Assembly (NCBI GenBank): GCA_012964435.1
Contig: DTTX01000083.1
Coordinates: 1-62,666 of the forward strand
DNA from: Mesonia sp.
Lineage (GTDB): Bacteria; Bacteroidota; Bacteroidia; Flavobacteriales; Flavobacteriaceae
Direction of reading: 5' to 3'
Length of the DNA stretch: 62,666 nucleotides
The notes under the pieces: generated by a model
The model's input: the letters and a program-made list of their open reading frames with translations, nothing else
Told to the model about the DNA's origin: nothing
The model's database searches: none
Program-made: the position numbers and the translations under genes
Part shown: positions 1 through 62,666 of the stretch, in pieces
Numbering within the stretch: position 1 is the stretch's first letter
Layout of the letters: every line of letters begins with the position of its first letter

Positions 1-20
1 AACATTTCTAATTATTTTTT

Positions 21-254
21 TTGAGAATTTTGAAGTCTTTATTCATTTTAATCACACTGCTCCCATTATTAGTATATTTAATAGATGCAAAGTATGCGGG
101 CAATTATAAAAAAGGAATTAGATATATATTATTATTCATATTGCTTGGTATAATAAATGTAATTTTTCTGTATCTATTTAAACTTCTTTATGTAGTAATA
201 GTGCCTCTGTTTTTACTTTTTTATGTTGGAATCATATCAATTCAAAAAAAATAA
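21..254 (+). CDS. small multi-pass membrane protein, unknown function
   Basis: A 77-residue, strongly hydrophobic reading frame with about three membrane segments (residues 5-21, 35-52, 53-73) and a basic end (QKK). The only in-frame starts are TTG codons at 21 and 30; a stop at 9-11 rules out a longer N-terminus. It is followed after 6 bases by another small membrane ORF, then by a hairpin at 367-402. I do not recognise the family. Because the window begins just upstream, its promoter is not visible. It could be a chance AT-rich frame, but the pairing with the next small ORF and the shared terminator favour a real gene. Confidence 0.4.
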   Translation: MRILKSLFILITLLPLLVYLIDAKYAGNYKKGIRYILLFILLGIINVIFLYLFKLLYVVIVPLFLLFYVGIISIQKK

Positions 255-260
255 TTAGAA

Positions 261-365
261 ATGTTAGCTATTGGTAATTTTCAATTATTGCTGATCTTAT
301 TTGTATTAATAGTATTTATCGCCTTACCGATAGGAATAATTGTATACTTTAAGCGTAAGAAATAA
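261..365 (+). CDS. 34-residue single-pass membrane peptide
   Basis: ATG at 261 opens a 34-residue frame: a short polar start, one transmembrane helix (about residues 8-29, rich in L, I, V and F) and a positively charged tail ending KRKK. This is the usual layout of bacterial single-span small proteins with a cytoplasmic basic C-terminus. It begins 6 bases after the preceding small membrane ORF and stops immediately before the hairpin at 367-402, so the two probably share a transcript. Function unknown. Confidence 0.42.
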   Translation: MLAIGNFQLLLILFVLIVFIALPIGIIVYFKRKK

Positions 366-366
366 A

Positions 367-402
367 AAACGCCCCAAGATGTTTTAAGATCTTGAAGCGT
401 TT
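367..402. terminator. hairpin between convergent genes
   Basis: AAACGC (367-372) pairs with GCGTTT (397-402), with an inner CAAGAT/ATCTTG stem. It sits between the small + strand ORFs and the end of the - strand gene at 427, so it may terminate both. The U-tract is weak on both sides. Confidence 0.5.
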
Positions 403-426
403 AGAAACACAAATGAAAACCCAAGT

Positions 427-2292
427 TTAGTTCTTAATCAACTTAATTGTTTTAAATGATTGGTTAGTATTCAATTTTGCAAAATAAACTCCACTAGGTA
501 AATGTGATCCTGAAATTGTAAATTGTTTATTTCCTATTTTTTCTGTTAGAACCTTTTTACCCGTAATATCAAAAATCTCAGCTTGCTCTATAATTTTTTC
601 AGAAACAAAGTTCCAATTAGATGTTGATGGATTAGGGTAAACTGTCGTAATTATATTTGATTTTGTTTCTATTGATAAAGAGGCTTCTGTAGCAAAATAT
701 ACATTATCAATAAACACAGTACTTGCCCCTGCAGGATCACTTGAAATCACCAATTGATTAATATCGGTCATATCTGTCATCCCTGCATTCATAAAATCTG
801 ATAAAGGTATATCTAAACTTACCCATTCTCCTTGGTTTGGTGCAAAAGATAATTCTGCTTCTGTATCGCCATTAGCTCCTTGAAAACCATCACCTTTAAA
901 ATCTACTAGTTTCACTCTAAATGTATTGCTATTTGGTGTCCAAACATCCATATGAAAATACATCATCCCCGGGGTGGTTGCATCGATTGACGGATTAGTA
1001 GTTTCTGTACCATTAAAGTTTAAAGCTGTATATTTTTTAGTCGGATTACCTTCGATCATCACTTCTTCATAATTCGCAGCACTCCAGCCGGTATTCCAGG
1101 TATCAACATTTACATCTGTATATGGATCGCTAAATAATGATATAACATTTGCAGGATCTAATGTCGGAGTCGGTGCAGCCATCATCGGTTCGTCTTGTGG
1201 TGTAGATTCTGAAGAAAAATATACATTATCAATATAAACCGTACTCGCACCTGCCGGATCGCTAGAAATAACCATTTGGTTTATATCTGTCATATCTGTC
1301 ATGCCAGCATTCATAAAATCTGATAGAGGTATATCTAAACTGTTCCAAGAATTTGGTGTCAAGGCAAAACTTAGTTCAGCTTCAGTATCTCCATTAGCTC
1401 CTTGATAACCATCCCCTTTAAAATCTACTAATTTCACTCTAAATTCCGTACTGTTTGGAGACCAAACATCTAAATGAAAATTATTCATTCCCGGAGTGGT
1501 CACATCTATAGACGGATTAGTCGCTTCGATACCATTAAAATTTAAAATTGAATATTTTTTGGTAGGGTTACCTTCAATTGTAATTTCTTCATAATTTGCT
1601 GCACTCCAACCAGTATTCCAAGTATCAACGTTTATATTTGTGTATGGATCACTGAATAATGAAATAACATCTGCAGGATCTAATGTAGGTGTCGGAGCAG
1701 CCGTCATTGGCTCATCTTCTGTAGTAGCTTCACCTTCAGAAAAAGTAATATTATCAATATAAATAATATTATCTTGTTCTCTAGCAGTAAAATCTGGGAA
1801 AATCACTATCTGATCTACGTTAGTAGCGTTTGGAGAACCTATTCTAGATGAATAATCGATTGTAATTTCTTCCCATTGATTTACTAACGTATTTGCTACT
1901 TTAATTTCAGGATCGGCAGCACCGGATGGTGTAACAAGCTTAATTCCTATATCGCTAATAGTTGTTTTCCAAACCATAATTTTTATCACACTATTATCTT
2001 CGGTGATAGAAAATGTACCTATATCTGCCCCGTGTAAAGATTCTGTTCCTGCATAAGCTTGCCCGGCTTGTAAAGCGGTAAATTTCATCACTGTAGAAGA
2101 AGTATTTATCCCAGATTGATCCGGATTAGAAATAATTTCTACCGAAGGGTTAGTATCGTTCTCGAAAACTGTCCAAGTCCACTCTGCTCCGTTACCGCCC
2201 ATTTCGAAGTCTATAGGAGCATTTTGCGCTACCGCCCGTAACCCAAAAATAGATAATAGACCCATAAAAACTTGAGTAATTGTTTTTCTCAT
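427..2292 (-). CDS. secreted T9SS-sorted protein with duplicated beta-sandwich-like domain
   Basis: 621 residues. An N-terminal signal peptide (cleavage near AVAQ, residue 23) is followed by a first domain of about 25-185 that ends in an IYIDNITF motif. Two almost identical domains follow (about 193-362 and 367-536, roughly 84% identical by eye), each starting DEPM.AAPTPTLDP and ending in (Y/F)IDNVYF. The last 75 residues carry YPNPS, the DITGKK segment and the (S)GVYFAKL...IKLIKN ending typical of the type A sorting domain of the type IX secretion system. The domain layout resembles carbohydrate-binding modules next to laminarin and other beta-glucan utilisation genes in marine flavobacteria, but no glycoside hydrolase or SusCD pair lies here, so a glycan-binding role is inference. 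No enzyme motif is seen. It is monocistronic, with a hairpin (367-402) downstream. Confidence 0.85.
   Translation of the reverse strand: MRKTITQVFMGLLSIFGLRAVAQNAPIDFEMGGNGAEWTWTVFENDTNPSVEIISNPDQSGINTSSTVMKFTALQAGQAYAGTESLHGADIGTFSITEDNSVIKIMVWKTTISDIGIKLVTPSGAADPEIKVANTLVNQWEEITIDYSSRIGSPNATNVDQIVIFPDFTAREQDNIIYIDNITFSEGEATTEDEPMTAAPTPTLDPADVISLFSDPYTNINVDTWNTGWSAANYEEITIEGNPTKKYSILNFNGIEATNPSIDVTTPGMNNFHLDVWSPNSTEFRVKLVDFKGDGYQGANGDTEAELSFALTPNSWNSLDIPLSDFMNAGMTDMTDINQMVISSDPAGASTVYIDNVYFSSESTPQDEPMMAAPTPTLDPANVISLFSDPYTDVNVDTWNTGWSAANYEEVMIEGNPTKKYTALNFNGTETTNPSIDATTPGMMYFHMDVWTPNSNTFRVKLVDFKGDGFQGANGDTEAELSFAPNQGEWVSLDIPLSDFMNAGMTDMTDINQLVISSDPAGASTVFIDNVYFATEASLSIETKSNIITTVYPNPSTSNWNFVSEKIIEQAEIFDITGKKVLTEKIGNKQFTISGSHLPSGVYFAKLNTNQSFKTIKLIKN
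685..1716 (-). repeat. tandem 522-base in-gene duplication
   Basis: Two copies of the same coding unit (1207-1716 and 685-1194), each about 170 codons, lie head to tail in the T9SS-sorted protein, offset by 174 codons. About 84% of residues match by eye, with most substitutions conservative (I/V, S/T, Y/F). The linkers (TTEDEPM, STPQDEPM) are also similar, so the linker was duplicated with the domain. Confidence 0.85.
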
Positions 2293-2670
2293 AAATAAAA
2301 TGTTTAAAATTAGATTAATTTGAATTTCGTAATTTAATAATAGTTATATTATCAATTATGTAAATATAAGGACTAATAATTATTTAAAATTCAATAAAAA
2401 AATTATTTAATAAGAATTTCTAACCTTTACAATTACTCAATTTATACCTATACAAAAACTATACAGGATAATTTCAAAAAACTGATTTTCAAATAATTAA
2501 ATATTATTTTGATTTTTAACTTAAATTACTTTTGCATATATAATCGAAAACGATTGCGTATTTTAATTTTATTATTAAAATAAATTAATGATTTATAGGT
2601 TATAAATACTATGAATATAAATTGGCATCAAAATTGGTATTCGATATATGAACACTTAAAACTTAGAATT
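2293..2670. other. 378-base AT-rich divergent intergenic region
   Basis: Separates the T9SS protein (-) from the EF-hand gene (+). No tRNA, riboswitch or further ORF is apparent. The one feature I can support is the candidate + strand promoter around 2509-2534. Confidence 0.5.
2509..2534 (+). promoter_or_regulatory. candidate Bacteroidota promoter for the EF-hand gene
   Basis: TTG (2509-2511) followed after 15 bases by TACTTTTG (2527-2534), an exact match to the TAnnTTTG -7 element. The spacing is slightly short. It would give a 5' leader of about 130 bases. Confidence 0.4.
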
Positions 2671-3174
2671 ATGAAAAAAATCATGTTTGTATTAGGAATC
2701 TCTTTAGTAGCGACTGCAACCACTTTTGCTCAAGAGGAAAAGAAATCGAAATTACCGGCAGATCGGTTTATCGAGAAATTAGATACCAATAAAGATCATA
2801 AGCTATCTAAAGAAGAATTAAAAGATCATAAACGTATGGCTGCAAAATTCGAGGAAATAGATACTAATAATGATAATTTTATATCTGAAGATGAAGTTAC
2901 TTCGGTATTAAAGAAAAAGAGAAAAATGAGTGCTAAGCATCATCGTGAAATGGCACAAAAACGCCACGAAAAAGTTAGATCTACACTTAGTGAGATCGAC
3001 ACCAATAACGATAAGCAAATTAGCAAGGCCGAGGCAGAGAAATCGAATAGAAAGCGTTTAGTTGAAAATTTTGATAAAATTGATACTAACAACGACGGTT
3101 TAATTACGCAAGAAGAAATGAAAGCCGTAAGAGCAAAATTCAAAGAAAGAGAATTAAAAAAACGTAAATCTTAA
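2671..3174 (+). CDS. secreted four-EF-hand calcium-binding protein
   Basis: Starting at ATG 2671 gives 167 residues with a clean signal peptide (MKKIMFVLGISLVATATTFA, then QEE). An in-frame ATG at 2611 would add 20 residues ahead of the signal peptide and is rejected. Four canonical 12-residue EF-hand loops can be read: DTNKDHKLSKEE, DTNNDNFISEDE, DTNNDKQISKAE and DTNNDGLITQEE. Each has acidic or amide residues at positions 1, 3 and 5 and Glu at 12. The spacers are very basic (Lys/Arg), which is unusual for a calmodulin-like protein. It is probably periplasmic or exported; calcium buffering or sensing is inferred from the loops. Followed by a strong terminator. Confidence 0.9.
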   Translation: MKKIMFVLGISLVATATTFAQEEKKSKLPADRFIEKLDTNKDHKLSKEELKDHKRMAAKFEEIDTNNDNFISEDEVTSVLKKKRKMSAKHHREMAQKRHEKVRSTLSEIDTNNDKQISKAEAEKSNRKRLVENFDKIDTNNDGLITQEEMKAVRAKFKERELKKRKS

Positions 3175-3193
3175 TTGAAGATTTTATAAATAG

Positions 3194-3223
3194 AAAAAGC
3201 GAGTTTAAAACTCGCTTTTTTTT
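3194..3223. terminator. bidirectional intrinsic terminator
   Basis: AAAAAGCGAGTT pairs with AACTCGCTTTTT around a 3-base loop, with A and T tracts on both sides. It lies between the convergent EF-hand and OYE genes. Confidence 0.85.
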
Positions 3224-3245
3224 GTGGGGTAATTAAACTGAATTA

Positions 3246-4352
3246 TTATTCAGTTTTCTTTTCATAATCTAAATAGCCTTTTTTACCGGGAACGTAGAAT
3301 GTATCTTCATCCCAATCACTTAAAGCTACGCCTTGCTCAAAGCGTTCTACCAGATCTGGATTAGAGATATAAGGCTTTCCATATGCAACTAGATCGGCAT
3401 CACCATCTTCGATTACTTTATTTCCTTTCTCTTGATCAAAATTTGTATTGATAATTAAGTTACCCTTATAAATTGGACGATAATGTTTAGCAATTTCTGT
3501 TACTGCATAAGGAATATCTGATACGTCTGTAAATGGTTCAGATAAATGCAAATAAGCTAGATCATATTCGTTTAATTTATTCACGATATAATCGAAAGTA
3601 GGTATGGTTTCTTCATCCATTTTCATCCCAAAAACTCCATCTAAAGAAGGATTTAAGCGTAAACCTATTTTATGTTCTGGGATCACTTGTTTTACTTCAT
3701 CTAAAACTTCAAATAAAAATTTTGCTCGGTTCTCAATGCTTCCTCCGTATTCATCTTGTCTTTTGTTGGATGTTCCGTTGAAGAATTGATGAAATAAATA
3801 TCCGTTGGAAGAATGAATTTCTATTCCGTCGAAACCTGCTTCAACTGCATTTTTAGCGGCATTCTTAAAATCCTGAACGGTTCTTTTTATATCTTCTACA
3901 GTCATTTCTTTTGGAGTAACTGTATCTTTAAAACCTTCGTAAGTATACGATTGTGATTCCGGATTTATTGCGGAAGGCGCCAATGGTTTCTCTCCATTAT
4001 GAAAATCTGGATGCGAAATTCTACCTACGTGCCAAAGCTGTATAAAGATTCTTCCATCAGCTTCGTGAATAATATCGGTAACCTTTTTCCAAGCGCTTAC
4101 TTGTTCTTTGGTATGTATTCCGGGAGTATTTACATATCCTACGGCTTCTGTAGAAACTTGAGATCCTTCAGAAATAATTAATCCTGCCGATGCTCTTTGT
4201 TTATAATATTCTCCGTGTAATTCTGTGGTGGGTAAATTTCCTTCGTTATCTGCTCTACTCCTCGTCATTGGTGCCATCACAACTCGATTTGGCAACTCTA
4301 ATCCGTTTAGATTAAACGACTTTAGTAAGGGTTGATTTTTATCTTTGCTCAT
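3246..4352 (-). CDS. Old Yellow Enzyme family alkene reductase (NemA-like)
   Basis: 368 residues, the usual length of FMN-dependent NAD(P)H:flavin oxidoreductases. Family landmarks are the N-terminal PNRVVMAPMTRSRA strand, RIFIQLWHVGR, and the substrate-binding H-S-S-N in FDGIEIHSSNGYLFHQF. The NGTSNKRQDEYGGSIENRAKF segment follows, with a C-terminal ADLVAYGKPYISNPDL phosphate-binding region. Such enzymes reduce activated C=C bonds or electrophiles; the physiological substrate cannot be told from sequence. It lies 78 bases downstream of a Crp-type regulator gene on the same strand. TATTTTTG on the - strand (4375-4368) could be its own -7 element, so it may be transcribed both with and without the upstream pair. 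Confidence 0.9.
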   Translation of the reverse strand: MSKDKNQPLLKSFNLNGLELPNRVVMAPMTRSRADNEGNLPTTELHGEYYKQRASAGLIISEGSQVSTEAVGYVNTPGIHTKEQVSAWKKVTDIIHEADGRIFIQLWHVGRISHPDFHNGEKPLAPSAINPESQSYTYEGFKDTVTPKEMTVEDIKRTVQDFKNAAKNAVEAGFDGIEIHSSNGYLFHQFFNGTSNKRQDEYGGSIENRAKFLFEVLDEVKQVIPEHKIGLRLNPSLDGVFGMKMDEETIPTFDYIVNKLNEYDLAYLHLSEPFTDVSDIPYAVTEIAKHYRPIYKGNLIINTNFDQEKGNKVIEDGDADLVAYGKPYISNPDLVERFEQGVALSDWDEDTFYVPGKKGYLDYEKKTE

Positions 4353-4430
4353 TGGTAATTTTTAGAGCAAAAATAGAATAGTTGTATTTCTTTTGAAATG
4401 ATGTAAGTTAGGCTTCGGCGTTAAAATATG

Positions 4431-5003
4431 TTAAACTAATTCTTTTCTAATTCTACTTAAACTTTCAGGTTTTAACCCTAAATAATTTGCAATTTGATAG
4501 TTGGCTAATCGTTTTTCTATGTCGGGATAATCTTTACAGAATTCTAAATACCTTTCTTTGGCAGATTTCTGAAGTGTTGAAAGTATTCGGCATCGAAGAG
4601 AGACAAAAGCTTTGGTGGTTTTAATTCTAAAAAAACGTTCAAACTGAGGAATACGCTGATACAATACCTCTAATACCTCTTTATTAATTCCTAATAATTT
4701 ACAATCTTCGATCGCTTCAATATAGAGTTTTGCCGGTACTTGATTAAAAAATGATTCAAAATCACTTATCCACCAATCCTCTACCGCAAACTGAAGAATG
4801 TGTTTATTTCCCAATTCATCTAAATAATAGGCTACCAAACAACCTTCAACTACATAAAATTCTTCGGTAACTATATCTCCCGGTTTTACTAAAAACGACT
4901 TTTTGGTTACAGTTTTTTCATTTAAGATACTTAAAAATTCATCTTGCTGATTTTTAGTCAGATCAATAATTTCTAAAACGTGCGAGAGTATTTTAGACTT
5001 CAT
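4431..5003 (-). CDS. Crp/Fnr-type transcriptional regulator
   Basis: 190 residues: an N-terminal cyclic-nucleotide-binding-like beta-barrel (about 25-115, with KPGDIVTEEFYVVEGCLVAYY) and a C-terminal winged helix (about 150-190, with RLANYQIANYLGLKPESLSRIRKEL, the typical HTH of Bacteroidota Crp/Fnr proteins). The residues that bind cAMP in true CRP are not evident, so the ligand is unknown. It starts 6 bases after the stop of the upstream esterase, so the two are co-transcribed. Control of the downstream OYE gene or of its own operon is inference from position. Confidence 0.88.
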   Translation of the reverse strand: MKSKILSHVLEIIDLTKNQQDEFLSILNEKTVTKKSFLVKPGDIVTEEFYVVEGCLVAYYLDELGNKHILQFAVEDWWISDFESFFNQVPAKLYIEAIEDCKLLGINKEVLEVLYQRIPQFERFFRIKTTKAFVSLRCRILSTLQKSAKERYLEFCKDYPDIEKRLANYQIANYLGLKPESLSRIRKELV

Positions 5004-5009
5004 TCTATT

Positions 5010-5936
5010 TTACTTTTGAATAAATCTGTAGGTTAACAACCAATTCTCCAATGCATTAGGCCATTGTGTGTGAGTGCCTTTTCTACCTAAACCAAAACCG
5101 TGACCGCCATCTTTATAAATATGCATCTCTGCTTCTACACCAAATTTTTTGAGTTGTAGGTAATAATTGATACTATTTTCTACAGGAACCGCTTGATCGT
5201 CTGTTGCATGAACTAAAAAAGTTGGTGGCGTGTTTGCATTTACTTGCGTTTCGTTAGAAAAATCTACAATTAATTTGGCAGAAGCATTTTCACCTAATAA
5301 AGCATTTTTAGAACCCTCGTGAGTAATACCTTTTTTCATAGAGATCACCGGATAAACTAAGATCGAAAAATCTGGTCGAGCACTTTCTTTAAATTCTTGA
5401 TCATAAACCTTATCATCGTAATGCGTGGCAATTGTAGAAGCTAAATGACCACCGGCAGAAAAACCTAAAACCCCTACTCTTTCAATTTCAATATTAAATT
5501 GTTTTGCTTTTGCCCTCACCATTCTAACGGCTCTTTGTATATCTTGTAACGGACCTATTTCTGTTTGCTTCATTGTTTGAGAAGTCGGCATTCTGTATTT
5601 TAAAACAAAAGCGTGAATACCTAAACCAGATAGCCATTCTGCAACTTTATAACCTTCTTTTTCCATCGCTAAATGCGTGTAGCCACCACCGGGGCAGATA
5701 ATTACAGCTGTTTTAGAAACATTTTTGGTTGGGATAAATGCGGTAAGCGTGGGTGTAGAAACTTGACTTACACTTCGCATTCTACCATTTTCTATTTCAG
5801 AATTTTCAATATAATCTTCATTCTCTATTGAATTTGGAATGGATTTTTGCCAGAGATCTACCGTAAAATTCTGAGCGTTTAGAGAAAATCCTAATAAAAC
5901 AAAAAAGGTTATTGTAAAGTATTTATAAAATTGCAT
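5010..5936 (-). CDS. exported alpha/beta-hydrolase (esterase, acetylxylan-esterase-like)
   Basis: 308 residues with a signal peptide (cleavage near NAQ, residue 22). The oxyanion segment VIICPGGGY (about 78-86), nucleophile G-F-S-A-G-G (Ser160), a candidate acid in HATDDQAVP (Asp246/247) and the catalytic His in DGGHGFGLG (His279) give a complete triad. The fold class matches the BD-FAE/AXE-type esterases that remove acyl groups from glycans or small esters; the true substrate is unknown. It is first in a - strand operon with the Crp/Fnr gene 6 bases downstream. No polysaccharide-utilisation genes lie nearby. Confidence 0.85.
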   Translation of the reverse strand: MQFYKYFTITFFVLLGFSLNAQNFTVDLWQKSIPNSIENEDYIENSEIENGRMRSVSQVSTPTLTAFIPTKNVSKTAVIICPGGGYTHLAMEKEGYKVAEWLSGLGIHAFVLKYRMPTSQTMKQTEIGPLQDIQRAVRMVRAKAKQFNIEIERVGVLGFSAGGHLASTIATHYDDKVYDQEFKESARPDFSILVYPVISMKKGITHEGSKNALLGENASAKLIVDFSNETQVNANTPPTFLVHATDDQAVPVENSINYYLQLKKFGVEAEMHIYKDGGHGFGLGRKGTHTQWPNALENWLLTYRFIQK

Positions 5937-6073
5937 ATCCTAAAAATTTAAAGCAAAATAAGATTTCTTTTTCAAAGCCATTTCAATTTTAGCTAGAAAT
6001 ACTTTCACAATGGTAAAATCTAGTTAAAGGTCTTTTGAATAATTTTTAAGTGAATTAAATTGAAAATAAAAAA

Positions 6074-6349
6074 ATGAAAAAACAAAAAGACACCTACAAT
6101 TCAGAAATTACCAAGCAAGAAAAAGAAATGCTAGACCAAGAAAATATTCATCAAGATGGTGGCGACGATGAAAATCTAGCTAACAGAAAAAAAGATGTTG
6201 ATTTTACAGGTAACGATCTTGATGTTCCCGGCAGTGAGAAAGCAAAAAAAGGAAATGGTCCTAACGGATTAAAAGATGAAGAAAATGACTTGTATAGCCA
6301 AGGAGGAAATAATAATGATCTAGAAGAAGATAAAAGTAGTAAAGGATAA
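6074..6349 (+). CDS. small highly charged protein with DLDVPGSE motif
   Basis: 91 residues, with no hydrophobic core, signal or membrane segment. It is rich in Lys, Asp, Glu, Asn and Gly and therefore probably disordered. Readable blocks are NRKKDVDF, NDLDVPGSEKAKKGNGPNG, DEENDLYSQGG and the acidic tail NNDLEEDKSSKG. From memory, short proteins with the same NRK..VDF / DLDVPGSE / YS.GG blocks occur throughout the Flavobacteriaceae as conserved hypotheticals. A hydrophilin-like stress role is only a guess. ATG at 6074 is preceded by an A-rich stretch and no Shine-Dalgarno. It stands alone between the divergent esterase and the Pel-like operon. Confidence 0.75.
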   Translation: MKKQKDTYNSEITKQEKEMLDQENIHQDGGDDENLANRKKDVDFTGNDLDVPGSEKAKKGNGPNGLKDEENDLYSQGGNNNDLEEDKSSKG

Positions 6350-6467
6350 TTGATTCATATTGAATTAATTAAACTTATAAGGATTTCAAGAATTGAAAAT
6401 TCACTTATAATCAATGAAGTAATATTTTATTCAATTTCGTATTTTCGGAAATTCAAACTTTTACTGA

Positions 6468-7961
6468 ATGCCTAAAATTAAAGTGATGTTGATTACCGAA
6501 GGAACTTACCCGTTTAATGGCGGCGGAGTTTCTACTTGGGCACATATACTTTGTAATCAGGTAAATAACGCAGACTTCACCCTATACTCTATTAATGCTT
6601 TTTTTGAAGAAAAATCGAAATACGAGTTAAGTGATCACGTAGAAAAAGTAATACAAGTACCACTCTGGACTCCCGATGAACCTTATGATTATATAAGTTA
6701 CGGAGAAGAATACTATAAAACCGTAGGAAGAAAAGAATGGACTACTGAAAAGTGCATCAAAGAAAAATTTGTGCCTTTATTTGAAGAACTTTTGCAAATG
6801 ATTTACGATGAAAATCAAAATATGCAAAAGTTAGATTATCTATTTAAGCAGATTTGGCTGTATTTTGAAGATTACGATTATAAAGAAACCATGCGTAACG
6901 TACACGTTTGGGATACTTATGTAAAAATTGTTTCCGGTAATATTCAAAAGAAAAATAATCCATCGGCAGCCTTAATGGATATTACGGTAGGAATGCGATG
7001 GATCTACAGATTTTTAATTCCGTTAGCGATCGTAGATATTCCTAAAGTTGATATTTCTCACTTAACGTTGAGTGGTTTCCCGTTAATTCCTGCATTAATA
7101 GCCAATTACAAATACGGTACGCCAATTATGCTTACCGAACATGGCGTTTTTATTAGAGAACGATTATTAGCGATTAATAATTCTGAATATCCGTTTTTTT
7201 TGAAAAATATGCTTATCAAATTTTCAGAAACGATCTCTCGTTTAGTGTATTATAAATCTGAAGCGATCGTTTCTGTAAATCTTTTCAACAAAAAATGGGA
7301 AATTCTTTATGGAGCAAATCCAGATAAGATCAAAGTAATTTATAACGGAATCGATCACGAACTTTTTAAACCGCGTGAAAAACCAAAACATTTAGTTGGG
7401 ATACCAACTGTGGTTGCGGCCGCTAGAATTTTTGAACTCAAAGATATTTTAACAATGATCAGGTCTTGTGCCGTGGTAAAAGAAAAAATACCGAATGTAC
7501 AATACTTAATTTATGGAGATAATAACGCAGTACCCGAATATACTGCAGAGTGTGTTGCCTTGATCGAAGAATTAAAATTACAAGAGAATTTTAAATTAAT
7601 GGGGCCAAAATCTGATCCTCATCTTATTTTTCCCGAAGGTGATATTTCTATTTTAACGTCAATTTCAGAAGGTTTTCCCTACACGGTCTTAGAATCTATG
7701 GGATGTGGTATTCCTGTGGTTGCAACAGATGTTGGCGGAGTTAAAGAAGCATTAGATGAACATTCGGGTTTTGTATGTAAACCTAAAAATCATCAAGAAA
7801 TTGGAGAAAATGTTATAAAATTGCTTCAAAATGAAGAGTTGAGAAAATCGATGGGAATTAATGCCAGAAAACGAGTAGTAGATAACTTTACGCTTAAAAA
7901 TTTTATCGATCAATATGAAGAGGTTTACAACGCGGTAAGTAAAGTAGAAACTGTATCTTAA
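6468..7961 (+). CDS. pelF: PelF-like GT4 glycosyltransferase
   Basis: 497 residues, the length of PelF, the cytosolic UDP-sugar transferase that makes Pel exopolysaccharide. The N-terminal signature LITEGTYPFNGGGVSTWAH (residues 8-26) is the PelF/DUF3492 start, where a glycine-rich loop follows the Glu. The C-terminal half is a GT-B, family 4 domain with KVIYNGIDHELFKP and a donor-site E-x7-E block in SISEGFPYTVLESMGCG (about 400-408), then PVVATDVGGVKEAL. It opens a five-gene run; its stop and the next start overlap (TAATG at 7959-7963). No strong promoter is visible upstream (TATTTTCG at 6440-6447 is one mismatch off the -7 consensus). Family assignment is firm; that the product is Pel-like (GalNAc/GlcNAc) is inference from the neighbours. 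Confidence 0.88.
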   Translation: MPKIKVMLITEGTYPFNGGGVSTWAHILCNQVNNADFTLYSINAFFEEKSKYELSDHVEKVIQVPLWTPDEPYDYISYGEEYYKTVGRKEWTTEKCIKEKFVPLFEELLQMIYDENQNMQKLDYLFKQIWLYFEDYDYKETMRNVHVWDTYVKIVSGNIQKKNNPSAALMDITVGMRWIYRFLIPLAIVDIPKVDISHLTLSGFPLIPALIANYKYGTPIMLTEHGVFIRERLLAINNSEYPFFLKNMLIKFSETISRLVYYKSEAIVSVNLFNKKWEILYGANPDKIKVIYNGIDHELFKPREKPKHLVGIPTVVAAARIFELKDILTMIRSCAVVKEKIPNVQYLIYGDNNAVPEYTAECVALIEELKLQENFKLMGPKSDPHLIFPEGDISILTSISEGFPYTVLESMGCGIPVVATDVGGVKEALDEHSGFVCKPKNHQEIGENVIKLLQNEELRKSMGINARKRVVDNFTLKNFIDQYEEVYNAVSKVETVS

Positions 7962-9568
7962 TGCCTATGAATCGGGAAGATTTACTAGATAAGCTTATCA
8001 ATTCTATCAAAGAAAGAAATGGTAAACCGGTAAACCTAAGAGTGGTTGCTGCTACTATTGAATCTTTAGGAATTCGAGATGTAGATATCGTGAACGATTA
8101 TGGTTTTGATTCTATTTTTGATATTGCCGAATATATTTTTAATCTACTTAATCAACAGTCGGAGCTTAAAAATAAATATCAAAAAGCGGCAGATGTAAAA
8201 AATCTTCAGAAAATTTCGTTAAACGCATATACTTCTGTAAAACAGAAAATGTTTGTAAAAGAATACAGTACGGGTATTTTTCATCTATTTCCGGTTTTTT
8301 TACAAGTTATTTCAATTATAATTTTCGGTATTTCTCTTTGGACGTACACGGGTTTTAATAATTTACAATCTACAGCTGTTGTATTGGGCGTAATCATTGG
8401 TTTAGTGACCACCGGTGGTTTTGTACAAGTGATTGGCAAGCAAGTTTCTTTTTATTGGTACAATGAAGATTATTTAATGACGCGACGTACCACACAAAAA
8501 ATTCTTATTACTGGTATTAAAAGCTTAGTAGTAACTTTTTTAATAATTGCCGGCTTAAACTTTTTTATACACCTTTACCCTTATCAATTTGTACTTATCG
8601 TTTTTATATATTCTTTTTTAATAGGTGTTTTACTTTTGGTATTATCTCCATTATATACCATAAAACAACGCTGGGTAATTTCTGTAGCAATAGTCGCAGG
8701 AACTGCTATAACGCTGAGTTTATATTTTTTTACAGCAATTTCGATCTATTTTGTACATTGGATCGGTATTGTTATTTCTATTGCTATCTCATCAACTTAT
8801 TTGCATTATTTCTTCAAAAAAACGATTACTACTAAAAAAGGATTATACAATGCTACTCCAAAAATGATGCTTTCTGTATATAGAAGTTTTAATTATTTCT
8901 TCTACGGAATTTTGATTTATGCTTTCATTTTCACCGATCGTATTTTAGCTTGGTCTTCAACACTTAATAGAAATTTACCATACGTTGTTTATTATGAAAA
9001 AGATTACGAGATCGGGATGGATTTGGCCATTTTGGTTTTCTTTTTACTTGCAGGTGTTTTAGAATATAGTATAGCCTCCTTTAGTAGAAATATGGATTAT
9101 TGGCAACGCAAATTAAAGTATAATAAAATAGAGCTTTTTAATGTAAATATGAAGAAACTCTACTTTAAGCACCTAAGATTATTTTTTATAAGTGCCCTGG
9201 TTATTGGAATTTTACTTTATGGTATAATCACTAAACCTTGGGGTTACCAAGCCGGCTTTGACGAGAATTTATCAGCAGTAAGTATAAATGTATGTCTAAT
9301 TGGTAGTTTTGGTTATTTATTTTTCACATTAGGGATGCTTAATGTTTTATATTTGTACACACTTAATCAGCATAAAAAGCCTTTAATAGGAATTTTGATC
9401 GCTTTTTTTATAAATTTATTTGTAGGCATTTTATTAAGTAGAACTGTCTCTTACGAATATAGCTCGATTGGTATGCTAATTGGTTCATTATTTTTTATGC
9501 TATATACCACAAAAACAACGATAGCATATTTTAAAAATTTAGATTACTATTTCTATGCAGCCTACTAA
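7961..9568 (+). CDS. pelG: PelG-like polytopic polysaccharide transporter with N-terminal extension
   Basis: 535 residues. About 95 hydrophilic residues come first, then roughly 12 membrane segments beginning near residue 105 (FHLFPVFLQVISIIIFGISLW). The segment GFVQVIGKQVSFYWYNEDYLMTRRTTQK resembles the loop of PelG transporters (MATE/PST-like) in which a membrane helix is followed by a basic cytosolic stretch. Position directly behind pelF, as in known pel operons, supports PelG. Pseudomonas PelG is near 456 residues, so the N-terminal extension is extra. It contains GIRDVDIVNDYGFDSIFDIAE, faintly like an acyl-carrier Asp-Ser site (Ser51), but this may be coincidence. The start overlaps pelF by 1 base and the end overlaps the next gene by 14 bases, which implies translational coupling. 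Confidence 0.7.
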   Translation: MPMNREDLLDKLINSIKERNGKPVNLRVVAATIESLGIRDVDIVNDYGFDSIFDIAEYIFNLLNQQSELKNKYQKAADVKNLQKISLNAYTSVKQKMFVKEYSTGIFHLFPVFLQVISIIIFGISLWTYTGFNNLQSTAVVLGVIIGLVTTGGFVQVIGKQVSFYWYNEDYLMTRRTTQKILITGIKSLVVTFLIIAGLNFFIHLYPYQFVLIVFIYSFLIGVLLLVLSPLYTIKQRWVISVAIVAGTAITLSLYFFTAISIYFVHWIGIVISIAISSTYLHYFFKKTITTKKGLYNATPKMMLSVYRSFNYFFYGILIYAFIFTDRILAWSSTLNRNLPYVVYYEKDYEIGMDLAILVFFLLAGVLEYSIASFSRNMDYWQRKLKYNKIELFNVNMKKLYFKHLRLFFISALVIGILLYGIITKPWGYQAGFDENLSAVSINVCLIGSFGYLFFTLGMLNVLYLYTLNQHKKPLIGILIAFFINLFVGILLSRTVSYEYSSIGMLIGSLFFMLYTTKTTIAYFKNLDYYFYAAY

Positions 9569-10361
9569 ACTTTTTGTTATGGTGTTTAGCTTTCTTTTAG
9601 GAGGGTTTGCCTCTGCACAAGAATTTAAAAACGAAGTACTCTTTTGTTATGGCGACTTTTATCCTGAACAAATTAAAGGCTATCAAACCGTTGTTTTAGA
9701 AGGATCTCACTTTTCTAAAGCAGATATAGAAATTCTTAAAAAACAAAATAAAACCGTATTAGGGTATATTAGTTTAGGTGAAGTTAATTCCGATGCGGCT
9801 TATTATGATAGTTTAAAAGAATTTACCTTAGGCAAAAATGAAATTTGGGATAGTTATATTTTAGACCTTGAAAATCACTATACTTCAGAAGTGTTATTAA
9901 AACTTTTTAATGAAGCGATGCAAACCAAAGGTCTAGACGGTTTATTCTTAGATAATGTAGATAATTATGGACCCTACGGTCCCACTCCAGAAAAGCTTCC
10001 GGCATTAGTTTCATTTTTAGTCAAAGTAAAAGAATTATATCCTGAAATCTATTTACTACAAAATGCAGGAGTTTTTATCACCGATCAAACTCAAGAGTAC
10101 ATCAACGCAATGGCGATAGAATCTGTAGCTTCAGATTATAATTTTAAAACAAATAAGTATAGACTTCGGAATTTTAAAGAATTTGAAGAACAATTAGAAA
10201 GACTAAAAGAAATTCACGAACAGTATGATCTCCCGATTATTCTAATAGAATATGCAGATACAAAAAAATTAAGAAGTAAGATCTTAGAGCGTATAAATCC
10301 TACTTCTTGGCCTTATTTTATTGGAGGTATACAACTACAAAAATTACCTGAGTTTAAGTAG
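9555..10361 (+). CDS. exported PelA-type glycoside hydrolase (TM1410 / GH114-GH166-like)
   Basis: 268 residues with a signal peptide (cleavage near ASAQ, residue 22). A single TIM-barrel-type domain follows: YISLGEVN (71-78), the acidic strand GLFLDNVDNYG (129-139, Asp133/Asp136), LLQNAG (167-172), AIES (187-190, Glu189) and LIEYA (230-234). These are the strand-end motifs of the TM1410-like family that includes endo-alpha-1,4-polygalactosaminidases and the N-terminal hydrolase of PelA. In Pseudomonas this hydrolase is fused to a deacetylase in PelA; here it is a separate protein and the deacetylase lies three genes further on. Likely role: trimming or releasing the exported polymer in the periplasm. 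Overlaps the previous gene by 14 bases. Confidence 0.8.
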   Translation: MQPTKLFVMVFSFLLGGFASAQEFKNEVLFCYGDFYPEQIKGYQTVVLEGSHFSKADIEILKKQNKTVLGYISLGEVNSDAAYYDSLKEFTLGKNEIWDSYILDLENHYTSEVLLKLFNEAMQTKGLDGLFLDNVDNYGPYGPTPEKLPALVSFLVKVKELYPEIYLLQNAGVFITDQTQEYINAMAIESVASDYNFKTNKYRLRNFKEFEEQLERLKEIHEQYDLPIILIEYADTKKLRSKILERINPTSWPYFIGGIQLQKLPEFK

Positions 10362-10372
10362 AATAAAATTAT

Positions 10373-12367
10373 ATGTTTTTTACTCCAGATCTTTTTTTAG
10401 GACCATTAAGAATAGCCATTTTCTTAGTGTTTGTTTATTTTCTAAATAGACTGGTTACTTTAAAACTTTCTAACCAAGTAGGCTTAGATTATTTTATTCC
10501 CAGATACACGATGCTTATTAGTGTTTTGGTGATTATAAGTTTATTTCTCACTCAAGTAAATGCCTATGATCTAATGACGATCTTGGTACTATTATTATTT
10601 TTTATATTTCTTTCTTTTATCAACTTAAAAAAAGATAAATCTTACTTAGATCAGCTCAGAAAAATTAGAAGTAGGTTAATAATTTATACCATTAGAAATT
10701 TTGAAAAACGTCGAAAGATCATTTCTAGAGAGAATCTTAATAAACGTAAAGATGTAGAAAAAACCGACCAAGAAAAAATCTCTAATAAAGAGCGTATTTG
10801 GCAAATTGGGATTGGTTTGGTATTAGCAATTACCGGATTTTTATCTAGATTTTTTTTCTTTAGGTATGATACCTACTCCCTCTCCGATCCTTGGTACAAC
10901 AGCTTAGAGAATATTAAAGATATTAGTAATCAAAATTGGTTTTTTCATAAAGGAACAATGATGGGCGATTATGCCATTATGAACTTTTATGGTGCACTTA
11001 CCGATATTAGTGATTTGATTATTATTGAATCTTTCGGTCTTTTAGAAACTTCTCTTATCGCGGTAATTATATTTTGGATACTTTATAAAATTACACACGC
11101 CAAATTTATTCCGGGTTTAATCGCATCACTTTCATTTTTATTTCTATATGCATTTTTACCTTTAAATTTGAATTTATTGGTTCAACATAAGCCCAGTTTT
11201 TTAGCACTTACAATTGCTTTACCAACGGTAATTTTTGTACTAAACCCAACCTATCTTAGAAAGAAAATGAGTAGTTATTTTATTTGGATAACCATCATTT
11301 TTACAGCTTGCTTTTTTCTAGACCTGTTTGTTACGTTAGTTGTGCTTTTACCTCTCATATTTTTATCATTAATCTTTTCATTTAAATGCAATAAACATTA
11401 CTTGTTGCGCACATTCGCGGCATTCGATATTGCATTATTGGTAGTCTTAGGTTCTAACTTTATAGCAAGTTTTGTAAAAAATGTAAGTCTGCTTGACTAT
11501 TTTGCTTCAAATTTATTTTCATTAAATATATATTCTTATACTCCGCAGTTAATTACTTCAATATCTAATTTAATTTATTATTACCAGTGGTTGGCTGCAA
11601 TTACTTTAGCTTTCGCATTAGTACTTTTTATAAAAGATCGAAAAAAATGGTTGCAGGTAATCGTGTTCTTGATCTACATTAATATTTTGCTATCACTCAA
11701 TTATTTTGAAGATTCAACACTAGACTTAGATTTGGTATATCAGGTGATCTCTGTATTTATACCTATTTTATTTGGTATTACATTTTTTGTTTTATTAAAA
11801 TTTATAGCTTTTATCATTCCTAAATTCACGTTGAATCTTCCGGTTAGAATAGCGATCACTATAATTTCTATTACTGCGATTATATTCTTTTTAAGTAAAA
11901 ATCCGCTTTCTAAAGTTCCTTATCAACATAACGTAATGAAGGAGCAAATTATACAAGCCTACGATAAATTAGACAGTAAGCTTCTGCCCTATTCTTACGC
12001 TGTCGCAAATACTTATCAAAATGTAGCAATTAGTAAGAACAGTCATTTTTTTATTGATTATTCTTATTTTAATAAAGACTATTTAGTTCAGGATTCGATA
12101 TATCATAAATTCAAAAAAGATGAAGAATATTTAAAAAGTCATCCTGATGTAATTTTACCTAAAAGCACATTTGTTTTCATCTACAAAGATAACCCTTTAG
12201 CAAACGAGGTAACTAATGCAGAAACACAATTAGAAACCAAAGAAAATCTTGAGGTTCTTCGTAAACGAGGAAGAGACGTTAATCTATTCTTCAAAAAAAA
12301 TCTAGTTGAAGTTTATGAAGTCGTTAATGAACCAAATTCAAGCAAAATAAATGATCTAATATTTTAA
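10373..12367 (+). CDS. large polytopic membrane protein, GT-C-like, in the Pel-like operon
   Basis: 664 residues, which I do not recognise as a named family. Three helices (about 12-26, 46-62, 66-84) precede a basic cytosolic segment (85-145). Roughly ten further helices (146-507) and a soluble C-terminal domain of about 155 residues (508-664) follow. The first large loop (164-222) has the acidic/aromatic stretch FRYDTYSLSDPWYNSLE. Placement of acidic residues in the first extracytoplasmic loop, many helices and a soluble tail recalls GT-C glycosyltransferases (STT3/PMT/ArnT type), so a lipid-linked sugar or modifying transferase is possible. It occupies the place where other pel operons have PelD/PelE, but no GAF, GGDEF or TPR sequence is visible. 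It begins 11 bases after the hydrolase and ends directly against the next ATG. Confidence 0.75.
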   Translation: MFFTPDLFLGPLRIAIFLVFVYFLNRLVTLKLSNQVGLDYFIPRYTMLISVLVIISLFLTQVNAYDLMTILVLLLFFIFLSFINLKKDKSYLDQLRKIRSRLIIYTIRNFEKRRKIISRENLNKRKDVEKTDQEKISNKERIWQIGIGLVLAITGFLSRFFFFRYDTYSLSDPWYNSLENIKDISNQNWFFHKGTMMGDYAIMNFYGALTDISDLIIIESFGLLETSLIAVIIFWILYKITHAKFIPGLIASLSFLFLYAFLPLNLNLLVQHKPSFLALTIALPTVIFVLNPTYLRKKMSSYFIWITIIFTACFFLDLFVTLVVLLPLIFLSLIFSFKCNKHYLLRTFAAFDIALLVVLGSNFIASFVKNVSLLDYFASNLFSLNIYSYTPQLITSISNLIYYYQWLAAITLAFALVLFIKDRKKWLQVIVFLIYINILLSLNYFEDSTLDLDLVYQVISVFIPILFGITFFVLLKFIAFIIPKFTLNLPVRIAITIISITAIIFFLSKNPLSKVPYQHNVMKEQIIQAYDKLDSKLLPYSYAVANTYQNVAISKNSHFFIDYSYFNKDYLVQDSIYHKFKKDEEYLKSHPDVILPKSTFVFIYKDNPLANEVTNAETQLETKENLEVLRKRGRDVNLFFKKNLVEVYEVVNEPNSSKINDLIF

Positions 12368-15300
12368 ATGAAGCAAAACTACCCTCACATATTATTATGG
12401 TTTTGTCTTACAATTTTATTAGGCTTGGTGTCTTGTAAAAAAGAGAATATTTATCCAAAATTTAAATCTAAAGAACCCACCAAACAAGTGGTCTATCCCG
12501 AATACAGCAAAAATCCGTTAGTAGAATATATTCTTTATACACCAAATGAAGAAAGTGAAAATTGTCATGATCATATTCGAAAAACCTTAGATTATGCTAA
12601 GATTCCGTTTAATGCGATCAACCTTAAAGACTTCAATAAAAAAGAGAAAATTAGCAAGTCAACTCGAGTTGTTGTGATTTTTGATATTGGAGTATTAAAT
12701 AATTCAGCTTATCAAAAACTATTAAAATTTATTGCTAAAGGTGGTACCGTATTTCTGCCCAATTATTCTAGCGATGAAAAATTCGGATTTTTAGCCGGGG
12801 TAAAATCAGACGCCGGTTATAATATAGATAAAGAAGCGACCGGATATAATTTTAAAATGAGTTTTTTACCGGGAATGAAAAATAATGTGTTTAGAAATAA
12901 AATTCCTCATTTTGGTTTAAAACGTGAAAATTTTAGAGAAGATATTAACGTTTGGGCAACTGCTTATAGCGATGCAAACTATCCTACAATTATACATAAT
13001 CAGCTAGGTAACGGGCACGTAATTGCATTTAACAGTTCTCAATTTTCTGAGCGTCAGGATCGCGGGATGTTTTTTGCTTCAATTTTAATGGGATTAGAAA
13101 ATGTACCTTATTCTATTGCAAACGTTTCTAGTATTTTTTTAGACGATTTCCCTGCTCCACTATATGATATTTATGCAGAAACTGTAAAATCTGAGATGAA
13201 TCTTTCTCAAGCACAATTTTATAAAAATGTGTGGTGGCCGGATATGATCAAACTGGCTAAAGAAGAAAATTTAATTTATTCTACTTATCCCTGTTTTGAT
13301 TATAGAAATATTACCGAACCTCCTTTTTTATATAAAGAATGGGATCATAAATCTACCACATTAAAAGAAAATGCTAGTGACGCTCCAGATTTTTTAATGA
13401 ATCGTGCTTTAAAAGAAGATGTAGAAATAGGATTGCACGGCTACAACCACGTATCATTATTAAAAGAAGATTGGCCCAATAAAGACTTTATGGTATTGGC
13501 ACTAAATTCTGCTGAAAAAAAATGGATCTCTTCCGGTTATGGTAAATTGCCAAGAACTTACGTACCACCATCAAATCATATCGATAGTTTAGGTTTTACC
13601 GCTTTACAGCAAGCGATACCTACAATTCGATATAATTCGAGCTTGTATCTGGGAGATTTTGAAGATGGTGGTGGTCGAGAATTTGATCCTGAACCTTACA
13701 ATTCTCATTTTTATAATTTCCCGAGAATTACTTCTGGTTACGATTTAGATTCTGAAAATCAATTTCTACAGCATTCTTTGTATTTATATACGGGAATCTG
13801 GTCGCATTTTATACATCCCGACGATGTTTTTCAAGTTCCAAGTGAAAACAATTTGAGTCATGGAGATTATGGCTATCGTAACTCAAATCGTTTAGGCTGG
13901 CGAAACTCTAAAGACAAAAAATTAGGTTTTCTTCCAATCTTTCGAAATTATATTCAGAAAACAAACAAGATTTATCCATTCATTAAATATGAAACGGTTA
14001 TTAATGCAGCAAAACATACAGAGAATTGGAGAAATAGTAAAGTTGAATATATATTTAAGGAAGATAGTGTGAAAGTAAATTCAACTTTAAACGTAAATGA
14101 AAACTATTGGTTTACGTATATCCCTAAAGATAAAATAACCAATACCGAAGAGTTCTTAAATTCAAAAAAATTAAAATTTTCTAAAAGAGAGTTTCTGCAA
14201 GGTTATTTATTAAATATCAAAACTAACAAAAAACAACTAAGCCTTCCATATTGTAATAAAAATAATGCTGAAAATTCTTTAGTAGAAAAACAAATTTTAA
14301 GTAACTACGCTACATATTTAAGCAATTTTGAAGATATACAGGATGAATATTCAGATATTCCTACACAAGAGCGAATCGCCTCTTTACAACAAAAATTAAA
14401 TTCTTCATCTTTAACTTATGAAGAGTGGCAAGATCTCTATAAATTGTTAGGTTGGGAAAATCGTGAATTTGAGATTTGGACGTTATTAGAAAATTCTTTT
14501 CAGGAAAATCCGTCTAAACAATATGTGAGTTTATCTAGGCTTTTCACCCAAAATAGTGATTACCCAAATTTAGAAACCCGAAAACGCTGGATGTTGCGTC
14601 AAGCAATTTATTTTGAAGAAGAACCGGAATTAAAACTTCAATATTTATCTCAGTTTAAAAAAGATTCTATCCCTGACAATTTTACGATATCAGCTGAAAA
14701 TGTGGTAGAAATTATTGTTGCTGAAGAAAATGAACAAACACAAGAAGAATATCTTTACGGTTTAATTGAACATCAACCTGAATTGGCTAAAGAAGTGCTA
14801 ACCTTACTTTCTCCTTGTGCCGGTTTTGGAAATAATCTAAGTGAATCTATTGCTTGGTACTATATTCAACATAAAAATTATGATCAAGCTATTTCTTGGA
14901 GTAATTGTACCTCAAATATTGCAGAGGAAGAAATAACCGAATGGCGTTTGGCAAATGGAGAATTTTTATTCTTAAAACAAAAAGATTTCCCTCGATATAT
15001 CGAATTCTTACTGCAGAACAAACCAAAATTTGCTTTAAAAGAAGTTATAAATTTAAATTCTTGTGAAGGTTTCGGCTTAAACTCCCAAGCTACAGATCTA
15101 GCTTACGCGTTTGGCGAACAAGGCAGTTTTAGAAAAGCTTTAATTTGGTCTGAATGTGCTAAAAATTTTCCGGAGAACGATCGTTTGCAGTGGTTGTATG
15201 AGTTAGGAGATCTTCAAAAATTAGAGGCTGAATATTTCAGTTACATCGAGGCTCATCCTGAAGACGAAGCCATTAAAGCTACGATGGCGCAATTATATTT

Positions 15301-16375
15301 CTATGCCAATAAATTCGATAAAGCTTGGATGTTAGCTTCAACTTTAAAAGATTCACCTGAAAAAAATCAGTTACAAACCGAACTAAATAAAGAAGTACTT
15401 AATATCCCGGAAAAAGACCAGTTTGCTTTACTCGATGTGGAACCCGATTTCTTTCTGCCGGACGTTCGTAAAAACATCGAAAAGAAAAAGCGAATTCAGC
15501 AAAATGATTTTATCGAAACCAATTCAGAATTAATTAGTGATTTACTACAACCTACATCGCTCACGAATATCGTGGCTTATGGCGTAAGAGATAAAAAGCT
15601 TAATTCGCATACGTTTGGACTTACCCAATACAATGCTTATGCTTTAAATATTGACACTACATCGGTAAATAGAGATCATTATCTCTACGGTGTCCAATAT
15701 GGCTTTAAGACCAAAGAACGGTATGAAAAATTGAATTACGGGGGTAGCGCTCGAGTAGAATTTAACCAAGACCAAGATGTATTTTATCATCTAACGGCTG
15801 AAGCTTCTGTTTCTAAAGATAGTTTATTCAGTTCTTTCCAATTATTTCATCGTCCTGCCATTACGGGACCGGCGTATAGTTTAAATATTTATCAAACCCA
15901 ATTAAATATTTATGAAGAATGGAAAATTAATTCGCATTGGAATGCCATTGGTAACCTCGAAACCAATCATTACGACGATAAAAATGTGATCGATGCGATG
16001 ATTTTAGCTAATCTTTCTTATAACATACCGGTCACTAAATTTAGTAGTTTTAATCCTTACGTAGAAGGTTCCGGTTTGTTAGGAAATACAGATCTGGAGC
16101 AAGGTTATCCTTACTGGTCGGCCAAAGAACGTTTGTATGGTGGTTTGGGAGTTTCATATAACATTAAAAATGAAACCAAGCAAATTGATATGGGGATTGG
16201 CGCGGCGATGTTTTTAGATACTTTTTCTGATAGTTTTCAGCGTTATCGAGGGACTTTAAGTATGCCAGTATTCGATTATCTATTTGTCAATGCAAATGCT
16301 GAATTTTTCACGATTGAAAATTTCTATTCCAACAGTTTTCAACTCGGTTTAAAATATTACTTAAACTACGATTAA
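12368..16375 (+). CDS. fused PelA-type deacetylase + TPR + outer-membrane barrel (PelB-like)
   Basis: 1335 residues. The signal peptide ends in LVSC (Cys23), a possible lipobox. Residues 50-245 form a Rossmann-like domain (VVVIFDIG, GGTVFLPNYSS). Residues 250-550 are a CE4/DUF2194-type deacetylase: metal motif FLDDFPAP (Asp259/260), LHGYNH (His357 and His361, HxxxH), RTYVPPSNH (396-404) and SHFIHPDD (479-486). Residues 680-1000 are helical repeats, including two related units that start LLSPCAGFG and NLNSCEGFG, typical of TPR solenoids. Residues 1065-1335 alternate polar and aromatic residues like an outer-membrane beta-barrel and end LKYYLNYD. In Pseudomonas the deacetylase is in PelA and the TPR-barrel is PelB, two proteins that bind each other; here they are one chain. 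A lipobox on a barrel protein is odd, and cleavage by signal peptidase I is the alternative. It abuts the preceding gene with no gap. Confidence 0.82.
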   Translation: MKQNYPHILLWFCLTILLGLVSCKKENIYPKFKSKEPTKQVVYPEYSKNPLVEYILYTPNEESENCHDHIRKTLDYAKIPFNAINLKDFNKKEKISKSTRVVVIFDIGVLNNSAYQKLLKFIAKGGTVFLPNYSSDEKFGFLAGVKSDAGYNIDKEATGYNFKMSFLPGMKNNVFRNKIPHFGLKRENFREDINVWATAYSDANYPTIIHNQLGNGHVIAFNSSQFSERQDRGMFFASILMGLENVPYSIANVSSIFLDDFPAPLYDIYAETVKSEMNLSQAQFYKNVWWPDMIKLAKEENLIYSTYPCFDYRNITEPPFLYKEWDHKSTTLKENASDAPDFLMNRALKEDVEIGLHGYNHVSLLKEDWPNKDFMVLALNSAEKKWISSGYGKLPRTYVPPSNHIDSLGFTALQQAIPTIRYNSSLYLGDFEDGGGREFDPEPYNSHFYNFPRITSGYDLDSENQFLQHSLYLYTGIWSHFIHPDDVFQVPSENNLSHGDYGYRNSNRLGWRNSKDKKLGFLPIFRNYIQKTNKIYPFIKYETVINAAKHTENWRNSKVEYIFKEDSVKVNSTLNVNENYWFTYIPKDKITNTEEFLNSKKLKFSKREFLQGYLLNIKTNKKQLSLPYCNKNNAENSLVEKQILSNYATYLSNFEDIQDEYSDIPTQERIASLQQKLNSSSLTYEEWQDLYKLLGWENREFEIWTLLENSFQENPSKQYVSLSRLFTQNSDYPNLETRKRWMLRQAIYFEEEPELKLQYLSQFKKDSIPDNFTISAENVVEIIVAEENEQTQEEYLYGLIEHQPELAKEVLTLLSPCAGFGNNLSESIAWYYIQHKNYDQAISWSNCTSNIAEEEITEWRLANGEFLFLKQKDFPRYIEFLLQNKPKFALKEVINLNSCEGFGLNSQATDLAYAFGEQGSFRKALIWSECAKNFPENDRLQWLYELGDLQKLEAEYFSYIEAHPEDEAIKATMAQLYFYANKFDKAWMLASTLKDSPEKNQLQTELNKEVLNIPEKDQFALLDVEPDFFLPDVRKNIEKKKRIQQNDFIETNSELISDLLQPTSLTNIVAYGVRDKKLNSHTFGLTQYNAYALNIDTTSVNRDHYLYGVQYGFKTKERYEKLNYGGSARVEFNQDQDVFYHLTAEASVSKDSLFSSFQLFHRPAITGPAYSLNIYQTQLNIYEEWKINSHWNAIGNLETNHYDDKNVIDAMILANLSYNIPVTKFSSFNPYVEGSGLLGNTDLEQGYPYWSAKERLYGGLGVSYNIKNETKQIDMGIGAAMFLDTFSDSFQRYRGTLSMPVFDYLFVNANAEFFTIENFYSNSFQLGLKYYLNYD

Positions 16376-16379
16376 GTTT

Positions 16380-16408
16380 TTGTGCTCCTTTCATTTTAGC
16401 TACTTTTG
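16380..16408 (+). promoter_or_regulatory. promoter of recQ
   Basis: TTG (16380-16382), 18 bases, then TACTTTTG (16401-16408): a full match to the Bacteroidota consensus TTG-N(17-23)-TAnnTTTG. Transcription would begin about 20 bases before the recQ ATG at 16433. Confidence 0.62.
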
Positions 16409-16432
16409 TAAGTCCTAAATTTTTTCTTGACG

Positions 16433-18550
16433 ATGGCTGAAGCAACTTTAAATGAATACCTCTATCCTACTTTAAAAAAATATTTTGGTTACGACCAATT
16501 TAGACCAAAGCAAGAAGAGATCATCACCAACGTACTCGAGGGTAACGACACCTTAGTAATTATGCCCACCGGTGGCGGAAAATCAATTTGTTACCAACTT
16601 CCCGCCTTATTGTTTGAAGGGGTTACGCTGGTAATTTCACCGTTAATTGCTTTAATGAAAGATCAGGTAGATGGTTTAAACGCCAACGGAATTGAAGCAG
16701 AATACTTCAACAGCAGTCAAGACAGCCTCAAGCAACAAGAAATTTTAGATCAGGTTGCGCAAAAGAAACTCAAATTATTATATGTCGCTCCAGAAAGTCT
16801 TTCGGCATTAAACGATATTTTAAAAGAAAGTTATATTAGTTGTATTGCGATCGATGAAGCCCATTGTATTTCTTCTTGGGGACACGATTTTAGACCCAGT
16901 TACCAACAATTAGGTTTTCTAAAACGCTCATTACCTCAAACACCGATCATTGCACTAACCGCCACGGCAGACAAAGCCACGCGCCAAGATATTTTGGAGC
17001 AATTAAATATCCCAAATGCGCAACAGTTTTTAAGTTCTTTTGACCGTAAGAATATTAAACTTGAAGTACGTCCTGCAGAAAATCGAGTGAAGCAAATCTT
17101 AGATTTTGTTGAAAAAAGACGTGAAGAATCAGGTATAATTTATTGTTTAAGTAGAAAAGGTACTGAAAAACTTGCTGAAAAACTTCAACATAAAGGAATC
17201 AAAGCAACTGCTTACCACGCCGGCTTAAGTTTTGAAAATCGCTCCAAAGTACAGGAAGACTTTATTTTTGATAAAACAAAAGTAGTTTGTGCCACGGTAG
17301 CTTTCGGGATGGGGATCGATAAATCGAATGTTCGCTTCGTGATCCATTACAATATGCCTAAAAATATTGAAGGCTATTACCAAGAAATTGGCCGTGCCGG
17401 TCGTGATGGTTTAGCTTCTAACGCGTTGCTTTTTCATACATATGCTGATGTGATTCAACTAAGAAGGTTTACCGAAGGTGCTTCTAATGAAGATTTACAA
17501 AACGCCAAACTCGATCGGATGAAAGAGTTTGCAGAAGCGACCGATTGCCGAAGAAAAATTTTATTGGGCTATTTTGGCGAATATCTAGAAGAAAATTGTG
17601 GGAATTGCGACGTTTGTGAAAATCCGCCTCGATTTTTTGACGGAACCATTTATGCTCAAAAAATATTATCCTGTGTGGCAAGACTTCAAAATAGTGAACC
17701 CGCAGGTATTGTGATCGATGTATTGCGTGGCGCACAAAATGCAGCGATTCTCTCCAAAAACTATCAACACATTAAAACTTATGGCGCCGGTAAAGAGACC
17801 GCTTGGCGAGATTGGCAGCATTACCTTACACAATTGATCAATCAAGGTTTTTGCGAAATTGCTTTTCATCGTCAAAACGCTTTACAATTAACCGATGTGG
17901 CCAAAAAAGTTTTATTTGAAAAAGAAAAAGTCTGGCTAACCAAACCTAAAGATCTTAAAGAGCAAACTAAAAAATCTAACGCTCCAACTGCTAAAGAGAA
18001 AAAAGTTAAGAAAGAAAGTCTTTTTGAAAAGTTGCGCCAGCTTCGTTATCAAATCTCGCAAGAAGAAGACATCCCGGCCTACTTGATTTTTAATGATGCT
18101 ACACTTAAAGAAATTGAACGCAAACGCCCGTTAAGTGAAGATGATTTCTTAAAAATTAGCGGAGTTGGTGAGCGTAAATTAGAAGTTTACGGAGATTTAT
18201 TTATGGCTGAAATTAAAAAATTTAATCAGCAGAAAAAGAAAAAAGCCAATACGCATAAAGTGACTTTAGATCTTTACCAACAAGGTCTCAATGTCGAAGA
18301 AATTGCTGAAAAAAGAAACCTGGCAGCAACTACTATTTACTCTCATATCGCAAAACTATATACTGAAAATAAAGGCATAAATATCTTAGATTTCGTAGAA
18401 CAAGCAACCATCAATCAAATTAAGAAAGCAAAAGCTGCCCTAGATTCACCAGATAGTCTAAAACCCTATTTTGAATACTTCAAAGAAGAAATACCTTACT
18501 TTAAAATTCGATTAGCCTTAAGTGCGATCGAAAAAGAAACCACCGCATAA
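16433..18550 (+). CDS. recQ: ATP-dependent DNA helicase RecQ
   Basis: 705 residues from ATG 16433 (a TTG two codons upstream is the only alternative). Superfamily 2 helicase core: Walker A MPTGGGKS (44-51), DEAH box (141-144) with the RecQ-specific aromatic loop HCISSWGHDFRPS, and motif VI QEIGRAGRDG. The RQC zinc site is formed by the Cys of ATDCRRKILLGYFGE and of CGNCDVC. An HRDC domain (about 520-600, LRQLRYQISQEEDIPAYLIF) follows. The C-terminal helix-turn-helix extension (DLYQQGLNVEEIAEKRNLAATTIYSHI) is frequent in Bacteroidota RecQ. 3'-5' unwinding in recombination and repair is the family role. It has its own promoter, so it is independent of the Pel-like operon that ends 57 bases upstream. 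Confidence 0.97.
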   Translation: MAEATLNEYLYPTLKKYFGYDQFRPKQEEIITNVLEGNDTLVIMPTGGGKSICYQLPALLFEGVTLVISPLIALMKDQVDGLNANGIEAEYFNSSQDSLKQQEILDQVAQKKLKLLYVAPESLSALNDILKESYISCIAIDEAHCISSWGHDFRPSYQQLGFLKRSLPQTPIIALTATADKATRQDILEQLNIPNAQQFLSSFDRKNIKLEVRPAENRVKQILDFVEKRREESGIIYCLSRKGTEKLAEKLQHKGIKATAYHAGLSFENRSKVQEDFIFDKTKVVCATVAFGMGIDKSNVRFVIHYNMPKNIEGYYQEIGRAGRDGLASNALLFHTYADVIQLRRFTEGASNEDLQNAKLDRMKEFAEATDCRRKILLGYFGEYLEENCGNCDVCENPPRFFDGTIYAQKILSCVARLQNSEPAGIVIDVLRGAQNAAILSKNYQHIKTYGAGKETAWRDWQHYLTQLINQGFCEIAFHRQNALQLTDVAKKVLFEKEKVWLTKPKDLKEQTKKSNAPTAKEKKVKKESLFEKLRQLRYQISQEEDIPAYLIFNDATLKEIERKRPLSEDDFLKISGVGERKLEVYGDLFMAEIKKFNQQKKKKANTHKVTLDLYQQGLNVEEIAEKRNLAATTIYSHIAKLYTENKGINILDFVEQATINQIKKAKAALDSPDSLKPYFEYFKEEIPYFKIRLALSAIEKETTA

Positions 18551-18584
18551 AAAAACAAGCTTCAAAATATGAATTTTGAAGCTT
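18549..18584 (-). terminator. terminator, U-tract on the minus strand
   Basis: Perfect 12-base stem AAGCTTCAAAAT (18557-18568) / ATTTTGAAGCTT (18573-18584) with a 4-base loop. The run of seven A at 18549-18555 becomes a U-tract only for - strand transcripts, which fits termination of the two small - strand genes. On the + strand it could act as a weaker recQ terminator. Confidence 0.75.
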
Positions 18585-18616
18585 ATTCGCTAAGTTGATC
18601 GATTAGTAATATTATT

Positions 18617-18769
18617 TTACCACCATTCCATATAAAAACCTGAAAATACTACAGCTACTGCCAATAGTATGAGAACTATAATTATGAAAGTAGCTCCGAA
18701 TTTCGTCTTTTTATTATCCTTTAAAATATAATCTTTGTGATTTTGATTTTTTTTTGGATCAGCGGTCAT
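18617..18769 (-). CDS. 50-residue single-pass membrane protein
   Basis: ATG at 18769 (complement) opens a 50-residue frame: a polar, lysine-rich N-terminal half (MTADPKKNQNHKDY...), one membrane helix (about 26-44, IIIVLILLAVAVVF) and a short aromatic end, FYMEWW. It is followed on the same strand by a perfect hairpin with a U-tract (18549-18584). A similar small gene lies 43 bases upstream. Function unknown. The charge pattern, helix and terminator support a real gene. Confidence 0.6.
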   Translation of the reverse strand: MTADPKKNQNHKDYILKDNKKTKFGATFIIIVLILLAVAVVFSGFYMEWW

Positions 18770-18812
18770 TAATTTTTTGTATTAGTTAGTCTATAAATAT
18801 AACGAATTTAAA

Positions 18813-18956
18813 TTAAGCCGGTAATAAATAGATGGTTGCAATTGTTAATAAAACCATTAATATAACTGCAATTGAAGATGTATAATTGGTTTTAGAGTTT
18901 TCCTCTAAGTTTTCAGCTTGTGTCGTAGGGTTTTGGCTAGTGTTCATCATCATCAT
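18813..18956 (-). CDS. 47-residue single-pass membrane protein
   Basis: Four consecutive ATG codons (18956 down to 18945) begin a 44-47-residue frame: a polar N-terminus (NTSQNPTTQAENLEENSK) and a single C-terminal membrane helix ending IYLLPA. The true start among the four ATGs cannot be chosen. With the 50-residue gene it fills most of the 660-base gap between recQ and the FKBP gene. Both have a hydrophilic N-terminus and a C-terminal helix, and they probably form one transcript that ends at 18549-18584. Function unknown. Confidence 0.5.
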   Translation of the reverse strand: MMMMNTSQNPTTQAENLEENSKTNYTSSIAVILMVLLTIATIYLLPA

Positions 18957-19212
18957 TTTTGGTTTCGGGGATGAAATTAGAAATTATATACCAAGTTTAT
19001 ATTAAGGCTTTCTTAATTAAGATAACTTTTAATTTAAATTAAGAAATAGCTTTAAATTTTATTCAATTTTAATTTAAATGTTAAGATTTAGTTAACGGCA
19101 TAGATTAACCCGCTTTATCTATGGCATTCCAAATACATCTTTGTAGTTTCGCGCTCAAAGAAAGTTAGCTATTTGGTTAATTTTCAGTTTATTAAAATTG
19201 AAAAACAAATTT

Positions 19213-19641
19213 ATGAGTCAAGTAAAAGAAAATGACACTGTAAAAATTCATTATACCGGTAAACTTCAAGACGGTCAAGTATTTGATAGTTCTTTAGAAA
19301 GAGATCCTATTGAATTTACCATTGGAGGTGGTCAAATTATACCTGGACTTGAAAAAGGACTTATCGACATGAAAGTGAACGATAAGAAAACTATCGAAAT
19401 TCCTCAGGCTGAAGCCTACGGTGATGTTCAAAAAGAGCTTTTTCAAGAAGTACCAAAAGAACAATTACCTCAAGAAATTACTCCGGAAGTTGGGATGGGC
19501 TTAGTTGCTAAGAATCCTGACGGTTCTGAGCGTCAATTAAGAGTTGCTGAAGTAAAAGACGATTCTATTGTAATTGATGCTAACCACCCTTTAGCAGGTA
19601 AAGACTTGATCTTCGACGTAGAAGTGGTAGAGATTAAATAA
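19213..19641 (+). CDS. FKBP-type peptidyl-prolyl isomerase, SlyD-like
   Basis: 142 residues from ATG 19213; an in-frame TTG at 19198 adds five residues and is less likely. The FKBP core reads VKIHYTGKLQDGQVFDSS, IGGGQIIPGLEKGL, then an insert-in-flap domain (about 70-120), and ends DANHPLAGKDLIFDVEVVEI, the SlyD/FkpB signature. There is no signal peptide, so it is cytoplasmic. No His-rich metal-binding tail is present, unlike E. coli SlyD. Proline isomerisation and chaperoning are the family functions. It is monocistronic, with a terminator at 19663. Confidence 0.93.
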   Translation: MSQVKENDTVKIHYTGKLQDGQVFDSSLERDPIEFTIGGGQIIPGLEKGLIDMKVNDKKTIEIPQAEAYGDVQKELFQEVPKEQLPQEITPEVGMGLVAKNPDGSERQLRVAEVKDDSIVIDANHPLAGKDLIFDVEVVEIK

Positions 19642-19662
19642 TATTTTCAGAAATATTTCGTT

Positions 19663-19699
19663 AAATCACAGGTGATAAATTATTGCCTGTGATTTTTTT
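19663..19699 (+). terminator. intrinsic terminator of the FKBP gene
   Basis: AAATCACAGG (19663-19672) pairs with CCTGTGATTT (19686-19695), followed by a T run. Confidence 0.85.
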
Positions 19700-19796
19700 A
19701 TTTATAACACTATAAGTTTTATCTATCTTATAATTTGGAAAAACCGATAAAATATGTTATAATGAAAATCGATATCAATTACAAACAAGAAAATAT

Positions 19797-20663
19797 ATGA
19801 GACAACTTAAAATTACCAAGCAGGTTACCAACAGAGAATCGAAGTCTTTAGACAAATATCTACAAGATATTAGTAAAGTAGATTTGATTACTGCAGACGA
19901 AGAAGTTGAGTTGGCCCAGCGCATTAGAGAAGGCGATCAACGCGCTCTCGAAAAATTAACTAATGCGAATCTTAGGTTTGTTGTTTCGGTAGCAAAACAA
20001 TATCAAAATCAAGGTTTAAAACTTCCTGATTTAATTAATGAAGGAAATGTTGGTTTAGTAAAAGCCGCAAAACGTTTTGATGAAACGCGTGGTTTTAAAT
20101 TTATTTCTTACGCCGTTTGGTGGATTAGACAATCAATTTTACAAGCCTTAGCCGAACAATCTAGAGTTGTAAGACTTCCGTTAAATAAAATTGGAGTCAT
20201 TAATAAAATAAATAAAGCTTATTCACATTTAGAACAATCGTTAGAACGACCGCCTTCTGCTCCGGAAGTTGCTAAAGAATTAGATATGCCGGTTTCTCAG
20301 GTAAAAGCCGCAATGAAAAATTCTGGTAGACATTTATCGATGGATGCACCGTTTAAAGAAGGCGAAAATGATTCTAATCTTTACGATGTCTTAAGTTCTG
20401 GTGAATCTCCAAATCCTGATGATAGTTTGATGCAAGATTCTTTAAGTATTGAGATTAATAGAGCTTTAGATACGCTATCAACTCGTGAAGCCGATGTTAT
20501 TCGTTTAAATTACGGGATCGGTAATCAACCTGCGATGACTTTACAAGAAATTGGAGATACGTTCGATTTAAGTAGAGAGCGTGTTCGCCAAATTCGTGAA
20601 AAAGGAATTAGACGTTTAAAGCACCAGTCTAAAAATAAAATCCTTAAAAAATACTTAGGATAA
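19797..20663 (+). CDS. rpoD: primary RNA polymerase sigma factor RpoD/SigA
   Basis: 288 residues: the short primary sigma of Bacteroidota, which lacks region 1.1 and the long non-conserved insert. Region 1.2 ([25 protein letters not shown]) leads into region 2 ([30 protein letters not shown], then [15 protein letters not shown]), region 3 and region 4 ([40 protein letters not shown]). Region 4 would read the TTG element and region 2 the TAnnTTTG element seen at several promoters in this window. Essential housekeeping factor, single gene with a near-perfect terminator. Confidence 0.96.
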
Positions 20664-20671
20664 TTGATATA

Positions 20672-20709
20672 AAAAAAGCGTGATTTAAATCACGCTTTTT
20701 TTTTGTTTT
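20672..20709. terminator. bidirectional intrinsic terminator
   Basis: AAAAAAGCGTGATTT / AAATCACGCTTTTTT perfect palindrome between rpoD (+) and the aldo/keto reductase (-), with long A and T tracts on both strands. Confidence 0.9.
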
Positions 20710-20719
20710 TATATTGAAA

Positions 20720-21670
20720 TTACTTTTTACTTACTTCGTTAAGTTTATTTATTTCATCTTCAGAGAGTTGCAATTGTATGGCTTCATCAAATGCTTCAAT
20801 ATGTGAAGATTTAGTAGCACTGGCAATTGGTGCTGTGACGCCTGGTCGATTCATGATCCACGCTAAAGCCACCGCTGCATTGGTAACTTGATGTTCTTCA
20901 GCAATTTTATCTAAGACATCTAAAATAGCTAAGCCTTGACGGTTTAAGTATTTCTCTACAAAACCTTTACGTTTTTTGCCTTCAAAATCTTCTTCCTTAC
21001 GATATTTTCCGGTTAAAAATCCGCTGGCTAACGAAAAATAAGTCGCCACTCCTACTCCATTTTGTTCACATATTTCTTTGATATCGCCTTCAAAATCATT
21101 TCTTTCCACTAAATTGTATTGTTGCTGGAAAACTTCATATTTCGGTAATTCATGAACTTTATGAGCGTCTAACGATTCTAACAATCGTTGCGGAGATAAA
21201 TTAGAAGCACCAATATGATTCACTTTCCCACTTTCAATAAGTTGTTGGTAAGCGCCTAAAGTCTCTTCAACTTTAGTTTTATCGTCGTCCCAATGCGTGT
21301 AATACAGATCGATATAGTCGGTTTGCAAACGCTTTAAAGAATCTTCAACTGCTTTTAGAATATAAGATTTAGAAATGTCTTTGTTTCCTTGCCCCATATC
21401 TGAGCCTACTTTGGTGTGTAAACTTATTTGATCACGAACACCGCGTTCTTTCATCCATTTACCGATAATTGTTTCAGACTCTCCACCTTCATTTCCTTCA
21501 GCCCAGCGAGAATAAACATCGGCCGTATCGATGGTTCGATAACCTTTTTCAAAAAGTTCATCTAAAATTTTAAATGATTCTTTTTCATCTAAAGTCCACC
21601 CAAAAACATTACCTCCAAAAATAATCGGATCAGTTTCTAAATTGGAGTTTCCAAATTTTTTCTTTTTCAT
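20720..21670 (-). CDS. aldo/keto reductase
   Basis: 316 residues, NADPH-dependent AKR fold. YRTIDTADVYSRW contains the catalytic Asp and Tyr region, ISLHTKVGSD the Lys, and DLYYTHWDDDKT the His. NHIGASNLSPQRL, FQQQYNLVERNDFE and the C-terminal PGVTAPIASATKSSHI cofactor segment complete the family pattern. The GGNVFGWTLDE start places it in the YajO/general-stress AKR group. Substrate unknown. It starts 10 bases after the SDR gene on the same strand, so the two form an oxidoreductase operon. Confidence 0.92.
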   Translation of the reverse strand: MKKKKFGNSNLETDPIIFGGNVFGWTLDEKESFKILDELFEKGYRTIDTADVYSRWAEGNEGGESETIIGKWMKERGVRDQISLHTKVGSDMGQGNKDISKSYILKAVEDSLKRLQTDYIDLYYTHWDDDKTKVEETLGAYQQLIESGKVNHIGASNLSPQRLLESLDAHKVHELPKYEVFQQQYNLVERNDFEGDIKEICEQNGVGVATYFSLASGFLTGKYRKEEDFEGKKRKGFVEKYLNRQGLAILDVLDKIAEEHQVTNAAVALAWIMNRPGVTAPIASATKSSHIEAFDEAIQLQLSEDEINKLNEVSKK

Positions 21671-21680
21671 AGCGAGCTTT

Positions 21681-22406
21681 TTATTTTTTTCCGGGTTGTG
21701 AAGGTCTTACTTCAATTTTACTAGGTAAGGTTCTCTTATTCATTTTAAATAGATCGACCACTAATTCTCCTAAATCTTCAATCTGTATCTTCCAAGCTTC
21801 CTCGGCTTTCTTTTCTTCAGGATTATTTCCGTTAAAATGAGTTGAAACCGACCCTGGCATAATGGTAGAAACACTTACCCCTTCATTTCTTAAATCGAGC
21901 ATCACTGCTTGCGTAAAACCGGTAAGTCCAAATTTACTCGCGTTATAGGCTGCTCCATTAGCGAAGAAATTAGTTCCTGCTAAACTGGAGATGGTAATAA
22001 AATAACCTTCAGATTTTTTTAATTCTGCTACCGAAGATTTTATTGTATAAAATACACCTGTAAGATTGGTATCGATAGTTTCTCGCCATTGCTTATCGGT
22101 TAATTCTTCAATAGAAGCAAAATGACCAAGTCCCGCATTTGCGATCACATAATCTACTTGACCAAATTCTTTTACAGTGGCTTTGATCGCTTCTTCCTGA
22201 TCAATTAAATTTCGAACATCTGCTTTTAAGCCTAGTGCTTTTGCTTTATCTGAAGATAATTTTTCTGCCGCATCTTGCGCCGCTTGTAGTGATCTACTGG
22301 TGATGGCAACATTTACGCCTTGGTTAATTAAAGCTTGGGCAATTCCAAATCCAATTCCTTTACTTCCGCCGGTAATAAAGGCAGATTTATTTTTTAAAGT
22401 ATTCAT
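21681..22406 (-). CDS. short-chain dehydrogenase/reductase (FabG-like)
   Basis: 241 residues. The Rossmann motif TGGSKGIGFGIAQ (about 13-25), NAG (NAGLGHF), catalytic Ser (ISSLAG) and YxxxK (YNASK), with PGSVST near the C-terminus, define a classical SDR using NADP(H). The alcohol or ketone substrate is unknown. First gene of a two-gene - strand operon with the aldo/keto reductase and divergent from the DUF1206 gene. Confidence 0.92.
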   Translation of the reverse strand: MNTLKNKSAFITGGSKGIGFGIAQALINQGVNVAITSRSLQAAQDAAEKLSSDKAKALGLKADVRNLIDQEEAIKATVKEFGQVDYVIANAGLGHFASIEELTDKQWRETIDTNLTGVFYTIKSSVAELKKSEGYFITISSLAGTNFFANGAAYNASKFGLTGFTQAVMLDLRNEGVSVSTIMPGSVSTHFNGNNPEEKKAEEAWKIQIEDLGELVVDLFKMNKRTLPSKIEVRPSQPGKK

Positions 22407-22586
22407 AAGTTTAAAGTTGTTTTAAAATTTAAAGATATAGTAGAATAAAGAAAAAAAGAGAGATAAAAATAGGTTTAGGAAGACTTTAACCTAGAAAAAA
22501 ATCACTTGTTAAACTTATATCAATTCAACATTAATTTTTATAGATCTCATGTAAATTTCAAGATTAAAACAACTAACCAACTGAAA

Positions 22587-23360
22587 ATGAAAGATTCTAC
22601 TAAAAAAATTGCAAAATTTGGTTTATTCGCTAAAGGAAGTATTTACCTTATCTCCGGAATATTAACTTTACTTTCTGCTTTGAATATGGGAGGTTCAAAA
22701 TCGGGAAAATTTAAAGTACTCGATTTTTTAGAAAAACAACCTTTAGGAAATGTTATTCTCATTGTATTGGCTTTAGGTTTAATTTCTTACGCGATATGGC
22801 GTTTTATACAATGCTTTAGTGATCCCGAAAATGAAGGTAGCGATACCAAGGCAAGATTAAAACGTGCCGGTTTTGGGATTAGCGGTTTAGTTTATTTAGC
22901 TCTAGCTGGAATGGCAATTAAAAAGGTGGTTTCTGGAGCAAGCGGCTCTTCTGGAGGAAGTAATTATGTAGACGTTTTAGGACCTACCGCTGTAACGATT
23001 ATATTTATTATTATTGGTATTGCATTAGCGGTTAAGGCTATTTTTCATTTTAAAAAGGCCTACCAGAAAAAGTTTATGGATGAATATTCTATACAAGGTC
23101 TTAAATACCACAAATTAGCCAAAAACGCGGGGTATTTTGGTTACTATGCAAGAGCTGTAGTTTCTGGGATCATTGCTTTCTTTTTCTTAAAAGCGGGATT
23201 ATATTCTGGGCAAAATGAAATTAAAGGTACACAAGATGCGTTCTCATTTTTACAAAGTTCAAGTTACGGCGATATTCTTTTAGGTTTAGTTGCGGCAGGT
23301 TTGGCTTGTTATGGTATTTTTGTAGTGCTTTTATCGAAGCATAAAAAATTTGATGATTAA
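22587..23360 (+). CDS. DUF1206 family membrane protein
   Basis: 257 residues from ATG 22587; the longer frame from 22506 has no sensible N-terminus. Three repeated two-helix units, each beginning with an (A/Y)KFGLFAKGSIYLISG-like or GFGISGLVYLALAG-like segment, give six membrane spans. This triplication is the hallmark of DUF1206. Function is unknown for the family. It ends 12 bases before the class A PBP gene, so the two may be co-transcribed. Confidence 0.85.
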   Translation: MKDSTKKIAKFGLFAKGSIYLISGILTLLSALNMGGSKSGKFKVLDFLEKQPLGNVILIVLALGLISYAIWRFIQCFSDPENEGSDTKARLKRAGFGISGLVYLALAGMAIKKVVSGASGSSGGSNYVDVLGPTAVTIIFIIIGIALAVKAIFHFKKAYQKKFMDEYSIQGLKYHKLAKNAGYFGYYARAVVSGIIAFFFLKAGLYSGQNEIKGTQDAFSFLQSSSYGDILLGLVAAGLACYGIFVVLLSKHKKFDD

Positions 23361-23372
23361 CATTTTTAGTAT

Positions 23373-25679
23373 ATGTTGAAAAGATTTTTTAAGAATAAAT
23401 GGGTAAAGCCTATTTCCTATTTATTCTTATTTTTTATTATAGCTTTTGCAAGTTTTTACGCCAGTATATATTTTGGTTTTTGGGGAGAAGTTCCCACCAA
23501 AAAAGAGTTGAGTGATCTTAAACAAAGTCAGGCCACTCAAATACTCGATAAAGATGAAAAACTTATTGGTAAATTTTATGTATTCGACAGACAAAGTGTT
23601 ACTTACAACGATTTACCTAAACCTTTGATCGATGCTTTAGTAGCTACAGAAGATGTTCGATTTTACGAACATGATGGGGTTGATAATCAAAGTTTATTAC
23701 GAGTTTTCTTTAAAACCATTTTACTTTCTGATGAATCTTCCGGTGGTGGTAGTACTATTACCCTTCAACTAGCTAAAAATCTCTTCGGAAGAAAAGATTA
23801 TGGTTCGCTAGGTATTTTGGTGAACAAAATTAGAGAAAGCATCGTTGCTCAACGAATGGAAGATATTTATTCGAAAAAAGATATCTTAACCATGTATTTT
23901 AACACCGTCCCTTTTAGTGATAACACCTACGGAATTGAAAGTGCTTCGCTTAAATTTTTCAACAAACACACCAAAGAACTCAGTTTACCAGAAGCAGCAA
24001 CCTTAGTAGGTTCTTTAAAAGCAAATCACAGTTACAACCCAAGATTATTCCCCGAGCGTAGCCAATTGCGCCGTGATGTCGTGCTACAGCAAATGGTAAA
24101 GTATGGCTACCTTTCCGAAAAAGAAGGTAGCGATGCGATGCAATCTAAAATTGAATTAGATTATCAATATTACGCGCCCAATCAAGGAGTTGCTCCTTAT
24201 TTTAGAGAAAATATTAAAAAGAAGGTTGAAAAACTTCTTAAAGAAAAAGATTTCTTGAAACCAGACGGATCGAAATACAATATTTACCGTGATGGTTTAA
24301 AAATTTACACGACGCTAGATTTAACGATGCAAAAATATGCTGAAGAAGCCATGCAAAAACATATGGCTAAACTTCAGCAAACTTATGAAGATGCTTATGG
24401 CAAGCGAGCTCCTTGGCTCACCGACAAGAAAATTTTAGAAAGCAACCTAAAAAAGTTGAAGCGTTACCAACAATTACAAGCGCGAGGTCTTTCTGAAGCT
24501 CAGATCAAAGACAGTTTAACTGTAAAAAAGGAAGTTGAATTATTTGAGTGGAAAAAGAATGAAGTCGTACAAGCTTCTACCATCGATAGTTTACAACACT
24601 ATTTAAAGTTTTTAAATAGCGGAATGGTCGCTTTAGATCCCGAAAACGGAGCAGTTAGAGCATATATTGGCGGCATCGATTATCGTTACTTTAAATACGA
24701 TCACGTGAGCCAAAGCAAGCGCCAAGTAGGTTCGACTTTCAAACCTTTTGTTTATACCGCAGCAATCGAAAACGGAATGGAACCTTGTACGTATTTTCCG
24801 GTGAAAGAGGTTACTTATACCGATATGGATGATTGGACGCCAAAAAATGCCGGCGGACTTAATGACCCTGATCTAAACTACAGTTTAGAAAAAGCCTTGA
24901 GTAATTCTGTAAATACCATTGCCGTAAAAGTGATGAATGAAGTTGGTATTGAAAAGGTTATCGATCTTGCTCATAAAATGGGAATTGAAAGTGAAATTGA
25001 AGAAGTACCATCGATTGCTTTAGGAACCGAAAATCTAGGCTTATTAGAACTTGCTAAGGCTTATACAAGCTTTGTAAACAAAAGTAAACCCACTACTCCA
25101 CTGTTTATCACTAAAATTGAAGATAAAAACGGAAATCTTATTTTTGAAAAGGAAGCTGAAGAAGAAGAACCTGAACAGGTTTACAGCGATTATACGCGAC
25201 AAGTGATGTTAGAGTTTATGAAAGCTACCATTAATGAAGGTACGGCTACAAGAATTAGAAATACCTACGGATTAACTAACGACATTGCGGGAAAAACCGG
25301 AACCACTCAAGATAATAAAGACGGCTGGTTTGTAGGAATTACTCCGAAATTAGTTACGGTAACTTGGGTAGGAAACGACGATCAGCGTATTGGTTTTAGC
25401 AGTACCGGTATTGGTCAAGGAGCGAACTCGGCATTACCGATTTTTGGTGAATTTATGCAAGTACTCAATCGTGATGAAGATTTTAACTCGATTACTCAAG
25501 CAAAATTTGAAACGCCAGATGATGAAGTCTTAAAAGATCTAAACTGTGAACTTTCTAAAGAAGATGGTTTCTTTAAGAAATTGTTTGGTGGTGAAGATGA
25601 TAAAAAAGAATTTAAGAAAGAGAAAAAGAAAAAAGGCGGCATTTTCTCTTTCTTAAAAGGCAAAAAAGATGAGGATTAA
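23373..25679 (+). CDS. mrcA: class A penicillin-binding protein (PBP1A-like)
   Basis: 768 residues. One N-terminal membrane anchor (about 13-37). The glycosyltransferase (GT51) domain has the catalytic Glu93 in ATEDVRFYEHDGVD, GGSTITLQLAKNLF and the LPEAATLVGSLKAN segment. The transpeptidase domain carries S-T-F-K (Ser near 455, VGSTFKPF), S-N-S-V-N and KTGTT. The tail is lysine/acid rich (KKEFKKEKKKKGG). It polymerises and cross-links peptidoglycan in the periplasm. The last codons overlap the convergent disulfide reductase gene by 4 bases. Confidence 0.95.
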   Translation: MLKRFFKNKWVKPISYLFLFFIIAFASFYASIYFGFWGEVPTKKELSDLKQSQATQILDKDEKLIGKFYVFDRQSVTYNDLPKPLIDALVATEDVRFYEHDGVDNQSLLRVFFKTILLSDESSGGGSTITLQLAKNLFGRKDYGSLGILVNKIRESIVAQRMEDIYSKKDILTMYFNTVPFSDNTYGIESASLKFFNKHTKELSLPEAATLVGSLKANHSYNPRLFPERSQLRRDVVLQQMVKYGYLSEKEGSDAMQSKIELDYQYYAPNQGVAPYFRENIKKKVEKLLKEKDFLKPDGSKYNIYRDGLKIYTTLDLTMQKYAEEAMQKHMAKLQQTYEDAYGKRAPWLTDKKILESNLKKLKRYQQLQARGLSEAQIKDSLTVKKEVELFEWKKNEVVQASTIDSLQHYLKFLNSGMVALDPENGAVRAYIGGIDYRYFKYDHVSQSKRQVGSTFKPFVYTAAIENGMEPCTYFPVKEVTYTDMDDWTPKNAGGLNDPDLNYSLEKALSNSVNTIAVKVMNEVGIEKVIDLAHKMGIESEIEEVPSIALGTENLGLLELAKAYTSFVNKSKPTTPLFITKIEDKNGNLIFEKEAEEEEPEQVYSDYTRQVMLEFMKATINEGTATRIRNTYGLTNDIAGKTGTTQDNKDGWFVGITPKLVTVTWVGNDDQRIGFSSTGIGQGANSALPIFGEFMQVLNRDEDFNSITQAKFETPDDEVLKDLNCELSKEDGFFKKLFGGEDDKKEFKKEKKKKGGIFSFLKGKKDED

Positions 25680-26575
25680 AATTCTTCTTCTACTAATTTC
25701 ATATTCACAATAGCACCTGCTACATTACCTGCGTTTACCGCATTAGCAATCGATCTTAACATGATTGTATTGTCACCGGCAGCATAAACACCGTCTATAC
25801 TTGTTTCTTGCATAAAGTTGACTTGAATATGCCCCATTTCGGTAAATGCACAACCTAGATCTTCTGCAATTGATGAACTTTGGATAAACGGAATTCTTGC
25901 ATATAAGGCTTTTAGGGTTAACTCTTCTTGATTTGTAAAAATTACCTTTTCTAAGTTTCCTTCTGTTTGTGAGAATTTAATTATAGGTTCTTGTATGATC
26001 TCGATATTATTTTTTTCAAATTTCTTTAACTGATCTTCCGTAAAATTTTGATGACCATTGGTTAAGATTTTTAGTTCATTAGTAAGATTTTTTACTAAAC
26101 CGGCCAAATGATAAGCATCATCTGTATTTGCGAGAATAGCGGTTTTTTCATTTTTAAATTCATAACCGTGACAATATGGGCAGTGAATAATTGTTTTACC
26201 CCAACATTCTTTAAAACCATTGATATCTAAAAGCTGATCTTTTACACCCGTTGCTAAAATTATTTTTTTTGCCGTATAATTTTCTCCATTATCAACTTCA
26301 ACTGTAAAAAAATCTTTCTTTTTTTCAACTTTATGAGCAAAACCTTTTTCAAATTTTATACTTGAATAAGCTAAAACTTGTTCTTTTGCCATTGCTGAAA
26401 TTTCTGAAGGCTTTTTACCGTCGTGGGTAATAAAGTTATGAGCTTCAGGTGTAAATCGATTACAAGGTTCACCTCCATCGATAATTAAGGTTTTTCTTAA
26501 AGATCTTCCTAAGGCCATTGCTGCAGAAAGACCGGCAAAGCTCCCTCCTATTATAATTACTTCATAATTTTTCAT
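25676..26575 (-). CDS. FAD-dependent disulfide reductase, thioredoxin-reductase-like (HCPYCHGYE type)
   Basis: 299 residues. The FAD-binding motif IIGGSFAGLSAAMALGRS (8-25), a redox-active CPYC followed by HGYE, and C-terminal DGVYAAGDNT (FAD) define the thioredoxin reductase superfamily. The CxxCHGYE form is that of the GliT/HlmI-like dithiol oxidase and related flavoproteins rather than classical TrxB (CATC). The NADPH-binding glycine motif of TrxB is not obvious. Divergent from a Fur-family gene, with a shared promoter region holding a good - strand promoter and candidate operators, which suggests metal or redox control. Confidence 0.85.
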   Translation of the reverse strand: MKNYEVIIIGGSFAGLSAAMALGRSLRKTLIIDGGEPCNRFTPEAHNFITHDGKKPSEISAMAKEQVLAYSSIKFEKGFAHKVEKKKDFFTVEVDNGENYTAKKIILATGVKDQLLDINGFKECWGKTIIHCPYCHGYEFKNEKTAILANTDDAYHLAGLVKNLTNELKILTNGHQNFTEDQLKKFEKNNIEIIQEPIIKFSQTEGNLEKVIFTNQEELTLKALYARIPFIQSSSIAEDLGCAFTEMGHIQVNFMQETSIDGVYAAGDNTIMLRSIANAVNAGNVAGAIVNMKLVEEEF

Positions 26576-26586
26576 CTAGAATTTAT

Positions 26587-26656
26587 TTATCGCAACAGTG
26601 TCGCATTTTATTCAAAGATAATAATTATCCTTATTATTGCAACTTAGTAGCGATAA
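26587..26656. promoter_or_regulatory. candidate Fur-family operator sites
   Basis: Within the 82-base divergent spacer, TTATCGCAAC (26587-26596) and TTATTGCAAC (26634-26643) are direct copies, and GCGATAA (26650-26656) is the inverted copy ending one base before the regulator ATG at 26658. TTATTGC-N9-GCGATAA forms an inverted repeat. GCAACAGTGTCGC (26592-26604) is an imperfect palindrome. One copy overlaps the -33 element of the reductase promoter. That the Fur-family protein binds here is inference. Confidence 0.5.
26613..26642 (-). promoter_or_regulatory. promoter of the disulfide reductase gene
   Basis: On the - strand, TTG (26642-26640), 19 bases, then TATCTTTG (26620-26613): a full consensus match. 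The predicted start is near 26608, about 33 bases before the ATG at 26575. Confidence 0.6.
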
Positions 26657-26657
26657 T

Positions 26658-27050
26658 ATGAAAAGAAGAAATACACAATTTAAATCTGAAATTTTCGACT
26701 TATTACAACAATCTAATCATGCTTTAAACCACGAAATGATTACTGAAGCGCTGAATCTAAAGATAGATCGCACAACCATCTATCGAATTTTAAATAGCTT
26801 TTGTGAAGACGGAAAAGTGCATAAAATTATTGGCGACGATGGAAAACAATATTTCGCCTATTGTGAAAATTGTAAGAAAATAAAAAACAAACATTCTCAT
26901 AAACATTTGCATTTTAGATGCCTGTCTTGCGGGAAATTAGAATGTTTAAAGCAAAGAATAGATGTTGATCTACCTATGGGCTATGATGGTAAAATGTATA
27001 ATTTTTTAATTTCGGGTTACTGCAATACTTGTAATGCCGTTACTGAGTAA
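26658..27050 (+). CDS. Fur-family transcriptional regulator (Zur-like)
   Basis: 130 residues from ATG 26658 (a TTG at 26637 is the alternative, but it would run through an operator-like repeat). The N-terminal winged helix includes ALNHEMITEALNLKIDRTTIYRILNSF. The C-terminal domain has three C-x2-C pairs (CENC, CLSC, CNTC) and the His-rich HSHKHLHFRC metal site. This matches the Fur superfamily; the Cys/His pattern suits a zinc regulator better than an iron or peroxide sensor, but that is inference. Divergent from the disulfide reductase. The 3' end overlaps the convergent gene by 11 bases. Confidence 0.85.
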   Translation: MKRRNTQFKSEIFDLLQQSNHALNHEMITEALNLKIDRTTIYRILNSFCEDGKVHKIIGDDGKQYFAYCENCKKIKNKHSHKHLHFRCLSCGKLECLKQRIDVDLPMGYDGKMYNFLISGYCNTCNAVTE

Positions 27051-27954
27051 GAGAATCAAATTCTTTCTGATTTTTTTCTTTCGGAGGCCCTTTTAATTCT
27101 ACTTCTAAAATATTGGCAGGATCCCATTCTCCTTCATTAGAGATGAACATTTTACCTTCAGGTGAAAAAGTTAAACCTTCGGGTTGTGGAAAATCATCCG
27201 GATTAAAAATATAAAGATCTTTTGCGTTCCAGTTTTTATCTAAAATTAAAAGCTTTCCGATTACTCCATCAAGCATATAAATTTCACCGGTTTTAGGATG
27301 AATATTGATTTCTGAAGTTCTAAAAATCTTAGCACTACCTGCGTTTTCTAAGCCTTCAAATACCGGATTATCATAAGTAAGTTCAAATACAGGTTGTTCG
27401 GTTAAAGTATTTGTAGCCAAATTAAATTCAAATACGGGTTTAAATCTATTTTCGTTTCCCGGACCATTACTTTTGGCTGCCAATAATAAGCGGTTATTTT
27501 TTTTATCGTAACATAATCCTTCAAAATCAAATTTGTACGAGAGATTAGTTTTAAAATGTTCAATTTTAGGATTTTTTACGGTAATATCGTCGATCTTAAA
27601 CAGATTACCATCACTTCGTAAAACGTAAGCTTTATTTTTAATAGTAGTAATTCCTTCAAAATCATCATTATCTGCGAAATTTATTCGATTTTCAATTCTT
27701 TCACTTACTAGATTATAAATAAAAATATCACCTACTTCATCTTGTACACAAGCAACACGCTCTTCATCTAAATAAGATATCCCGGAAATTTCTTCTAAAA
27801 CCCTGGGTAATTGCCACTTGTTTACAATCTTTATTTGACTAGAATCAGTATATTCTATATAGTATTTGTCTTTTGAGAAATAATAAATAATACCTACAAA
27901 GACTAAGATCCCGACGGTAATAAAAAATGGCGGACTTTTAAAATAACCTTTCAT
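27040..27954 (-). CDS. membrane-anchored SdiA-regulated/YjiK-like beta-propeller protein
   Basis: 304 residues. One N-terminal membrane anchor (about 10-26) precedes a predicted periplasmic propeller with the family motifs EEISGISYLDEER (54-66), FEGITTI, FEGLCYDKKNNRLLLAAK, EINIHPKTGEIYMLDG and PEGLTFSPEGKMFISNEG. The repeated (F/P)EG blocks are the SdiA-regulated domain signature. Ligand and role are unknown. The start overlaps the end of the upstream FUSC gene by 17 bases, so they are translationally coupled and could act together. Confidence 0.82.
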   Translation of the reverse strand: MKGYFKSPPFFITVGILVFVGIIYYFSKDKYYIEYTDSSQIKIVNKWQLPRVLEEISGISYLDEERVACVQDEVGDIFIYNLVSERIENRINFADNDDFEGITTIKNKAYVLRSDGNLFKIDDITVKNPKIEHFKTNLSYKFDFEGLCYDKKNNRLLLAAKSNGPGNENRFKPVFEFNLATNTLTEQPVFELTYDNPVFEGLENAGSAKIFRTSEINIHPKTGEIYMLDGVIGKLLILDKNWNAKDLYIFNPDDFPQPEGLTFSPEGKMFISNEGEWDPANILEVELKGPPKEKNQKEFDSLTQ

Positions 27955-30184
27955 ACGATTTTTTATTATTGATGGTTTTTAAATTTATAGACACTTGATA
28001 TAACCAATTTAGTTGTTCTGAAATTAATTGAACTTCTTGCATTTTTGTTCTTAATGAAGAACTTATATTGTCTTTTCCTGCTTCTATTTCTTGTTCTCGT
28101 TTAAGCGATAACTTTTTACTTTCTTTATCTAAATAAGAATCTGCATCTTTTAGAGTAAGCTCTTCAGAATATTCTAAGTTAACTTTTTGATTAAGTTTTT
28201 GCATAGCTTCTTCTAAATTTTTTAAGATATAACTTACATAGGTTTCAAAATAAATTGAAGCTTCGGTTGTTTTATGCGTTCTAATAAAGGTACCTAAACT
28301 TGCCAAAGAGGTTAAAAAAGTATAGTTAAGTACTGTGTATCTGTAAATTGAAGCATATTGTTTTTGGTTAGATTTTGGTTCTTGAGAAGTTCGTTGAAAA
28401 GCAGCACTTAAATTTCCCATCGCTAAGAAAGCCTCTTTTCTTGACAATTTATAGGAGTTTGAGAGTTTTTCTTTGTTATGGTAGTAAATGTCAATTTCTT
28501 TAAGATAGGCAATATTCTTTTGAATGGTATTAACGATGGTTTTTTCAATTTCTAAATGTTCCCAAGCCGGTAAAATAAATTTATTACCAATTATCGCTAA
28601 AACAGCACCAATTATGGTATCTATAATTCTAAATTGTACCACATTAATAGCATTAGGTTGTATTAATGCATAGAGAAACACCACCATTAGCGTGATAAAT
28701 GTTGCGGCACCAACATAATTTTTTTGAAGCATAGAAAATGCCAAGATCAAACTTATCACTCCGCAAACCACATAAACCCATTGATTTTCTATAAGAAGTA
28801 CAATCCCAAGCGCTAAAATACCTCCAATTACAGTACCGATAATTCTTTGCTTAGAACGTTCTTTAGTTAACCCGTAATTGGGTCTCATAATCACGACGAT
28901 CGTAAGTAAGATCCAATACGAATTTTGAAGATGAAAAAAATGACCAATTAAAATACCTACGATCATTAAAATTGAAAGTCTTAAACTATGTCTAAAAATG
29001 GTTGATGAAATACTGAAATTCTCTTTTAGAATTCTAAATGAATAGTCTGTCGGGGTTATAAACTGTTCGATCTTCTTATGCCCTAGACTCACTTTATTAC
29101 GTTCGTTTATTGCTAAAAGAACACGTTCGATCGATTGTATTTTTTCTAATTGTTTTTCTTCATAATCGATTAAATTTCGCATTAATAGAAGCATCGATCG
29201 AGACTCCGGGTAAGGTTCTGTTTTGCGATAAGTATCTATTAAAGCTTCAATATGCTCAAAGAGATCTTTTACTTCTCTATTTTTTGAAAATTGTTTACCA
29301 TCGATCAAAAACTCAGAAATCGCTTGTAATCGACCGCTCATTAAATTCAGTAACTTTTCAATTGCCGAAATAAATTCGGGATAGTTTTCATTCAGCTCAT
29401 CGACTTTTTTAAAATTAACGGGATGTGCTATGCTTAATTCTAGAATATCTACTAATTCGATAAAAACTAAGATCTTTCTTCTAGATGAATTTGATCGACC
29501 GGAACGCTTTCTGTTTCCTATTAAATTTTCACGTAAACTTTCGTGAAGTTCATTAATTGAAATTTGAAGGTTAAATTGTTCTTTAAGTAAATTTTCTCGT
29601 TCATTTTTATTTGCCAGTTTTGCTCTTATCGCTAAAAATTTGCCGGTAAGTTCTGCGGTTTCTCCTAACAATAATTCTTGATGCTTTTCTGGTCTTAATA
29701 TCCAATAAATACTGGTGATAAATATAAACCATAAACCACCTGCGGCAATTAACCCAACGTGCATTAATAAATGATCACCACCCAAATTTGCAAAACCAAG
29801 TACAAATGCAATAAGCCCTGTAAAAGTGACTAAAGAAGCTCTAAAACCATAAACTGAGAGATAGGCTATACAGAAAATTACCACGAAATATATGGGCAAT
29901 TCCAGCCAAATATTTTGTTGTAAGAATCCGCCGAGCAATGTAACTCCTACCCCAAGTAATAAAGCTGAAAGCATACCAAATAATCTATGTTTTAAATTAC
30001 CAGGCACATCACTAGGAGCTACTAAAAAAGAACCCATTGCTAAACTTACTCCAATAGGGATTGCGTTAAAATAATAAGCTACTGAAACTTTTAAAACGAT
30101 ATCGAATGCTAACAACATTCCTTTAGAAAAATCTGTGGTTGAGACATATCGTAGAAAATTTGTTTTTTGCTGCTGAAAATTCAT
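27938..30184 (-). CDS. FUSC family inner-membrane protein (YccS/YhfK-like)
   Basis: 748 residues with two membrane clusters of about five or six helices each (20-165 and 395-535), separated and followed by long soluble helical regions. This is the FUSC / aromatic-acid-exporter arrangement. Landmarks are GVSLAMGSFLVAPSDVPGN, YWILLTIVVIMRPNYGLTKERSKQRIIGTVIGGI (the conserved core) and RIIDTIIGAVLAIIGN. Export of aromatic acids or similar compounds is known for some members only. Upstream partner of the propeller gene (17-base overlap). Confidence 0.9.
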   Translation of the reverse strand: MNFQQQKTNFLRYVSTTDFSKGMLLAFDIVLKVSVAYYFNAIPIGVSLAMGSFLVAPSDVPGNLKHRLFGMLSALLLGVGVTLLGGFLQQNIWLELPIYFVVIFCIAYLSVYGFRASLVTFTGLIAFVLGFANLGGDHLLMHVGLIAAGGLWFIFITSIYWILRPEKHQELLLGETAELTGKFLAIRAKLANKNERENLLKEQFNLQISINELHESLRENLIGNRKRSGRSNSSRRKILVFIELVDILELSIAHPVNFKKVDELNENYPEFISAIEKLLNLMSGRLQAISEFLIDGKQFSKNREVKDLFEHIEALIDTYRKTEPYPESRSMLLLMRNLIDYEEKQLEKIQSIERVLLAINERNKVSLGHKKIEQFITPTDYSFRILKENFSISSTIFRHSLRLSILMIVGILIGHFFHLQNSYWILLTIVVIMRPNYGLTKERSKQRIIGTVIGGILALGIVLLIENQWVYVVCGVISLILAFSMLQKNYVGAATFITLMVVFLYALIQPNAINVVQFRIIDTIIGAVLAIIGNKFILPAWEHLEIEKTIVNTIQKNIAYLKEIDIYYHNKEKLSNSYKLSRKEAFLAMGNLSAAFQRTSQEPKSNQKQYASIYRYTVLNYTFLTSLASLGTFIRTHKTTEASIYFETYVSYILKNLEEAMQKLNQKVNLEYSEELTLKDADSYLDKESKKLSLKREQEIEAGKDNISSSLRTKMQEVQLISEQLNWLYQVSINLKTINNKKSYERLF

Positions 30185-30338
30185 TTAAACGCTTTCAATA
30201 ATTTTTGACAAAGTTATTTAAACCTCCATATTTTTAAGTTTCTTTAAGAATAGTTTATAAGGAAAAAAAACTTTTTAATCTTTCGAACTACTTGGCTTTA
30301 CAAACAATCGATATTATTTTAGCAAAAAATTTCTAACA

Positions 30339-31619
30339 ATGGAACTAGAAAATATTACCCGGTATTTTTATAACTTATTTATAGAGTTGGGATGGTCACA
30401 AAGTTCTGCCAGTTTGGTAAATGTAATTTTAAATACGACTATACTACTTCTAATCACTTATGTATTTAATAGAATTATTAGAAACATTTTTAAAAAGGTA
30501 TTAGGTAATATTTCAAAAAAGACCATTTCTGAATTTGACGATTATCTATTTCATAATAAAGTATTACTCCATTTTTGTCATTTACTTTCAATATTTGTGG
30601 TGAAACGAATAATGCCCGTGATTCTTGAAGATTACGAAAGTATAAAAGATGAAGTTGCTGTATTTTTAAGGATAGTAACCGTTATTCTTGTGATCTGGTT
30701 AATACGTAGTGTTTTACTAACTATCAAAGATTATTTAAAATCCCTCAATAGCTTTAAAGATAAACCGATAGAAAGCTATTTACAGGTTTTTTTAATCTTT
30801 TCGTGGAGTATTGGTTTTATTGTGATTTTCTCCATTCTCACAGGAAAATCTATCATCGAATTTTTAACTGCCTTAGGAGCGATCTCTGCAATTATCTTAC
30901 TCATTTTTAAAGATACAATTTTAGGGTTTGTAGCCAGCATTCAAGTTTCTGTAAACGATACAGTTAGAATTGGCGATTGGATCACGATGGAAAAATACGG
31001 TGCCGATGGTGATGTGATCGAAATTAATCTGGCTTCAGTTAAAGTGAGAAACTTCGATAATACCATAACAACGATCCCAACTTATTATTTAATTTCAGAT
31101 TCTTTTAAAAACTGGCGCGGAATGAGTGTTTCCGGTGGAAGAAGAATTAAAAGAGCACTCTTAATACAAGCAACAAGTATTCATTATATTAATGATGAAG
31201 AATTACAGAAGTTTAGACAATTTGAATTAATAAGCGATTATATCGATAAACGACAAGCCGATATAGATGCTCATAACTCGAAGAATAATGTCAATAAAGA
31301 AGTATTGTTAAATGGTCGAAATATGACCAACTTCGGGGTTTTTAGAAAATATGTCGATGCCTACCTAAATCAGCATTCTGCCATTAATAAAGATATGATG
31401 ATCATGACGCGACAATTAGACCCAACTGCGCAAGGTATTCCGTTAGAGATTTATGCCTTTAGCAAAGATAAAGTTTGGCAAAATTATGAACATATTATTG
31501 CAGATATTTTCGACCATTTATTAGCAGCAACTCCTTACTTTAATTTAGAATTATACGAACTACCTACAGGATACGATTTTAGAGAATTAAGTAAAATGAA
31601 CCCGACCTACAAAGGTTAA
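30339..31619 (+). CDS. MscS-family mechanosensitive channel (YbdG/MscM-like)
   Basis: 426 residues. About five membrane segments come first, then the pore-lining TM3 region (LGAISAIILLIFKDTILGFVASIQVS) and the beta domain (DTVRIGDWITMEKYGADGDVIEINLASVKVRNFDNTITTIPTYYLIS), which is the most conserved MscS segment. The C-terminal alpha/beta vestibule is long, as in YbdG (about 415 residues). Role: osmotic-downshock relief at the inner membrane. Single gene with an approximate promoter (TTG at 30292-30294, degenerate -7). Confidence 0.93.
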   Translation: MELENITRYFYNLFIELGWSQSSASLVNVILNTTILLLITYVFNRIIRNIFKKVLGNISKKTISEFDDYLFHNKVLLHFCHLLSIFVVKRIMPVILEDYESIKDEVAVFLRIVTVILVIWLIRSVLLTIKDYLKSLNSFKDKPIESYLQVFLIFSWSIGFIVIFSILTGKSIIEFLTALGAISAIILLIFKDTILGFVASIQVSVNDTVRIGDWITMEKYGADGDVIEINLASVKVRNFDNTITTIPTYYLISDSFKNWRGMSVSGGRRIKRALLIQATSIHYINDEELQKFRQFELISDYIDKRQADIDAHNSKNNVNKEVLLNGRNMTNFGVFRKYVDAYLNQHSAINKDMMIMTRQLDPTAQGIPLEIYAFSKDKVWQNYEHIIADIFDHLLAATPYFNLELYELPTGYDFRELSKMNPTYKG

Positions 31620-31691
31620 TTTTATTAACTAATGTTTACCATTTAATTATTGTGTGGCGTTAAATTACCTCTTATTTTTACGCCTATTACT

Positions 31692-32312
31692 ATGAAGAAC
31701 AAGCGCCCAACAAACCGAAAACCTAAGTGGAAACTTCTACACCAATATTACTCCTATACAGGATTTTATAGTTTTGTAGGAAAAAGTTTATTAAAAGCAG
31801 CGGTACCAATTTTAATATTTATTGTTGCTTTAATTTGTGTTCATTTTTTCGTGATCGATATTAATGACATTCTTATTTATATCACCGATAACTTTCCTCC
31901 ACTGGGAGTTTTATCTGTATTTTTTGCTTCAGAATCTATATTAGGTTTAATTCCGCCGGAAATATTTATTGCTTGGGCAGGTAAATCTGCTCATCCAGAA
32001 TGGTATTTAGCAGCTATTGCAACACTTTCTTACTGCGGTGGTATAATTTCTTATTTTATAGGAAGAGGTATTGCCAGCATCCCTTCTGTTTTTGTTTACT
32101 TAGAAGTAAAAATGGCTAAGCATATTAAAAATATGCGTAAATGGGGAGGTTTTTTAATAATCGTTGGAGCATTACTTCCTGTACCTTTTTCAATTTCGAG
32201 TATGGCTGCAGGGATTATTAAATTTCCATTTGGTAGTTATCTTTTATTTGGGTTATTACGTTTCTTACGTTTCTTCTTGTATGGCGTCGCAATTTTTGGC
32301 GCACTCGATTAA
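31692..32312 (+). CDS. DedA/VTT-domain membrane protein (YqaA-like)
   Basis: 206 residues from ATG 31692 (the upstream TTG frame start at 31650 is rejected). A basic N-terminus is followed by about five membrane segments, with the SNARE-associated/VTT pattern: ASESILGLIPPEIFIAWAG, YCGGIISYFIGRG, WGGFLIIVGALLPVPFSISSMAAGI and FLRFFLYGVAIFG. Related DedA proteins move undecaprenyl phosphate or phospholipid across the membrane; for this subgroup the role is inferred. It ends with a strong terminator. Confidence 0.85.
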   Translation: MKNKRPTNRKPKWKLLHQYYSYTGFYSFVGKSLLKAAVPILIFIVALICVHFFVIDINDILIYITDNFPPLGVLSVFFASESILGLIPPEIFIAWAGKSAHPEWYLAAIATLSYCGGIISYFIGRGIASIPSVFVYLEVKMAKHIKNMRKWGGFLIIVGALLPVPFSISSMAAGIIKFPFGSYLLFGLLRFLRFFLYGVAIFGALD

Positions 32313-32343
32313 TTTGAATTTTCAATTATATTTCAACATATAA

Positions 32344-32373
32344 AAAAAGCCAGATTCTAAAATCTGGCTTTTT
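32344..32373. terminator. bidirectional intrinsic terminator
   Basis: AAAAAGCCAGATT / AATCTGGCTTTTT with a CTAA loop, between the convergent VTT protein and helicase genes. Confidence 0.9.
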
Positions 32374-32400
32374 CATTTTATAAATTAAATGCTTCGCTAA

Positions 32401-33900
32401 TTAATCCTGAAACATTTCGTTAATTCTAGATCTTAATTTACGGTTATAATCTTCAAACAACCAATCTCTATAGTTTTTGGTGTTATTGATGATACAACGA
32501 GAATAACGTTTTACACGATCACGAATATCATCGCCCAACTCACGGGCTAATATTCTGGCATCAAAAACATCTTCACTATTTTCTGCACACATTTGCGCGT
32601 GTTGATCGATCGATTCTTCTAATACCTTTTTCGATTTCTCTCCGTTATTTACAGCCGCTTCATAAGCTTCTTTAATATCGAAATCTATATTGTCAGAATT
32701 TTTAAACATCTCACGAACTTCTTCAGGCATTTTATATTTAAACTCACGTTCAATATCTTCATCTGAAGTGATATTCTCTAAGAAGTAATCCGGGTTTTTA
32801 AAGATCAATTGCCAATCTACCGGAGCATCCCATAGTCCAAATCGAGCAGCGTTGTTACCGAGATCAATCACACTAAATTCATCTTTACCCGGTAATTTAC
32901 GAGAACCACGCCCAATCATTTGATAATATAAGGTAAGTGATTTTGTTGCTCGGTTAAGAATAATATTTTCAACCGTTGGTTCATCAAAACCGGTGGTTAA
33001 AATACTTACAGAAGTTAAAATTGCATCAGGTTTTTCTTTAAACCAACGTAATATTTCTTTACGCTCTTTTTTACTGTGTGTATTATCTAAATGTCTAATC
33101 TCATAACCGGCATCTTTAAAAGTCTGGTAAACATACCAAGAGGTATTAATACCATTATTAAAGATCAAGGTTTTTTTGCCTTTACAACGCTCTTCGTAAG
33201 CTTGTACTAATTTTTCTTGCATCGAAAAGTTAGTATAGAGATCTTCTGAAGATTTTACGGTATAATCACCGTTAATCCCAACTTGTAAAGAAGTTAGACC
33301 TACATCATAACTGTAAGTATTTGCACGGGCTAAAAATCCTTTTTCAATTAATGAAGGAATAGAATTACCTACAATAAGTTCTTGGTAATTATCCTTCATC
33401 GGTAATTTTATATTAGAACTTAATGGCGTTGCAGTCACTCCTAAAATAAAAGAGTCTTCAAAATATTTAAATAATTTTGTAAAAGAGTTGTAATGAGCTT
33501 CATCAATAATTACCAATCCAACATCTGAAACTTCTAGCTTATCATCATTAAGTCTATTGTTCAATGTTTCTACCATGGCAACAAAACATTGATATTCATC
33601 TTGATCTGGTAATTCTTTTACCTTACTATTTATAATTTTATTACGAACATTAAAGCCCTTCAGCATTTTAGAAGTTTGCTTACAAAGCTCGATACGGTGG
33701 GTTAGAATAACTACCTTTTTATTTGTCTGCTCTATATATCTTCGTACGATCTCAGAGAAAACTACTGTCTTACCACCTCCTGTAGGAAGTTGATATAACA
33801 AATTAAAGTTATCTGGAGCGTCATTTAGATAACTAAATATCTTCTGTAAATCTGCTTCTTGGTAGTCGTATAATTTCTTTTCTGCCACTTTTTCAGCCAT
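32401..33900 (-). CDS. superfamily 2 DEAD/DEAH-box helicase (UvrB/HsdR-type core)
   Basis: 499 residues. Q-like KLYDYQEADLQKI, Walker A QLPTGGGKT (38-46), DEAH in VIIDEAHYNSF, motif III GVTATP, and C-terminal motifs LTTGFDEPTVENIILNRAT and QMIGRGSRKL. The last 130 residues are charged and helical, with no nuclease motif. It resembles the motor part of type I/III restriction subunits, but no methylase, specificity or nuclease gene is nearby, so this is a stand-alone helicase, common in flavobacteria. TAATTTTG on the - strand (33952-33945) is a possible -7 element 45 bases before the ATG. Confidence 0.9.
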   Translation of the reverse strand: MAEKVAEKKLYDYQEADLQKIFSYLNDAPDNFNLLYQLPTGGGKTVVFSEIVRRYIEQTNKKVVILTHRIELCKQTSKMLKGFNVRNKIINSKVKELPDQDEYQCFVAMVETLNNRLNDDKLEVSDVGLVIIDEAHYNSFTKLFKYFEDSFILGVTATPLSSNIKLPMKDNYQELIVGNSIPSLIEKGFLARANTYSYDVGLTSLQVGINGDYTVKSSEDLYTNFSMQEKLVQAYEERCKGKKTLIFNNGINTSWYVYQTFKDAGYEIRHLDNTHSKKERKEILRWFKEKPDAILTSVSILTTGFDEPTVENIILNRATKSLTLYYQMIGRGSRKLPGKDEFSVIDLGNNAARFGLWDAPVDWQLIFKNPDYFLENITSDEDIEREFKYKMPEEVREMFKNSDNIDFDIKEAYEAAVNNGEKSKKVLEESIDQHAQMCAENSEDVFDARILARELGDDIRDRVKRYSRCIINNTKNYRDWLFEDYNRKLRSRINEMFQD

Positions 33901-34023
33901 AAATCGTTTCTACTAGTCTTATATGTTATAAAAATTAAACCCTGCAAAATTAATCAGTTTTAAAGGTTTATTGAAATATTTAGGCACTAAATCTTAATTT
34001 TATTTTAGATTATTCATTCTCAA

Positions 34024-34045
34024 AGGCTTATCGAGCCTATTTTTT
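34024..34045 (+). terminator. orphan intrinsic terminator in a divergent spacer
   Basis: AGGCT (34024-34028), 5-base loop, AGCCT (34034-34038), then ATTTTTT. It lies on the + strand upstream of 34165 and downstream of no + strand gene, so any RNA it ends would start inside 33901-34020. Confidence 0.45.
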
Positions 34046-34164
34046 GAAGATTATTTAATACCCGATCATAGTTGAAAAAATTATCTATATTTTTCGGAAT
34101 TTTTACAGAAAGCAAGTATTAAAAATTTATTTTTGTAATCCGATAACCTTTAAAAATCTCAATT

Positions 34165-34533
34165 TTGAATAATCCTAAAGCTCAAAAACTAATCAAAAAA
34201 ATCTTAGACGATTTAGATCACGCAGGTATTATTACCAATACTTTGGTTGAAGATTTAAAAAAACTTAGACCTTATGCTGTTGAAGAAAAACTTCCTGTAG
34301 TTGCCAAGGCTTTACGTTTAACTTGTGAGCACTTAGAAGAGAATTTTACTTTTGATATTTCAATTCCTGAAGATGACCCAATTGAAGGTGAAGAAGAAGA
34401 ATTTGAGTCTCAAGAATTTAGCGCTGATGAAAGTATTATGTACTTAATTAACCTTATTAAAAATTCTGATAATCAAATGAATATCGAAGAAATTAGAGAA
34501 TACAACGAAGCGCTTCAAAATTACGAAGACTAG
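34165..34533 (+). CDS. conserved hypothetical acidic helical protein (TTG start)
   Basis: 122 residues. No ATG or GTG exists in frame before residue 79, while the frame is clearly coding from the TTG at 34165, so TTG is the start. N-terminal helices (KAQKLIKKILDDLDHAGIITNTLVEDLKKLRPYA, then a basic-to-acidic heptad-like stretch) lead into an acidic linker (EDDPIEGEEEEFESQE) and a C-terminal helix. No enzymatic motif. I recall similar proteins as conserved hypotheticals in Flavobacteriaceae. TATTTTTG at 34128-34135 may be its -7 element. Terminator at 34562. Confidence 0.75.
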   Translation: MNNPKAQKLIKKILDDLDHAGIITNTLVEDLKKLRPYAVEEKLPVVAKALRLTCEHLEENFTFDISIPEDDPIEGEEEEFESQEFSADESIMYLINLIKNSDNQMNIEEIREYNEALQNYED

Positions 34534-34561
34534 CATTTGTATAAACTCTTAATATATATCC

Positions 34562-34592
34562 AAAAAGCCTTCTATTTTAAGAAGGCTTTTTT
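34562..34592 (+). terminator. intrinsic terminator
   Basis: AAAAAGCCTTC (34562-34572) pairs with GAAGGCTTTTT (34581-34591), with a T-rich tail, after the 122-residue gene. Confidence 0.88.
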
Positions 34593-34620
34593 AATTTTAT
34601 AATTAAAGTAAAACCGTAGT

Positions 34621-35235
34621 ATGAAAATTTTTCAGCTCCTACTCCATTTTATTCCACTTTTAGTTTTTTCACAAAATAAGCAACTCGACCAATTTGTTAA
34701 TCTAGCAGAATATGATGATAATTTCACCTACGATATTCGATATGCGACAGAGAATAATTTTTTAAAGCAACCCATTTACGATTGCGAAAAGTGTCTATTA
34801 CTACCACAAGCTGCGGAAGCGCTCGCCAAAGCCAATAATTACTTTTGTGATTTAGGGTATCAAATTAAAATATTTGATTGCTATCGACCTTTGAGTGCTC
34901 AAAAGAAAATGTGGGAGATCTATCCCGATGCTCGTTATGTTGCCAATCCTTACACTAAAAAATCGGTACACAATCGTGGTGCTGCGGTAGATTTAACTTT
35001 AATAGATCTAAAAACAGGGAAGCAAATTGATATGGGTACATCTTATGATTACTTCGGAAAAGAGGCTCACCAAGATTTTAAAGAATTATCTGCAGAGGTT
35101 TTAGCTAATCGAAAAATGTTGCGCGAAGGTTTAGAAAAATTTGGTTTTCATATCATTAGAACTGAATGGTGGCATTACGATTATGGTAAGGCGTATAGCT
35201 ATCCTGTTTATGATATTGAATTCAGTTGTCTTTAA
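34621..35235 (+). CDS. D-alanyl-D-alanine dipeptidase (VanX/DdpX family, M15D)
   Basis: 204 residues with a signal peptide (cleavage near VFSQ, residue 17). Zinc-peptidase motifs are complete: substrate Arg in IFDCYRP (Arg89), S-V-H-x3-G-A-A-V-D (His117 and Asp124) and E-W-W-H (Glu182 catalytic, His185). Family function is hydrolysis of D-Ala-D-Ala. There are no vanH or vanA ligases here and the protein is exported, so peptidoglycan recycling (DdpX-like) is more likely than glycopeptide resistance. Starts 29 bases after a terminator. Confidence 0.92.
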   Translation: MKIFQLLLHFIPLLVFSQNKQLDQFVNLAEYDDNFTYDIRYATENNFLKQPIYDCEKCLLLPQAAEALAKANNYFCDLGYQIKIFDCYRPLSAQKKMWEIYPDARYVANPYTKKSVHNRGAAVDLTLIDLKTGKQIDMGTSYDYFGKEAHQDFKELSAEVLANRKMLREGLEKFGFHIIRTEWWHYDYGKAYSYPVYDIEFSCL

Positions 35236-35280
35236 CATTTTAGTTAAATAGCTGTTATACTTATCTATAAAGTTTAGGGC

Positions 35281-35324
35281 ATAAAAAAGACATTGTCTAT
35301 TTTTAAAATAAAAACAATGTCTTT
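35281..35324 (-). terminator. hairpin covering the yqaE start; possible antisense terminator of galE
   Basis: AAAGACATTGT (35286-35296) and ACAATGTCTTT (35314-35324) are perfect 11-base inverted repeats around a 17-base loop. The ATG of the YqaE gene (35317-35319) lies inside the right arm. On the - strand the stem is followed by TTTTTTAT (from 35288-35281), which makes a terminator for galE transcription running antisense through yqaE. On the + strand it would hide the start codon. Confidence 0.6.
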
Positions 35325-35475
35325 ACTAACAATTATTTTAAACATTATCTTACCTCCTTTAGGCGTTTTCGTAAATAAAGGTTTAGGTAAAGATTTTTTG
35401 ATCAACCTTATTTTAACCTTAATTTTTTGGCTTCCGGGAGTAATTCATGCCTTTTACGTAACTAGTAAAAGATAA
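35317..35475 (+). CDS. YqaE/Pmp3 family small membrane protein
   Basis: 52 residues from ATG 35317 (a TTG at 35293 is the only upstream alternative and would start within the hairpin's left arm). Two membrane helices: LTIILNIILPPLGVF with the family's conserved LPPLGV, then FLINLILTLIFWLPGVIHAFYV. Pmp3/YqaE proteins affect membrane potential and stress tolerance in other organisms. Its start codon is inside a perfect 11-base stem (35286-35324), so translation may be structure-controlled. The stop codon abuts the stop of the convergent galE gene with no spacer. Confidence 0.9.
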   Translation: MSLLTIILNIILPPLGVFVNKGLGKDFLINLILTLIFWLPGVIHAFYVTSKR

Positions 35476-36492
35476 TTATTTCGGTTGCTTTTGTTGCCAT
35501 TTCCAGGCACTTGCTAAAGCATCTTTCATATCAAATCTAGCTTTCCAGCCAAGATCTGAATTTGCTTTAGTAGTGTCTGCATAGGCTGCAATTACGTCTC
35601 CTTCTCTTCTAGCTACAATTTTATGCGGAAGTTTTTCACCAGCAACTTCTTCAAAAGTATTTACAACTTCAAGCACAGAATTTCCTTTACCCGTACCTAA
35701 ATTAAATACTTCATAATTTTTCTTATTGTTATTCTTTATTAGTCTTTGCAAAGCAACTACGTGAGCTTCGGCTAAATCCATCACGTGAATATAATCTCGA
35801 ATACACGTACCATCTTGTGTCGGATAATCGTCACCAAATACAGATAGTTCTGCTCTAATTCCTGCAGCAGTTTGCGTGATATACGGAATTAAATTTTGTG
35901 GAGTACCAATAGGTAATTCTCCAATTTCTGCAGTTGGATGAGCCCCAATCGGATTAAAATAACGTAATGCAATAGCTTTAAACGAGTCATTGGTTTTTGC
36001 AAAATCTCTAATGATCTCTTCTCCAATTTGCTTTGTATTTCCGTAAGGCGATTCTGCTTGCTTTACCGGAGCGTTTTCTGTAATTGGTAATTCATCTGCC
36101 TGCCCGTAAACCGTACAAGAAGAACTAAAAATAAAATTAGAAAGTTCTTTTCTTCTCATCTCTTGAAGAATATGAACCAATGTATTTATATTGTTTTCAT
36201 AATATAAAAGAGGTTTTTCAACACTTTCACCTACTGCTTTAGAAGCGGCAAAATGTATGATCCCTTCAAGGTCTAGGTGTTCTTCAAAAAATTGCTCTAC
36301 GCGTTCTTTATCTCTTAAATCTATTTTATGAAATTCCGGAGATTTATTGGTGATTTTGGTAATCCCTTCTAACACAGAGATCGTTGAATTTGATAAATTA
36401 TCGATAATAACAACTTCAAAACCTTCATTTAAAAGTGCAACAACAGTATGTGAACCAATAAAACCAAGTCCACCGGTAACTAATATTTTCAT
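35476..36492 (-). CDS. galE: UDP-glucose 4-epimerase
   Basis: 338 residues, standard GalE length. NAD-binding GGLGFIGSHTV (7-17), DNLSNS (31-36), HFAASKAVGES, catalytic Ser in FSSSCTVYG (about 123-125), Tyr150 and Lys154 in SPYGNTK, and YFNPIGAHPTAEIGE then GDDYPTQDGTCIRDYIHVMDLA are all present. Interconverts UDP-Glc and UDP-Gal; related enzymes also act on UDP-GlcNAc/GalNAc, so it could feed the Pel-like locus, though it is 19 kb away and the link is speculative. No terminator separates it from the convergent yqaE gene. Confidence 0.96.
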   Translation of the reverse strand: MKILVTGGLGFIGSHTVVALLNEGFEVVIIDNLSNSTISVLEGITKITNKSPEFHKIDLRDKERVEQFFEEHLDLEGIIHFAASKAVGESVEKPLLYYENNINTLVHILQEMRRKELSNFIFSSSCTVYGQADELPITENAPVKQAESPYGNTKQIGEEIIRDFAKTNDSFKAIALRYFNPIGAHPTAEIGELPIGTPQNLIPYITQTAAGIRAELSVFGDDYPTQDGTCIRDYIHVMDLAEAHVVALQRLIKNNNKKNYEVFNLGTGKGNSVLEVVNTFEEVAGEKLPHKIVARREGDVIAAYADTTKANSDLGWKARFDMKDALASAWKWQQKQPK

Positions 36493-36562
36493 TTATCTTA
36501 TTTTAAGATTTGTAAGTAATAGGAAAAAATAATCTTTATAAATACCTTTATTCGATTAACAA

Positions 36563-36570
36563 TAATTTTG
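36563..36570 (+). promoter_or_regulatory. candidate -7 element close to a start codon
   Basis: TAATTTTG matches TAnnTTTG; no TTG is found at the proper distance. Transcription would begin only about 4 bases before the ATG at 36579, implying a leaderless message. Confidence 0.35.
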
Positions 36571-36578
36571 TCTAAGTT

Positions 36579-37865
36579 ATGTATTCTTACCTTAAAATAA
36601 ATAAATTTTCAATATATTTTATTGTAATCATTTTTTTCAATTTTTCAGAACTTAGTGCTCAAATACATAAAAACACTTATTCATTTCGTGATAAGGTTTC
36701 TAGTGTTGTAACAAAAAATTATATCATTTTAGATTCTATAAAAGTAGGTGTTGAAAGTTACCAAACTAAATATAATTTCAATAAATTAGGAAACCTTATT
36801 AAAAAGGAAACCCACGTAGATTCTTTTAATTTCCCATTAGAATCTTCTACTTACCATTTTAATAGTTTTGACTCATTGGTTAAGGTTGAAGAAATCCTAA
36901 CCTCATTTTTAACAGAAGATGGCGAATTTATTTTTATTGAATCTATAAGTGATTTAAATATGCTCGAAAACCAAAAAATTCAAGATCATTGGCAAGATAG
37001 CATTATAACTTTTGAAAAGCGGTATGACGATAATCTACAAACTAATTACTTTTCGAGAGAATATCCTGGAGTATATGAAGCTGAAATTTTAATCTTCAAA
37101 AATTTCTATTATCCCAACCAACAGCTAAAAAAACGAGAAACTTATATAAAAAATGAAGGAGAATTAGTTTTATTAAAAACCTCTAACTATCAATATTACA
37201 GTAAATCTATCTCTTCAAAAATCACGAACAATAACGATGAATCTATAGATACAATACTTTACAAGTATAACGAGAATAATAAACTTACTAAACAAGAGTT
37301 TATTCATTTTGAATGTGAAAATTGCCCCACAAATTCTCAACATAGTATTCATTTTAAATATGATAAATCTGGAAAACTGATTGAAAAGCGATATTTTTCA
37401 AAATATTTCGAAAATGATGAAACTCCTTATGAGGTTTCTTTTATAACTTATAATAGTAACGGACAAATTTCAGAAGAAAAGAATTCTATTATTGAATATG
37501 ATACAAAATCAATAACAGAAAATACTTATGAATATCATACCAATCATCGATTAAAGAAAGAAATAGAGATAGTTAAAACCGTCGAAGATGAATATTCTAA
37601 TAATGAAAAAACAAATACTATAGAACAAAGATTATATAATTTTCAAGGAGATTTAACTTTTCATAAGCTTCAGCAAAGTTATTTTGATATGGATTTAGAA
37701 ACCTCTTTAAGTCTAAATGAAGCTCATATTGAAGAAAAAAGTTTTGAATACACCTATGATGATAACCAAAACTGGGTAACTAAAAAATCTTTTTATAGAA
37801 ACTCAAAAAATCAATTAAAATTAATTGGTTTTGAAGAAAGAGAAATTGGCTATTTTATTGATTAA
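36579..37865 (+). CDS. exported YD/RHS-like repeat protein, unknown function
   Basis: 428 residues with a signal peptide (cleavage near LSAQ, residue 28). Repeated short beta-hairpin units of the form (Y)xYNxNxKLxKxE, for example YNFNKLGNLIKKE, YKYNENNKLTKQEF, FKYDKSGKLIEKR, ITYNSNGQISEEK and YTYDDNQNWVTKK, resemble the YD/MORN-like repeats of Bacteroidota surface and lipoprotein-like proteins. No RHS toxin core, C-terminal effector or T9SS tail is present. It is probably a periplasmic or cell-surface beta-rich protein. Stands alone between galE and a DUF3817-like gene. Confidence 0.75.
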   Translation: MYSYLKINKFSIYFIVIIFFNFSELSAQIHKNTYSFRDKVSSVVTKNYIILDSIKVGVESYQTKYNFNKLGNLIKKETHVDSFNFPLESSTYHFNSFDSLVKVEEILTSFLTEDGEFIFIESISDLNMLENQKIQDHWQDSIITFEKRYDDNLQTNYFSREYPGVYEAEILIFKNFYYPNQQLKKRETYIKNEGELVLLKTSNYQYYSKSISSKITNNNDESIDTILYKYNENNKLTKQEFIHFECENCPTNSQHSIHFKYDKSGKLIEKRYFSKYFENDETPYEVSFITYNSNGQISEEKNSIIEYDTKSITENTYEYHTNHRLKKEIEIVKTVEDEYSNNEKTNTIEQRLYNFQGDLTFHKLQQSYFDMDLETSLSLNEAHIEEKSFEYTYDDNQNWVTKKSFYRNSKNQLKLIGFEEREIGYFID

Positions 37866-37916
37866 ATTCACACAAAAACTTCTTGGTTTTAATTATTTTT
37901 GCTGAAAATTTTTAAG

Positions 37917-38204
37917 ATGGATTACCAAATAAAAGCCTTTAAAATAATTAGTATTCTCGAAGCGATTTCTTTTCTTGTTCTTCTACTCATCGCAATGCCG
38001 TTAAAATACATTTGGGATACTCCAGAAATGGTGAGAATCGTCGGGATGGCACACGGAATTTTATTTGTAACGTATATTATTGGCGCCTATTTTATGTACG
38101 AAAAACTCAACTGGTCGTTTAAAACCTTAGCGATCGTTATTTTTTGTTCGGTATTACCTTTTGGGCCATTTTACGCCGATAAAAAGTATTTACCGTCTAA
38201 CTAA
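37917..38204 (+). CDS. DUF3817 family membrane protein
   Basis: 95 residues from ATG 37917; a TTG at 37899 overlaps a TATTTTTG promoter-like element (37894-37901) and is rejected. Three membrane segments with the family pattern: FKIISILEAISFLVLLLIAMPLKY, MVRIVGMAHGILFVTYIIGAYFMY and the C-terminal FCSVLPFGPFYADKK. These are the conserved EG/AE..S, HG and PFGPF blocks of DUF3817. Function unknown. Overlaps the convergent thioesterase gene by 4 bases. Confidence 0.85.
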   Translation: MDYQIKAFKIISILEAISFLVLLLIAMPLKYIWDTPEMVRIVGMAHGILFVTYIIGAYFMYEKLNWSFKTLAIVIFCSVLPFGPFYADKKYLPSN

Positions 38205-38599
38205 TTTTCATCGTCGGCTAAACGGTCTTTTACAAACTCTACTTTAGTTTTACCATGTGGTTTGGCTTTTCCTTCTTCGTCTAAGCTTACCATGACGATT
38301 TTGTCGACTTTAATAATTGGTTTACGAGTCATTTTGTTTCGCACTTCGCATTTTAAGGTTAACGATGCTGTACCAAATTTTAGCACTTCAATACCAATTT
38401 CTACAATATCACCTTGTTTTGCAGAACTCTGAAAATCGATCTCACTCATATATTTCGTTACCGTTTTCTGGTTTTCTAACTGAATAATTGAGTATAAAGC
38501 GGCTTCTTCATCGATCCATTCTAACAAACGACCTCCAAATAAAGTTCCGTTAGGATTTAAATCTTCGGGTTTTACCCATTTTCTCGTGTGAAATCTCAT
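38201..38599 (-). CDS. acyl-CoA thioesterase, hotdog fold (YciA-like)
   Basis: 132 residues. The hotdog helix segment NPNGTLFGGRLLEWIDEEAAL contains the N-x-x-G-x-L-F-G-G motif and the catalytic Asp of the YciA/BFIT class; YMSEIDFQSSAKQGDIVEIG follows. Hydrolyses acyl-CoA esters; the chain-length preference cannot be told. The acidic tail (RLADDEN) lies in the 4-base overlap region with the convergent DUF3817 gene. Confidence 0.9.
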   Translation of the reverse strand: MRFHTRKWVKPEDLNPNGTLFGGRLLEWIDEEAALYSIIQLENQKTVTKYMSEIDFQSSAKQGDIVEIGIEVLKFGTASLTLKCEVRNKMTRKPIIKVDKIVMVSLDEEGKAKPHGKTKVEFVKDRLADDEN

Positions 38600-38664
38600 A
38601 TTTTTTATGGTAAAGTTAGCTGTTTTTAAGCTGAAATAACTTCAAATTGAATTAAGAAAAACTA

Positions 38665-39084
38665 TCAAGTTATTTGTAATTTCTCTAAGGCGTCGTTGAT
38701 GATTTTGTGATGATCAAAAGCAAGTTCTGTAAGTTCATCTAATAAAACCCACTGTGCTTCTTCTGCATCGTCACTTCCTTTAATTTCTTTTCGTTGCTGA
38801 AGTTTTCTCGTAAAAGCGATCGATAAAGTTCTTCCTCGAGGATCACGATCTATTTCATCGTAAATACCAACTTGCTGCATTTCTTTTAGTTGCAGTCCCG
38901 TTTCTTCTTCCAACTCTCGCAAACATCCGGTATGCAACAATTCATCTTCTTCTAAAAAACCACCAGGTAAAGCCCATTTGCCTTGATAAGGATCGTTTTT
39001 TCGTTTGATCACCAACAAGTATAAATGTTCATTATCTTCAGCAAAAACAACCGCATCTACAGTAATCGCAAGGTCTTGTTTCAT
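38665..39084 (-). CDS. Nudix hydrolase
   Basis: 139 residues from ATG 39084, whose ATGA overlaps the stop of the upstream DUF72 gene; longer in-frame starts would run inside that gene. The Nudix box reads G-G-F-L-E-E-D-E-L-L-H-T-G-C-L-R-E-L-E-E-E-T-G-L, matching Gx5Ex7REUxEExGU. Preceded by YQGKWALPGGFL. Substrate is a nucleoside diphosphate derivative of unknown kind; ADP-ribose-type members share this length. Last gene of the pgpH-DUF72-Nudix operon. Confidence 0.92.
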   Translation of the reverse strand: MKQDLAITVDAVVFAEDNEHLYLLVIKRKNDPYQGKWALPGGFLEEDELLHTGCLRELEEETGLQLKEMQQVGIYDEIDRDPRGRTLSIAFTRKLQQRKEIKGSDDAEEAQWVLLDELTELAFDHHKIINDALEKLQIT

Positions 39085-39956
39085 TTGCTCAAGGTTTGTG
39101 GTATTTTGATCGATAAACCAAAACGTTCGTTCATTTTTTTGATGAAGTGAGCCGAAAGTAACGGTGAGGCTTCTTCTAGGTTTTGATGCACAAAAAAGTA
39201 TACGTTTTTTAATCCTCGCTCGTACCAATCTTCTAACCGATCGACCCAATCGTCTAAGCGTGTATAATCTGAATCATGGTTTGCGCCGTTATAACGAATA
39301 AAAGTGGTGTCGCTGGTTAAGCGCATATGCAATAAATCTCGTCTTCCCGCGCTATCGGTAATTACATTGGCAATATTGTATTCTTTTAATATTGAATTTA
39401 ATTCGTCACTCACAGCTTCATCCTGATGCCAATCTTGATGGCGGACTTCAAAAGCGAGCGGAATTTCACGTGGCCATTTTTTGAAAAACTCCGGTAAACG
39501 CTCCATCCATTTAGGTTGAAAGTTCTCTGGCATTTGCAGAAAAACCATTCCTAATTTTTGCTCTAAACCTAATAAATTTGCAGTATAATCGGTCACTAAT
39601 TCGTCGGCGTTCGCCAAACGTTTAATGTGACTAATAAGTCGAGGTACTTTAGGGAAAAACTTAAAATCTTCGCCCGTTTTATCTCTCCAGTTTTGAAATT
39701 GCTCTACCGGCCACATTCGGTAAAATGTAGCATTTAACTCGATACTATTAAATTGGGTTGAATAATAAGTCAGCTCTTCTTTAGTACCTCGCGGATAAAA
39801 GTTTTTCAAGTCTTTACGATTCCACTTAGCACAACCAATACTTACGTTATTAAAAGATTGAGGCGCAAAATTTTGAAGTACTTCTTTTGTTTGCGGGTGA
39901 TCTGGCGGAAGCGTAAAATCGATACTTCCGGGATCTTCTACTTTTCCAAATTTCAT
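39081..39956 (-). CDS. DUF72 (YecE) family protein
   Basis: 291 residues, TIM-barrel-like. Family blocks: IGCAKWNRKDLKNFYPRG, YSTQFNSIELNATFYRMW, FKFFPKVPRLISHIKRL, LGMVFLQMPENFQPK, IPLAFEVRHQDWH, and FIRYNGANHDSDYTRLDDW with VYFFVHQNLEE. Function is not established for the family. Between the PgpH gene (23 bases upstream) and the Nudix gene (4-base overlap), so co-transcribed with both. Confidence 0.9.
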   Translation of the reverse strand: MKFGKVEDPGSIDFTLPPDHPQTKEVLQNFAPQSFNNVSIGCAKWNRKDLKNFYPRGTKEELTYYSTQFNSIELNATFYRMWPVEQFQNWRDKTGEDFKFFPKVPRLISHIKRLANADELVTDYTANLLGLEQKLGMVFLQMPENFQPKWMERLPEFFKKWPREIPLAFEVRHQDWHQDEAVSDELNSILKEYNIANVITDSAGRRDLLHMRLTSDTTFIRYNGANHDSDYTRLDDWVDRLEDWYERGLKNVYFFVHQNLEEASPLLSAHFIKKMNERFGLSIKIPQTLSK

Positions 39957-39979
39957 AACAGATTGGTTTAAATTGAAGC

Positions 39980-42037
39980 TTATTCTGGATATTCAATTCG
40001 AAGATGATAAATGTTTTTCAACTTTCGTTTTAAAACTTTCTTAATTATCTGAATTTCTTTAAAGGTAATATCGGCATTTAAAAACTGACCTTCATCCATC
40101 TGTTTATCGATAATTTTTTCTACAAAATTATCGATAAGCGTTGCGGTAGGTTCTTTTAAACTTTTGCTCGCAGCTTCAACACTATCACTCATCATTAAAA
40201 TGGCGGTTTCTTTACTAAAAGGCTCTGGCCCCGGATATCTAAAATCTTCCGGATTCATTTCTTCATCGGTACCTTCTAAACGTTGCTTTTCTTTCTTATA
40301 AAAATAGAAAACCAAACTCGTCCCGTGATGCGTTCGTATAAAATCGATCAAACGATCGGGCAAGTTGTGTTTTTTCGCAATTTCAATTCCGTGAATTACG
40401 TGATTAATTATAATTCTGGCACTTTCTTTAGGTTCTAACTCGTCGTGCGGATTAACTGAAGTGGTCTGATTTTCAGTAAAAAAAGTAGGATTCGACATTT
40501 TTCCTACATCGTGATATAAAGCTCCAACTCGCACTAACATCGAATTGGCTCCAATCTCATTAGCGGCAGCTTCGGCTAAATTTGCCACATTTAAACTATG
40601 GTGAAAAGTTCCCGGTGCTTTGTTCGAAAGTTCTTTTAATAATTTTGAATTGGTATCAGACAACTCTAACAACGACATATCTGAAACTAAGGCAAATAAC
40701 TTCTCGTAAGCGTAAATTAAAGGTTGCACAAAAAGCGTTGCAAAACCGCCAATCAAGAAAATGATGAAGGTTTCGTAATTAATTTCGCTTAAATCTCCTT
40801 CTTGAATGATCGTAAACGAAAAATAGGCAAAAATATAAATTGCCGTAATTTGCCCAACACTTACGAATAGATTAGCACGTTTATATAATTCTGAAACCGT
40901 TAAAATAGTAACGATACCGCCAATAATTTGCAAGAACATATACTCATAGCTGTTCGGTACAATAAAACCTAAAATAAGTACGGTAATTACGTGAGCAAAT
41001 AGACCTAATCGCGCATCGAAAAAGGCCTTTAACGTAAGCGGTAAAATACAAAGCGGAACAACGTAAACGTATTTCACATTGAATTTCATTACGCCAACCG
41101 TCATTAAAACAGCCAACAGAATATTGAAAAATATAAAGGTAACCTTGGTATTGTTATCGAATATATCTGATCTGTATTTTTTAATAAATAAAAACAGCAT
41201 CAATAAAGCTAAAGAAACCAATAATACATAACCGAAAACCACCACATAATAACTGGAACTTGACCAAACTTTAGACTCGTATTCTTTTTTAAGTGAATTT
41301 AAAATGCCGAGTTTATTCCCATCGATCACTTCTCCTCTAGCGATAATTCGAGAACCTTGGTTGACGATTCCTCGGGTATAAGAGATAGCATTTAATTTAG
41401 ATTGAAGATCTTGTCGGGTTAACTCTTCATTTAAACTTACGTTAGGTTGTACAATGTCAAAAAATAATTCGGTCAACGGATTTTCATATTTCTGTAAGCC
41501 TGCAATTTCAATTTTACTATTAATGTAAGAGCGCAGACCGTCTTGTTTTACAATACTGCTGTAAACTACTTCTTCTGCCTCATTTCCTTTCATTAAATAG
41601 ACAATTCTACTCGATTTAAAAGGCTTTATTTCTTGAAGTAAACCGTCTTTGTATAAATCGTCTAAAGTTCTTCGTGTGAATTTTATTAATCGTACGCCAT
41701 CACGATCGATAATACTATCAGAAAACACTGAATTTATTTCAGCATCGAGAGAATTGGTAACTTGTTTAGGGATGTCTTCGTTAAAATCGTAGTAAGGCGT
41801 ATGCTTGTTGCGAATCTCTTCTTTTTCTTCAGCAATTTCATCTTCAGATTTTAAAATCGCAAAATCAAAAGGCGCGTATAAATTCTCGTATTGCCAAGGT
41901 TGCCCTTTAGAATATTCATACTTAAATTTACTTCCCTTCGGAAACAAATACACGATAATGGCCGTGGTTAATAAATAAAGAAAAACCTTATAAATTAAAG
42001 CCTGATTCTTATAAATACTATTAACGAAGTTGCTCAT
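39980..42037 (-). CDS. pgpH: 7TM-HD phosphohydrolase, PgpH-type c-di-AMP phosphodiesterase
   Basis: 685 residues. One N-terminal membrane helix precedes an extracytoplasmic 7TMR-HDED domain (about 40-270), then seven helices (about 270-450) and a cytosolic HD domain. HD residues are complete: H-H-S-L-N-V (about 476), GALYHDVGKMSNP, HVIHGIEIAKKH and IRTHHGTS. This architecture is that of PgpH, which cleaves cyclic di-AMP in Listeria and other bacteria; activity here is inferred. It implies c-di-AMP signalling, though no diadenylate cyclase lies in the window. First gene of a three-gene - strand operon. Confidence 0.9.
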   Translation of the reverse strand: MSNFVNSIYKNQALIYKVFLYLLTTAIIVYLFPKGSKFKYEYSKGQPWQYENLYAPFDFAILKSEDEIAEEKEEIRNKHTPYYDFNEDIPKQVTNSLDAEINSVFSDSIIDRDGVRLIKFTRRTLDDLYKDGLLQEIKPFKSSRIVYLMKGNEAEEVVYSSIVKQDGLRSYINSKIEIAGLQKYENPLTELFFDIVQPNVSLNEELTRQDLQSKLNAISYTRGIVNQGSRIIARGEVIDGNKLGILNSLKKEYESKVWSSSSYYVVVFGYVLLVSLALLMLFLFIKKYRSDIFDNNTKVTFIFFNILLAVLMTVGVMKFNVKYVYVVPLCILPLTLKAFFDARLGLFAHVITVLILGFIVPNSYEYMFLQIIGGIVTILTVSELYKRANLFVSVGQITAIYIFAYFSFTIIQEGDLSEINYETFIIFLIGGFATLFVQPLIYAYEKLFALVSDMSLLELSDTNSKLLKELSNKAPGTFHHSLNVANLAEAAANEIGANSMLVRVGALYHDVGKMSNPTFFTENQTTSVNPHDELEPKESARIIINHVIHGIEIAKKHNLPDRLIDFIRTHHGTSLVFYFYKKEKQRLEGTDEEMNPEDFRYPGPEPFSKETAILMMSDSVEAASKSLKEPTATLIDNFVEKIIDKQMDEGQFLNADITFKEIQIIKKVLKRKLKNIYHLRIEYPE

Positions 42038-42153
42038 AAATTTTTATTCGAAATCAAATGTAGTAAAAAGTTAAAAGCTAACCTCTAAACCAATCGTCTG
42101 TTCTGCTTAAAATTATTAAATTCGTAAAAAATAAAAACAAAAATTAAGAAATA

Positions 42154-43332
42154 ATGAATAAAGAAGTAGTTATTGTAAGTGCTGCAAGAACGCCAATAGG
42201 TAGTTTTTTAGGGAGTTTATCTACTATTCCTGCTACTCAATTAGGAGCTGTAGCGATAAAAGGAGCCTTAGAAAAAATTAATTTAAAGCCTGAATTAGTA
42301 CAAGAAGTATTAATGGGTAATGTGGTGCAAGCCGGTGTTGGGCAAGCTCCTGCGAGACAAGCTGCGCTAGGTGCAGGAATCCCAGACAGTGTTCCTTGTA
42401 CAACGGTAAATAAAGTATGTTCTTCAGGATTAAAAGCGGTGATGCAAGGCGCGCAAGCAATTGCCTTAGGTGATGCCGATATTATTGTTGCCGGTGGTAT
42501 GGAAAATATGAGTTTGATCCCACATTACATGCATTTAAGAAACGGACAAAAATTTGGTCCGAAAACGATGGAAGACGGGATGCAAAAAGATGGCTTGGTC
42601 GATGCTTACGATCATCAAGCGATGGGAGTTTCTGCCGATTTATGTGCAAAAGAACACGGTTTCTCTCGTGAAGAGCAAGATCAATTTGCGATTAAATCTT
42701 ACGAGCGTTCTAAAAAAGCTTGGGATGAAGGAAAATTTGATAATGAAGTAGTTCCTGTGGAAGTCCCTCAACGTCGTGGCGAGCCGGTTGTGGTAAGCCA
42801 AGATGAAGAATTTAAGAACATCAAAATGGATAAGATTCCGCAATTACGCGCCGCTTTCACCAAAGAAGGAACCGTTACTGCTGCAAATGCTTCCACCATT
42901 AATGATGGTGCCGGAGCGGTTGTGCTTATGAGTAAAGAAAAAGCAGACGAGTTAGGTTTAACTCCGTTAGCAACGATTAAAAGTTATGCCGATGCTGCGC
43001 AAGAGCCTAAATGGTTTACCACAGCACCTTCTAAAGCTTTACCAAAAGCTATCGCAAAAGCAGGAATTGCCATTGATGATGTAGATTATTTTGAATTTAA
43101 CGAAGCTTTTTCTGTAGTTGGCCTAGCAAATATGAAAATTTTGGGATTATCAGACGAGAATGTAAATGTAAATGGTGGCGCAGTTTCACTTGGGCATCCG
43201 CTTGGTTGTTCGGGAGTTAGGATCTTAATTACACTTATGAATGTGCTTCAACAAAACAACGCAAAAGTAGGTGCTGCTGCAATTTGTAACGGAGGTGGTG
43301 GCGCATCTGCAATGATTATTGAAAGAAATTAA
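42154..43332 (+). CDS. acetyl-CoA C-acetyltransferase (thiolase)
   Basis: 392 residues, standard thiolase length. Nucleophile Cys89 in NKVCSSGLKAVMQGAQ, His in NVNGGAVSLGHPLGCSG and second Cys in CNGGGGASAMIIER complete the active site. Catalyses reversible condensation of two acetyl-CoA or beta-oxidative cleavage; the short-chain AtoB type is suggested by overall similarity. No other beta-oxidation or mevalonate genes are adjacent. Confidence 0.95.
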   Translation: MNKEVVIVSAARTPIGSFLGSLSTIPATQLGAVAIKGALEKINLKPELVQEVLMGNVVQAGVGQAPARQAALGAGIPDSVPCTTVNKVCSSGLKAVMQGAQAIALGDADIIVAGGMENMSLIPHYMHLRNGQKFGPKTMEDGMQKDGLVDAYDHQAMGVSADLCAKEHGFSREEQDQFAIKSYERSKKAWDEGKFDNEVVPVEVPQRRGEPVVVSQDEEFKNIKMDKIPQLRAAFTKEGTVTAANASTINDGAGAVVLMSKEKADELGLTPLATIKSYADAAQEPKWFTTAPSKALPKAIAKAGIAIDDVDYFEFNEAFSVVGLANMKILGLSDENVNVNGGAVSLGHPLGCSGVRILITLMNVLQQNNAKVGAAAICNGGGGASAMIIERN

Positions 43333-43340
43333 TATTTTTG
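43333..43340 (+). promoter_or_regulatory. candidate -7 element upstream of the NlpC/P60 gene
   Basis: TATTTTTG matches TAnnTTTG and starts one base after the thiolase stop; no well-spaced TTG is seen. It would start transcription about 12 bases before ATG 43357. Confidence 0.35.
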
Positions 43341-43356
43341 CAGGAAAATTGATTTC

Positions 43357-44109
43357 ATGCAATACGGAATTTGTCATCTAAATATTGTGCCGGTACGTTT
43401 AGAACCTACCGATACGAGTGAAATGGTTTCTCAATTATTATTTGGAGAGCATTTCAAAGTCTTAGAAAAAAGAAAAAAATGGAGCAGAATCCGTATTGCA
43501 TTTGATAAATATGAAGGTTGGGTCGATAATAAACAATACTTAGATCTCAAAGAAGAGAATTATGCCTTGTTAGAATCTTCTGCAGAAGAACTTTCGATCG
43601 ATCTTGTCGATTTTGCGGTAGAACCAAAAACACAAGCCCTCACTCCTATTTCTTTAGGAGCTAAATTGAATTTTTTAGAGCATCTTCAATTAGAATTTGA
43701 AGGACAACGTATTGTTGGGCTTCAACCCAAAGAAAACATTCTTAAAATCGCCTCCCTCTATTTAAACGCACCTTATTTATGGGGCGGAAAAACTCCGTTT
43801 GGTATCGATTGTAGCGGTTTTACGCAAATGGTGTATCGCTTAAATGGTTATCAACTTTACAGAGATGCTTCGCAACAAGCAAAACAAGGAGAAGCGCTAA
43901 GTTTTATCGAAGAAAGCGAACCCGGTGATCTAGCATTTTTTGATAATGCTGAAGGAGATATAATTCACGTAGGAATAATTATGCAAGACAACTACATTAT
44001 TCACGCACACGGCAAAGTAAGAATTGACCGCATCGATCATAGCGGAATTTTTAATGTAGATACCAACCAATACTCTCATAATTTAAGAGTGATCAAGAAG
44101 GTGATTTGA
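43357..44109 (+). CDS. NlpC/P60 peptidoglycan endopeptidase with SH3 domains
   Basis: 250 residues. N-terminal SH3b region (about 5-65: VRLEPTDTSEMVSQLLFGEHFKVL, then WVDNKQYL), a second SH3-like segment, and a C-terminal NlpC/P60 domain. The catalytic Cys152 is in F-G-I-D-C-S-G-F, with His in DIIHVGIIM and a third polar residue in IIHAHGKVRID. No signal peptide is evident, so export or a cytosolic role in recycling of murein tripeptides (YkfC-like) is open. The last arrangement (SH3-SH3-NlpC, about 250-300 residues, no signal) favours a gamma-D-Glu-dipeptidyl peptidase. Confidence 0.9.
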   Translation: MQYGICHLNIVPVRLEPTDTSEMVSQLLFGEHFKVLEKRKKWSRIRIAFDKYEGWVDNKQYLDLKEENYALLESSAEELSIDLVDFAVEPKTQALTPISLGAKLNFLEHLQLEFEGQRIVGLQPKENILKIASLYLNAPYLWGGKTPFGIDCSGFTQMVYRLNGYQLYRDASQQAKQGEALSFIEESEPGDLAFFDNAEGDIIHVGIIMQDNYIIHAHGKVRIDRIDHSGIFNVDTNQYSHNLRVIKKVI

Positions 44110-44125
44110 AAAGTAAAAAATCAAT

Positions 44126-44157
44126 AAAAAAGGCTTCGAATTTTCGAAGCCTTTTTT
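44126..44157. terminator. bidirectional intrinsic terminator
   Basis: AAAAAAGGCTTCGAA / TTCGAAGCCTTTTTT palindrome between the convergent NlpC/P60 and TPR genes. Confidence 0.92.
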
Positions 44158-44177
44158 ATTGATAAATTAAAACAAAC

Positions 44178-45419
44178 TTATTTAAGCATAGCTTTATATT
44201 TTTTTGCCTTATCATCATTTCCTAATTGAGAATGAATATTTACCAAAGTTTGAAGAGCTTGCTGATTGTTAGCATCTAACTCAACAGCTTTTTGTAAATA
44301 AGGAACTGCTTTTTCATAAAGTGCTGTACGTTCTTTTTGTAGTTCTTCGTACTTCTTATTATCTGCTTTACTCATTCCAAGGCCATTCATCTCATCAATA
44401 ATAGATTGCTCTTTCATTAATGTTGCAGAAGCTAAGTTAACGTATGCATTAGTAAATTTAGGATCTATTTCTATTGCATTTTTATAATAATTAATTGCTT
44501 TTTCAGGAGCTTCCATTTGCATAGCGGTAACTCCTAAATTATAATATAAAGAAGCATTATTAGTATCCTTTTCAAGAACTTTTTCTACAATTTCAGCGTA
44601 TTTTTTCTTGTCGCCAGATTGATAATATATATCGGCTTGAGCTAACATCAAAGAAGTATCATCTGGGTTTTCTTTCATAGCTTCATCAATAGCTTTAAGT
44701 CCCATTTCTGTTTCACCTTGTTCTATATAAATTAAAGCAATATTTTTAGTGATCTCAGCTTTTTTTGAAGGCACTTGTTCTTCTGTTGGATTATGATAAT
44801 CACCAGATTTTAAGTAAAGATCTCTTTGGTTTTTATCATTAAATTTTTCTTTTTCACCAGTACTTTTATTAACAGCATAAAATTCTGTTCCCGCACCAGA
44901 ATAATTCATATCTGCTAATTTTCTATAATAATCTAAAGCTGTTTTATAATCTTGACCATTTGTTGAATTTGCCGCAGCATAATATAAATGAATGGTATCT
45001 TTCTTATTTAAATTATATGATGTATAAAGTTTATCTGAAGCAGACTTAAATTTTTGAGCATTTTGATCTGCAATAGCAGAATTAACTAAAGCATTTCTAA
45101 CTTTGGTCAAATTTGCTTGTGCTTCACCATTACCTAATTCTTGAGCCATAATAAAAGACTCTCCTGCCAATTTTAGATTTGCAGCAGATTGCTTTTGAGG
45201 TTGACTACCCATATAAGCAAGTCCTTTTGCCATATAATAATCTTCCTTAACTTTATCTTTCTCTCCTGCAACTTGAGCTTCGACAGATTTCAAAATACTC
45301 TGAGCTTCAGTAAAGTTTTGTTTATCGATAGCTTTCTCAGCTTCTTTAATTTCCTTTTTTTGTGCAAAAACTGCAGTTCCTGCTAATGCTAAGCTTACTG
45401 CTAAAATTTTTGTTTTCAT
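44178..45419 (-). CDS. exported tetratricopeptide repeat protein
   Basis: 413 residues with a signal peptide (MKTKILAVSLALAGTAVFA, then QKK). TPR units are recognisable, for example NIALIYIEQGETEMGLKAIDEAMKENPDD, SLYYNLGVTAMQMEAPEKAINYYKNAIEIDP and the terminal QQALQTLVNIHSQLGNDDKAKKYK. The consensus W/Y-L-G-Y-A-F-A-P pattern is visible. It is likely a periplasmic scaffold. 26 bases downstream of gyrA on the same strand, so it may be read through from gyrA. Confidence 0.88.
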   Translation of the reverse strand: MKTKILAVSLALAGTAVFAQKKEIKEAEKAIDKQNFTEAQSILKSVEAQVAGEKDKVKEDYYMAKGLAYMGSQPQKQSAANLKLAGESFIMAQELGNGEAQANLTKVRNALVNSAIADQNAQKFKSASDKLYTSYNLNKKDTIHLYYAAANSTNGQDYKTALDYYRKLADMNYSGAGTEFYAVNKSTGEKEKFNDKNQRDLYLKSGDYHNPTEEQVPSKKAEITKNIALIYIEQGETEMGLKAIDEAMKENPDDTSLMLAQADIYYQSGDKKKYAEIVEKVLEKDTNNASLYYNLGVTAMQMEAPEKAINYYKNAIEIDPKFTNAYVNLASATLMKEQSIIDEMNGLGMSKADNKKYEELQKERTALYEKAVPYLQKAVELDANNQQALQTLVNIHSQLGNDDKAKKYKAMLK

Positions 45420-45445
45420 TTCTTATTGTTTTGGTTTAAGATTAT

Positions 45446-47980
45446 TTATTCTTCTTCTCCACTATTATCAACAGCTGTGCCATCTTCATTTACGTCAGAA
45501 ATTTCTTCGTCTTCCTCATCTTCATTCATCACCTTAGCGACTGCTGCAATAGAATCGTTACCTTTTAAGTTGATTAATCGAACTCCTTGTGTTGCTCTAC
45601 CCATTACGCGTAAATCTTCTACAGCGATACGTATAGCAATACCCGATTTATTAATGATCATTAAATCATCATTATCGGTAACAGATTTAATGGTCACTAG
45701 TTCACCTGTTTTATCGGTTACAGAAATAGTTTTTACTCCTTTACCACCACGGTTAGTGATTCTGTAAATTTCATCTCCGGTTTCTGGATCGTTAATGTAA
45801 GTTCGCTTACCATAACCATTTTCAGAAACTACTAACACCGTTTCTTCATCTGGGTTTTCAACAGCGATCATTCCTACCACCTCATCCTTGTCGTGTGCTA
45901 AAGTAATTCCTCGAACACCACTGGCATTTCTACCCATTGGTCTAGTTTTCGCTTCTTCAAATCGAATCGCTTTACCAGATTTAAGCGCTAACATAACTTG
46001 GCTTTCTCCGGTAGTTAATTTCGCAGAAAGTAATTCATCTCCTTCTTTGATGGTAATCGCATTAATACCATTGGTACGCGGACGTGAATACTGTTCTAAA
46101 GAAGTCTTTTTCACCTGACCTTTTTTAGTCGCCATAATTACATAGTGACTATTGATGTACTCTTCATCTTTCAGGTCTTGCGTACAGATAAAGGCTTTTA
46201 CTTTATCTTGAGGTTCAATATTGATCAAGTTCTGAATCGCTCTTCCTTTTGAAGTTTTACTTCCTTCAGGAATTTCGTAAACGCGCATCCAGAAACATTT
46301 CCCTTCTTGTGTGAAGAAAATCATGTATTGGTGATTAGTACCAACAAATAAATATTCTAAGAAATCTTCATTTCTCGTTGTTGAAGCTTTAGAACCAACG
46401 CCTCCTCTATTCTGCTTCTTGTATTCTGAAAGTGGCGTACGTTTAATATAACCGGCGTGAGAAATAGAAATTACTACTTGCTCATCTGGGATCATATCTT
46501 CTATACTTAGATCTCCACCGGCAAAATTGATAGTCGATCTACGCTCGTCACCATATTTTTCTTTTACTTCTAGCAATTCATCTTTAATGATTTGCATACG
46601 ACATTCTTTACTTGCAAGAATTTCTTTTAAGTCTTTGATGGTTTCCATCAATTCATCATACTCTGCACGTAATTTATCTTGCTCAAGACCGGTAAGTTGT
46701 CTTAAACGCATTTCTACAATCGCTTTGGCTTGAACTTCTGTTAATTCAAAACGATCGATTAATTTCTGTCTTGCTTCATCAGCATTATTAGAAGATCTGA
46801 TCAATGCAATTACTTCATCAATATTATCTGAAGCAATGATTAATCCTTCTAAGATGTGTGCGCGATCTTCTGCTTTCTTTAATTCAAACTCGGTACGTCT
46901 CACTACTACTTCGTGACGGTGTTCTACAAAATATTGAATCATATCTTTTAGATTCAACATTTCCGGACGCCCTTTCACTAAAGCAATATTATTAACACTG
47001 AAAGAGGATTGTAAAGCCGTATGCTTATAAAGAGTGTTTAAAACAATATTCGGGATAGCATCTCTCTTCAAGATATAAACGATACGCATACCGTTTCTAT
47101 CCGATTCATCACGAATTAGAGAAATCCCTTCAATTTTCTTATCATTCACCAAGTCAGCAGTTTTCTTGATCATATCTGCTTTGTTCACTTGGTAAGGTAT
47201 TTCAGTTACAACAATACATTCTTTACCATTTACCTCTTCGATATTGGCTTTTGCACGCATTACTACACGACCACGTCCTGTTTTAAAAGCTTCTCTTACG
47301 CCATCGTAACCATAGATAATTCCACCGGTAGGAAAATCTGGAGCTTTTACGTGCTCGATAAGTTCATCAATCTCAATATCATTATTTTCAATATAAGCTA
47401 CCGTACCATCTACCACTTCAGCTAAATTATGTGGTGGCATGTTAGTCGCCATACCTACCGCAATACCACTAGCTCCATTCACTAATAAGTTAGGAATTCT
47501 CGTAGGTAAAACAGATGGTTCTTTTAAGGTATCATCAAAGTTTAAGGTATGATCTACCGTATCTTTATCGATATCGGCTAACATATCTTCACTAATCTTT
47601 CTCATTCTAGCCTCGGTATAACGCATTGCAGCGGGGCTATCGCCATCTACCGAACCAAAGTTCCCTTGACCGTCGACTAACATATAACGTAAGCTCCACT
47701 CTTGAGCCATACGTACCATCGTATCGTAAACAGAGGTATCACCGTGTGGGTGATATTTACCTAAAACTTCTCCAACAATTCTTGCTGATTTTTTATATGC
47801 TCGATTAGAAAGTACACCTAATTCGTACATTCCAAATAATACTCTTCTATGAACTGGCTTTAAACCATCACGCACATCTGGCAGCGCACGTGACACAATG
47901 ACCGACATCGAATAATCGATGTAAGCCGATTTCATTTCATCTTCAATGTTGATAGGAATTAACTTCTCTCCTTCAGCCAT
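45446..47980 (-). CDS. gyrA: DNA gyrase subunit A
   Basis: 844 residues. N-terminal breakage-reunion domain with catalytic Tyr121 in [10 protein letters not shown], quinolone-determining region [10 protein letters not shown] (77-86; Thr82 in the Ser83 position and Asp86 in the Asp87 position of E. coli), and ENRLTG-type coiled coil. The C-terminal pinwheel has six blades ending around residue 815, then a very acidic tail ([17 protein letters not shown]...). The GyrA box is QNRGGVG (about residue 522) rather than Q(R/K)RGG(R/K)G. Introduces negative supercoils with GyrB, which is not in this window. Confidence 0.95.
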
Positions 47981-48113
47981 AAAATTAATTTTGGTTAATT
48001 TATATTTCTAACGTGGCAATTTACGTAAAATATGAGTAATTTAAAGCCATACTTGCTAAGTTTACGTATATTTTATTAACAAAAATTTATTACAGCCCGG
48101 TTAATAAGAAAAG

Positions 48114-48146
48114 TTGCAAAAGCTTTGATTTTAGCAGATATTTTTG
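48114..48146 (+). promoter_or_regulatory. promoter of clpC
   Basis: TTG (48114-48116), 22 bases, then TATTTTTG (48139-48146), a consensus match. Predicted start near 48151, giving a 5' leader of about 70 bases that contains an ATGGTTT/AAACCAT hairpin (48175-48191). Confidence 0.5.
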
Positions 48147-48222
48147 TCTATTAGCTTGGTGCTTGTAAACAGGCATGGTTTTTGAAACCATTCAAATGTT
48201 TAATATTTAGAGGAGATTAGAG

Positions 48223-50787
48223 ATGGATGATAATTTTTCACCTAGAGTAAAAGATGTAATCACATATAGTAAAGAAGAGGCTTTACGCTTAGGTCACGAT
48301 TTTATAGGGACCGAGCATTTAGTTCTTGGATTATTACGTGATGGCAATGGTAAAGCCATAGATATATTAGATACCTTAAACATAGATTTAGATCACTTAA
48401 GGCGAAAGGTAGAGATTTTAAGTCCTGCTAATCCTGAAAGCGCAGTAGTTTCTAACGATAAGAAAAACTTGCATTTAACAAGGCAAGCAGAACGTGCTTT
48501 AAAAACTACTTTTTTAGAGGCTAAATTATTTCAAAGCTCGTCTATTAATACAGCACATTTACTTTTATGCATTCTTAGAAATGAGAATGACCCAACTACT
48601 AAACTTTTAAATAAGTTAAAAGTAGATTATGATAATGTGAAAGATGAATTTAAATCGATGATAACACAAGATAAAGATTATACAGAAGGACCGACTTCAG
48701 AATCATTTTCTGATGACGATACTGCTTCTGGCGATGCTACTCGAAACAATCCTTTTGGAGGTAGTGGCAATACAGGAAACACAAAGACCAATAAAAAATC
48801 TAAAACTCCGGTATTAGATAATTTTGGTAGAGACCTTACCGCAATGGCCGACGAAGGGAAACTAGATCCCGTAGTTGGTCGCGAAAAAGAAATTGAACGC
48901 GTTTCTCAAATTTTAAGTAGACGTAAGAAAAACAACCCATTACTTATTGGTGAACCTGGTGTTGGTAAAAGTGCTATTGCTGAAGGTTTAGCGTTACGCA
49001 TCGTAAAGAGAAAAGTAAGCAGAATTCTTTTCGACAAGCGTGTAGTAACTTTAGATCTAGCAAGCTTAGTTGCCGGAACTAAATACCGCGGACAGTTTGA
49101 AGAACGTATGAAAGCGGTAATGAATGAATTAGAGAAGAATGATAACATTATTCTTTTTATTGATGAAATTCACACTATCGTTGGAGCCGGTGGCGCTACC
49201 GGAAGTTTAGACGCCAGTAATATGTTTAAACCTGCCTTAGCTAGAGGTGAATTACAATGTATTGGCGCCACAACATTAGACGAATACAGACAGCATATTG
49301 AAAAAGATGGAGCTTTAGAAAGAAGATTTCAAAAAGTAATCATTGAACCTACTTCGGTTGATGAAACGATTGAGATCTTAAACAATATTAAAGAAAAATA
49401 CGAAAGTCACCATAATGTAAACTACACTCCAGAAGCTATCGAAGCTTGTGTGAAACTGACTAACCGTTATATGACCGATCGTTTTTTACCAGACAAAGCT
49501 ATCGATGCTTTAGATGAAGCGGGTTCTCGAGTACACATTACGAATATCGAAGTACCTAAGCGTATTTTAGATTTAGAAAGAAAACTTGAAGAAGTTCGTG
49601 AAACTAAAAATTCTGTCGTTAAAAAACAGAAATATGAAGAAGCAGCGAAACTTCGTGACGATGAAAAAAATCTTGAGAAAGAATTAGAGATCGCTCAAGA
49701 GCGCTGGGAAGAAGAATCTAAACAACATAAAGAAACCGTTTCTGAAGATAGCGTTGCCGATGTAGTTTCAATGATGACAGGTATTCCTGTAAATAGAATT
49801 GCGCAAACAGAAAGCAACAAATTGGCCAAATTACCAGAACTAATAAAAGGTAAAGTAATTGGTCAAGATGAAGCGGTAAATAAAGTCGTAAAAGCAATAC
49901 AACGTAATCGTGCAGGACTTAAAGATCCTAACAAACCAATTGGTTCGTTTATTTTCTTAGGTCAAACCGGTGTTGGTAAAACGCAATTAGCAAAAATTCT
50001 TGCTAAAGAATTATTTGATAATGAAGACACACTCATTAGAATCGATATGAGTGAATATATGGAGAAATTTGCCATCTCTAGATTAGTTGGAGCGCCTCCT
50101 GGGTATGTTGGTTACGAAGAAGGTGGTCAATTAACCGAGAAAGTTAGACGTAAGCCTTACGCGGTAGTTTTATTAGACGAGGTTGAAAAGGCTCACCCAG
50201 ATGTCTTCAATATGCTCTTACAAGTCTTAGATGATGGATATTTAACCGATAGTTTAGGTCGCAAGATCGATTTTAGAAACACAATCATCATTATGACTTC
50301 TAATATCGGAGCCAGAAAACTAAAAGACTTTGGTCAAGGAGTTGGTTTTGGTACCCAGTCTCAGAAAAATCAGGCAGATGCTAATGCTCGAGGTGTAATT
50401 GAAAATGCGCTTAAAAAAGCATTTGCACCGGAATTTTTAAATAGAATCGACGATGTTGTTATTTTCAACGCTTTAGAAAGAGAAGATATTCACAAGATCA
50501 TCGATATCGAATTAGAAAAACTATTTGTAAGAATTAAAGATCTTGGTTACGATTTAGAATTGACTAAAGAAGCTAAGGATTTTATTTCAGATAAAGGTTT
50601 CGATCAGCAATACGGAGCAAGACCTTTAAAAAGAGCAATTCAAAAATATGTTGAAGATGCTTTAGCTGAAGAAATTATCACTTCTAAGATTGAAGAAGGT
50701 GATCAAGTGGTGATGGATTTAGATAAAGAAAAGTCTGAATTAACTATTAAATTGAAAAAATCTGAAGCTAAAACTGAAGGATCTTAA
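48223..50787 (+). CDS. clpC: ATP-dependent Clp protease ATP-binding subunit ClpC
   Basis: 854 residues. Clp N-terminal repeats (1-150: RVKDVITYSKEEALRLGHDFIGTEHLVLGLLRD) lead into a low-complexity linker (about 155-195), AAA-1 (Walker A GEPGVGKS, 243-250; Walker B ILFIDEIH), a middle domain with a UVR-like KKQKYEEAAKLRDDEKNLEKEL, and AAA-2 (Walker A GQTGVGKT; GAPPGYVGYEEGGQLTE). Unfolds substrates for ClpP. The ATG is preceded by AGGAG seven bases upstream, an unusually strong Shine-Dalgarno for this phylum. No CtsR or McsAB genes are adjacent. Confidence 0.96.
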   Translation: MDDNFSPRVKDVITYSKEEALRLGHDFIGTEHLVLGLLRDGNGKAIDILDTLNIDLDHLRRKVEILSPANPESAVVSNDKKNLHLTRQAERALKTTFLEAKLFQSSSINTAHLLLCILRNENDPTTKLLNKLKVDYDNVKDEFKSMITQDKDYTEGPTSESFSDDDTASGDATRNNPFGGSGNTGNTKTNKKSKTPVLDNFGRDLTAMADEGKLDPVVGREKEIERVSQILSRRKKNNPLLIGEPGVGKSAIAEGLALRIVKRKVSRILFDKRVVTLDLASLVAGTKYRGQFEERMKAVMNELEKNDNIILFIDEIHTIVGAGGATGSLDASNMFKPALARGELQCIGATTLDEYRQHIEKDGALERRFQKVIIEPTSVDETIEILNNIKEKYESHHNVNYTPEAIEACVKLTNRYMTDRFLPDKAIDALDEAGSRVHITNIEVPKRILDLERKLEEVRETKNSVVKKQKYEEAAKLRDDEKNLEKELEIAQERWEEESKQHKETVSEDSVADVVSMMTGIPVNRIAQTESNKLAKLPELIKGKVIGQDEAVNKVVKAIQRNRAGLKDPNKPIGSFIFLGQTGVGKTQLAKILAKELFDNEDTLIRIDMSEYMEKFAISRLVGAPPGYVGYEEGGQLTEKVRRKPYAVVLLDEVEKAHPDVFNMLLQVLDDGYLTDSLGRKIDFRNTIIIMTSNIGARKLKDFGQGVGFGTQSQKNQADANARGVIENALKKAFAPEFLNRIDDVVIFNALEREDIHKIIDIELEKLFVRIKDLGYDLELTKEAKDFISDKGFDQQYGARPLKRAIQKYVEDALAEEIITSKIEEGDQVVMDLDKEKSELTIKLKKSEAKTEGS

Positions 50788-50812
50788 ATATTTTCATTAA
50801 ATTTATTAGAAC

Positions 50813-50846
50813 AAACCCCATATATTAAATATGGGGTTTTTGTTTT
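50813..50846 (+). terminator. intrinsic terminator of clpC
   Basis: AAACCCCATAT (50813-50823) pairs with ATATGGGGTTT (50829-50839), then T-rich sequence up to the next gene's ATG at 50850. Confidence 0.88.
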
Positions 50847-50849
50847 TAT

Positions 50850-51227
50850 ATGAAAAAAGTTGTTTTAAATAATTGTACAATGAGACTATATGCAAACCAT
50901 ATAGAACTCTTTATAGATCCTGATATTCATTTAGCTACAGAAGACTTTTTTCAAATTTTAAATACTAAAACGACACACTACGATTTCCCAATAGGATTAT
51001 TAGTGATAAGAAAAGATAAATTTCATCAATATTCAATTGATCCATTAATTTTCATGAAATTTAAAAATGAATTCGAAACTCATTTAAAATGGTATGCATT
51101 GATTTCTCCCAACAAATTAGGTTTTGAAAATTTAGTTTACCTCAAACAAATGACAAATGTTAAGGTTTATTCATTTTTAAATTATGAAGATGCCCTACCG
51201 CTTTTAGAAAATAGTGATTGTTATTAA
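50850..51227 (+). CDS. conserved hypothetical protein, possible STAS-like fold
   Basis: 125 residues, no signal or membrane helix. Alternating strands and helices (ELFIDPDIHLATEDFFQILN, YDFPIGLLVIRKDKFHQYSIDPLIF, WYALISPNKLGFENLVYLKQM, VYSFLNYEDALPLLEN) resemble the STAS/SpoIIAA-like hypotheticals of flavobacteria, but this is a fold guess. It starts 4 bases after the clpC terminator's T-run and overlaps the convergent hutH gene by 4 bases. No promoter is apparent, so expression may depend on clpC read-through. Confidence 0.65.
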   Translation: MKKVVLNNCTMRLYANHIELFIDPDIHLATEDFFQILNTKTTHYDFPIGLLVIRKDKFHQYSIDPLIFMKFKNEFETHLKWYALISPNKLGFENLVYLKQMTNVKVYSFLNYEDALPLLENSDCY

Positions 51228-52738
51228 TTTTCAAATAAGATCTCTTGATCGATACCAAACTGAGTAATATACAATTTAGCTTTTGCAATTTCTTCTGCCA
51301 TTACTTTATCTTGCTTCATTACAGGAACTTCTTCTCTAAAGCTATTTACCAATTGCATAATAAAATTAGAAGATTGTAATGGCTCACGATAATACAGTGC
51401 TTGTGAAGCGTTAAATAATTCAATAGCTAAGACCGATTTTAAATTCTCTACTACTTTTATCAATTTCGTAGCAGCATTTGCACCCATACTCACGTGATCT
51501 TCCTGTCCGTTTGAAGAAACTATCGAATCTACACTCGCCGGCGTACAAAATTGTTTATTTTGGCTTACAATACTCGCTGCGGTATATTGCGGAATCATAA
51601 ACCCGTTATTTAAACCGGGATCATCTACTAAAAACATTGGTAACTCACGTAAACCGGAAACTAATTGATAAATTCTACGTTCAGAAATATTTGCCAATTC
51701 TGCTAAAGCGATTGCTAAATAATCCATCGCTAAGGCAAGTGGCTGACCGTGAAAATTTCCTCCAGAAATAATTTTATCTTCTTCAACAAATATATTCGGA
51801 TTGTCGGTTACACTATTAATTTCTGTTTTTACCGTTTGATGTACAAACCGAATCGTATCTTTTGAGGCTCCGTGAACCTGCGGTATACATCTAAATGAAT
51901 AAGGGTCCTGAACACTTTCTTTAACTTTTTCTGCAATTTCGCTTCCTTCTAAAAATTCTAAGATGCGTTCTGCAGTTTTTACTTGTCCGCGATGTGGTCG
52001 CACGTAATGTACTAAAGGATCAAACGGAGAAAGATTACAATCAAAACCATCTACAGAAACGGCTCCGATCGCATCTGCTAAATACGATAATTTATAAGCT
52101 TCAATTAAAGAAAATACGGCGTGAGCGCTCATAAACTGCGTGCCGTTTAACAAAGCTAAACCTTCTTTAGAACGTAAATTTATTTTCTCCCATCCTTTTT
52201 GCTGAAGAATTTCTGCGGAAGAATAAATTTTTCCATCTACTTCAACTTCACCTCTACCCAATAGCGGAAGCGATAAATGTGCCAATGGCGATAAATCTCC
52301 TGATGCTCCCAAAGAACCTTGTTCGTAAACTACCGGTAACACATCTTCGTTAAAAAAATCGATGAGGCGTAAAACTACTTCTTGGGTAATTCCTGAATTT
52401 CCGTAGCTTAAGGATTGTATTTTCAACAACAACATTAGCTTTACGATTTTCGAATTTACCTTATCCCCGGTTCCGCAGGCGTGAGAAATCACTAAATTTT
52501 CTTGCAGCTGAACCAAATGTTCTCTAGAAATTTTCACATTACACAAAGAACCAAACCCGGTGTTAATTCCGTAGAAAGGCTCCTGAGAAGCATCCATTTT
52601 TTGATCGAGGTAATTTCTGGCTTTATCGATACTTAATTTTGCTTCGTCACTTAATGCCAATAATTTATTTTCTTCTAGAATCTGCTGAATTTGAGGTAAA
52701 TCTAAAATTTCTCGACTTATATAATGGGTTTCTCTCAT
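51224..52738 (-). CDS. hutH: histidine ammonia-lyase
   Basis: 504 residues from ATG 52738 (a TTG four codons upstream is the alternative). The MIO cofactor triad Ala145-Ser146-Gly147 is in GSLGASGDLSPLAH. FYGINTGFG, NGTQFMSAHA, QDPYSFRCIPQVHGA, NPNIF and the C-terminal QEDHVSMGANAA are HAL signatures. Converts histidine to urocanate and ammonia. No hutUIG genes are adjacent, so the pathway is not clustered here. An aromatic ammonia-lyase or aminomutase of the same superfamily is the only serious alternative. Confidence 0.92.
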   Translation of the reverse strand: MRETHYISREILDLPQIQQILEENKLLALSDEAKLSIDKARNYLDQKMDASQEPFYGINTGFGSLCNVKISREHLVQLQENLVISHACGTGDKVNSKIVKLMLLLKIQSLSYGNSGITQEVVLRLIDFFNEDVLPVVYEQGSLGASGDLSPLAHLSLPLLGRGEVEVDGKIYSSAEILQQKGWEKINLRSKEGLALLNGTQFMSAHAVFSLIEAYKLSYLADAIGAVSVDGFDCNLSPFDPLVHYVRPHRGQVKTAERILEFLEGSEIAEKVKESVQDPYSFRCIPQVHGASKDTIRFVHQTVKTEINSVTDNPNIFVEEDKIISGGNFHGQPLALAMDYLAIALAELANISERRIYQLVSGLRELPMFLVDDPGLNNGFMIPQYTAASIVSQNKQFCTPASVDSIVSSNGQEDHVSMGANAATKLIKVVENLKSVLAIELFNASQALYYREPLQSSNFIMQLVNSFREEVPVMKQDKVMAEEIAKAKLYITQFGIDQEILFEN

Positions 52739-52820
52739 TTCTTTAAACAATTGTTAATATTGAGCTTCAAAATTGAAGATATCTTACAAAATATCCAAGT
52801 CTTTTCTCAACTATTAAGTA

Positions 52821-54326
52821 TTATTCAAATAAACTTTTATAAGCTTCTCCCAAATGCTGAATAAGATCATCGGCGATTACCGCTTCAAAACCCAATTTTT
52901 CTGCTGCCAGATCACCGGCTTTTCCGTGTAAATAAACTCCGAAAACCGTTGCGATGGTTGCATCATAACCTTGCGCTACCAATCCGGCAATTATTCCTGA
53001 CAAGGTATCGCCACTTCCGGCAGTTGCCATTCCCGGGTTTCCGGTAGAGTTTATATATAAATTTTTATCGGCGATCGTGATCGTATAAGCGCCTTTAATC
53101 ACTAGAATCACTTTATATTTTAAAGAAAATGCTTTGGCTTTCTCCAGTTTATCAAAATCATCTTCCCACTCTCCTAGTAAACGTTTCAATTCTCCTGGAT
53201 GTGGCGTTAAGATTGATTTCTCAGGTAACAGTTTTAATAAATCTTGGTTTTCAGCTAACATATTAATTCCGTCTGCGTCGATTAATAGCGGAGCTGTTCT
53301 TTCTTTTAAAAGCTGTTCTAAATATTCTTTTGTCGCTTCTTCTTTTCCGGCGCCAATCCCAAAACAAATACTTTCAGGTGTAAAATCTATAGACGTTTTT
53401 TCTAAAAAATTTTCATTTTCAGCAGTAATCACCATCGCTTCCGGAATACCTAATTGTAAAATATTGTAACCACATTTTGGAATCAACGCACTCACCTTTC
53501 CCGCTCCAACTCTTAACGCTGCTTTGGTCGCTAGTAAAACACTTCCCATTTTACCATAACTTCCGCCGGCAACTAAACAATGACCAAACGTACCTTTATG
53601 TGAAAATTTTCCTCTGGGTTTATATAAACGTTGCGCATCGTGTTGCTGAATTAATAAGGCTTCTGAAGCTGTTTTGGCAATAAAATTCCGATCTAAACCA
53701 ATATCTGCGATCTCTACACGACCGGCAAATTCTGCGGTTTCCGGTAAAAAGAAAACTAATTTTGGGAGTTGAAAAGTAATGGTTATTTCTGCTTTTATAA
53801 TAGCTTCAGGATCTTCGGGCGCTTTATCTAAATATAATCCGGAAGGCACATCGACCGCAATTACGTAAGATTTTGACTGATTGATATGCTGAATTAATTC
53901 TTTGATCCAACCTTCTGCCGGCCGATTTAAACCGATCCCGAAAATAGCATCAATAACAATTTCCCCTTGATTTAATTCCGGTAGATCTGAATTTTCATTA
54001 ATAAATTCCGGCCAAAATTGATGTTCTTTTAATCGTTTTAAATTCAACAGAAAATCATCCGATCGTTTATCACTAATGTTCACGATATAAACTTCTACTT
54101 CATAACCGTCATTCAGCAATAAACGCGCTAAAGCCAATCCGTCACCACCGTTATTTCCTATTCCGCAAAACAAATTAATTTTTGGTCGGTTTTCTTTTAA
54201 TTGTGTTTTTAACCATCCAAAAAGCTGAATCGCCGCTCGTTCCATCAATTCATCACTATTAATATTTTGCTCTTTTATTGTGAATTCATCAGCTTCCTTG
54301 AGTTTTTCTTTGTTAAAAATTTTCAT
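52821..54326 (-). CDS. nnr: bifunctional NAD(P)H-hydrate epimerase / dehydratase
   Basis: 501 residues. N-terminal YjeF_N epimerase domain (1-210: ELMERAAIQLFGWL, NLFCGIGNNGGDGLALARLL, VIDAIFGIGLNRP, AVDVPSGLYLD), then the C-terminal ADP/ATP-dependent dehydratase (220-495: GTFGHCLVAGGSYGKMGSVLLATKAALRVGAG, LIDADGINML, LTPHPGE, GNPGMATAGSGDTLSGIIAGL). Repairs hydrated NADH/NADPH. Both active sites look intact. A single - strand gene, divergent from the thr operon. Confidence 0.95.
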   Translation of the reverse strand: MKIFNKEKLKEADEFTIKEQNINSDELMERAAIQLFGWLKTQLKENRPKINLFCGIGNNGGDGLALARLLLNDGYEVEVYIVNISDKRSDDFLLNLKRLKEHQFWPEFINENSDLPELNQGEIVIDAIFGIGLNRPAEGWIKELIQHINQSKSYVIAVDVPSGLYLDKAPEDPEAIIKAEITITFQLPKLVFFLPETAEFAGRVEIADIGLDRNFIAKTASEALLIQQHDAQRLYKPRGKFSHKGTFGHCLVAGGSYGKMGSVLLATKAALRVGAGKVSALIPKCGYNILQLGIPEAMVITAENENFLEKTSIDFTPESICFGIGAGKEEATKEYLEQLLKERTAPLLIDADGINMLAENQDLLKLLPEKSILTPHPGELKRLLGEWEDDFDKLEKAKAFSLKYKVILVIKGAYTITIADKNLYINSTGNPGMATAGSGDTLSGIIAGLVAQGYDATIATVFGVYLHGKAGDLAAEKLGFEAVIADDLIQHLGEAYKSLFE

Positions 54327-54377
54327 TATTCAAAATATATTTCAAAAATTATTAAACTATCAATTTCTCTAAACCGC

Positions 54378-54408
54378 TTGGTTTCTCTATATAAATGTAA
54401 TACATTTG
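54378..54408 (+). promoter_or_regulatory. promoter of the thr operon
   Basis: TTG (54378-54380), 20 bases, then TACATTTG (54401-54408): a full consensus match. The predicted start near 54413 lies about 12 bases before the leader-peptide ATG. Confidence 0.7.
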
Positions 54409-54424
54409 AGATGGATACATTCTT

Positions 54425-54526
54425 ATGATGCATAGCAATAACATATCTTTAATATTTACCGAAATTTCTAATTCGGGCAGTATTGCTATTTCTACAATCA
54501 CTACCATTACCCCGTTTGGGGTATAA
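54425..54526 (+). CDS. thrL: thr operon leader peptide
   Basis: A 33-residue frame from ATG 54425 (a second ATG at 54428) to the stop at 54524, too short for routine calling. Its end is rich in threonine and isoleucine codons: ISTITTITPFGV, with four Thr (ACA, ACT, ACC, ACC) and three Ile in eight codons. It is placed between a consensus promoter and thrA, as in E. coli ThrL, whose peptide also has a Thr/Ile run. Ribosome stalling there at low Thr/Ile-tRNA would couple amino-acid supply to transcription of thrABC. No evidence of the peptide itself is possible from sequence. Confidence 0.75.
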   Translation: MMHSNNISLIFTEISNSGSIAISTITTITPFGV

Positions 54527-54575
54527 ATAATTCATATCATCCTTAGGTTATATTGGTTTGTTTTTACAAACCGAA
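54503..54575 (+). promoter_or_regulatory. thr attenuator region
   Basis: Three RNA elements follow the Thr/Ile codons. ACCCC-GTTT-GGGGT (54509-54522) overlaps the last leader codons. GGTTTGT-TTTT-ACAAACC (54555-54572) is a perfect 7-base stem. An alternative pairing is ACCATTACC (54503-54511) with GGTTATATTGGT (54546-54557), which would exclude the distal stem. The distal stem lacks a good U-tract, so the exact mechanism is uncertain. Confidence 0.45.
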
Positions 54576-54608
54576 TCACATTTTCCATTTCATCTAAAAG
54601 CAAAACTT

Positions 54609-57056
54609 ATGAAAGTTCTCAAATTTGGAGGGACTTCTGTAGCGAATGCAGAAAATATACAACTCGTAAAAAATATTGTTCAACAACAAGCAAACTCTAA
54701 GCGCTTATGCGTCGTGGTTTCAGCACTTGGCGGCGTAACCGATTTACTTCTAGACTCCGCATTTTTAGCAAGTCAACAAAAAGAAGAATATCGTGAAACC
54801 TTTATGTTAATCGAAAAAAAACATCTAGAGGTTGTCAAAAAATTAATACCGGTTCAACAGCAAAGCTCGGTGATGAGTTTCTTAAAACGAGAACTCAATA
54901 CGTTAGAAACTTTATTAGAGGGCGCTTTTTTAATTGGCGAGACCACTCCGAAACTTTTAGATAAAATTCTGGGTTATGGTGAATTGCTCTCTTCAAAAAT
55001 TATTCATAGTTATTTCTCTGCGGAAGGAATTTCATGCGCCTACAAAGACAGTAGAAAATTTATTAAAACTAATAATCAATTCGGTAAAGCGGTAGTAAAT
55101 TTTGAAATCACTCAGAAAAATTTAATTGAAAATATTGCTGAAGCTGAAGCGCAGGTTTGTTTAATGCCGGGTTTTGTGGCTTCTTCCCTTTCTGGAGATT
55201 CGACCACTTTGGGCCGCGGTGGTTCAGATTATACAGCGGCGATTGCTGCTGCTGCTTTAAATGCGGAAGTTTTAGAAATTTGGACCGACGTTAGCGGTAT
55301 GTTCACTGCCAATCCACGTTTAGTGAAGCAAGCAGTTGCCATTGAAAAGATTTCTTACCAAGAAGCGATGGAACTTTCTCATTTTGGAGCAAAAGTCTTG
55401 TACCCACCAACTATTCAACCTGTTTTGGCAAAAGAAATTCCTATTCATATCAAAAATACGTTTTTACCTGATGAAAAAGGAACGCTCATTACCAAAAACA
55501 CTAACGGTAAAAATCGTCCAGTTCGCGGAATAAGTCATATTGAAAATATTAGTTTACTTTCACTCGAAGGTCCGGGAATGGTTGGTATTCCGGGTATTTC
55601 TAAACGTTTTTTCGAAGTATTGTCTGTTGACCAAATTAGCGTGGTACTTATCACACAAGCTTCTTCAGAACACAGCATTTGTGTAGCTATTGCCAGTGAA
55701 GATGCAGAAAAAGCAAAAGAAGCGCTCGACCATTCTTTTACTTACGAGATTTCTTTACATCGCATAAAACCGGTTGTTGTAGAAAACGATCAAGCCATTA
55801 TTGCATTAGTAGGTGATAATATGAAAAGTCATCAAGGTTTAAGCGGAAAAATGTTTAGTGCCTTGGGTAAAAATAATGTGAACATTCGGGTAATCGCCCA
55901 AGGAGCTTCCGAACGGAATATTTCTGCCGTTATCAAAAAGGAAGACGTTAAAAAGGCTCTAAATACTTTACACGAACGCTTTTTTGAAGAAAACGTCAAA
56001 CAACTTAATCTATTTGTGATGGGCGTTGGAAATGTTGGAGCTAAATTTTTAAAGCAAATTCAGCAACAGAAGAACTTTTTAAAAGAAAATTTAAAACTGA
56101 ATGTTCGTGTGATCGCGCTTTCTAATTCTCGAAAAATGCATTTTCAAGAAGGCGGAATTTCGCTTAAAAACTGGGAAGCACAACTGGAAAACGGAGAAAA
56201 AGCTGATAAAGATTTATTTTTTCAAAAAATAAAATCGATGAATTTACGCAACAGTATTTTCGTCGATAACACAGCTAATGATCTTATTGCCGCTACTTAT
56301 GCGCAATATTTAAAAAATAGTATTTCGGTAGTGACGTGTAATAAAATTGCAAGCTCTTCGGCTTATCAAAATTATGCAGAACTAAAACAACTCTCGCGCG
56401 ATTATAATGCTCCATTTTTGTTTGAAACCAATGTTGGTGCCGGTTTACCGATTATCGATACTTTAAAAAATTTAGTCGCTTCCGGAGATAAGATTACTAA
56501 AATTCAAGCGGTTCTTTCAGGAAGTTTAAATTTTGTATTCAATAATTTTGATGACGATCACGAGTTTGTCGAGGTCGTAAAACAAGCGCAAGTTGAAGGT
56601 TATACAGAACCAGATCCTAAAATAGATTTAAGCGGAATTGATGTGATGCGAAAAATTCTTATTCTCGCTCGTGAAAGTGGTTATCAATTAGAATTAGACG
56701 ATATTCAAAATGAATCATTTTTACCCGAAGAATGTTTAAAAACTGAAAATGTCGAAGAATTCTTCAAAAGTTTAGAATCACATAAAGATCACTTCAATCA
56801 ATTATTCAAAAGCGCTCAACAAAACAATAGCCGACTCAAATACGTCGCACAATTTGATAACGGAAAAGCGAGTGTTGGTTTAGAAGAAATTCCGCAGCAA
56901 CACCCATTTTACAATCTAGAAGGTAAAGACAATATCGTATTATTTTATACCGAAAGATATGTTGAACAACCCTTGATCATCAAAGGTGCCGGAGCCGGAT
57001 CCGATGTAACGGCATCAGGAATTTTTGCCGATATTATACGAATAGGAAATTATTAA
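54609..57056 (+). CDS. thrA: bifunctional aspartate kinase / homoserine dehydrogenase
   Basis: 815 residues from ATG 54609 (MKVLKFGGTSVANAENI, the aspartokinase start); the longer TTG frame from 54558 would include the attenuator. Aspartokinase (1-290, with LGRGGSDYTAAIAAAAL and the KFGGTS catalytic Lys), paired ACT regulatory domains (about 310-465, LEGPGMVGIPGISKRFFEVL, ALVGDNMKSHQGLSGKMFSAL), and homoserine dehydrogenase (about 470-815, MGVGNVGAKFL, FETNVGAGLPIIDTL, EGYTEPDPKIDLSGIDVMRK). First and third steps from aspartate to threonine. Three bases from thrB; preceded by a Thr/Ile leader. Confidence 0.96.
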   Translation: MKVLKFGGTSVANAENIQLVKNIVQQQANSKRLCVVVSALGGVTDLLLDSAFLASQQKEEYRETFMLIEKKHLEVVKKLIPVQQQSSVMSFLKRELNTLETLLEGAFLIGETTPKLLDKILGYGELLSSKIIHSYFSAEGISCAYKDSRKFIKTNNQFGKAVVNFEITQKNLIENIAEAEAQVCLMPGFVASSLSGDSTTLGRGGSDYTAAIAAAALNAEVLEIWTDVSGMFTANPRLVKQAVAIEKISYQEAMELSHFGAKVLYPPTIQPVLAKEIPIHIKNTFLPDEKGTLITKNTNGKNRPVRGISHIENISLLSLEGPGMVGIPGISKRFFEVLSVDQISVVLITQASSEHSICVAIASEDAEKAKEALDHSFTYEISLHRIKPVVVENDQAIIALVGDNMKSHQGLSGKMFSALGKNNVNIRVIAQGASERNISAVIKKEDVKKALNTLHERFFEENVKQLNLFVMGVGNVGAKFLKQIQQQKNFLKENLKLNVRVIALSNSRKMHFQEGGISLKNWEAQLENGEKADKDLFFQKIKSMNLRNSIFVDNTANDLIAATYAQYLKNSISVVTCNKIASSSAYQNYAELKQLSRDYNAPFLFETNVGAGLPIIDTLKNLVASGDKITKIQAVLSGSLNFVFNNFDDDHEFVEVVKQAQVEGYTEPDPKIDLSGIDVMRKILILARESGYQLELDDIQNESFLPEECLKTENVEEFFKSLESHKDHFNQLFKSAQQNNSRLKYVAQFDNGKASVGLEEIPQQHPFYNLEGKDNIVLFYTERYVEQPLIIKGAGAGSDVTASGIFADIIRIGNY

Positions 57057-57059
57057 GCG

Positions 57060-57983
57060 ATGGAAGAAATTAAACTATTTTGCCCGGCTACCATTGCCAA
57101 TGTTTCCTGTGGTTTCGATGTCCTCGGACTTTGTTTAGAACAACCCGGCGATGAAATGATCATTAGAAAATCGAAAACTCCGGGTATTCAAATCACTAAA
57201 ATTGTGGGTCAGGATTTACCATTAGATACTGAAAAAAATGTTGCCGGAGTTGCCGGTTTAGCTTTATTAAATGACCTAAAAGAACTCAAAGCAGGTTTCG
57301 AAATTGAGATCTATAAAAACATCAAACCCGGCAGCGGGATCGGGAGTAGCGCCGCAAGCGCAGCCGGAGCGGTTTTCGGTATTAATCAATTGCTCGATGA
57401 ACCTTTTTCAGCTAAAGAATTGATTCCGTTTGCGACGCAAGGTGAATTATTAGCCAGTGGTTCTTTACACGCCGATAATGTTGCTCCTGCCCTTTTGGGC
57501 GGTTTTACGCTCGTAAGAAGTTACGATCCGCTTGATGTGATTAAACTTCCCGTACCCGAACAATTAATGGCAACGGTGATTCATCCGCAGTTAGAAGTGA
57601 AAACTGCCGATGCGCGTTCGGTTTTAAAACATTCCGTTTCCTTAAAAAACGCGATTACCCAATGGGGAAATTTAGGCGGTTTAATTAGTGCTTTATATAC
57701 GAGCGATTATGAGTTGTTGGCGAGATGTTTACACGATGAAATTGTCGAACCTTTACGAAGCGTGCTCATTCCCGGTTTTGATGAAGTAAAAGCAACTGCG
57801 TTGAAAAACGGAGCTTTAGGCAGCGGAATTTCCGGCTCCGGCCCTTCCATTTTTGCGCTGAGTAAAGATGAAGCCACCGCAAATCAAATCGCTGCTGCGA
57901 TGGCAGAGGTTTATCGTAAATTTGAAGTAGCCTACGATGTTCACGTTTCTAAAATTAATCGTGACGGGATTAAGCTTCTTTAG
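57060..57983 (+). CDS. thrB: homoserine kinase
   Basis: 307 residues, GHMP kinase fold. CPATIANVSCGFDVLGLCLE at the N-terminus, ATP-binding P-G-S-G-I-G-S-S-A-A-S-A (about 92-103), and C-terminal LGSGISGSGPSIFAL are the homoserine kinase motifs. Phosphorylates homoserine for ThrC. Starts 3 bases after thrA; separated from thrC by 223 bases carrying palindromic repeats. Confidence 0.95.
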   Translation: MEEIKLFCPATIANVSCGFDVLGLCLEQPGDEMIIRKSKTPGIQITKIVGQDLPLDTEKNVAGVAGLALLNDLKELKAGFEIEIYKNIKPGSGIGSSAASAAGAVFGINQLLDEPFSAKELIPFATQGELLASGSLHADNVAPALLGGFTLVRSYDPLDVIKLPVPEQLMATVIHPQLEVKTADARSVLKHSVSLKNAITQWGNLGGLISALYTSDYELLARCLHDEIVEPLRSVLIPGFDEVKATALKNGALGSGISGSGPSIFALSKDEATANQIAAAMAEVYRKFEVAYDVHVSKINRDGIKLL

Positions 57984-57998
57984 ATGAAAAACTATTCC

Positions 57999-58137
57999 GT
58001 CATTCTGAACTCGATTAAGCATCACATAAAGAGAATAAAGCCATGAATTTGAATTTACAATCACTAGAAGGATGAGATCCCGGATCAAGTCCGGGATGAC
58101 GTTATAAGTTTCGTCATGCTGAACTTGATTCAGCATC
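57999..58137. repeat. three palindromic dispersed repeat units between thrB and thrC
   Basis: Unit C (58113-58137) is GTCATGCTGAACTTGATTCAGCATC, with a TGCTGAA/TTCAGCA stem. Unit A (57999-58023) is a degraded copy in the same orientation. Unit B (58076-58100) is the inverted form GATCCCGG...CCGGGATGAC with a CCCGGA/TCCGGG stem. Sequence after A and C (ACATAAAGAGAAT / ACATCATAAAGAAAAT) is also alike, so a longer module was copied. This REP-like 25-mer family is, from memory, dispersed in flavobacterial genomes. Confidence 0.8.
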
Positions 58138-58206
58138 ACATCATAAAGAAAATGATTATAAGATCATGAGTGGACTCAGGTCGAAAAAAAACAAAAACTA
58201 AACAAA

Positions 58207-59499
58207 ATGAATTATTTCAGTTTAAATCATAAAGCACCAACCGTAAATTTTGAAGAAGCAACCGTTAACGGAATTGCTCCTGACAAAGGCTTATATTTCC
58301 CGGAAAGTTTGATTCCGCTCGATAAATTAATGCTGGAAACTATTGAGTTTATGAGCAATGAACAAATTGCTTATGAAGTAATTCGACAGTTCGTGAACGA
58401 ATCAATTCCGAAGAAAGAACTCCGCAAAATTGTAGAAGAAACTTTAAACTTTGATTTTCCGCTAATTCAACTTGATAAGCGAACTTATTCTTTAGAACTT
58501 TTTCACGGCCCGACGATGGCTTTTAAAGATGTTGGCGCACGATTTATGGCGCGTTGTTTAGGTTATTTCAACAGAAATAAAAAAAATCAGAAAATTCGGG
58601 TATTGGTAGCTACTTCCGGCGATACCGGTGGCGCAGTAGCTCATGGTTTTTTAGGTGTGGAAGGCGTTGAAGTAATTATTCTCTACCCAAGCGGAAAAGT
58701 ATCTGAAATTCAAGAAAAACAACTCACTACTTTAGGTCAAAATATTACCGCTTTAGAAGTCGACGGTACGTTTGACGACTGCCAGGCGATGGTAAAACAA
58801 GCTTTTTTAGATGAAGAATTGAATAATTTAAACTTAACTTCAGCTAACTCTATAAATGTTGCGCGTTGGTTACCGCAAATGTTCTATTATTTCTCTGCAT
58901 ATAAAGAATTGAAACCCTTACATAAAAAATTACTGTTCTCGGTTCCCTGCGGAAATTTCGGGAATATTTGTGCAGGAATGTTAGCTAAAAGTCTGGGTTT
59001 ACCGATTGAGTTTTTCGTGGCAGCAACCAATATGAACGATACTGTTCCGCAGTTTTTAAAGACAGGAACCTATTCAGCAAAACCTTCAATAGCAACCATT
59101 TCTAATGCGATGGATGTTGGCGATCCCAGTAATTTTGTAAGAATTCAGCAATTGTATAGCAATGATACTGAAGCTTTAAAAAAGACATTTTCTTCCTTTA
59201 GTTTTACCGATGACGAAACTAAAAAGGCGATGAAAGAAATTTATACAAAAACTAATTACATTACAGATCCTCACGGTGCTGTGGGTTATTTAGGTTGGCA
59301 AAAAGTAAAAGACAAATTTCCTGATGCTTTAGGTATATTTCTAGAAACTGCTCATCCGGTAAAGTTTTTAGAAACTGTTGAAGAAACACTTTCAACCAAG
59401 ATAGCTATTCCGAAACAAATCAAAGAAGTAATTCAAAAAGAAAAGAAAAGCATCAGGATAGAAAATTATTTAGCATTAAAAGATTACCTTTTGAATTAA
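58207..59499 (+). CDS. thrC: threonine synthase
   Basis: 430 residues, PLP fold type II. The Schiff-base Lys107 is in FHGPTMAFKDVGARFM; VATSGDTGGAVAHGF binds phosphate, with SVPCGNFGNICAGMLAK and the C-terminal DPHGAVGYLGW also family-specific. Converts O-phosphohomoserine to threonine. Third gene of thrABC; the repeat cluster upstream may separate its expression from thrAB. Confidence 0.95.
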   Translation: MNYFSLNHKAPTVNFEEATVNGIAPDKGLYFPESLIPLDKLMLETIEFMSNEQIAYEVIRQFVNESIPKKELRKIVEETLNFDFPLIQLDKRTYSLELFHGPTMAFKDVGARFMARCLGYFNRNKKNQKIRVLVATSGDTGGAVAHGFLGVEGVEVIILYPSGKVSEIQEKQLTTLGQNITALEVDGTFDDCQAMVKQAFLDEELNNLNLTSANSINVARWLPQMFYYFSAYKELKPLHKKLLFSVPCGNFGNICAGMLAKSLGLPIEFFVAATNMNDTVPQFLKTGTYSAKPSIATISNAMDVGDPSNFVRIQQLYSNDTEALKKTFSSFSFTDDETKKAMKEIYTKTNYITDPHGAVGYLGWQKVKDKFPDALGIFLETAHPVKFLETVEETLSTKIAIPKQIKEVIQKEKKSIRIENYLALKDYLLN

Positions 59500-59578
59500 A
59501 ATTAATTTAATATTTTTTTAAGGGTTGAAATATTGAATAGCCGTAAATTTATGTTTCAATAAGAAACAATAAATTTTT

Positions 59579-60361
59579 ATGAAAGATCAAGTTATAATTA
59601 TAACCGGTGCCGCAATGGGATTAGGTTATGCTGCAGCAGAAGTTTTAGCCTCGAAAGGTGCAAAACTAGCACTGGTAGACTACAATAAAAAAGCGTTGAA
59701 AGAAGCTGAAGAAAAATTAAGATCAGCTTACCAAACTGAAATCTTAACCGTTAAAGCAGATGTTTCTAACGAAAACGATGTAAAGAATTATGTCGATGCT
59801 ACGGTAGAAAAATTTGGTAAAATCGACGGTTTATACAATAATGCCGGGATCGAAGGTAAACAAGCCGGGATGACCGAGTACGACTTAGAAGTATTTAAAA
59901 AAGTGATCGATATTAACCTGATGGGTGTTTATTATGGTTTACGTTACGTAATTCCTGTAATGCAAAAACAAAAATTTGGTCGTATCGTAAACGTTGCTTC
60001 GGTTGGAGGTATTCGCGGAGTATTAAATCAAACTCCTTATGTTGCCAGTAAACACGCAGTTTCCGGGATGACGAAAAATGCTGCTTTAGAATTTGGTAAA
60101 GATGGTATTTTAACCAATGCTATCGCACCGGGAGCAATTTTAACGCCAATGGTTGCTGAAGCTTTTAAACAAGTAAATCCGGATGATCCTAAAGCTGCTG
60201 AAGCGCAATATGCATCAAGAAATCCTACTCGTGCGTTAGGAGACCCAAAAGACGTAGGAAATTTAGTGACGTTTTTACTAAGTAAAGAAAACGGATATGT
60301 TAGCGGCCAAACCATTGCAATTGATGGAGGTGAATCTAATATGTACGGAAACGCAGAATAA
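59579..60361 (+). CDS. short-chain dehydrogenase/reductase
   Basis: 260 residues, classical SDR. TGAAMGLGYAAAEVL (Rossmann glycine motif, about 9-23), YNNAGIEG (NNAG), VNVASVGG with the catalytic Ser, Y-V-A-S-K and PGAILTPM, ending VSGQTIAIDGG. Asp at the end of strand 2 (LVDYNK) suggests NAD(H). Alcohol substrate unknown. A weak promoter (TTG at 59525, TAAATTTA at 59544) is one mismatch from consensus. Followed by a strong terminator. Confidence 0.92.
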   Translation: MKDQVIIITGAAMGLGYAAAEVLASKGAKLALVDYNKKALKEAEEKLRSAYQTEILTVKADVSNENDVKNYVDATVEKFGKIDGLYNNAGIEGKQAGMTEYDLEVFKKVIDINLMGVYYGLRYVIPVMQKQKFGRIVNVASVGGIRGVLNQTPYVASKHAVSGMTKNAALEFGKDGILTNAIAPGAILTPMVAEAFKQVNPDDPKAAEAQYASRNPTRALGDPKDVGNLVTFLLSKENGYVSGQTIAIDGGESNMYGNAE

Positions 60362-60382
60362 ATTCAGCTGAATTAAAACCTC

Positions 60383-60412
60383 AAAGCCTAAGCGATCGCT
60401 TGGGCTTTTTTT
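60383..60412 (+). terminator. intrinsic terminator
   Basis: AAAGCCTAAGC / GCTTGGGCTTT stem (one G-T pair) with a GATC loop and a run of T, downstream of the SDR. Confidence 0.9.
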
Positions 60413-60486
60413 ATGGATTTTTTTAAGATTACAGCGATATTTCAATAATATTTTAAAACTTCTTATCGCTACTCTTTATTTTTTGA

Positions 60487-60494
60487 TAATTTTG
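60487..60494 (+). promoter_or_regulatory. candidate -7 element for gcvT
   Basis: TAATTTTG matches TAnnTTTG, 23 bases before ATG 60518; no TTG is found at the normal spacing. No glycine riboswitch is seen in the roughly 100-base leader. Confidence 0.4.
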
Positions 60495-60517
60495 CCAAAA
60501 ATTAAAAAGACGCGGTC

Positions 60518-61600
60518 ATGAAGAATACGCAACTTACACATATACACGAAGAGCTTGGTGCTAAAATGGTTCCGTTTGCGGGCTATAATATGCCGGTTTC
60601 TTACGAAGGAGTAAATATTGAACACGAAACGGTTCGCGAAAAACTTGGTGTTTTCGACGTTTCACATATGGGAGAATTTTTAGTTTCTGGGCCAGAAGCT
60701 TTAAATCTTATACAAAAAATATCGTCTAACGATGCTGCTAAACTTATCGACGGGAAAGCACAATATACGTGTATGCCTAACGCAGACGGCGGTATTGTTG
60801 ATGATTTAATTATTTACCGAATGAATGAAGAAAAGTATTTACTAGTTGTAAATGCTTCAAACATCGATAAAGATTGGAATTGGATCTCGCAGCATAACAC
60901 TATGGGTGCCGATTTAAAAGATGTTTCAGACGATTATTCTTTATTGGCGATTCAAGGTCCAAAAGCGGTAGAAGCCATGCAGGCGCTTACTGATATAGAT
61001 TTAGCCGAAATAAAATTCTACAATTTTAAAATTGGAGATTTTGCCGGTGCTGCACATACAATTATTTCAGCCACAGGTTATACCGGAAGTGGCGGATTTG
61101 AAATTTATGTAAAAAACGAATTTGCTGAGCAGGTTTGGAAAAAAGTATTAGAAGCCGGAGCAGATTTCGGGATTAAACCAATCGGTCTTGCAGCTCGTGA
61201 TACGCTTCGCTTAGAAATGGGATTCTGTTTATATGGTAACGATATCGATGAAACCACTTCTCCTATCGAAGCCGGATTAGGATGGATCACTAAATTCACG
61301 AAAGACTTTATAAATTCAGAAAATTTAAAGAAACAAAAAGAAGAAGGACCAAAACGTAAATTGGTCGGTTTCGAATTAACTGAGCGTGGTATTCCTCGTA
61401 AAGATTATATAATCGCCGATGCTGACGGAAATGAAATTGGTGTAGTTACTTCTGGTACGCAATCACCTTCAACCGGTAAAGCAATTGGTTTAGGTTATGT
61501 AAAAACTGAATTCAGTAAACCTGAAACCGAAATTTTTATTCAAATTAGAAAGAAAACAATTCCGGCAAAAGTGGTTAAACCGCCATTTTACAAAGGATAA
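60518..61600 (+). CDS. gcvT: glycine cleavage system aminomethyltransferase (T protein)
   Basis: 360 residues. [31 protein letters not shown] (catalytic Asp region), [45 protein letters not shown] and [16 protein letters not shown] are T-protein signatures. Transfers the methylene of the lipoyl-bound intermediate to tetrahydrofolate. The gcvH and gcvP genes are not adjacent, which is usual in flavobacteria. Confidence 0.96.
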
Positions 61601-61619
61601 TTTTTCGAAAATAAATTTT

Positions 61620-61670
61620 AACTAGTGTTGAAGACAATTTTATTCTGTTTTTAGCACTAGTTTTTCTTTT
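61620..61670 (+). terminator. intrinsic terminator of gcvT
   Basis: AACTAGTGTTG (61620-61630) pairs with TAGCACTAGTT (61652-61662; two G-T pairs), followed by TTTCTTTTTTT. Confidence 0.7.
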
Positions 61671-61700
61671 TTTACCGTTTATAGTACAAACCCCAAGTTT

Positions 61701-62525
61701 ATCAAAAATTCAAAAAAAATATTAATTCTAGGCGGAAGCGGCTTTCTAGGAAATGCCCTTTACAAAGAGCTTCTGCCCTATTTTAATGTGCACGCTACCT
61801 ACAGAACAGAAAATGATTTTTTCGATAAGAACCGAAAATTTCATCAATGGGATGCAGAAACAGAATCTTTAGAAATTTTATTAAAAAACCTAAAGCCTGA
61901 TCTTATTATTTCAGCTATGCGTGGCGAATTTGAAGCGCAGATTTACGCTCATTTTGAAGCTATAAATTATATTCTCACTCACGATTCGAAACTCATTTTT
62001 TTATCGTCTGCCAATGTATTTGATGCATTTACCAATTACCCTTCTTACGAATACGACAAAACACTTTCATTAAGTGTTTATGGTAAATTCAAAATAAAAA
62101 TTGAAAACGCTTTACTTCGTTTACCCAACGAAAAATATGTGATTGCTCGTTTACCGATGGTTTATGGCGCCAAATCTCCCAGAATTGAAGAATTAAAAAT
62201 TTTACACGATCTGCACGAAGCGATCGAGGTTTTCCCGAATGTGGTGACCAATGCCACGAGTATTTCTAAATTTACGCAACAATTACATTACATCATTAAT
62301 CGCGACTTGGAAGGAGTTTTTCATTTAGGAAGCACAGATTTAGTACATCATATCGATTTGATCGACGAAATTTGTAAGCAACTTCAGCTTGAGAATCCGT
62401 TATTTAAAAGTGTTTACGATTCTAACGAGGATCGTTTTTTAGCCTTATTGCCCAAAGATAATTTATTGCCTAAAAATCTTCAGATCACCATTCAAGATGT
62501 GGTAAAAGATACGCTGGTTTCGTGA
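61701..62525 (+). CDS. NAD(P)-dependent sugar-nucleotide reductase/epimerase, RmlD-like, non-canonical start
   Basis: The first canonical start is GTG at 61788, but the frame is clearly coding upstream: K-K-I-L-I-L-G-G-S-G-F-L-G-N-A-L (61713 onwards), the Rossmann nucleotide-binding motif, is in frame and lacks any ATG, GTG or TTG back to the stop at 61629. Candidate starts are ATC 61701, ATA 61719 or ATT 61725; 61701 is used here without proof. Further motifs: LIFLSSANVFDAF, YGKFKIKIENALLRL (Y-x3-K) and VYGAKSP. Length with the motif is about 275, normal for extended SDR/RmlD-like proteins. A frameshift or sequencing error upstream is the alternative. It follows the gcvT terminator. Confidence 0.7.
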   Translation: MKNSKKILILGGSGFLGNALYKELLPYFNVHATYRTENDFFDKNRKFHQWDAETESLEILLKNLKPDLIISAMRGEFEAQIYAHFEAINYILTHDSKLIFLSSANVFDAFTNYPSYEYDKTLSLSVYGKFKIKIENALLRLPNEKYVIARLPMVYGAKSPRIEELKILHDLHEAIEVFPNVVTNATSISKFTQQLHYIINRDLEGVFHLGSTDLVHHIDLIDEICKQLQLENPLFKSVYDSNEDRFLALLPKDNLLPKNLQITIQDVVKDTLVS

Positions 62526-62603
62526 TGTTAAGCTTGTACTAAATTTAGTTTGATCAGCTAGAATTCAATTTCAAAATTTATAAATTCAACAAAAATAGTA
62601 GTG

Positions 62604-62666
62604 ATGAAAAAATTAAGCGAAGCTGAAATTAATCAACGATTAGAAAAATTAGAAGGTTGGCAATAT
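62604..62666 (+). CDS. phhB: pterin-4-alpha-carbinolamine dehydratase, 5' part only
   Basis: ATG at 62604 opens a frame running off the window end after 21 codons: MKKLSEAEINQRLEKLEGWQ, then Y. The L-S-x-x-E-I-x-x-x-L-x-x-L-x-G-W start is characteristic of pterin carbinolamine dehydratases, which recycle tetrahydrobiopterin or act in related pterin metabolism. Only this much can be seen. Confidence 0.75.
   Translation, partial: MKKLSEAEINQRLEKLEGWQY

Follow-up and report, generated by a model that had tools for sequence, protein, structure and literature searches.

The five abutting or overlapping genes of Mesonia sp. contig DTTX01000083.1 listed in Table 1 probably encode a system for the synthesis and secretion of a Pel-like exopolysaccharide, in a form that is conserved in the Bacteroidota, the polymer itself being a presumption. 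What is new is a Pel-like system with a fusion of a PelADA-type deacetylase to a porin and with a GT-C protein. Among the matches listed in a search of the open-access literature by the openings of abstracts, there was none for a Pel system of the Bacteroidota, a PelA–PelB fusion or a GT-C gene in a Pel operon. Within the window, that is, the whole analysed stretch of 62,666 nucleotides, the five genes lie at the positions initially described, on the + strand. The consecutive junctions are an overlap of 1 nt, an overlap of 14 nt, a gap of 11 nt and a gap of 0 nt, and all five frames are open in the ORF list. By gene content, the operon has a single GT4 and neither sugar-nucleotide genes nor a dedicated polyprenyl-sugar synthase; the GalE-type epimerase encoded elsewhere in the window is a possible source of UDP-GalNAc.

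Table 1. Features of the Pel-like operon and of its surroundings in the window
Feature	Position	Strand	Basis
PelF-type GT4 glycosyltransferase, presumed polymerase, 497 aa	6468..7961	+	NF038011, DUF3492
PelG-like inner-membrane exporter, divergent, 535 aa	7961..9568	+	Pfam PelG 24.7 bits
PelA-hydrolase-type glycoside hydrolase, 268 aa	9555..10361	+	9cgy/5tcb profile matches, GH114
GT-C-fold polytopic membrane protein, 664 aa	10373..12367	+	structure model
PelADA–TPR–barrel fusion, deacetylase and outer-membrane porin, 1335 aa	12368..16375	+	DUF2194 212.1 bits
Fusion: N-terminal signal whose lipobox-like motif, LVSC, ends at residue 23	12368..12436	+	pattern match only
Fusion: CBM114-like alpha/beta/alpha domain, approximate	12500..13117	+	aligned with N-terminal part of B. 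cereus PelADA
Fusion: CE26-type deacetylase domain, approximate; D259, D260, H357, H361, H483, D486	13130..14035	+	
Fusion: TPR-like helical solenoid	14273..15502	+	AlphaFold2 helices, model residues 501–910
Fusion: 16-strand outer-membrane beta-barrel	15509..16360	+	structure model
GalE-type epimerase, outside the operon	35476..36492	-	TIGR01179 417.6 bits vs cut-off 262.3

The five-gene arrangement is not due to chance, because the same order is observed in 76 of 80 named loci, these being the best 80 of 163 relatives gathered with the PelG profile. The four exceptions (L064, L097, L133, L134) are loci that end at a contig edge, and in five of the 76 (L085, L101, L107, L109, L117) the fusion gene is truncated by the contig end. 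Every Bacteroidota genome in which a full-length DUF2194 fusion was seen (27, of 395 searched) also has the set; three genomes are shared by the two samples. Carriers of the operon include Mesonia mobilis DSM 19841 (L060) and members of Flavobacterium. In G243 the hydrolase gene is placed upstream, and the other four genes of the cluster are present. The hydrolase frame is split in L052 and L117, and the PelF frame in L099; since the PelG frame of L052 is also short, this locus was excluded from the PelG and hydrolase alignments. Two loci with marginal DUF2194 matches and without the cluster (L057, L058) were excluded from the alignments, but are counted among the 108 loci considered below. 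In loci from other Bacteroidota families there is an additional HD-domain gene, accompanied in those that were read by a second GT4 and by two-component genes; a second PelF-like GT4 lies upstream in many non-flavobacterial loci.

The assignment of the first gene to the PelF-type GT4 family holds: the window protein scores 174.1 bits with the NCBIfam PelF model NF038011 (cut-off 100) and 182.4 bits with Pfam DUF3492. Residues E401 and E409 are invariant in 106/106 rows of the alignment. Here and below, the rows comprise frames of at least 450 aa for PelF, 240 aa for the hydrolase and 1200 aa for the fusion, and include three genomes twice. In the PelF tree, which has long branches and a midpoint root, the clade of the cluster joins the PelFs of Deinococcota and Actinomycetota (100/99), apart from canonical PelF; the canonical and Cetobacterium PelFs are on long branches, and their joining is unsafe.

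The preliminary description had taken the hydrolase to be of the TM1410 type. This reading was dropped because the PelA matches are stronger by some 18 orders of magnitude: the hydrolase profile matches PelA in the PDB at 3e-28 (9cgy) and 6e-28 (5tcb), versus approximately 1e-9 for TM1410. The window protein exceeds the Pfam GH114 cut-off (57.7 bits) and scores 31 bits, far below the cut-off, with the NCBIfam model bearing the GH114/TM1410-family name. An apparent signal peptide is seen by eye. D133 and E189 are invariant in 101/101 rows, and E189 is aligned with the position at which 5tcb and 5tsy carry different residues. In other loci a polygalactosaminidase-type gene adjoins PelF, and a polygalactosaminidase query yields the operon hydrolase as its sole match in the window (E 0.034).

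The front part of the fusion is assigned by sequence to the PelADA family (CE26/CBM114), not to CE21. The fusion profile matches B. cereus PelADA (9zau) among the PDB sequences at E 2e-76, and 9zau aligns to residues 30–497 of the fusion (E 9.5e-48), spanning the CBM and CE domains. The PelADA catalytic residues, as given in PMC13254593, are D262, D263, H350, H354, H488 and D491. In the alignment they correspond to the motifs DD, HxxxH and HPDD of the fusion, and the six residues are invariant in 98/98 rows. DUF2194, a domain mentioned in at least two papers, lies in a frame of 1268–1349 aa in 27 of the 28 Bacteroidota genomes above the DUF2194 cut-off. The CE21 half of Pseudomonas PelA was considered as the source of the deacetylase and rejected, having no sequence match: PelA is absent among the 48 PDB sequences retrieved by the fusion profile at E up to 1, and THAF3 PelA, compared by phmmer with 3138 ORFs of the 108 loci, matches hydrolase ORFs only (E<1e-3).

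That the deacetylase is joined to a TPR/barrel part, as the preliminary description stated, is borne out by the DUF2194 match and by the model, in which the C-terminal part forms a helical solenoid followed by a 16-strand barrel, with PgaA, BcsC and PelB as the nearest structures. Modelling thus supports a PelB-like TPR and barrel, although the domain layout is uncertain because the pTM of the AlphaFold2 model is 0.48. In sequence comparisons, Pfam TPR matches occur in up to 4 of 27 fusion homologues and not in the window copy, the fusion profile reaches PelB among the PDB sequences at E 0.79, the barrel profile has no match there, and phmmer with THAF3 PelB yields nothing at E up to 1 in the 3138 ORFs. 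PelADA (9zau) was not listed by the structure searches of the fusion, made against a library extending to April 2026. One row of the alternation test, L055, gave no clear excess (3 versus 2.5 in shuffled sequences). Two early matches of the lipobox pattern (L054, L055) were not trusted.

PelG is the weakest of the family assignments, as judged from sequence comparison. The window copy scores 24.7 bits with Pfam PelG (PF16933), under the cut-off of 29, with residues 111–532 aligned to profile positions 34–452, and carries roughly 100 additional residues at its N-terminus. Of the 26 alignment members, 11 are matched by the profile at E<=0.1, the best of them at 2e-9. Five of the 395 genomes are above the cut-off, and in each the match sits at the five-gene cluster; among the 27 cluster genomes, no more than 10 have any match at E<=0.01. 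By phmmer against the 3138 ORFs, canonical PelG found no cluster PelG, the THAF3 and Cetobacterium PelGs having matches only above E 0.01. In hhalign comparisons with single sequences, neither canonical nor Deinococcus PelG rose above probability 20. Our own PelG profile matches Deinococcus PelG (E 0.0015) and Thermus PelG (0.013) in hmmsearch, and neither canonical nor Cetobacterium PelG. The protein is thus at most a probable, divergent PelG-like transporter, the window copy being below the threshold and the link to canonical PelG not recovered.

The proposed lack of PelC, PelD and PelE agrees with the searches. PelD, represented by its degenerate GGDEF part, is above the cut-off in none of the 395 genomes, where a PelD without this part would escape; a positive-control plasmid matched at 36.8 bits, and two weak matches below the cut-off are both outside the cluster genomes. 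In phmmer searches of the 3138 ORFs, THAF3 PelD and the Cetobacterium GAF protein have matches only above E 0.01, and THAF3 PelC has nothing at E up to 1, in a test that also missed PelG and PelB. PelE may also be missing, on weak evidence from queries with single sequences: in the same ORFs, THAF3 PelE yields nothing at E up to 1, and Cetobacterium PelE has matches only above E 0.01. PelC is essential in P. aeruginosa, according to PMC12141448, so that the failure to find a counterpart in these loci counts against a Pel-like system.

Most work on Pel concerns a biofilm polymer under c-di-GMP control in proteobacteria and in some Gram-positive bacteria. At E<=1e-4, the GGDEF domain is not detected in 24 of the 27 cluster genomes, including that of Mesonia sp. 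Since most sampled hosts have no such domain, a c-di-GMP input is unlikely, and this control is probably absent from the operon, as had been supposed.

The membrane protein encoded by the fourth gene had been called novel, but its fold is recognisable: as modelled, it is a GT-C glycosyltransferase fold, with extra N-terminal helices, a GT-C core from about residue 133 and a C-terminal alpha/beta domain at about 518–651. The rmsd of the structural match is high (7.3 Å) and the Foldseek TM-scores are low (0.29–0.40 over rows 1–27). The profile of this protein has one chance match among the PDB sequences (E 0.45), tblastn against the plasmids gives no match, and the GT-C profile finds nothing in the two Pel operons compared, a canonical one and one from the Fusobacteriota. 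The gene is present in all 76 loci that are not cut before it and in 27/27 genomes. D166 is situated in the first outer loop, which we take to be the GT-C catalytic loop, and is invariant in 81/81 flavobacterial-type copies; in the 22 other copies, no acidic residue of this loop reaches 95%.

A plausible but less favoured reading is that this protein has no catalytic role and serves as a scaffold, standing in for PelD and PelE and keeping PelF, PelG and the periplasmic parts in one assembly. Neither PelD nor PelE was detected in the searches, the first outer loop has no acidic residue conserved across both lineages, and the operon of the window has no dedicated polyprenyl-sugar synthase. However, polar residues are conserved (R159 in 103/103 copies, D451 in 102/103, D453 in 94/103), and the C-terminal domain is kept across the copies.

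Somewhat less probable is a different amino-sugar polymer, either a heteropolymer or one nearer to fungal galactosaminogalactan, with the PelF-like and PelG-like parts reused and the GT-C protein building side chains from polyprenyl-phosphate sugars. The constant presence of the GT-C gene and the silence of its profile in the two other Pel operons would fit such a polymer, as would the second upstream GT4 of non-flavobacterial loci and the position of the PelF clade in the long-branched, midpoint-rooted tree, with L139, a locus of the related PelF clade, bearing Agd3-type CBM87 and deacetylase domains. On the other hand, the families of the two enzymes that modify the chain are each associated with polymers of alpha-1,4-GalNAc/GalN, and the operon of the window encodes a single GT4 and lacks sugar-nucleotide genes. 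A non-functional remnant with preserved gene order, for which the split frames in a few relatives speak, is highly improbable given the invariant catalytic residues of the three enzymes (98, 101 and 106 rows), the order kept in 76/80 loci and the open frames of the window.

Under the preferred reading of a Pel-like system, PelF would polymerise GalNAc in the cytoplasm, as suggested by its family, and the PelG-like protein would move the chain across the inner membrane; one may guess that its N-terminal stretch holds PelF in place of PelD and PelE. The GT-C protein, its fold predicted by the model, would most likely act where the chain emerges on the outer side of the inner membrane. There it would either transfer a sugar to the chain from a polyprenyl-phosphate donor or link the chain; alternatively, it would serve as the scaffold considered above. 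The separate PelA-type hydrolase would trim the chain in the periplasm, and the PelADA domain, whose domains and catalytic residues are seen, would partly de-N-acetylate it. Because this domain is covalently joined to its own TPR/barrel exporter, modification and outer-membrane export would constitute one machine.

The operon suggests a Pel-like system without the c-di-GMP signal in many Bacteroidota, as 24/27 hosts have no GGDEF domain. The natural deacetylase–porin fusion gives independent support to the model of PelA–PelB coupling in Pseudomonas and offers, in one polypeptide, a ready-made construct for structural studies of the coupling between modification and export. With the conserved GT-C protein, Pel systems gain a new component that can be tested. 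A bolder and rather doubtful extension is a third class of Pel machinery in c-di-GMP-free Bacteroidota, and special to them, where an active GT-C enzyme on the outer side of the inner membrane would decorate or anchor the chain and replace PelD/PelE control, so that modification by a membrane enzyme, and not a second messenger, would set synthesis; in a wider branch of the Bacteroidota, this core would instead be connected to a two-component and HD-domain relay.

Among known systems, the Deinococcota and Actinomycetota loci share the related PelF clade, a protein with a similar N-terminal motif at the PelG position and polygalactosaminidase genes. They differ in the Agd3-type deacetylase of L139, and in L139 and L142, the two such loci covered, neither the DUF2194 profile nor the GT-C profile has a match. 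The Fusobacteriota cluster on a Cetobacterium somerae plasmid has the hydrolase, a DUF2194 deacetylase, PelF and PelG in common with the operon, but there a GAF-domain gene occupies the PelD position, the DUF2194 protein is unfused (609 aa) and PelG scores 417.6 bits. With canonical pelABCDEFG (P. aeruginosa; Pseudoalteromonas THAF3), the operon shares PelF, a PelG-like protein, a PelA-type hydrolase, a deacetylase and a TPR/16-strand-barrel exporter, whereas the hydrolase and deacetylase are separate, the latter is not CE21-like by sequence, PelC, PelD and PelE are not found, and the GT-C protein is added. The Gram-positive layout of B. cereus is pelDEADAFG, according to PMC7112168. Shared with it are PelF, a PelG-like exporter and the PelADA-family deacetylase; here, no PelD or PelE is found, the deacetylase is fused to the TPR/barrel, the GT-C protein is added and the hydrolase is within the operon. 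The earlier idea of a Pel-like system is thus retained, with PelF, the PelA-type hydrolase, the PelADA deacetylase and the TPR/barrel identified. Of the proposed split of PelA, the separation of hydrolase and deacetylase and the fusion of the latter to a PelB-like part remain, but the CE21 half of PelA is, by sequence, not the origin of this deacetylase. Because it belongs, by sequence, to the PelADA family, the operon is not a reshuffled Pseudomonas operon but a hybrid of a Gram-positive-type deacetylase and a Gram-negative-type porin.

Five forward-strand genes occupy positions 6468–16375 of the window (Table), with overlaps of 1 and 14 bases followed by gaps of 11 and 0 bases; the ORF positions of the preliminary description are confirmed. 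The source assembly (3.05 Mb, 94 contigs) is 90.5% complete. Within the 80 loci kept, the nearest PelG relatives are from Mesonia oceanica and M. mobilis (identity 81–82%). GalE, encoded in the window, could supply the precursor. The charged, Asn/Gly-rich 91-residue ORF upstream of PelF is matched in four of the 80 loci, all from Mesonia (L059, L060, L061, L105); a fifth Mesonia locus begins at PelF.

Coordinates of features in the window and in loci of relatives (L)
Feature	Location	Strand	Remark
ORF upstream of PelF	window 6074-6349		91 residues
PelF	window 6468-7961	+	
PelG-like protein	window 7961-9568	+	
N-terminal stretch of the PelG-like protein	window 7961-8260	+	
Hydrolase	window 9555-10361	+	268 residues
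GT-C-fold protein	window 10373-12367	+	
Deacetylase-TPR/barrel fusion	window 12368-16375	+	1335 residues
GalE	window		417.6 bits
HD-domain gene	L042:4987-6540	+	
HD-domain gene	L050:13397-15025	-	
Second polygalactosaminidase-type gene	L074:7213-8199	-	
Second polygalactosaminidase-type gene	L131:7183-8199	+	
Split hydrolase frame	L052:6435-7298		
Split hydrolase frame	L117:11571-12128		
Split PelF frame	L099:9126-10010		
Agd3-type protein	L139:14970-17117		CBM87/deacetylase

The full five-gene order is retained in 76 of the 80 named loci (the best 80 of 163 relatives), the remaining four stopping at contig ends. The cut-off for DUF2194, the deacetylase domain of the fusion, is passed by 28 of 395 Bacteroidota genomes; 27 of these carry the fusion at full length, each together with the other four genes. 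Two loci from assemblies titled Bifidobacterium breve and Sphingobacterium thalpophilum (L085, L097) bear flavobacterial-type PelF-PelG, and their MAG labels look wrong or contaminated.

PelF scores 174.1 bits against the NCBIfam cut-off of 100; its frame is split in one relative. The proposed PelG-like transporter does match Pfam PelG (residues 111–532), but at 24.7 bits, under the cut-off of 29. This family is matched by 11 of 26 alignment members at E<=0.1, but no more than 10 of the 27 genomes with the cluster have any match at E<=0.01. Five of the 395 genomes pass the cut-off, each at this cluster, and partial sub-cut-off matches occur in 12 other genomes. Neither phmmer nor a profile built from cluster PelGs linked single canonical PelGs to this protein. 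Given the low score, the few cluster-genome matches and the missing canonical link, PelG is the least certain component. Its extra N-terminal stretch, which may dock PelF, holds the conserved motif ATxESxGxRxxD. PelG-position proteins of Deinococcota and Actinomycetota resemble this stretch, with weak scores where tested; a similar motif is seen in those of L139, L142, L149, L150 and L151.

The hydrolase, apparently secreted, is present, but the TM1410 type first assigned to it (about 1e-9) is far more distant than PelA (profile comparison: 9cgy, 3e-28; 5tcb, 6e-28). All 101 alignment rows retain D133 and E189, and E189 lines up with the glutamate by which chains 5tcb and 5tsy differ, 5tsy being the E218A mutant of PelA. 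The frame is split in two relatives. Of 108 loci, 29, from 27 different genomes, have a second polygalactosaminidase-type gene adjoining PelF, 104–444 bases directly upstream, on the same strand in 20 and divergent in nine. Its retention there despite orientation flips between lineages suggests functional linkage. At the PelF locus of a Deinococcus plasmid (L139), an Agd3-type protein lies beside polygalactosaminidases, resembling a bacterial version of the fungal galactosaminogalactan machinery.

In the three other families, of non-flavobacterial type (labelled f24, f13, f31), all 22 loci contain an HD-domain gene, which in 21 of them separates PelG from the hydrolase. Of 21 motif-matchable copies of this gene, one, that of genome G243, retains the GYP tyrosine; the L046 copy was unmatched. 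Since GGDEF is absent (E<=1e-4) from 19 of these 22 genomes, the HD protein is unlikely to act as a c-di-GMP phosphodiesterase in them. Among six upstream stretches fetched, five (four f24, one f13) contain a second GT4 together with one or two genes resembling response regulators; in one of these five, L143, Pfam identified a hybrid histidine kinase, a response regulator and, in the GT4, PelF's DUF3492 domain. The sixth, from G243, contains a GT4, an anti-sigma-type ATPase and the hydrolase, and SpoIIE, HD and STAS genes precede the fusion.

PelD, proposed to be missing or replaced, exceeds the cut-off in none of the 395 genomes (two weak matches, both in non-cluster genomes), while the same search gives 36.8 bits for the canonical Pseudoalteromonas plasmid. 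Of the 27 cluster genomes, 24 show no GGDEF at E<=1e-4, and these 24 include the window's own incomplete assembly and three single-contig ones; G243, G011 and G016 have it, and the control set was positive in 8 of 14.

What the sequences and models show directly is the content and order of the genes, their homology, the catalytic residues, the modelled folds and the non-detection of GGDEF and PelD; polymer identity, activities, topology and control are inferred. In the working model, PelF would polymerise the chain and PelG export it, the GT-C protein acting on or scaffolding it at the inner membrane; the PelADA-type domain would deacetylate it, the attached TPR/barrel export it and the separate hydrolase trim it. 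PMC12022489 describes the Pseudomonas PelA deacetylase domain as modelled on PelB TPRs 9–15 and deacetylation as enhanced by PelAB interaction, which the fusion fits.

Among the open-access matches listed, no description of such an operon was found. Pel free of c-di-GMP has a precedent in Streptococcus intermedius, whose PelD lacks GGDEF, according to PMC12345266; PelD is retained there, but was not detected here. Of canonical Gram-negative Pel, two tested features were not detected here, PelD and the CE21 deacetylase, and PelC and PelE, also proposed as missing or replaced, were not found by a weak test. Hence we file the operon as working like Pel, but as a variant hybrid of a Gram-positive deacetylase type, a Gram-negative exporter and a GT-C component.
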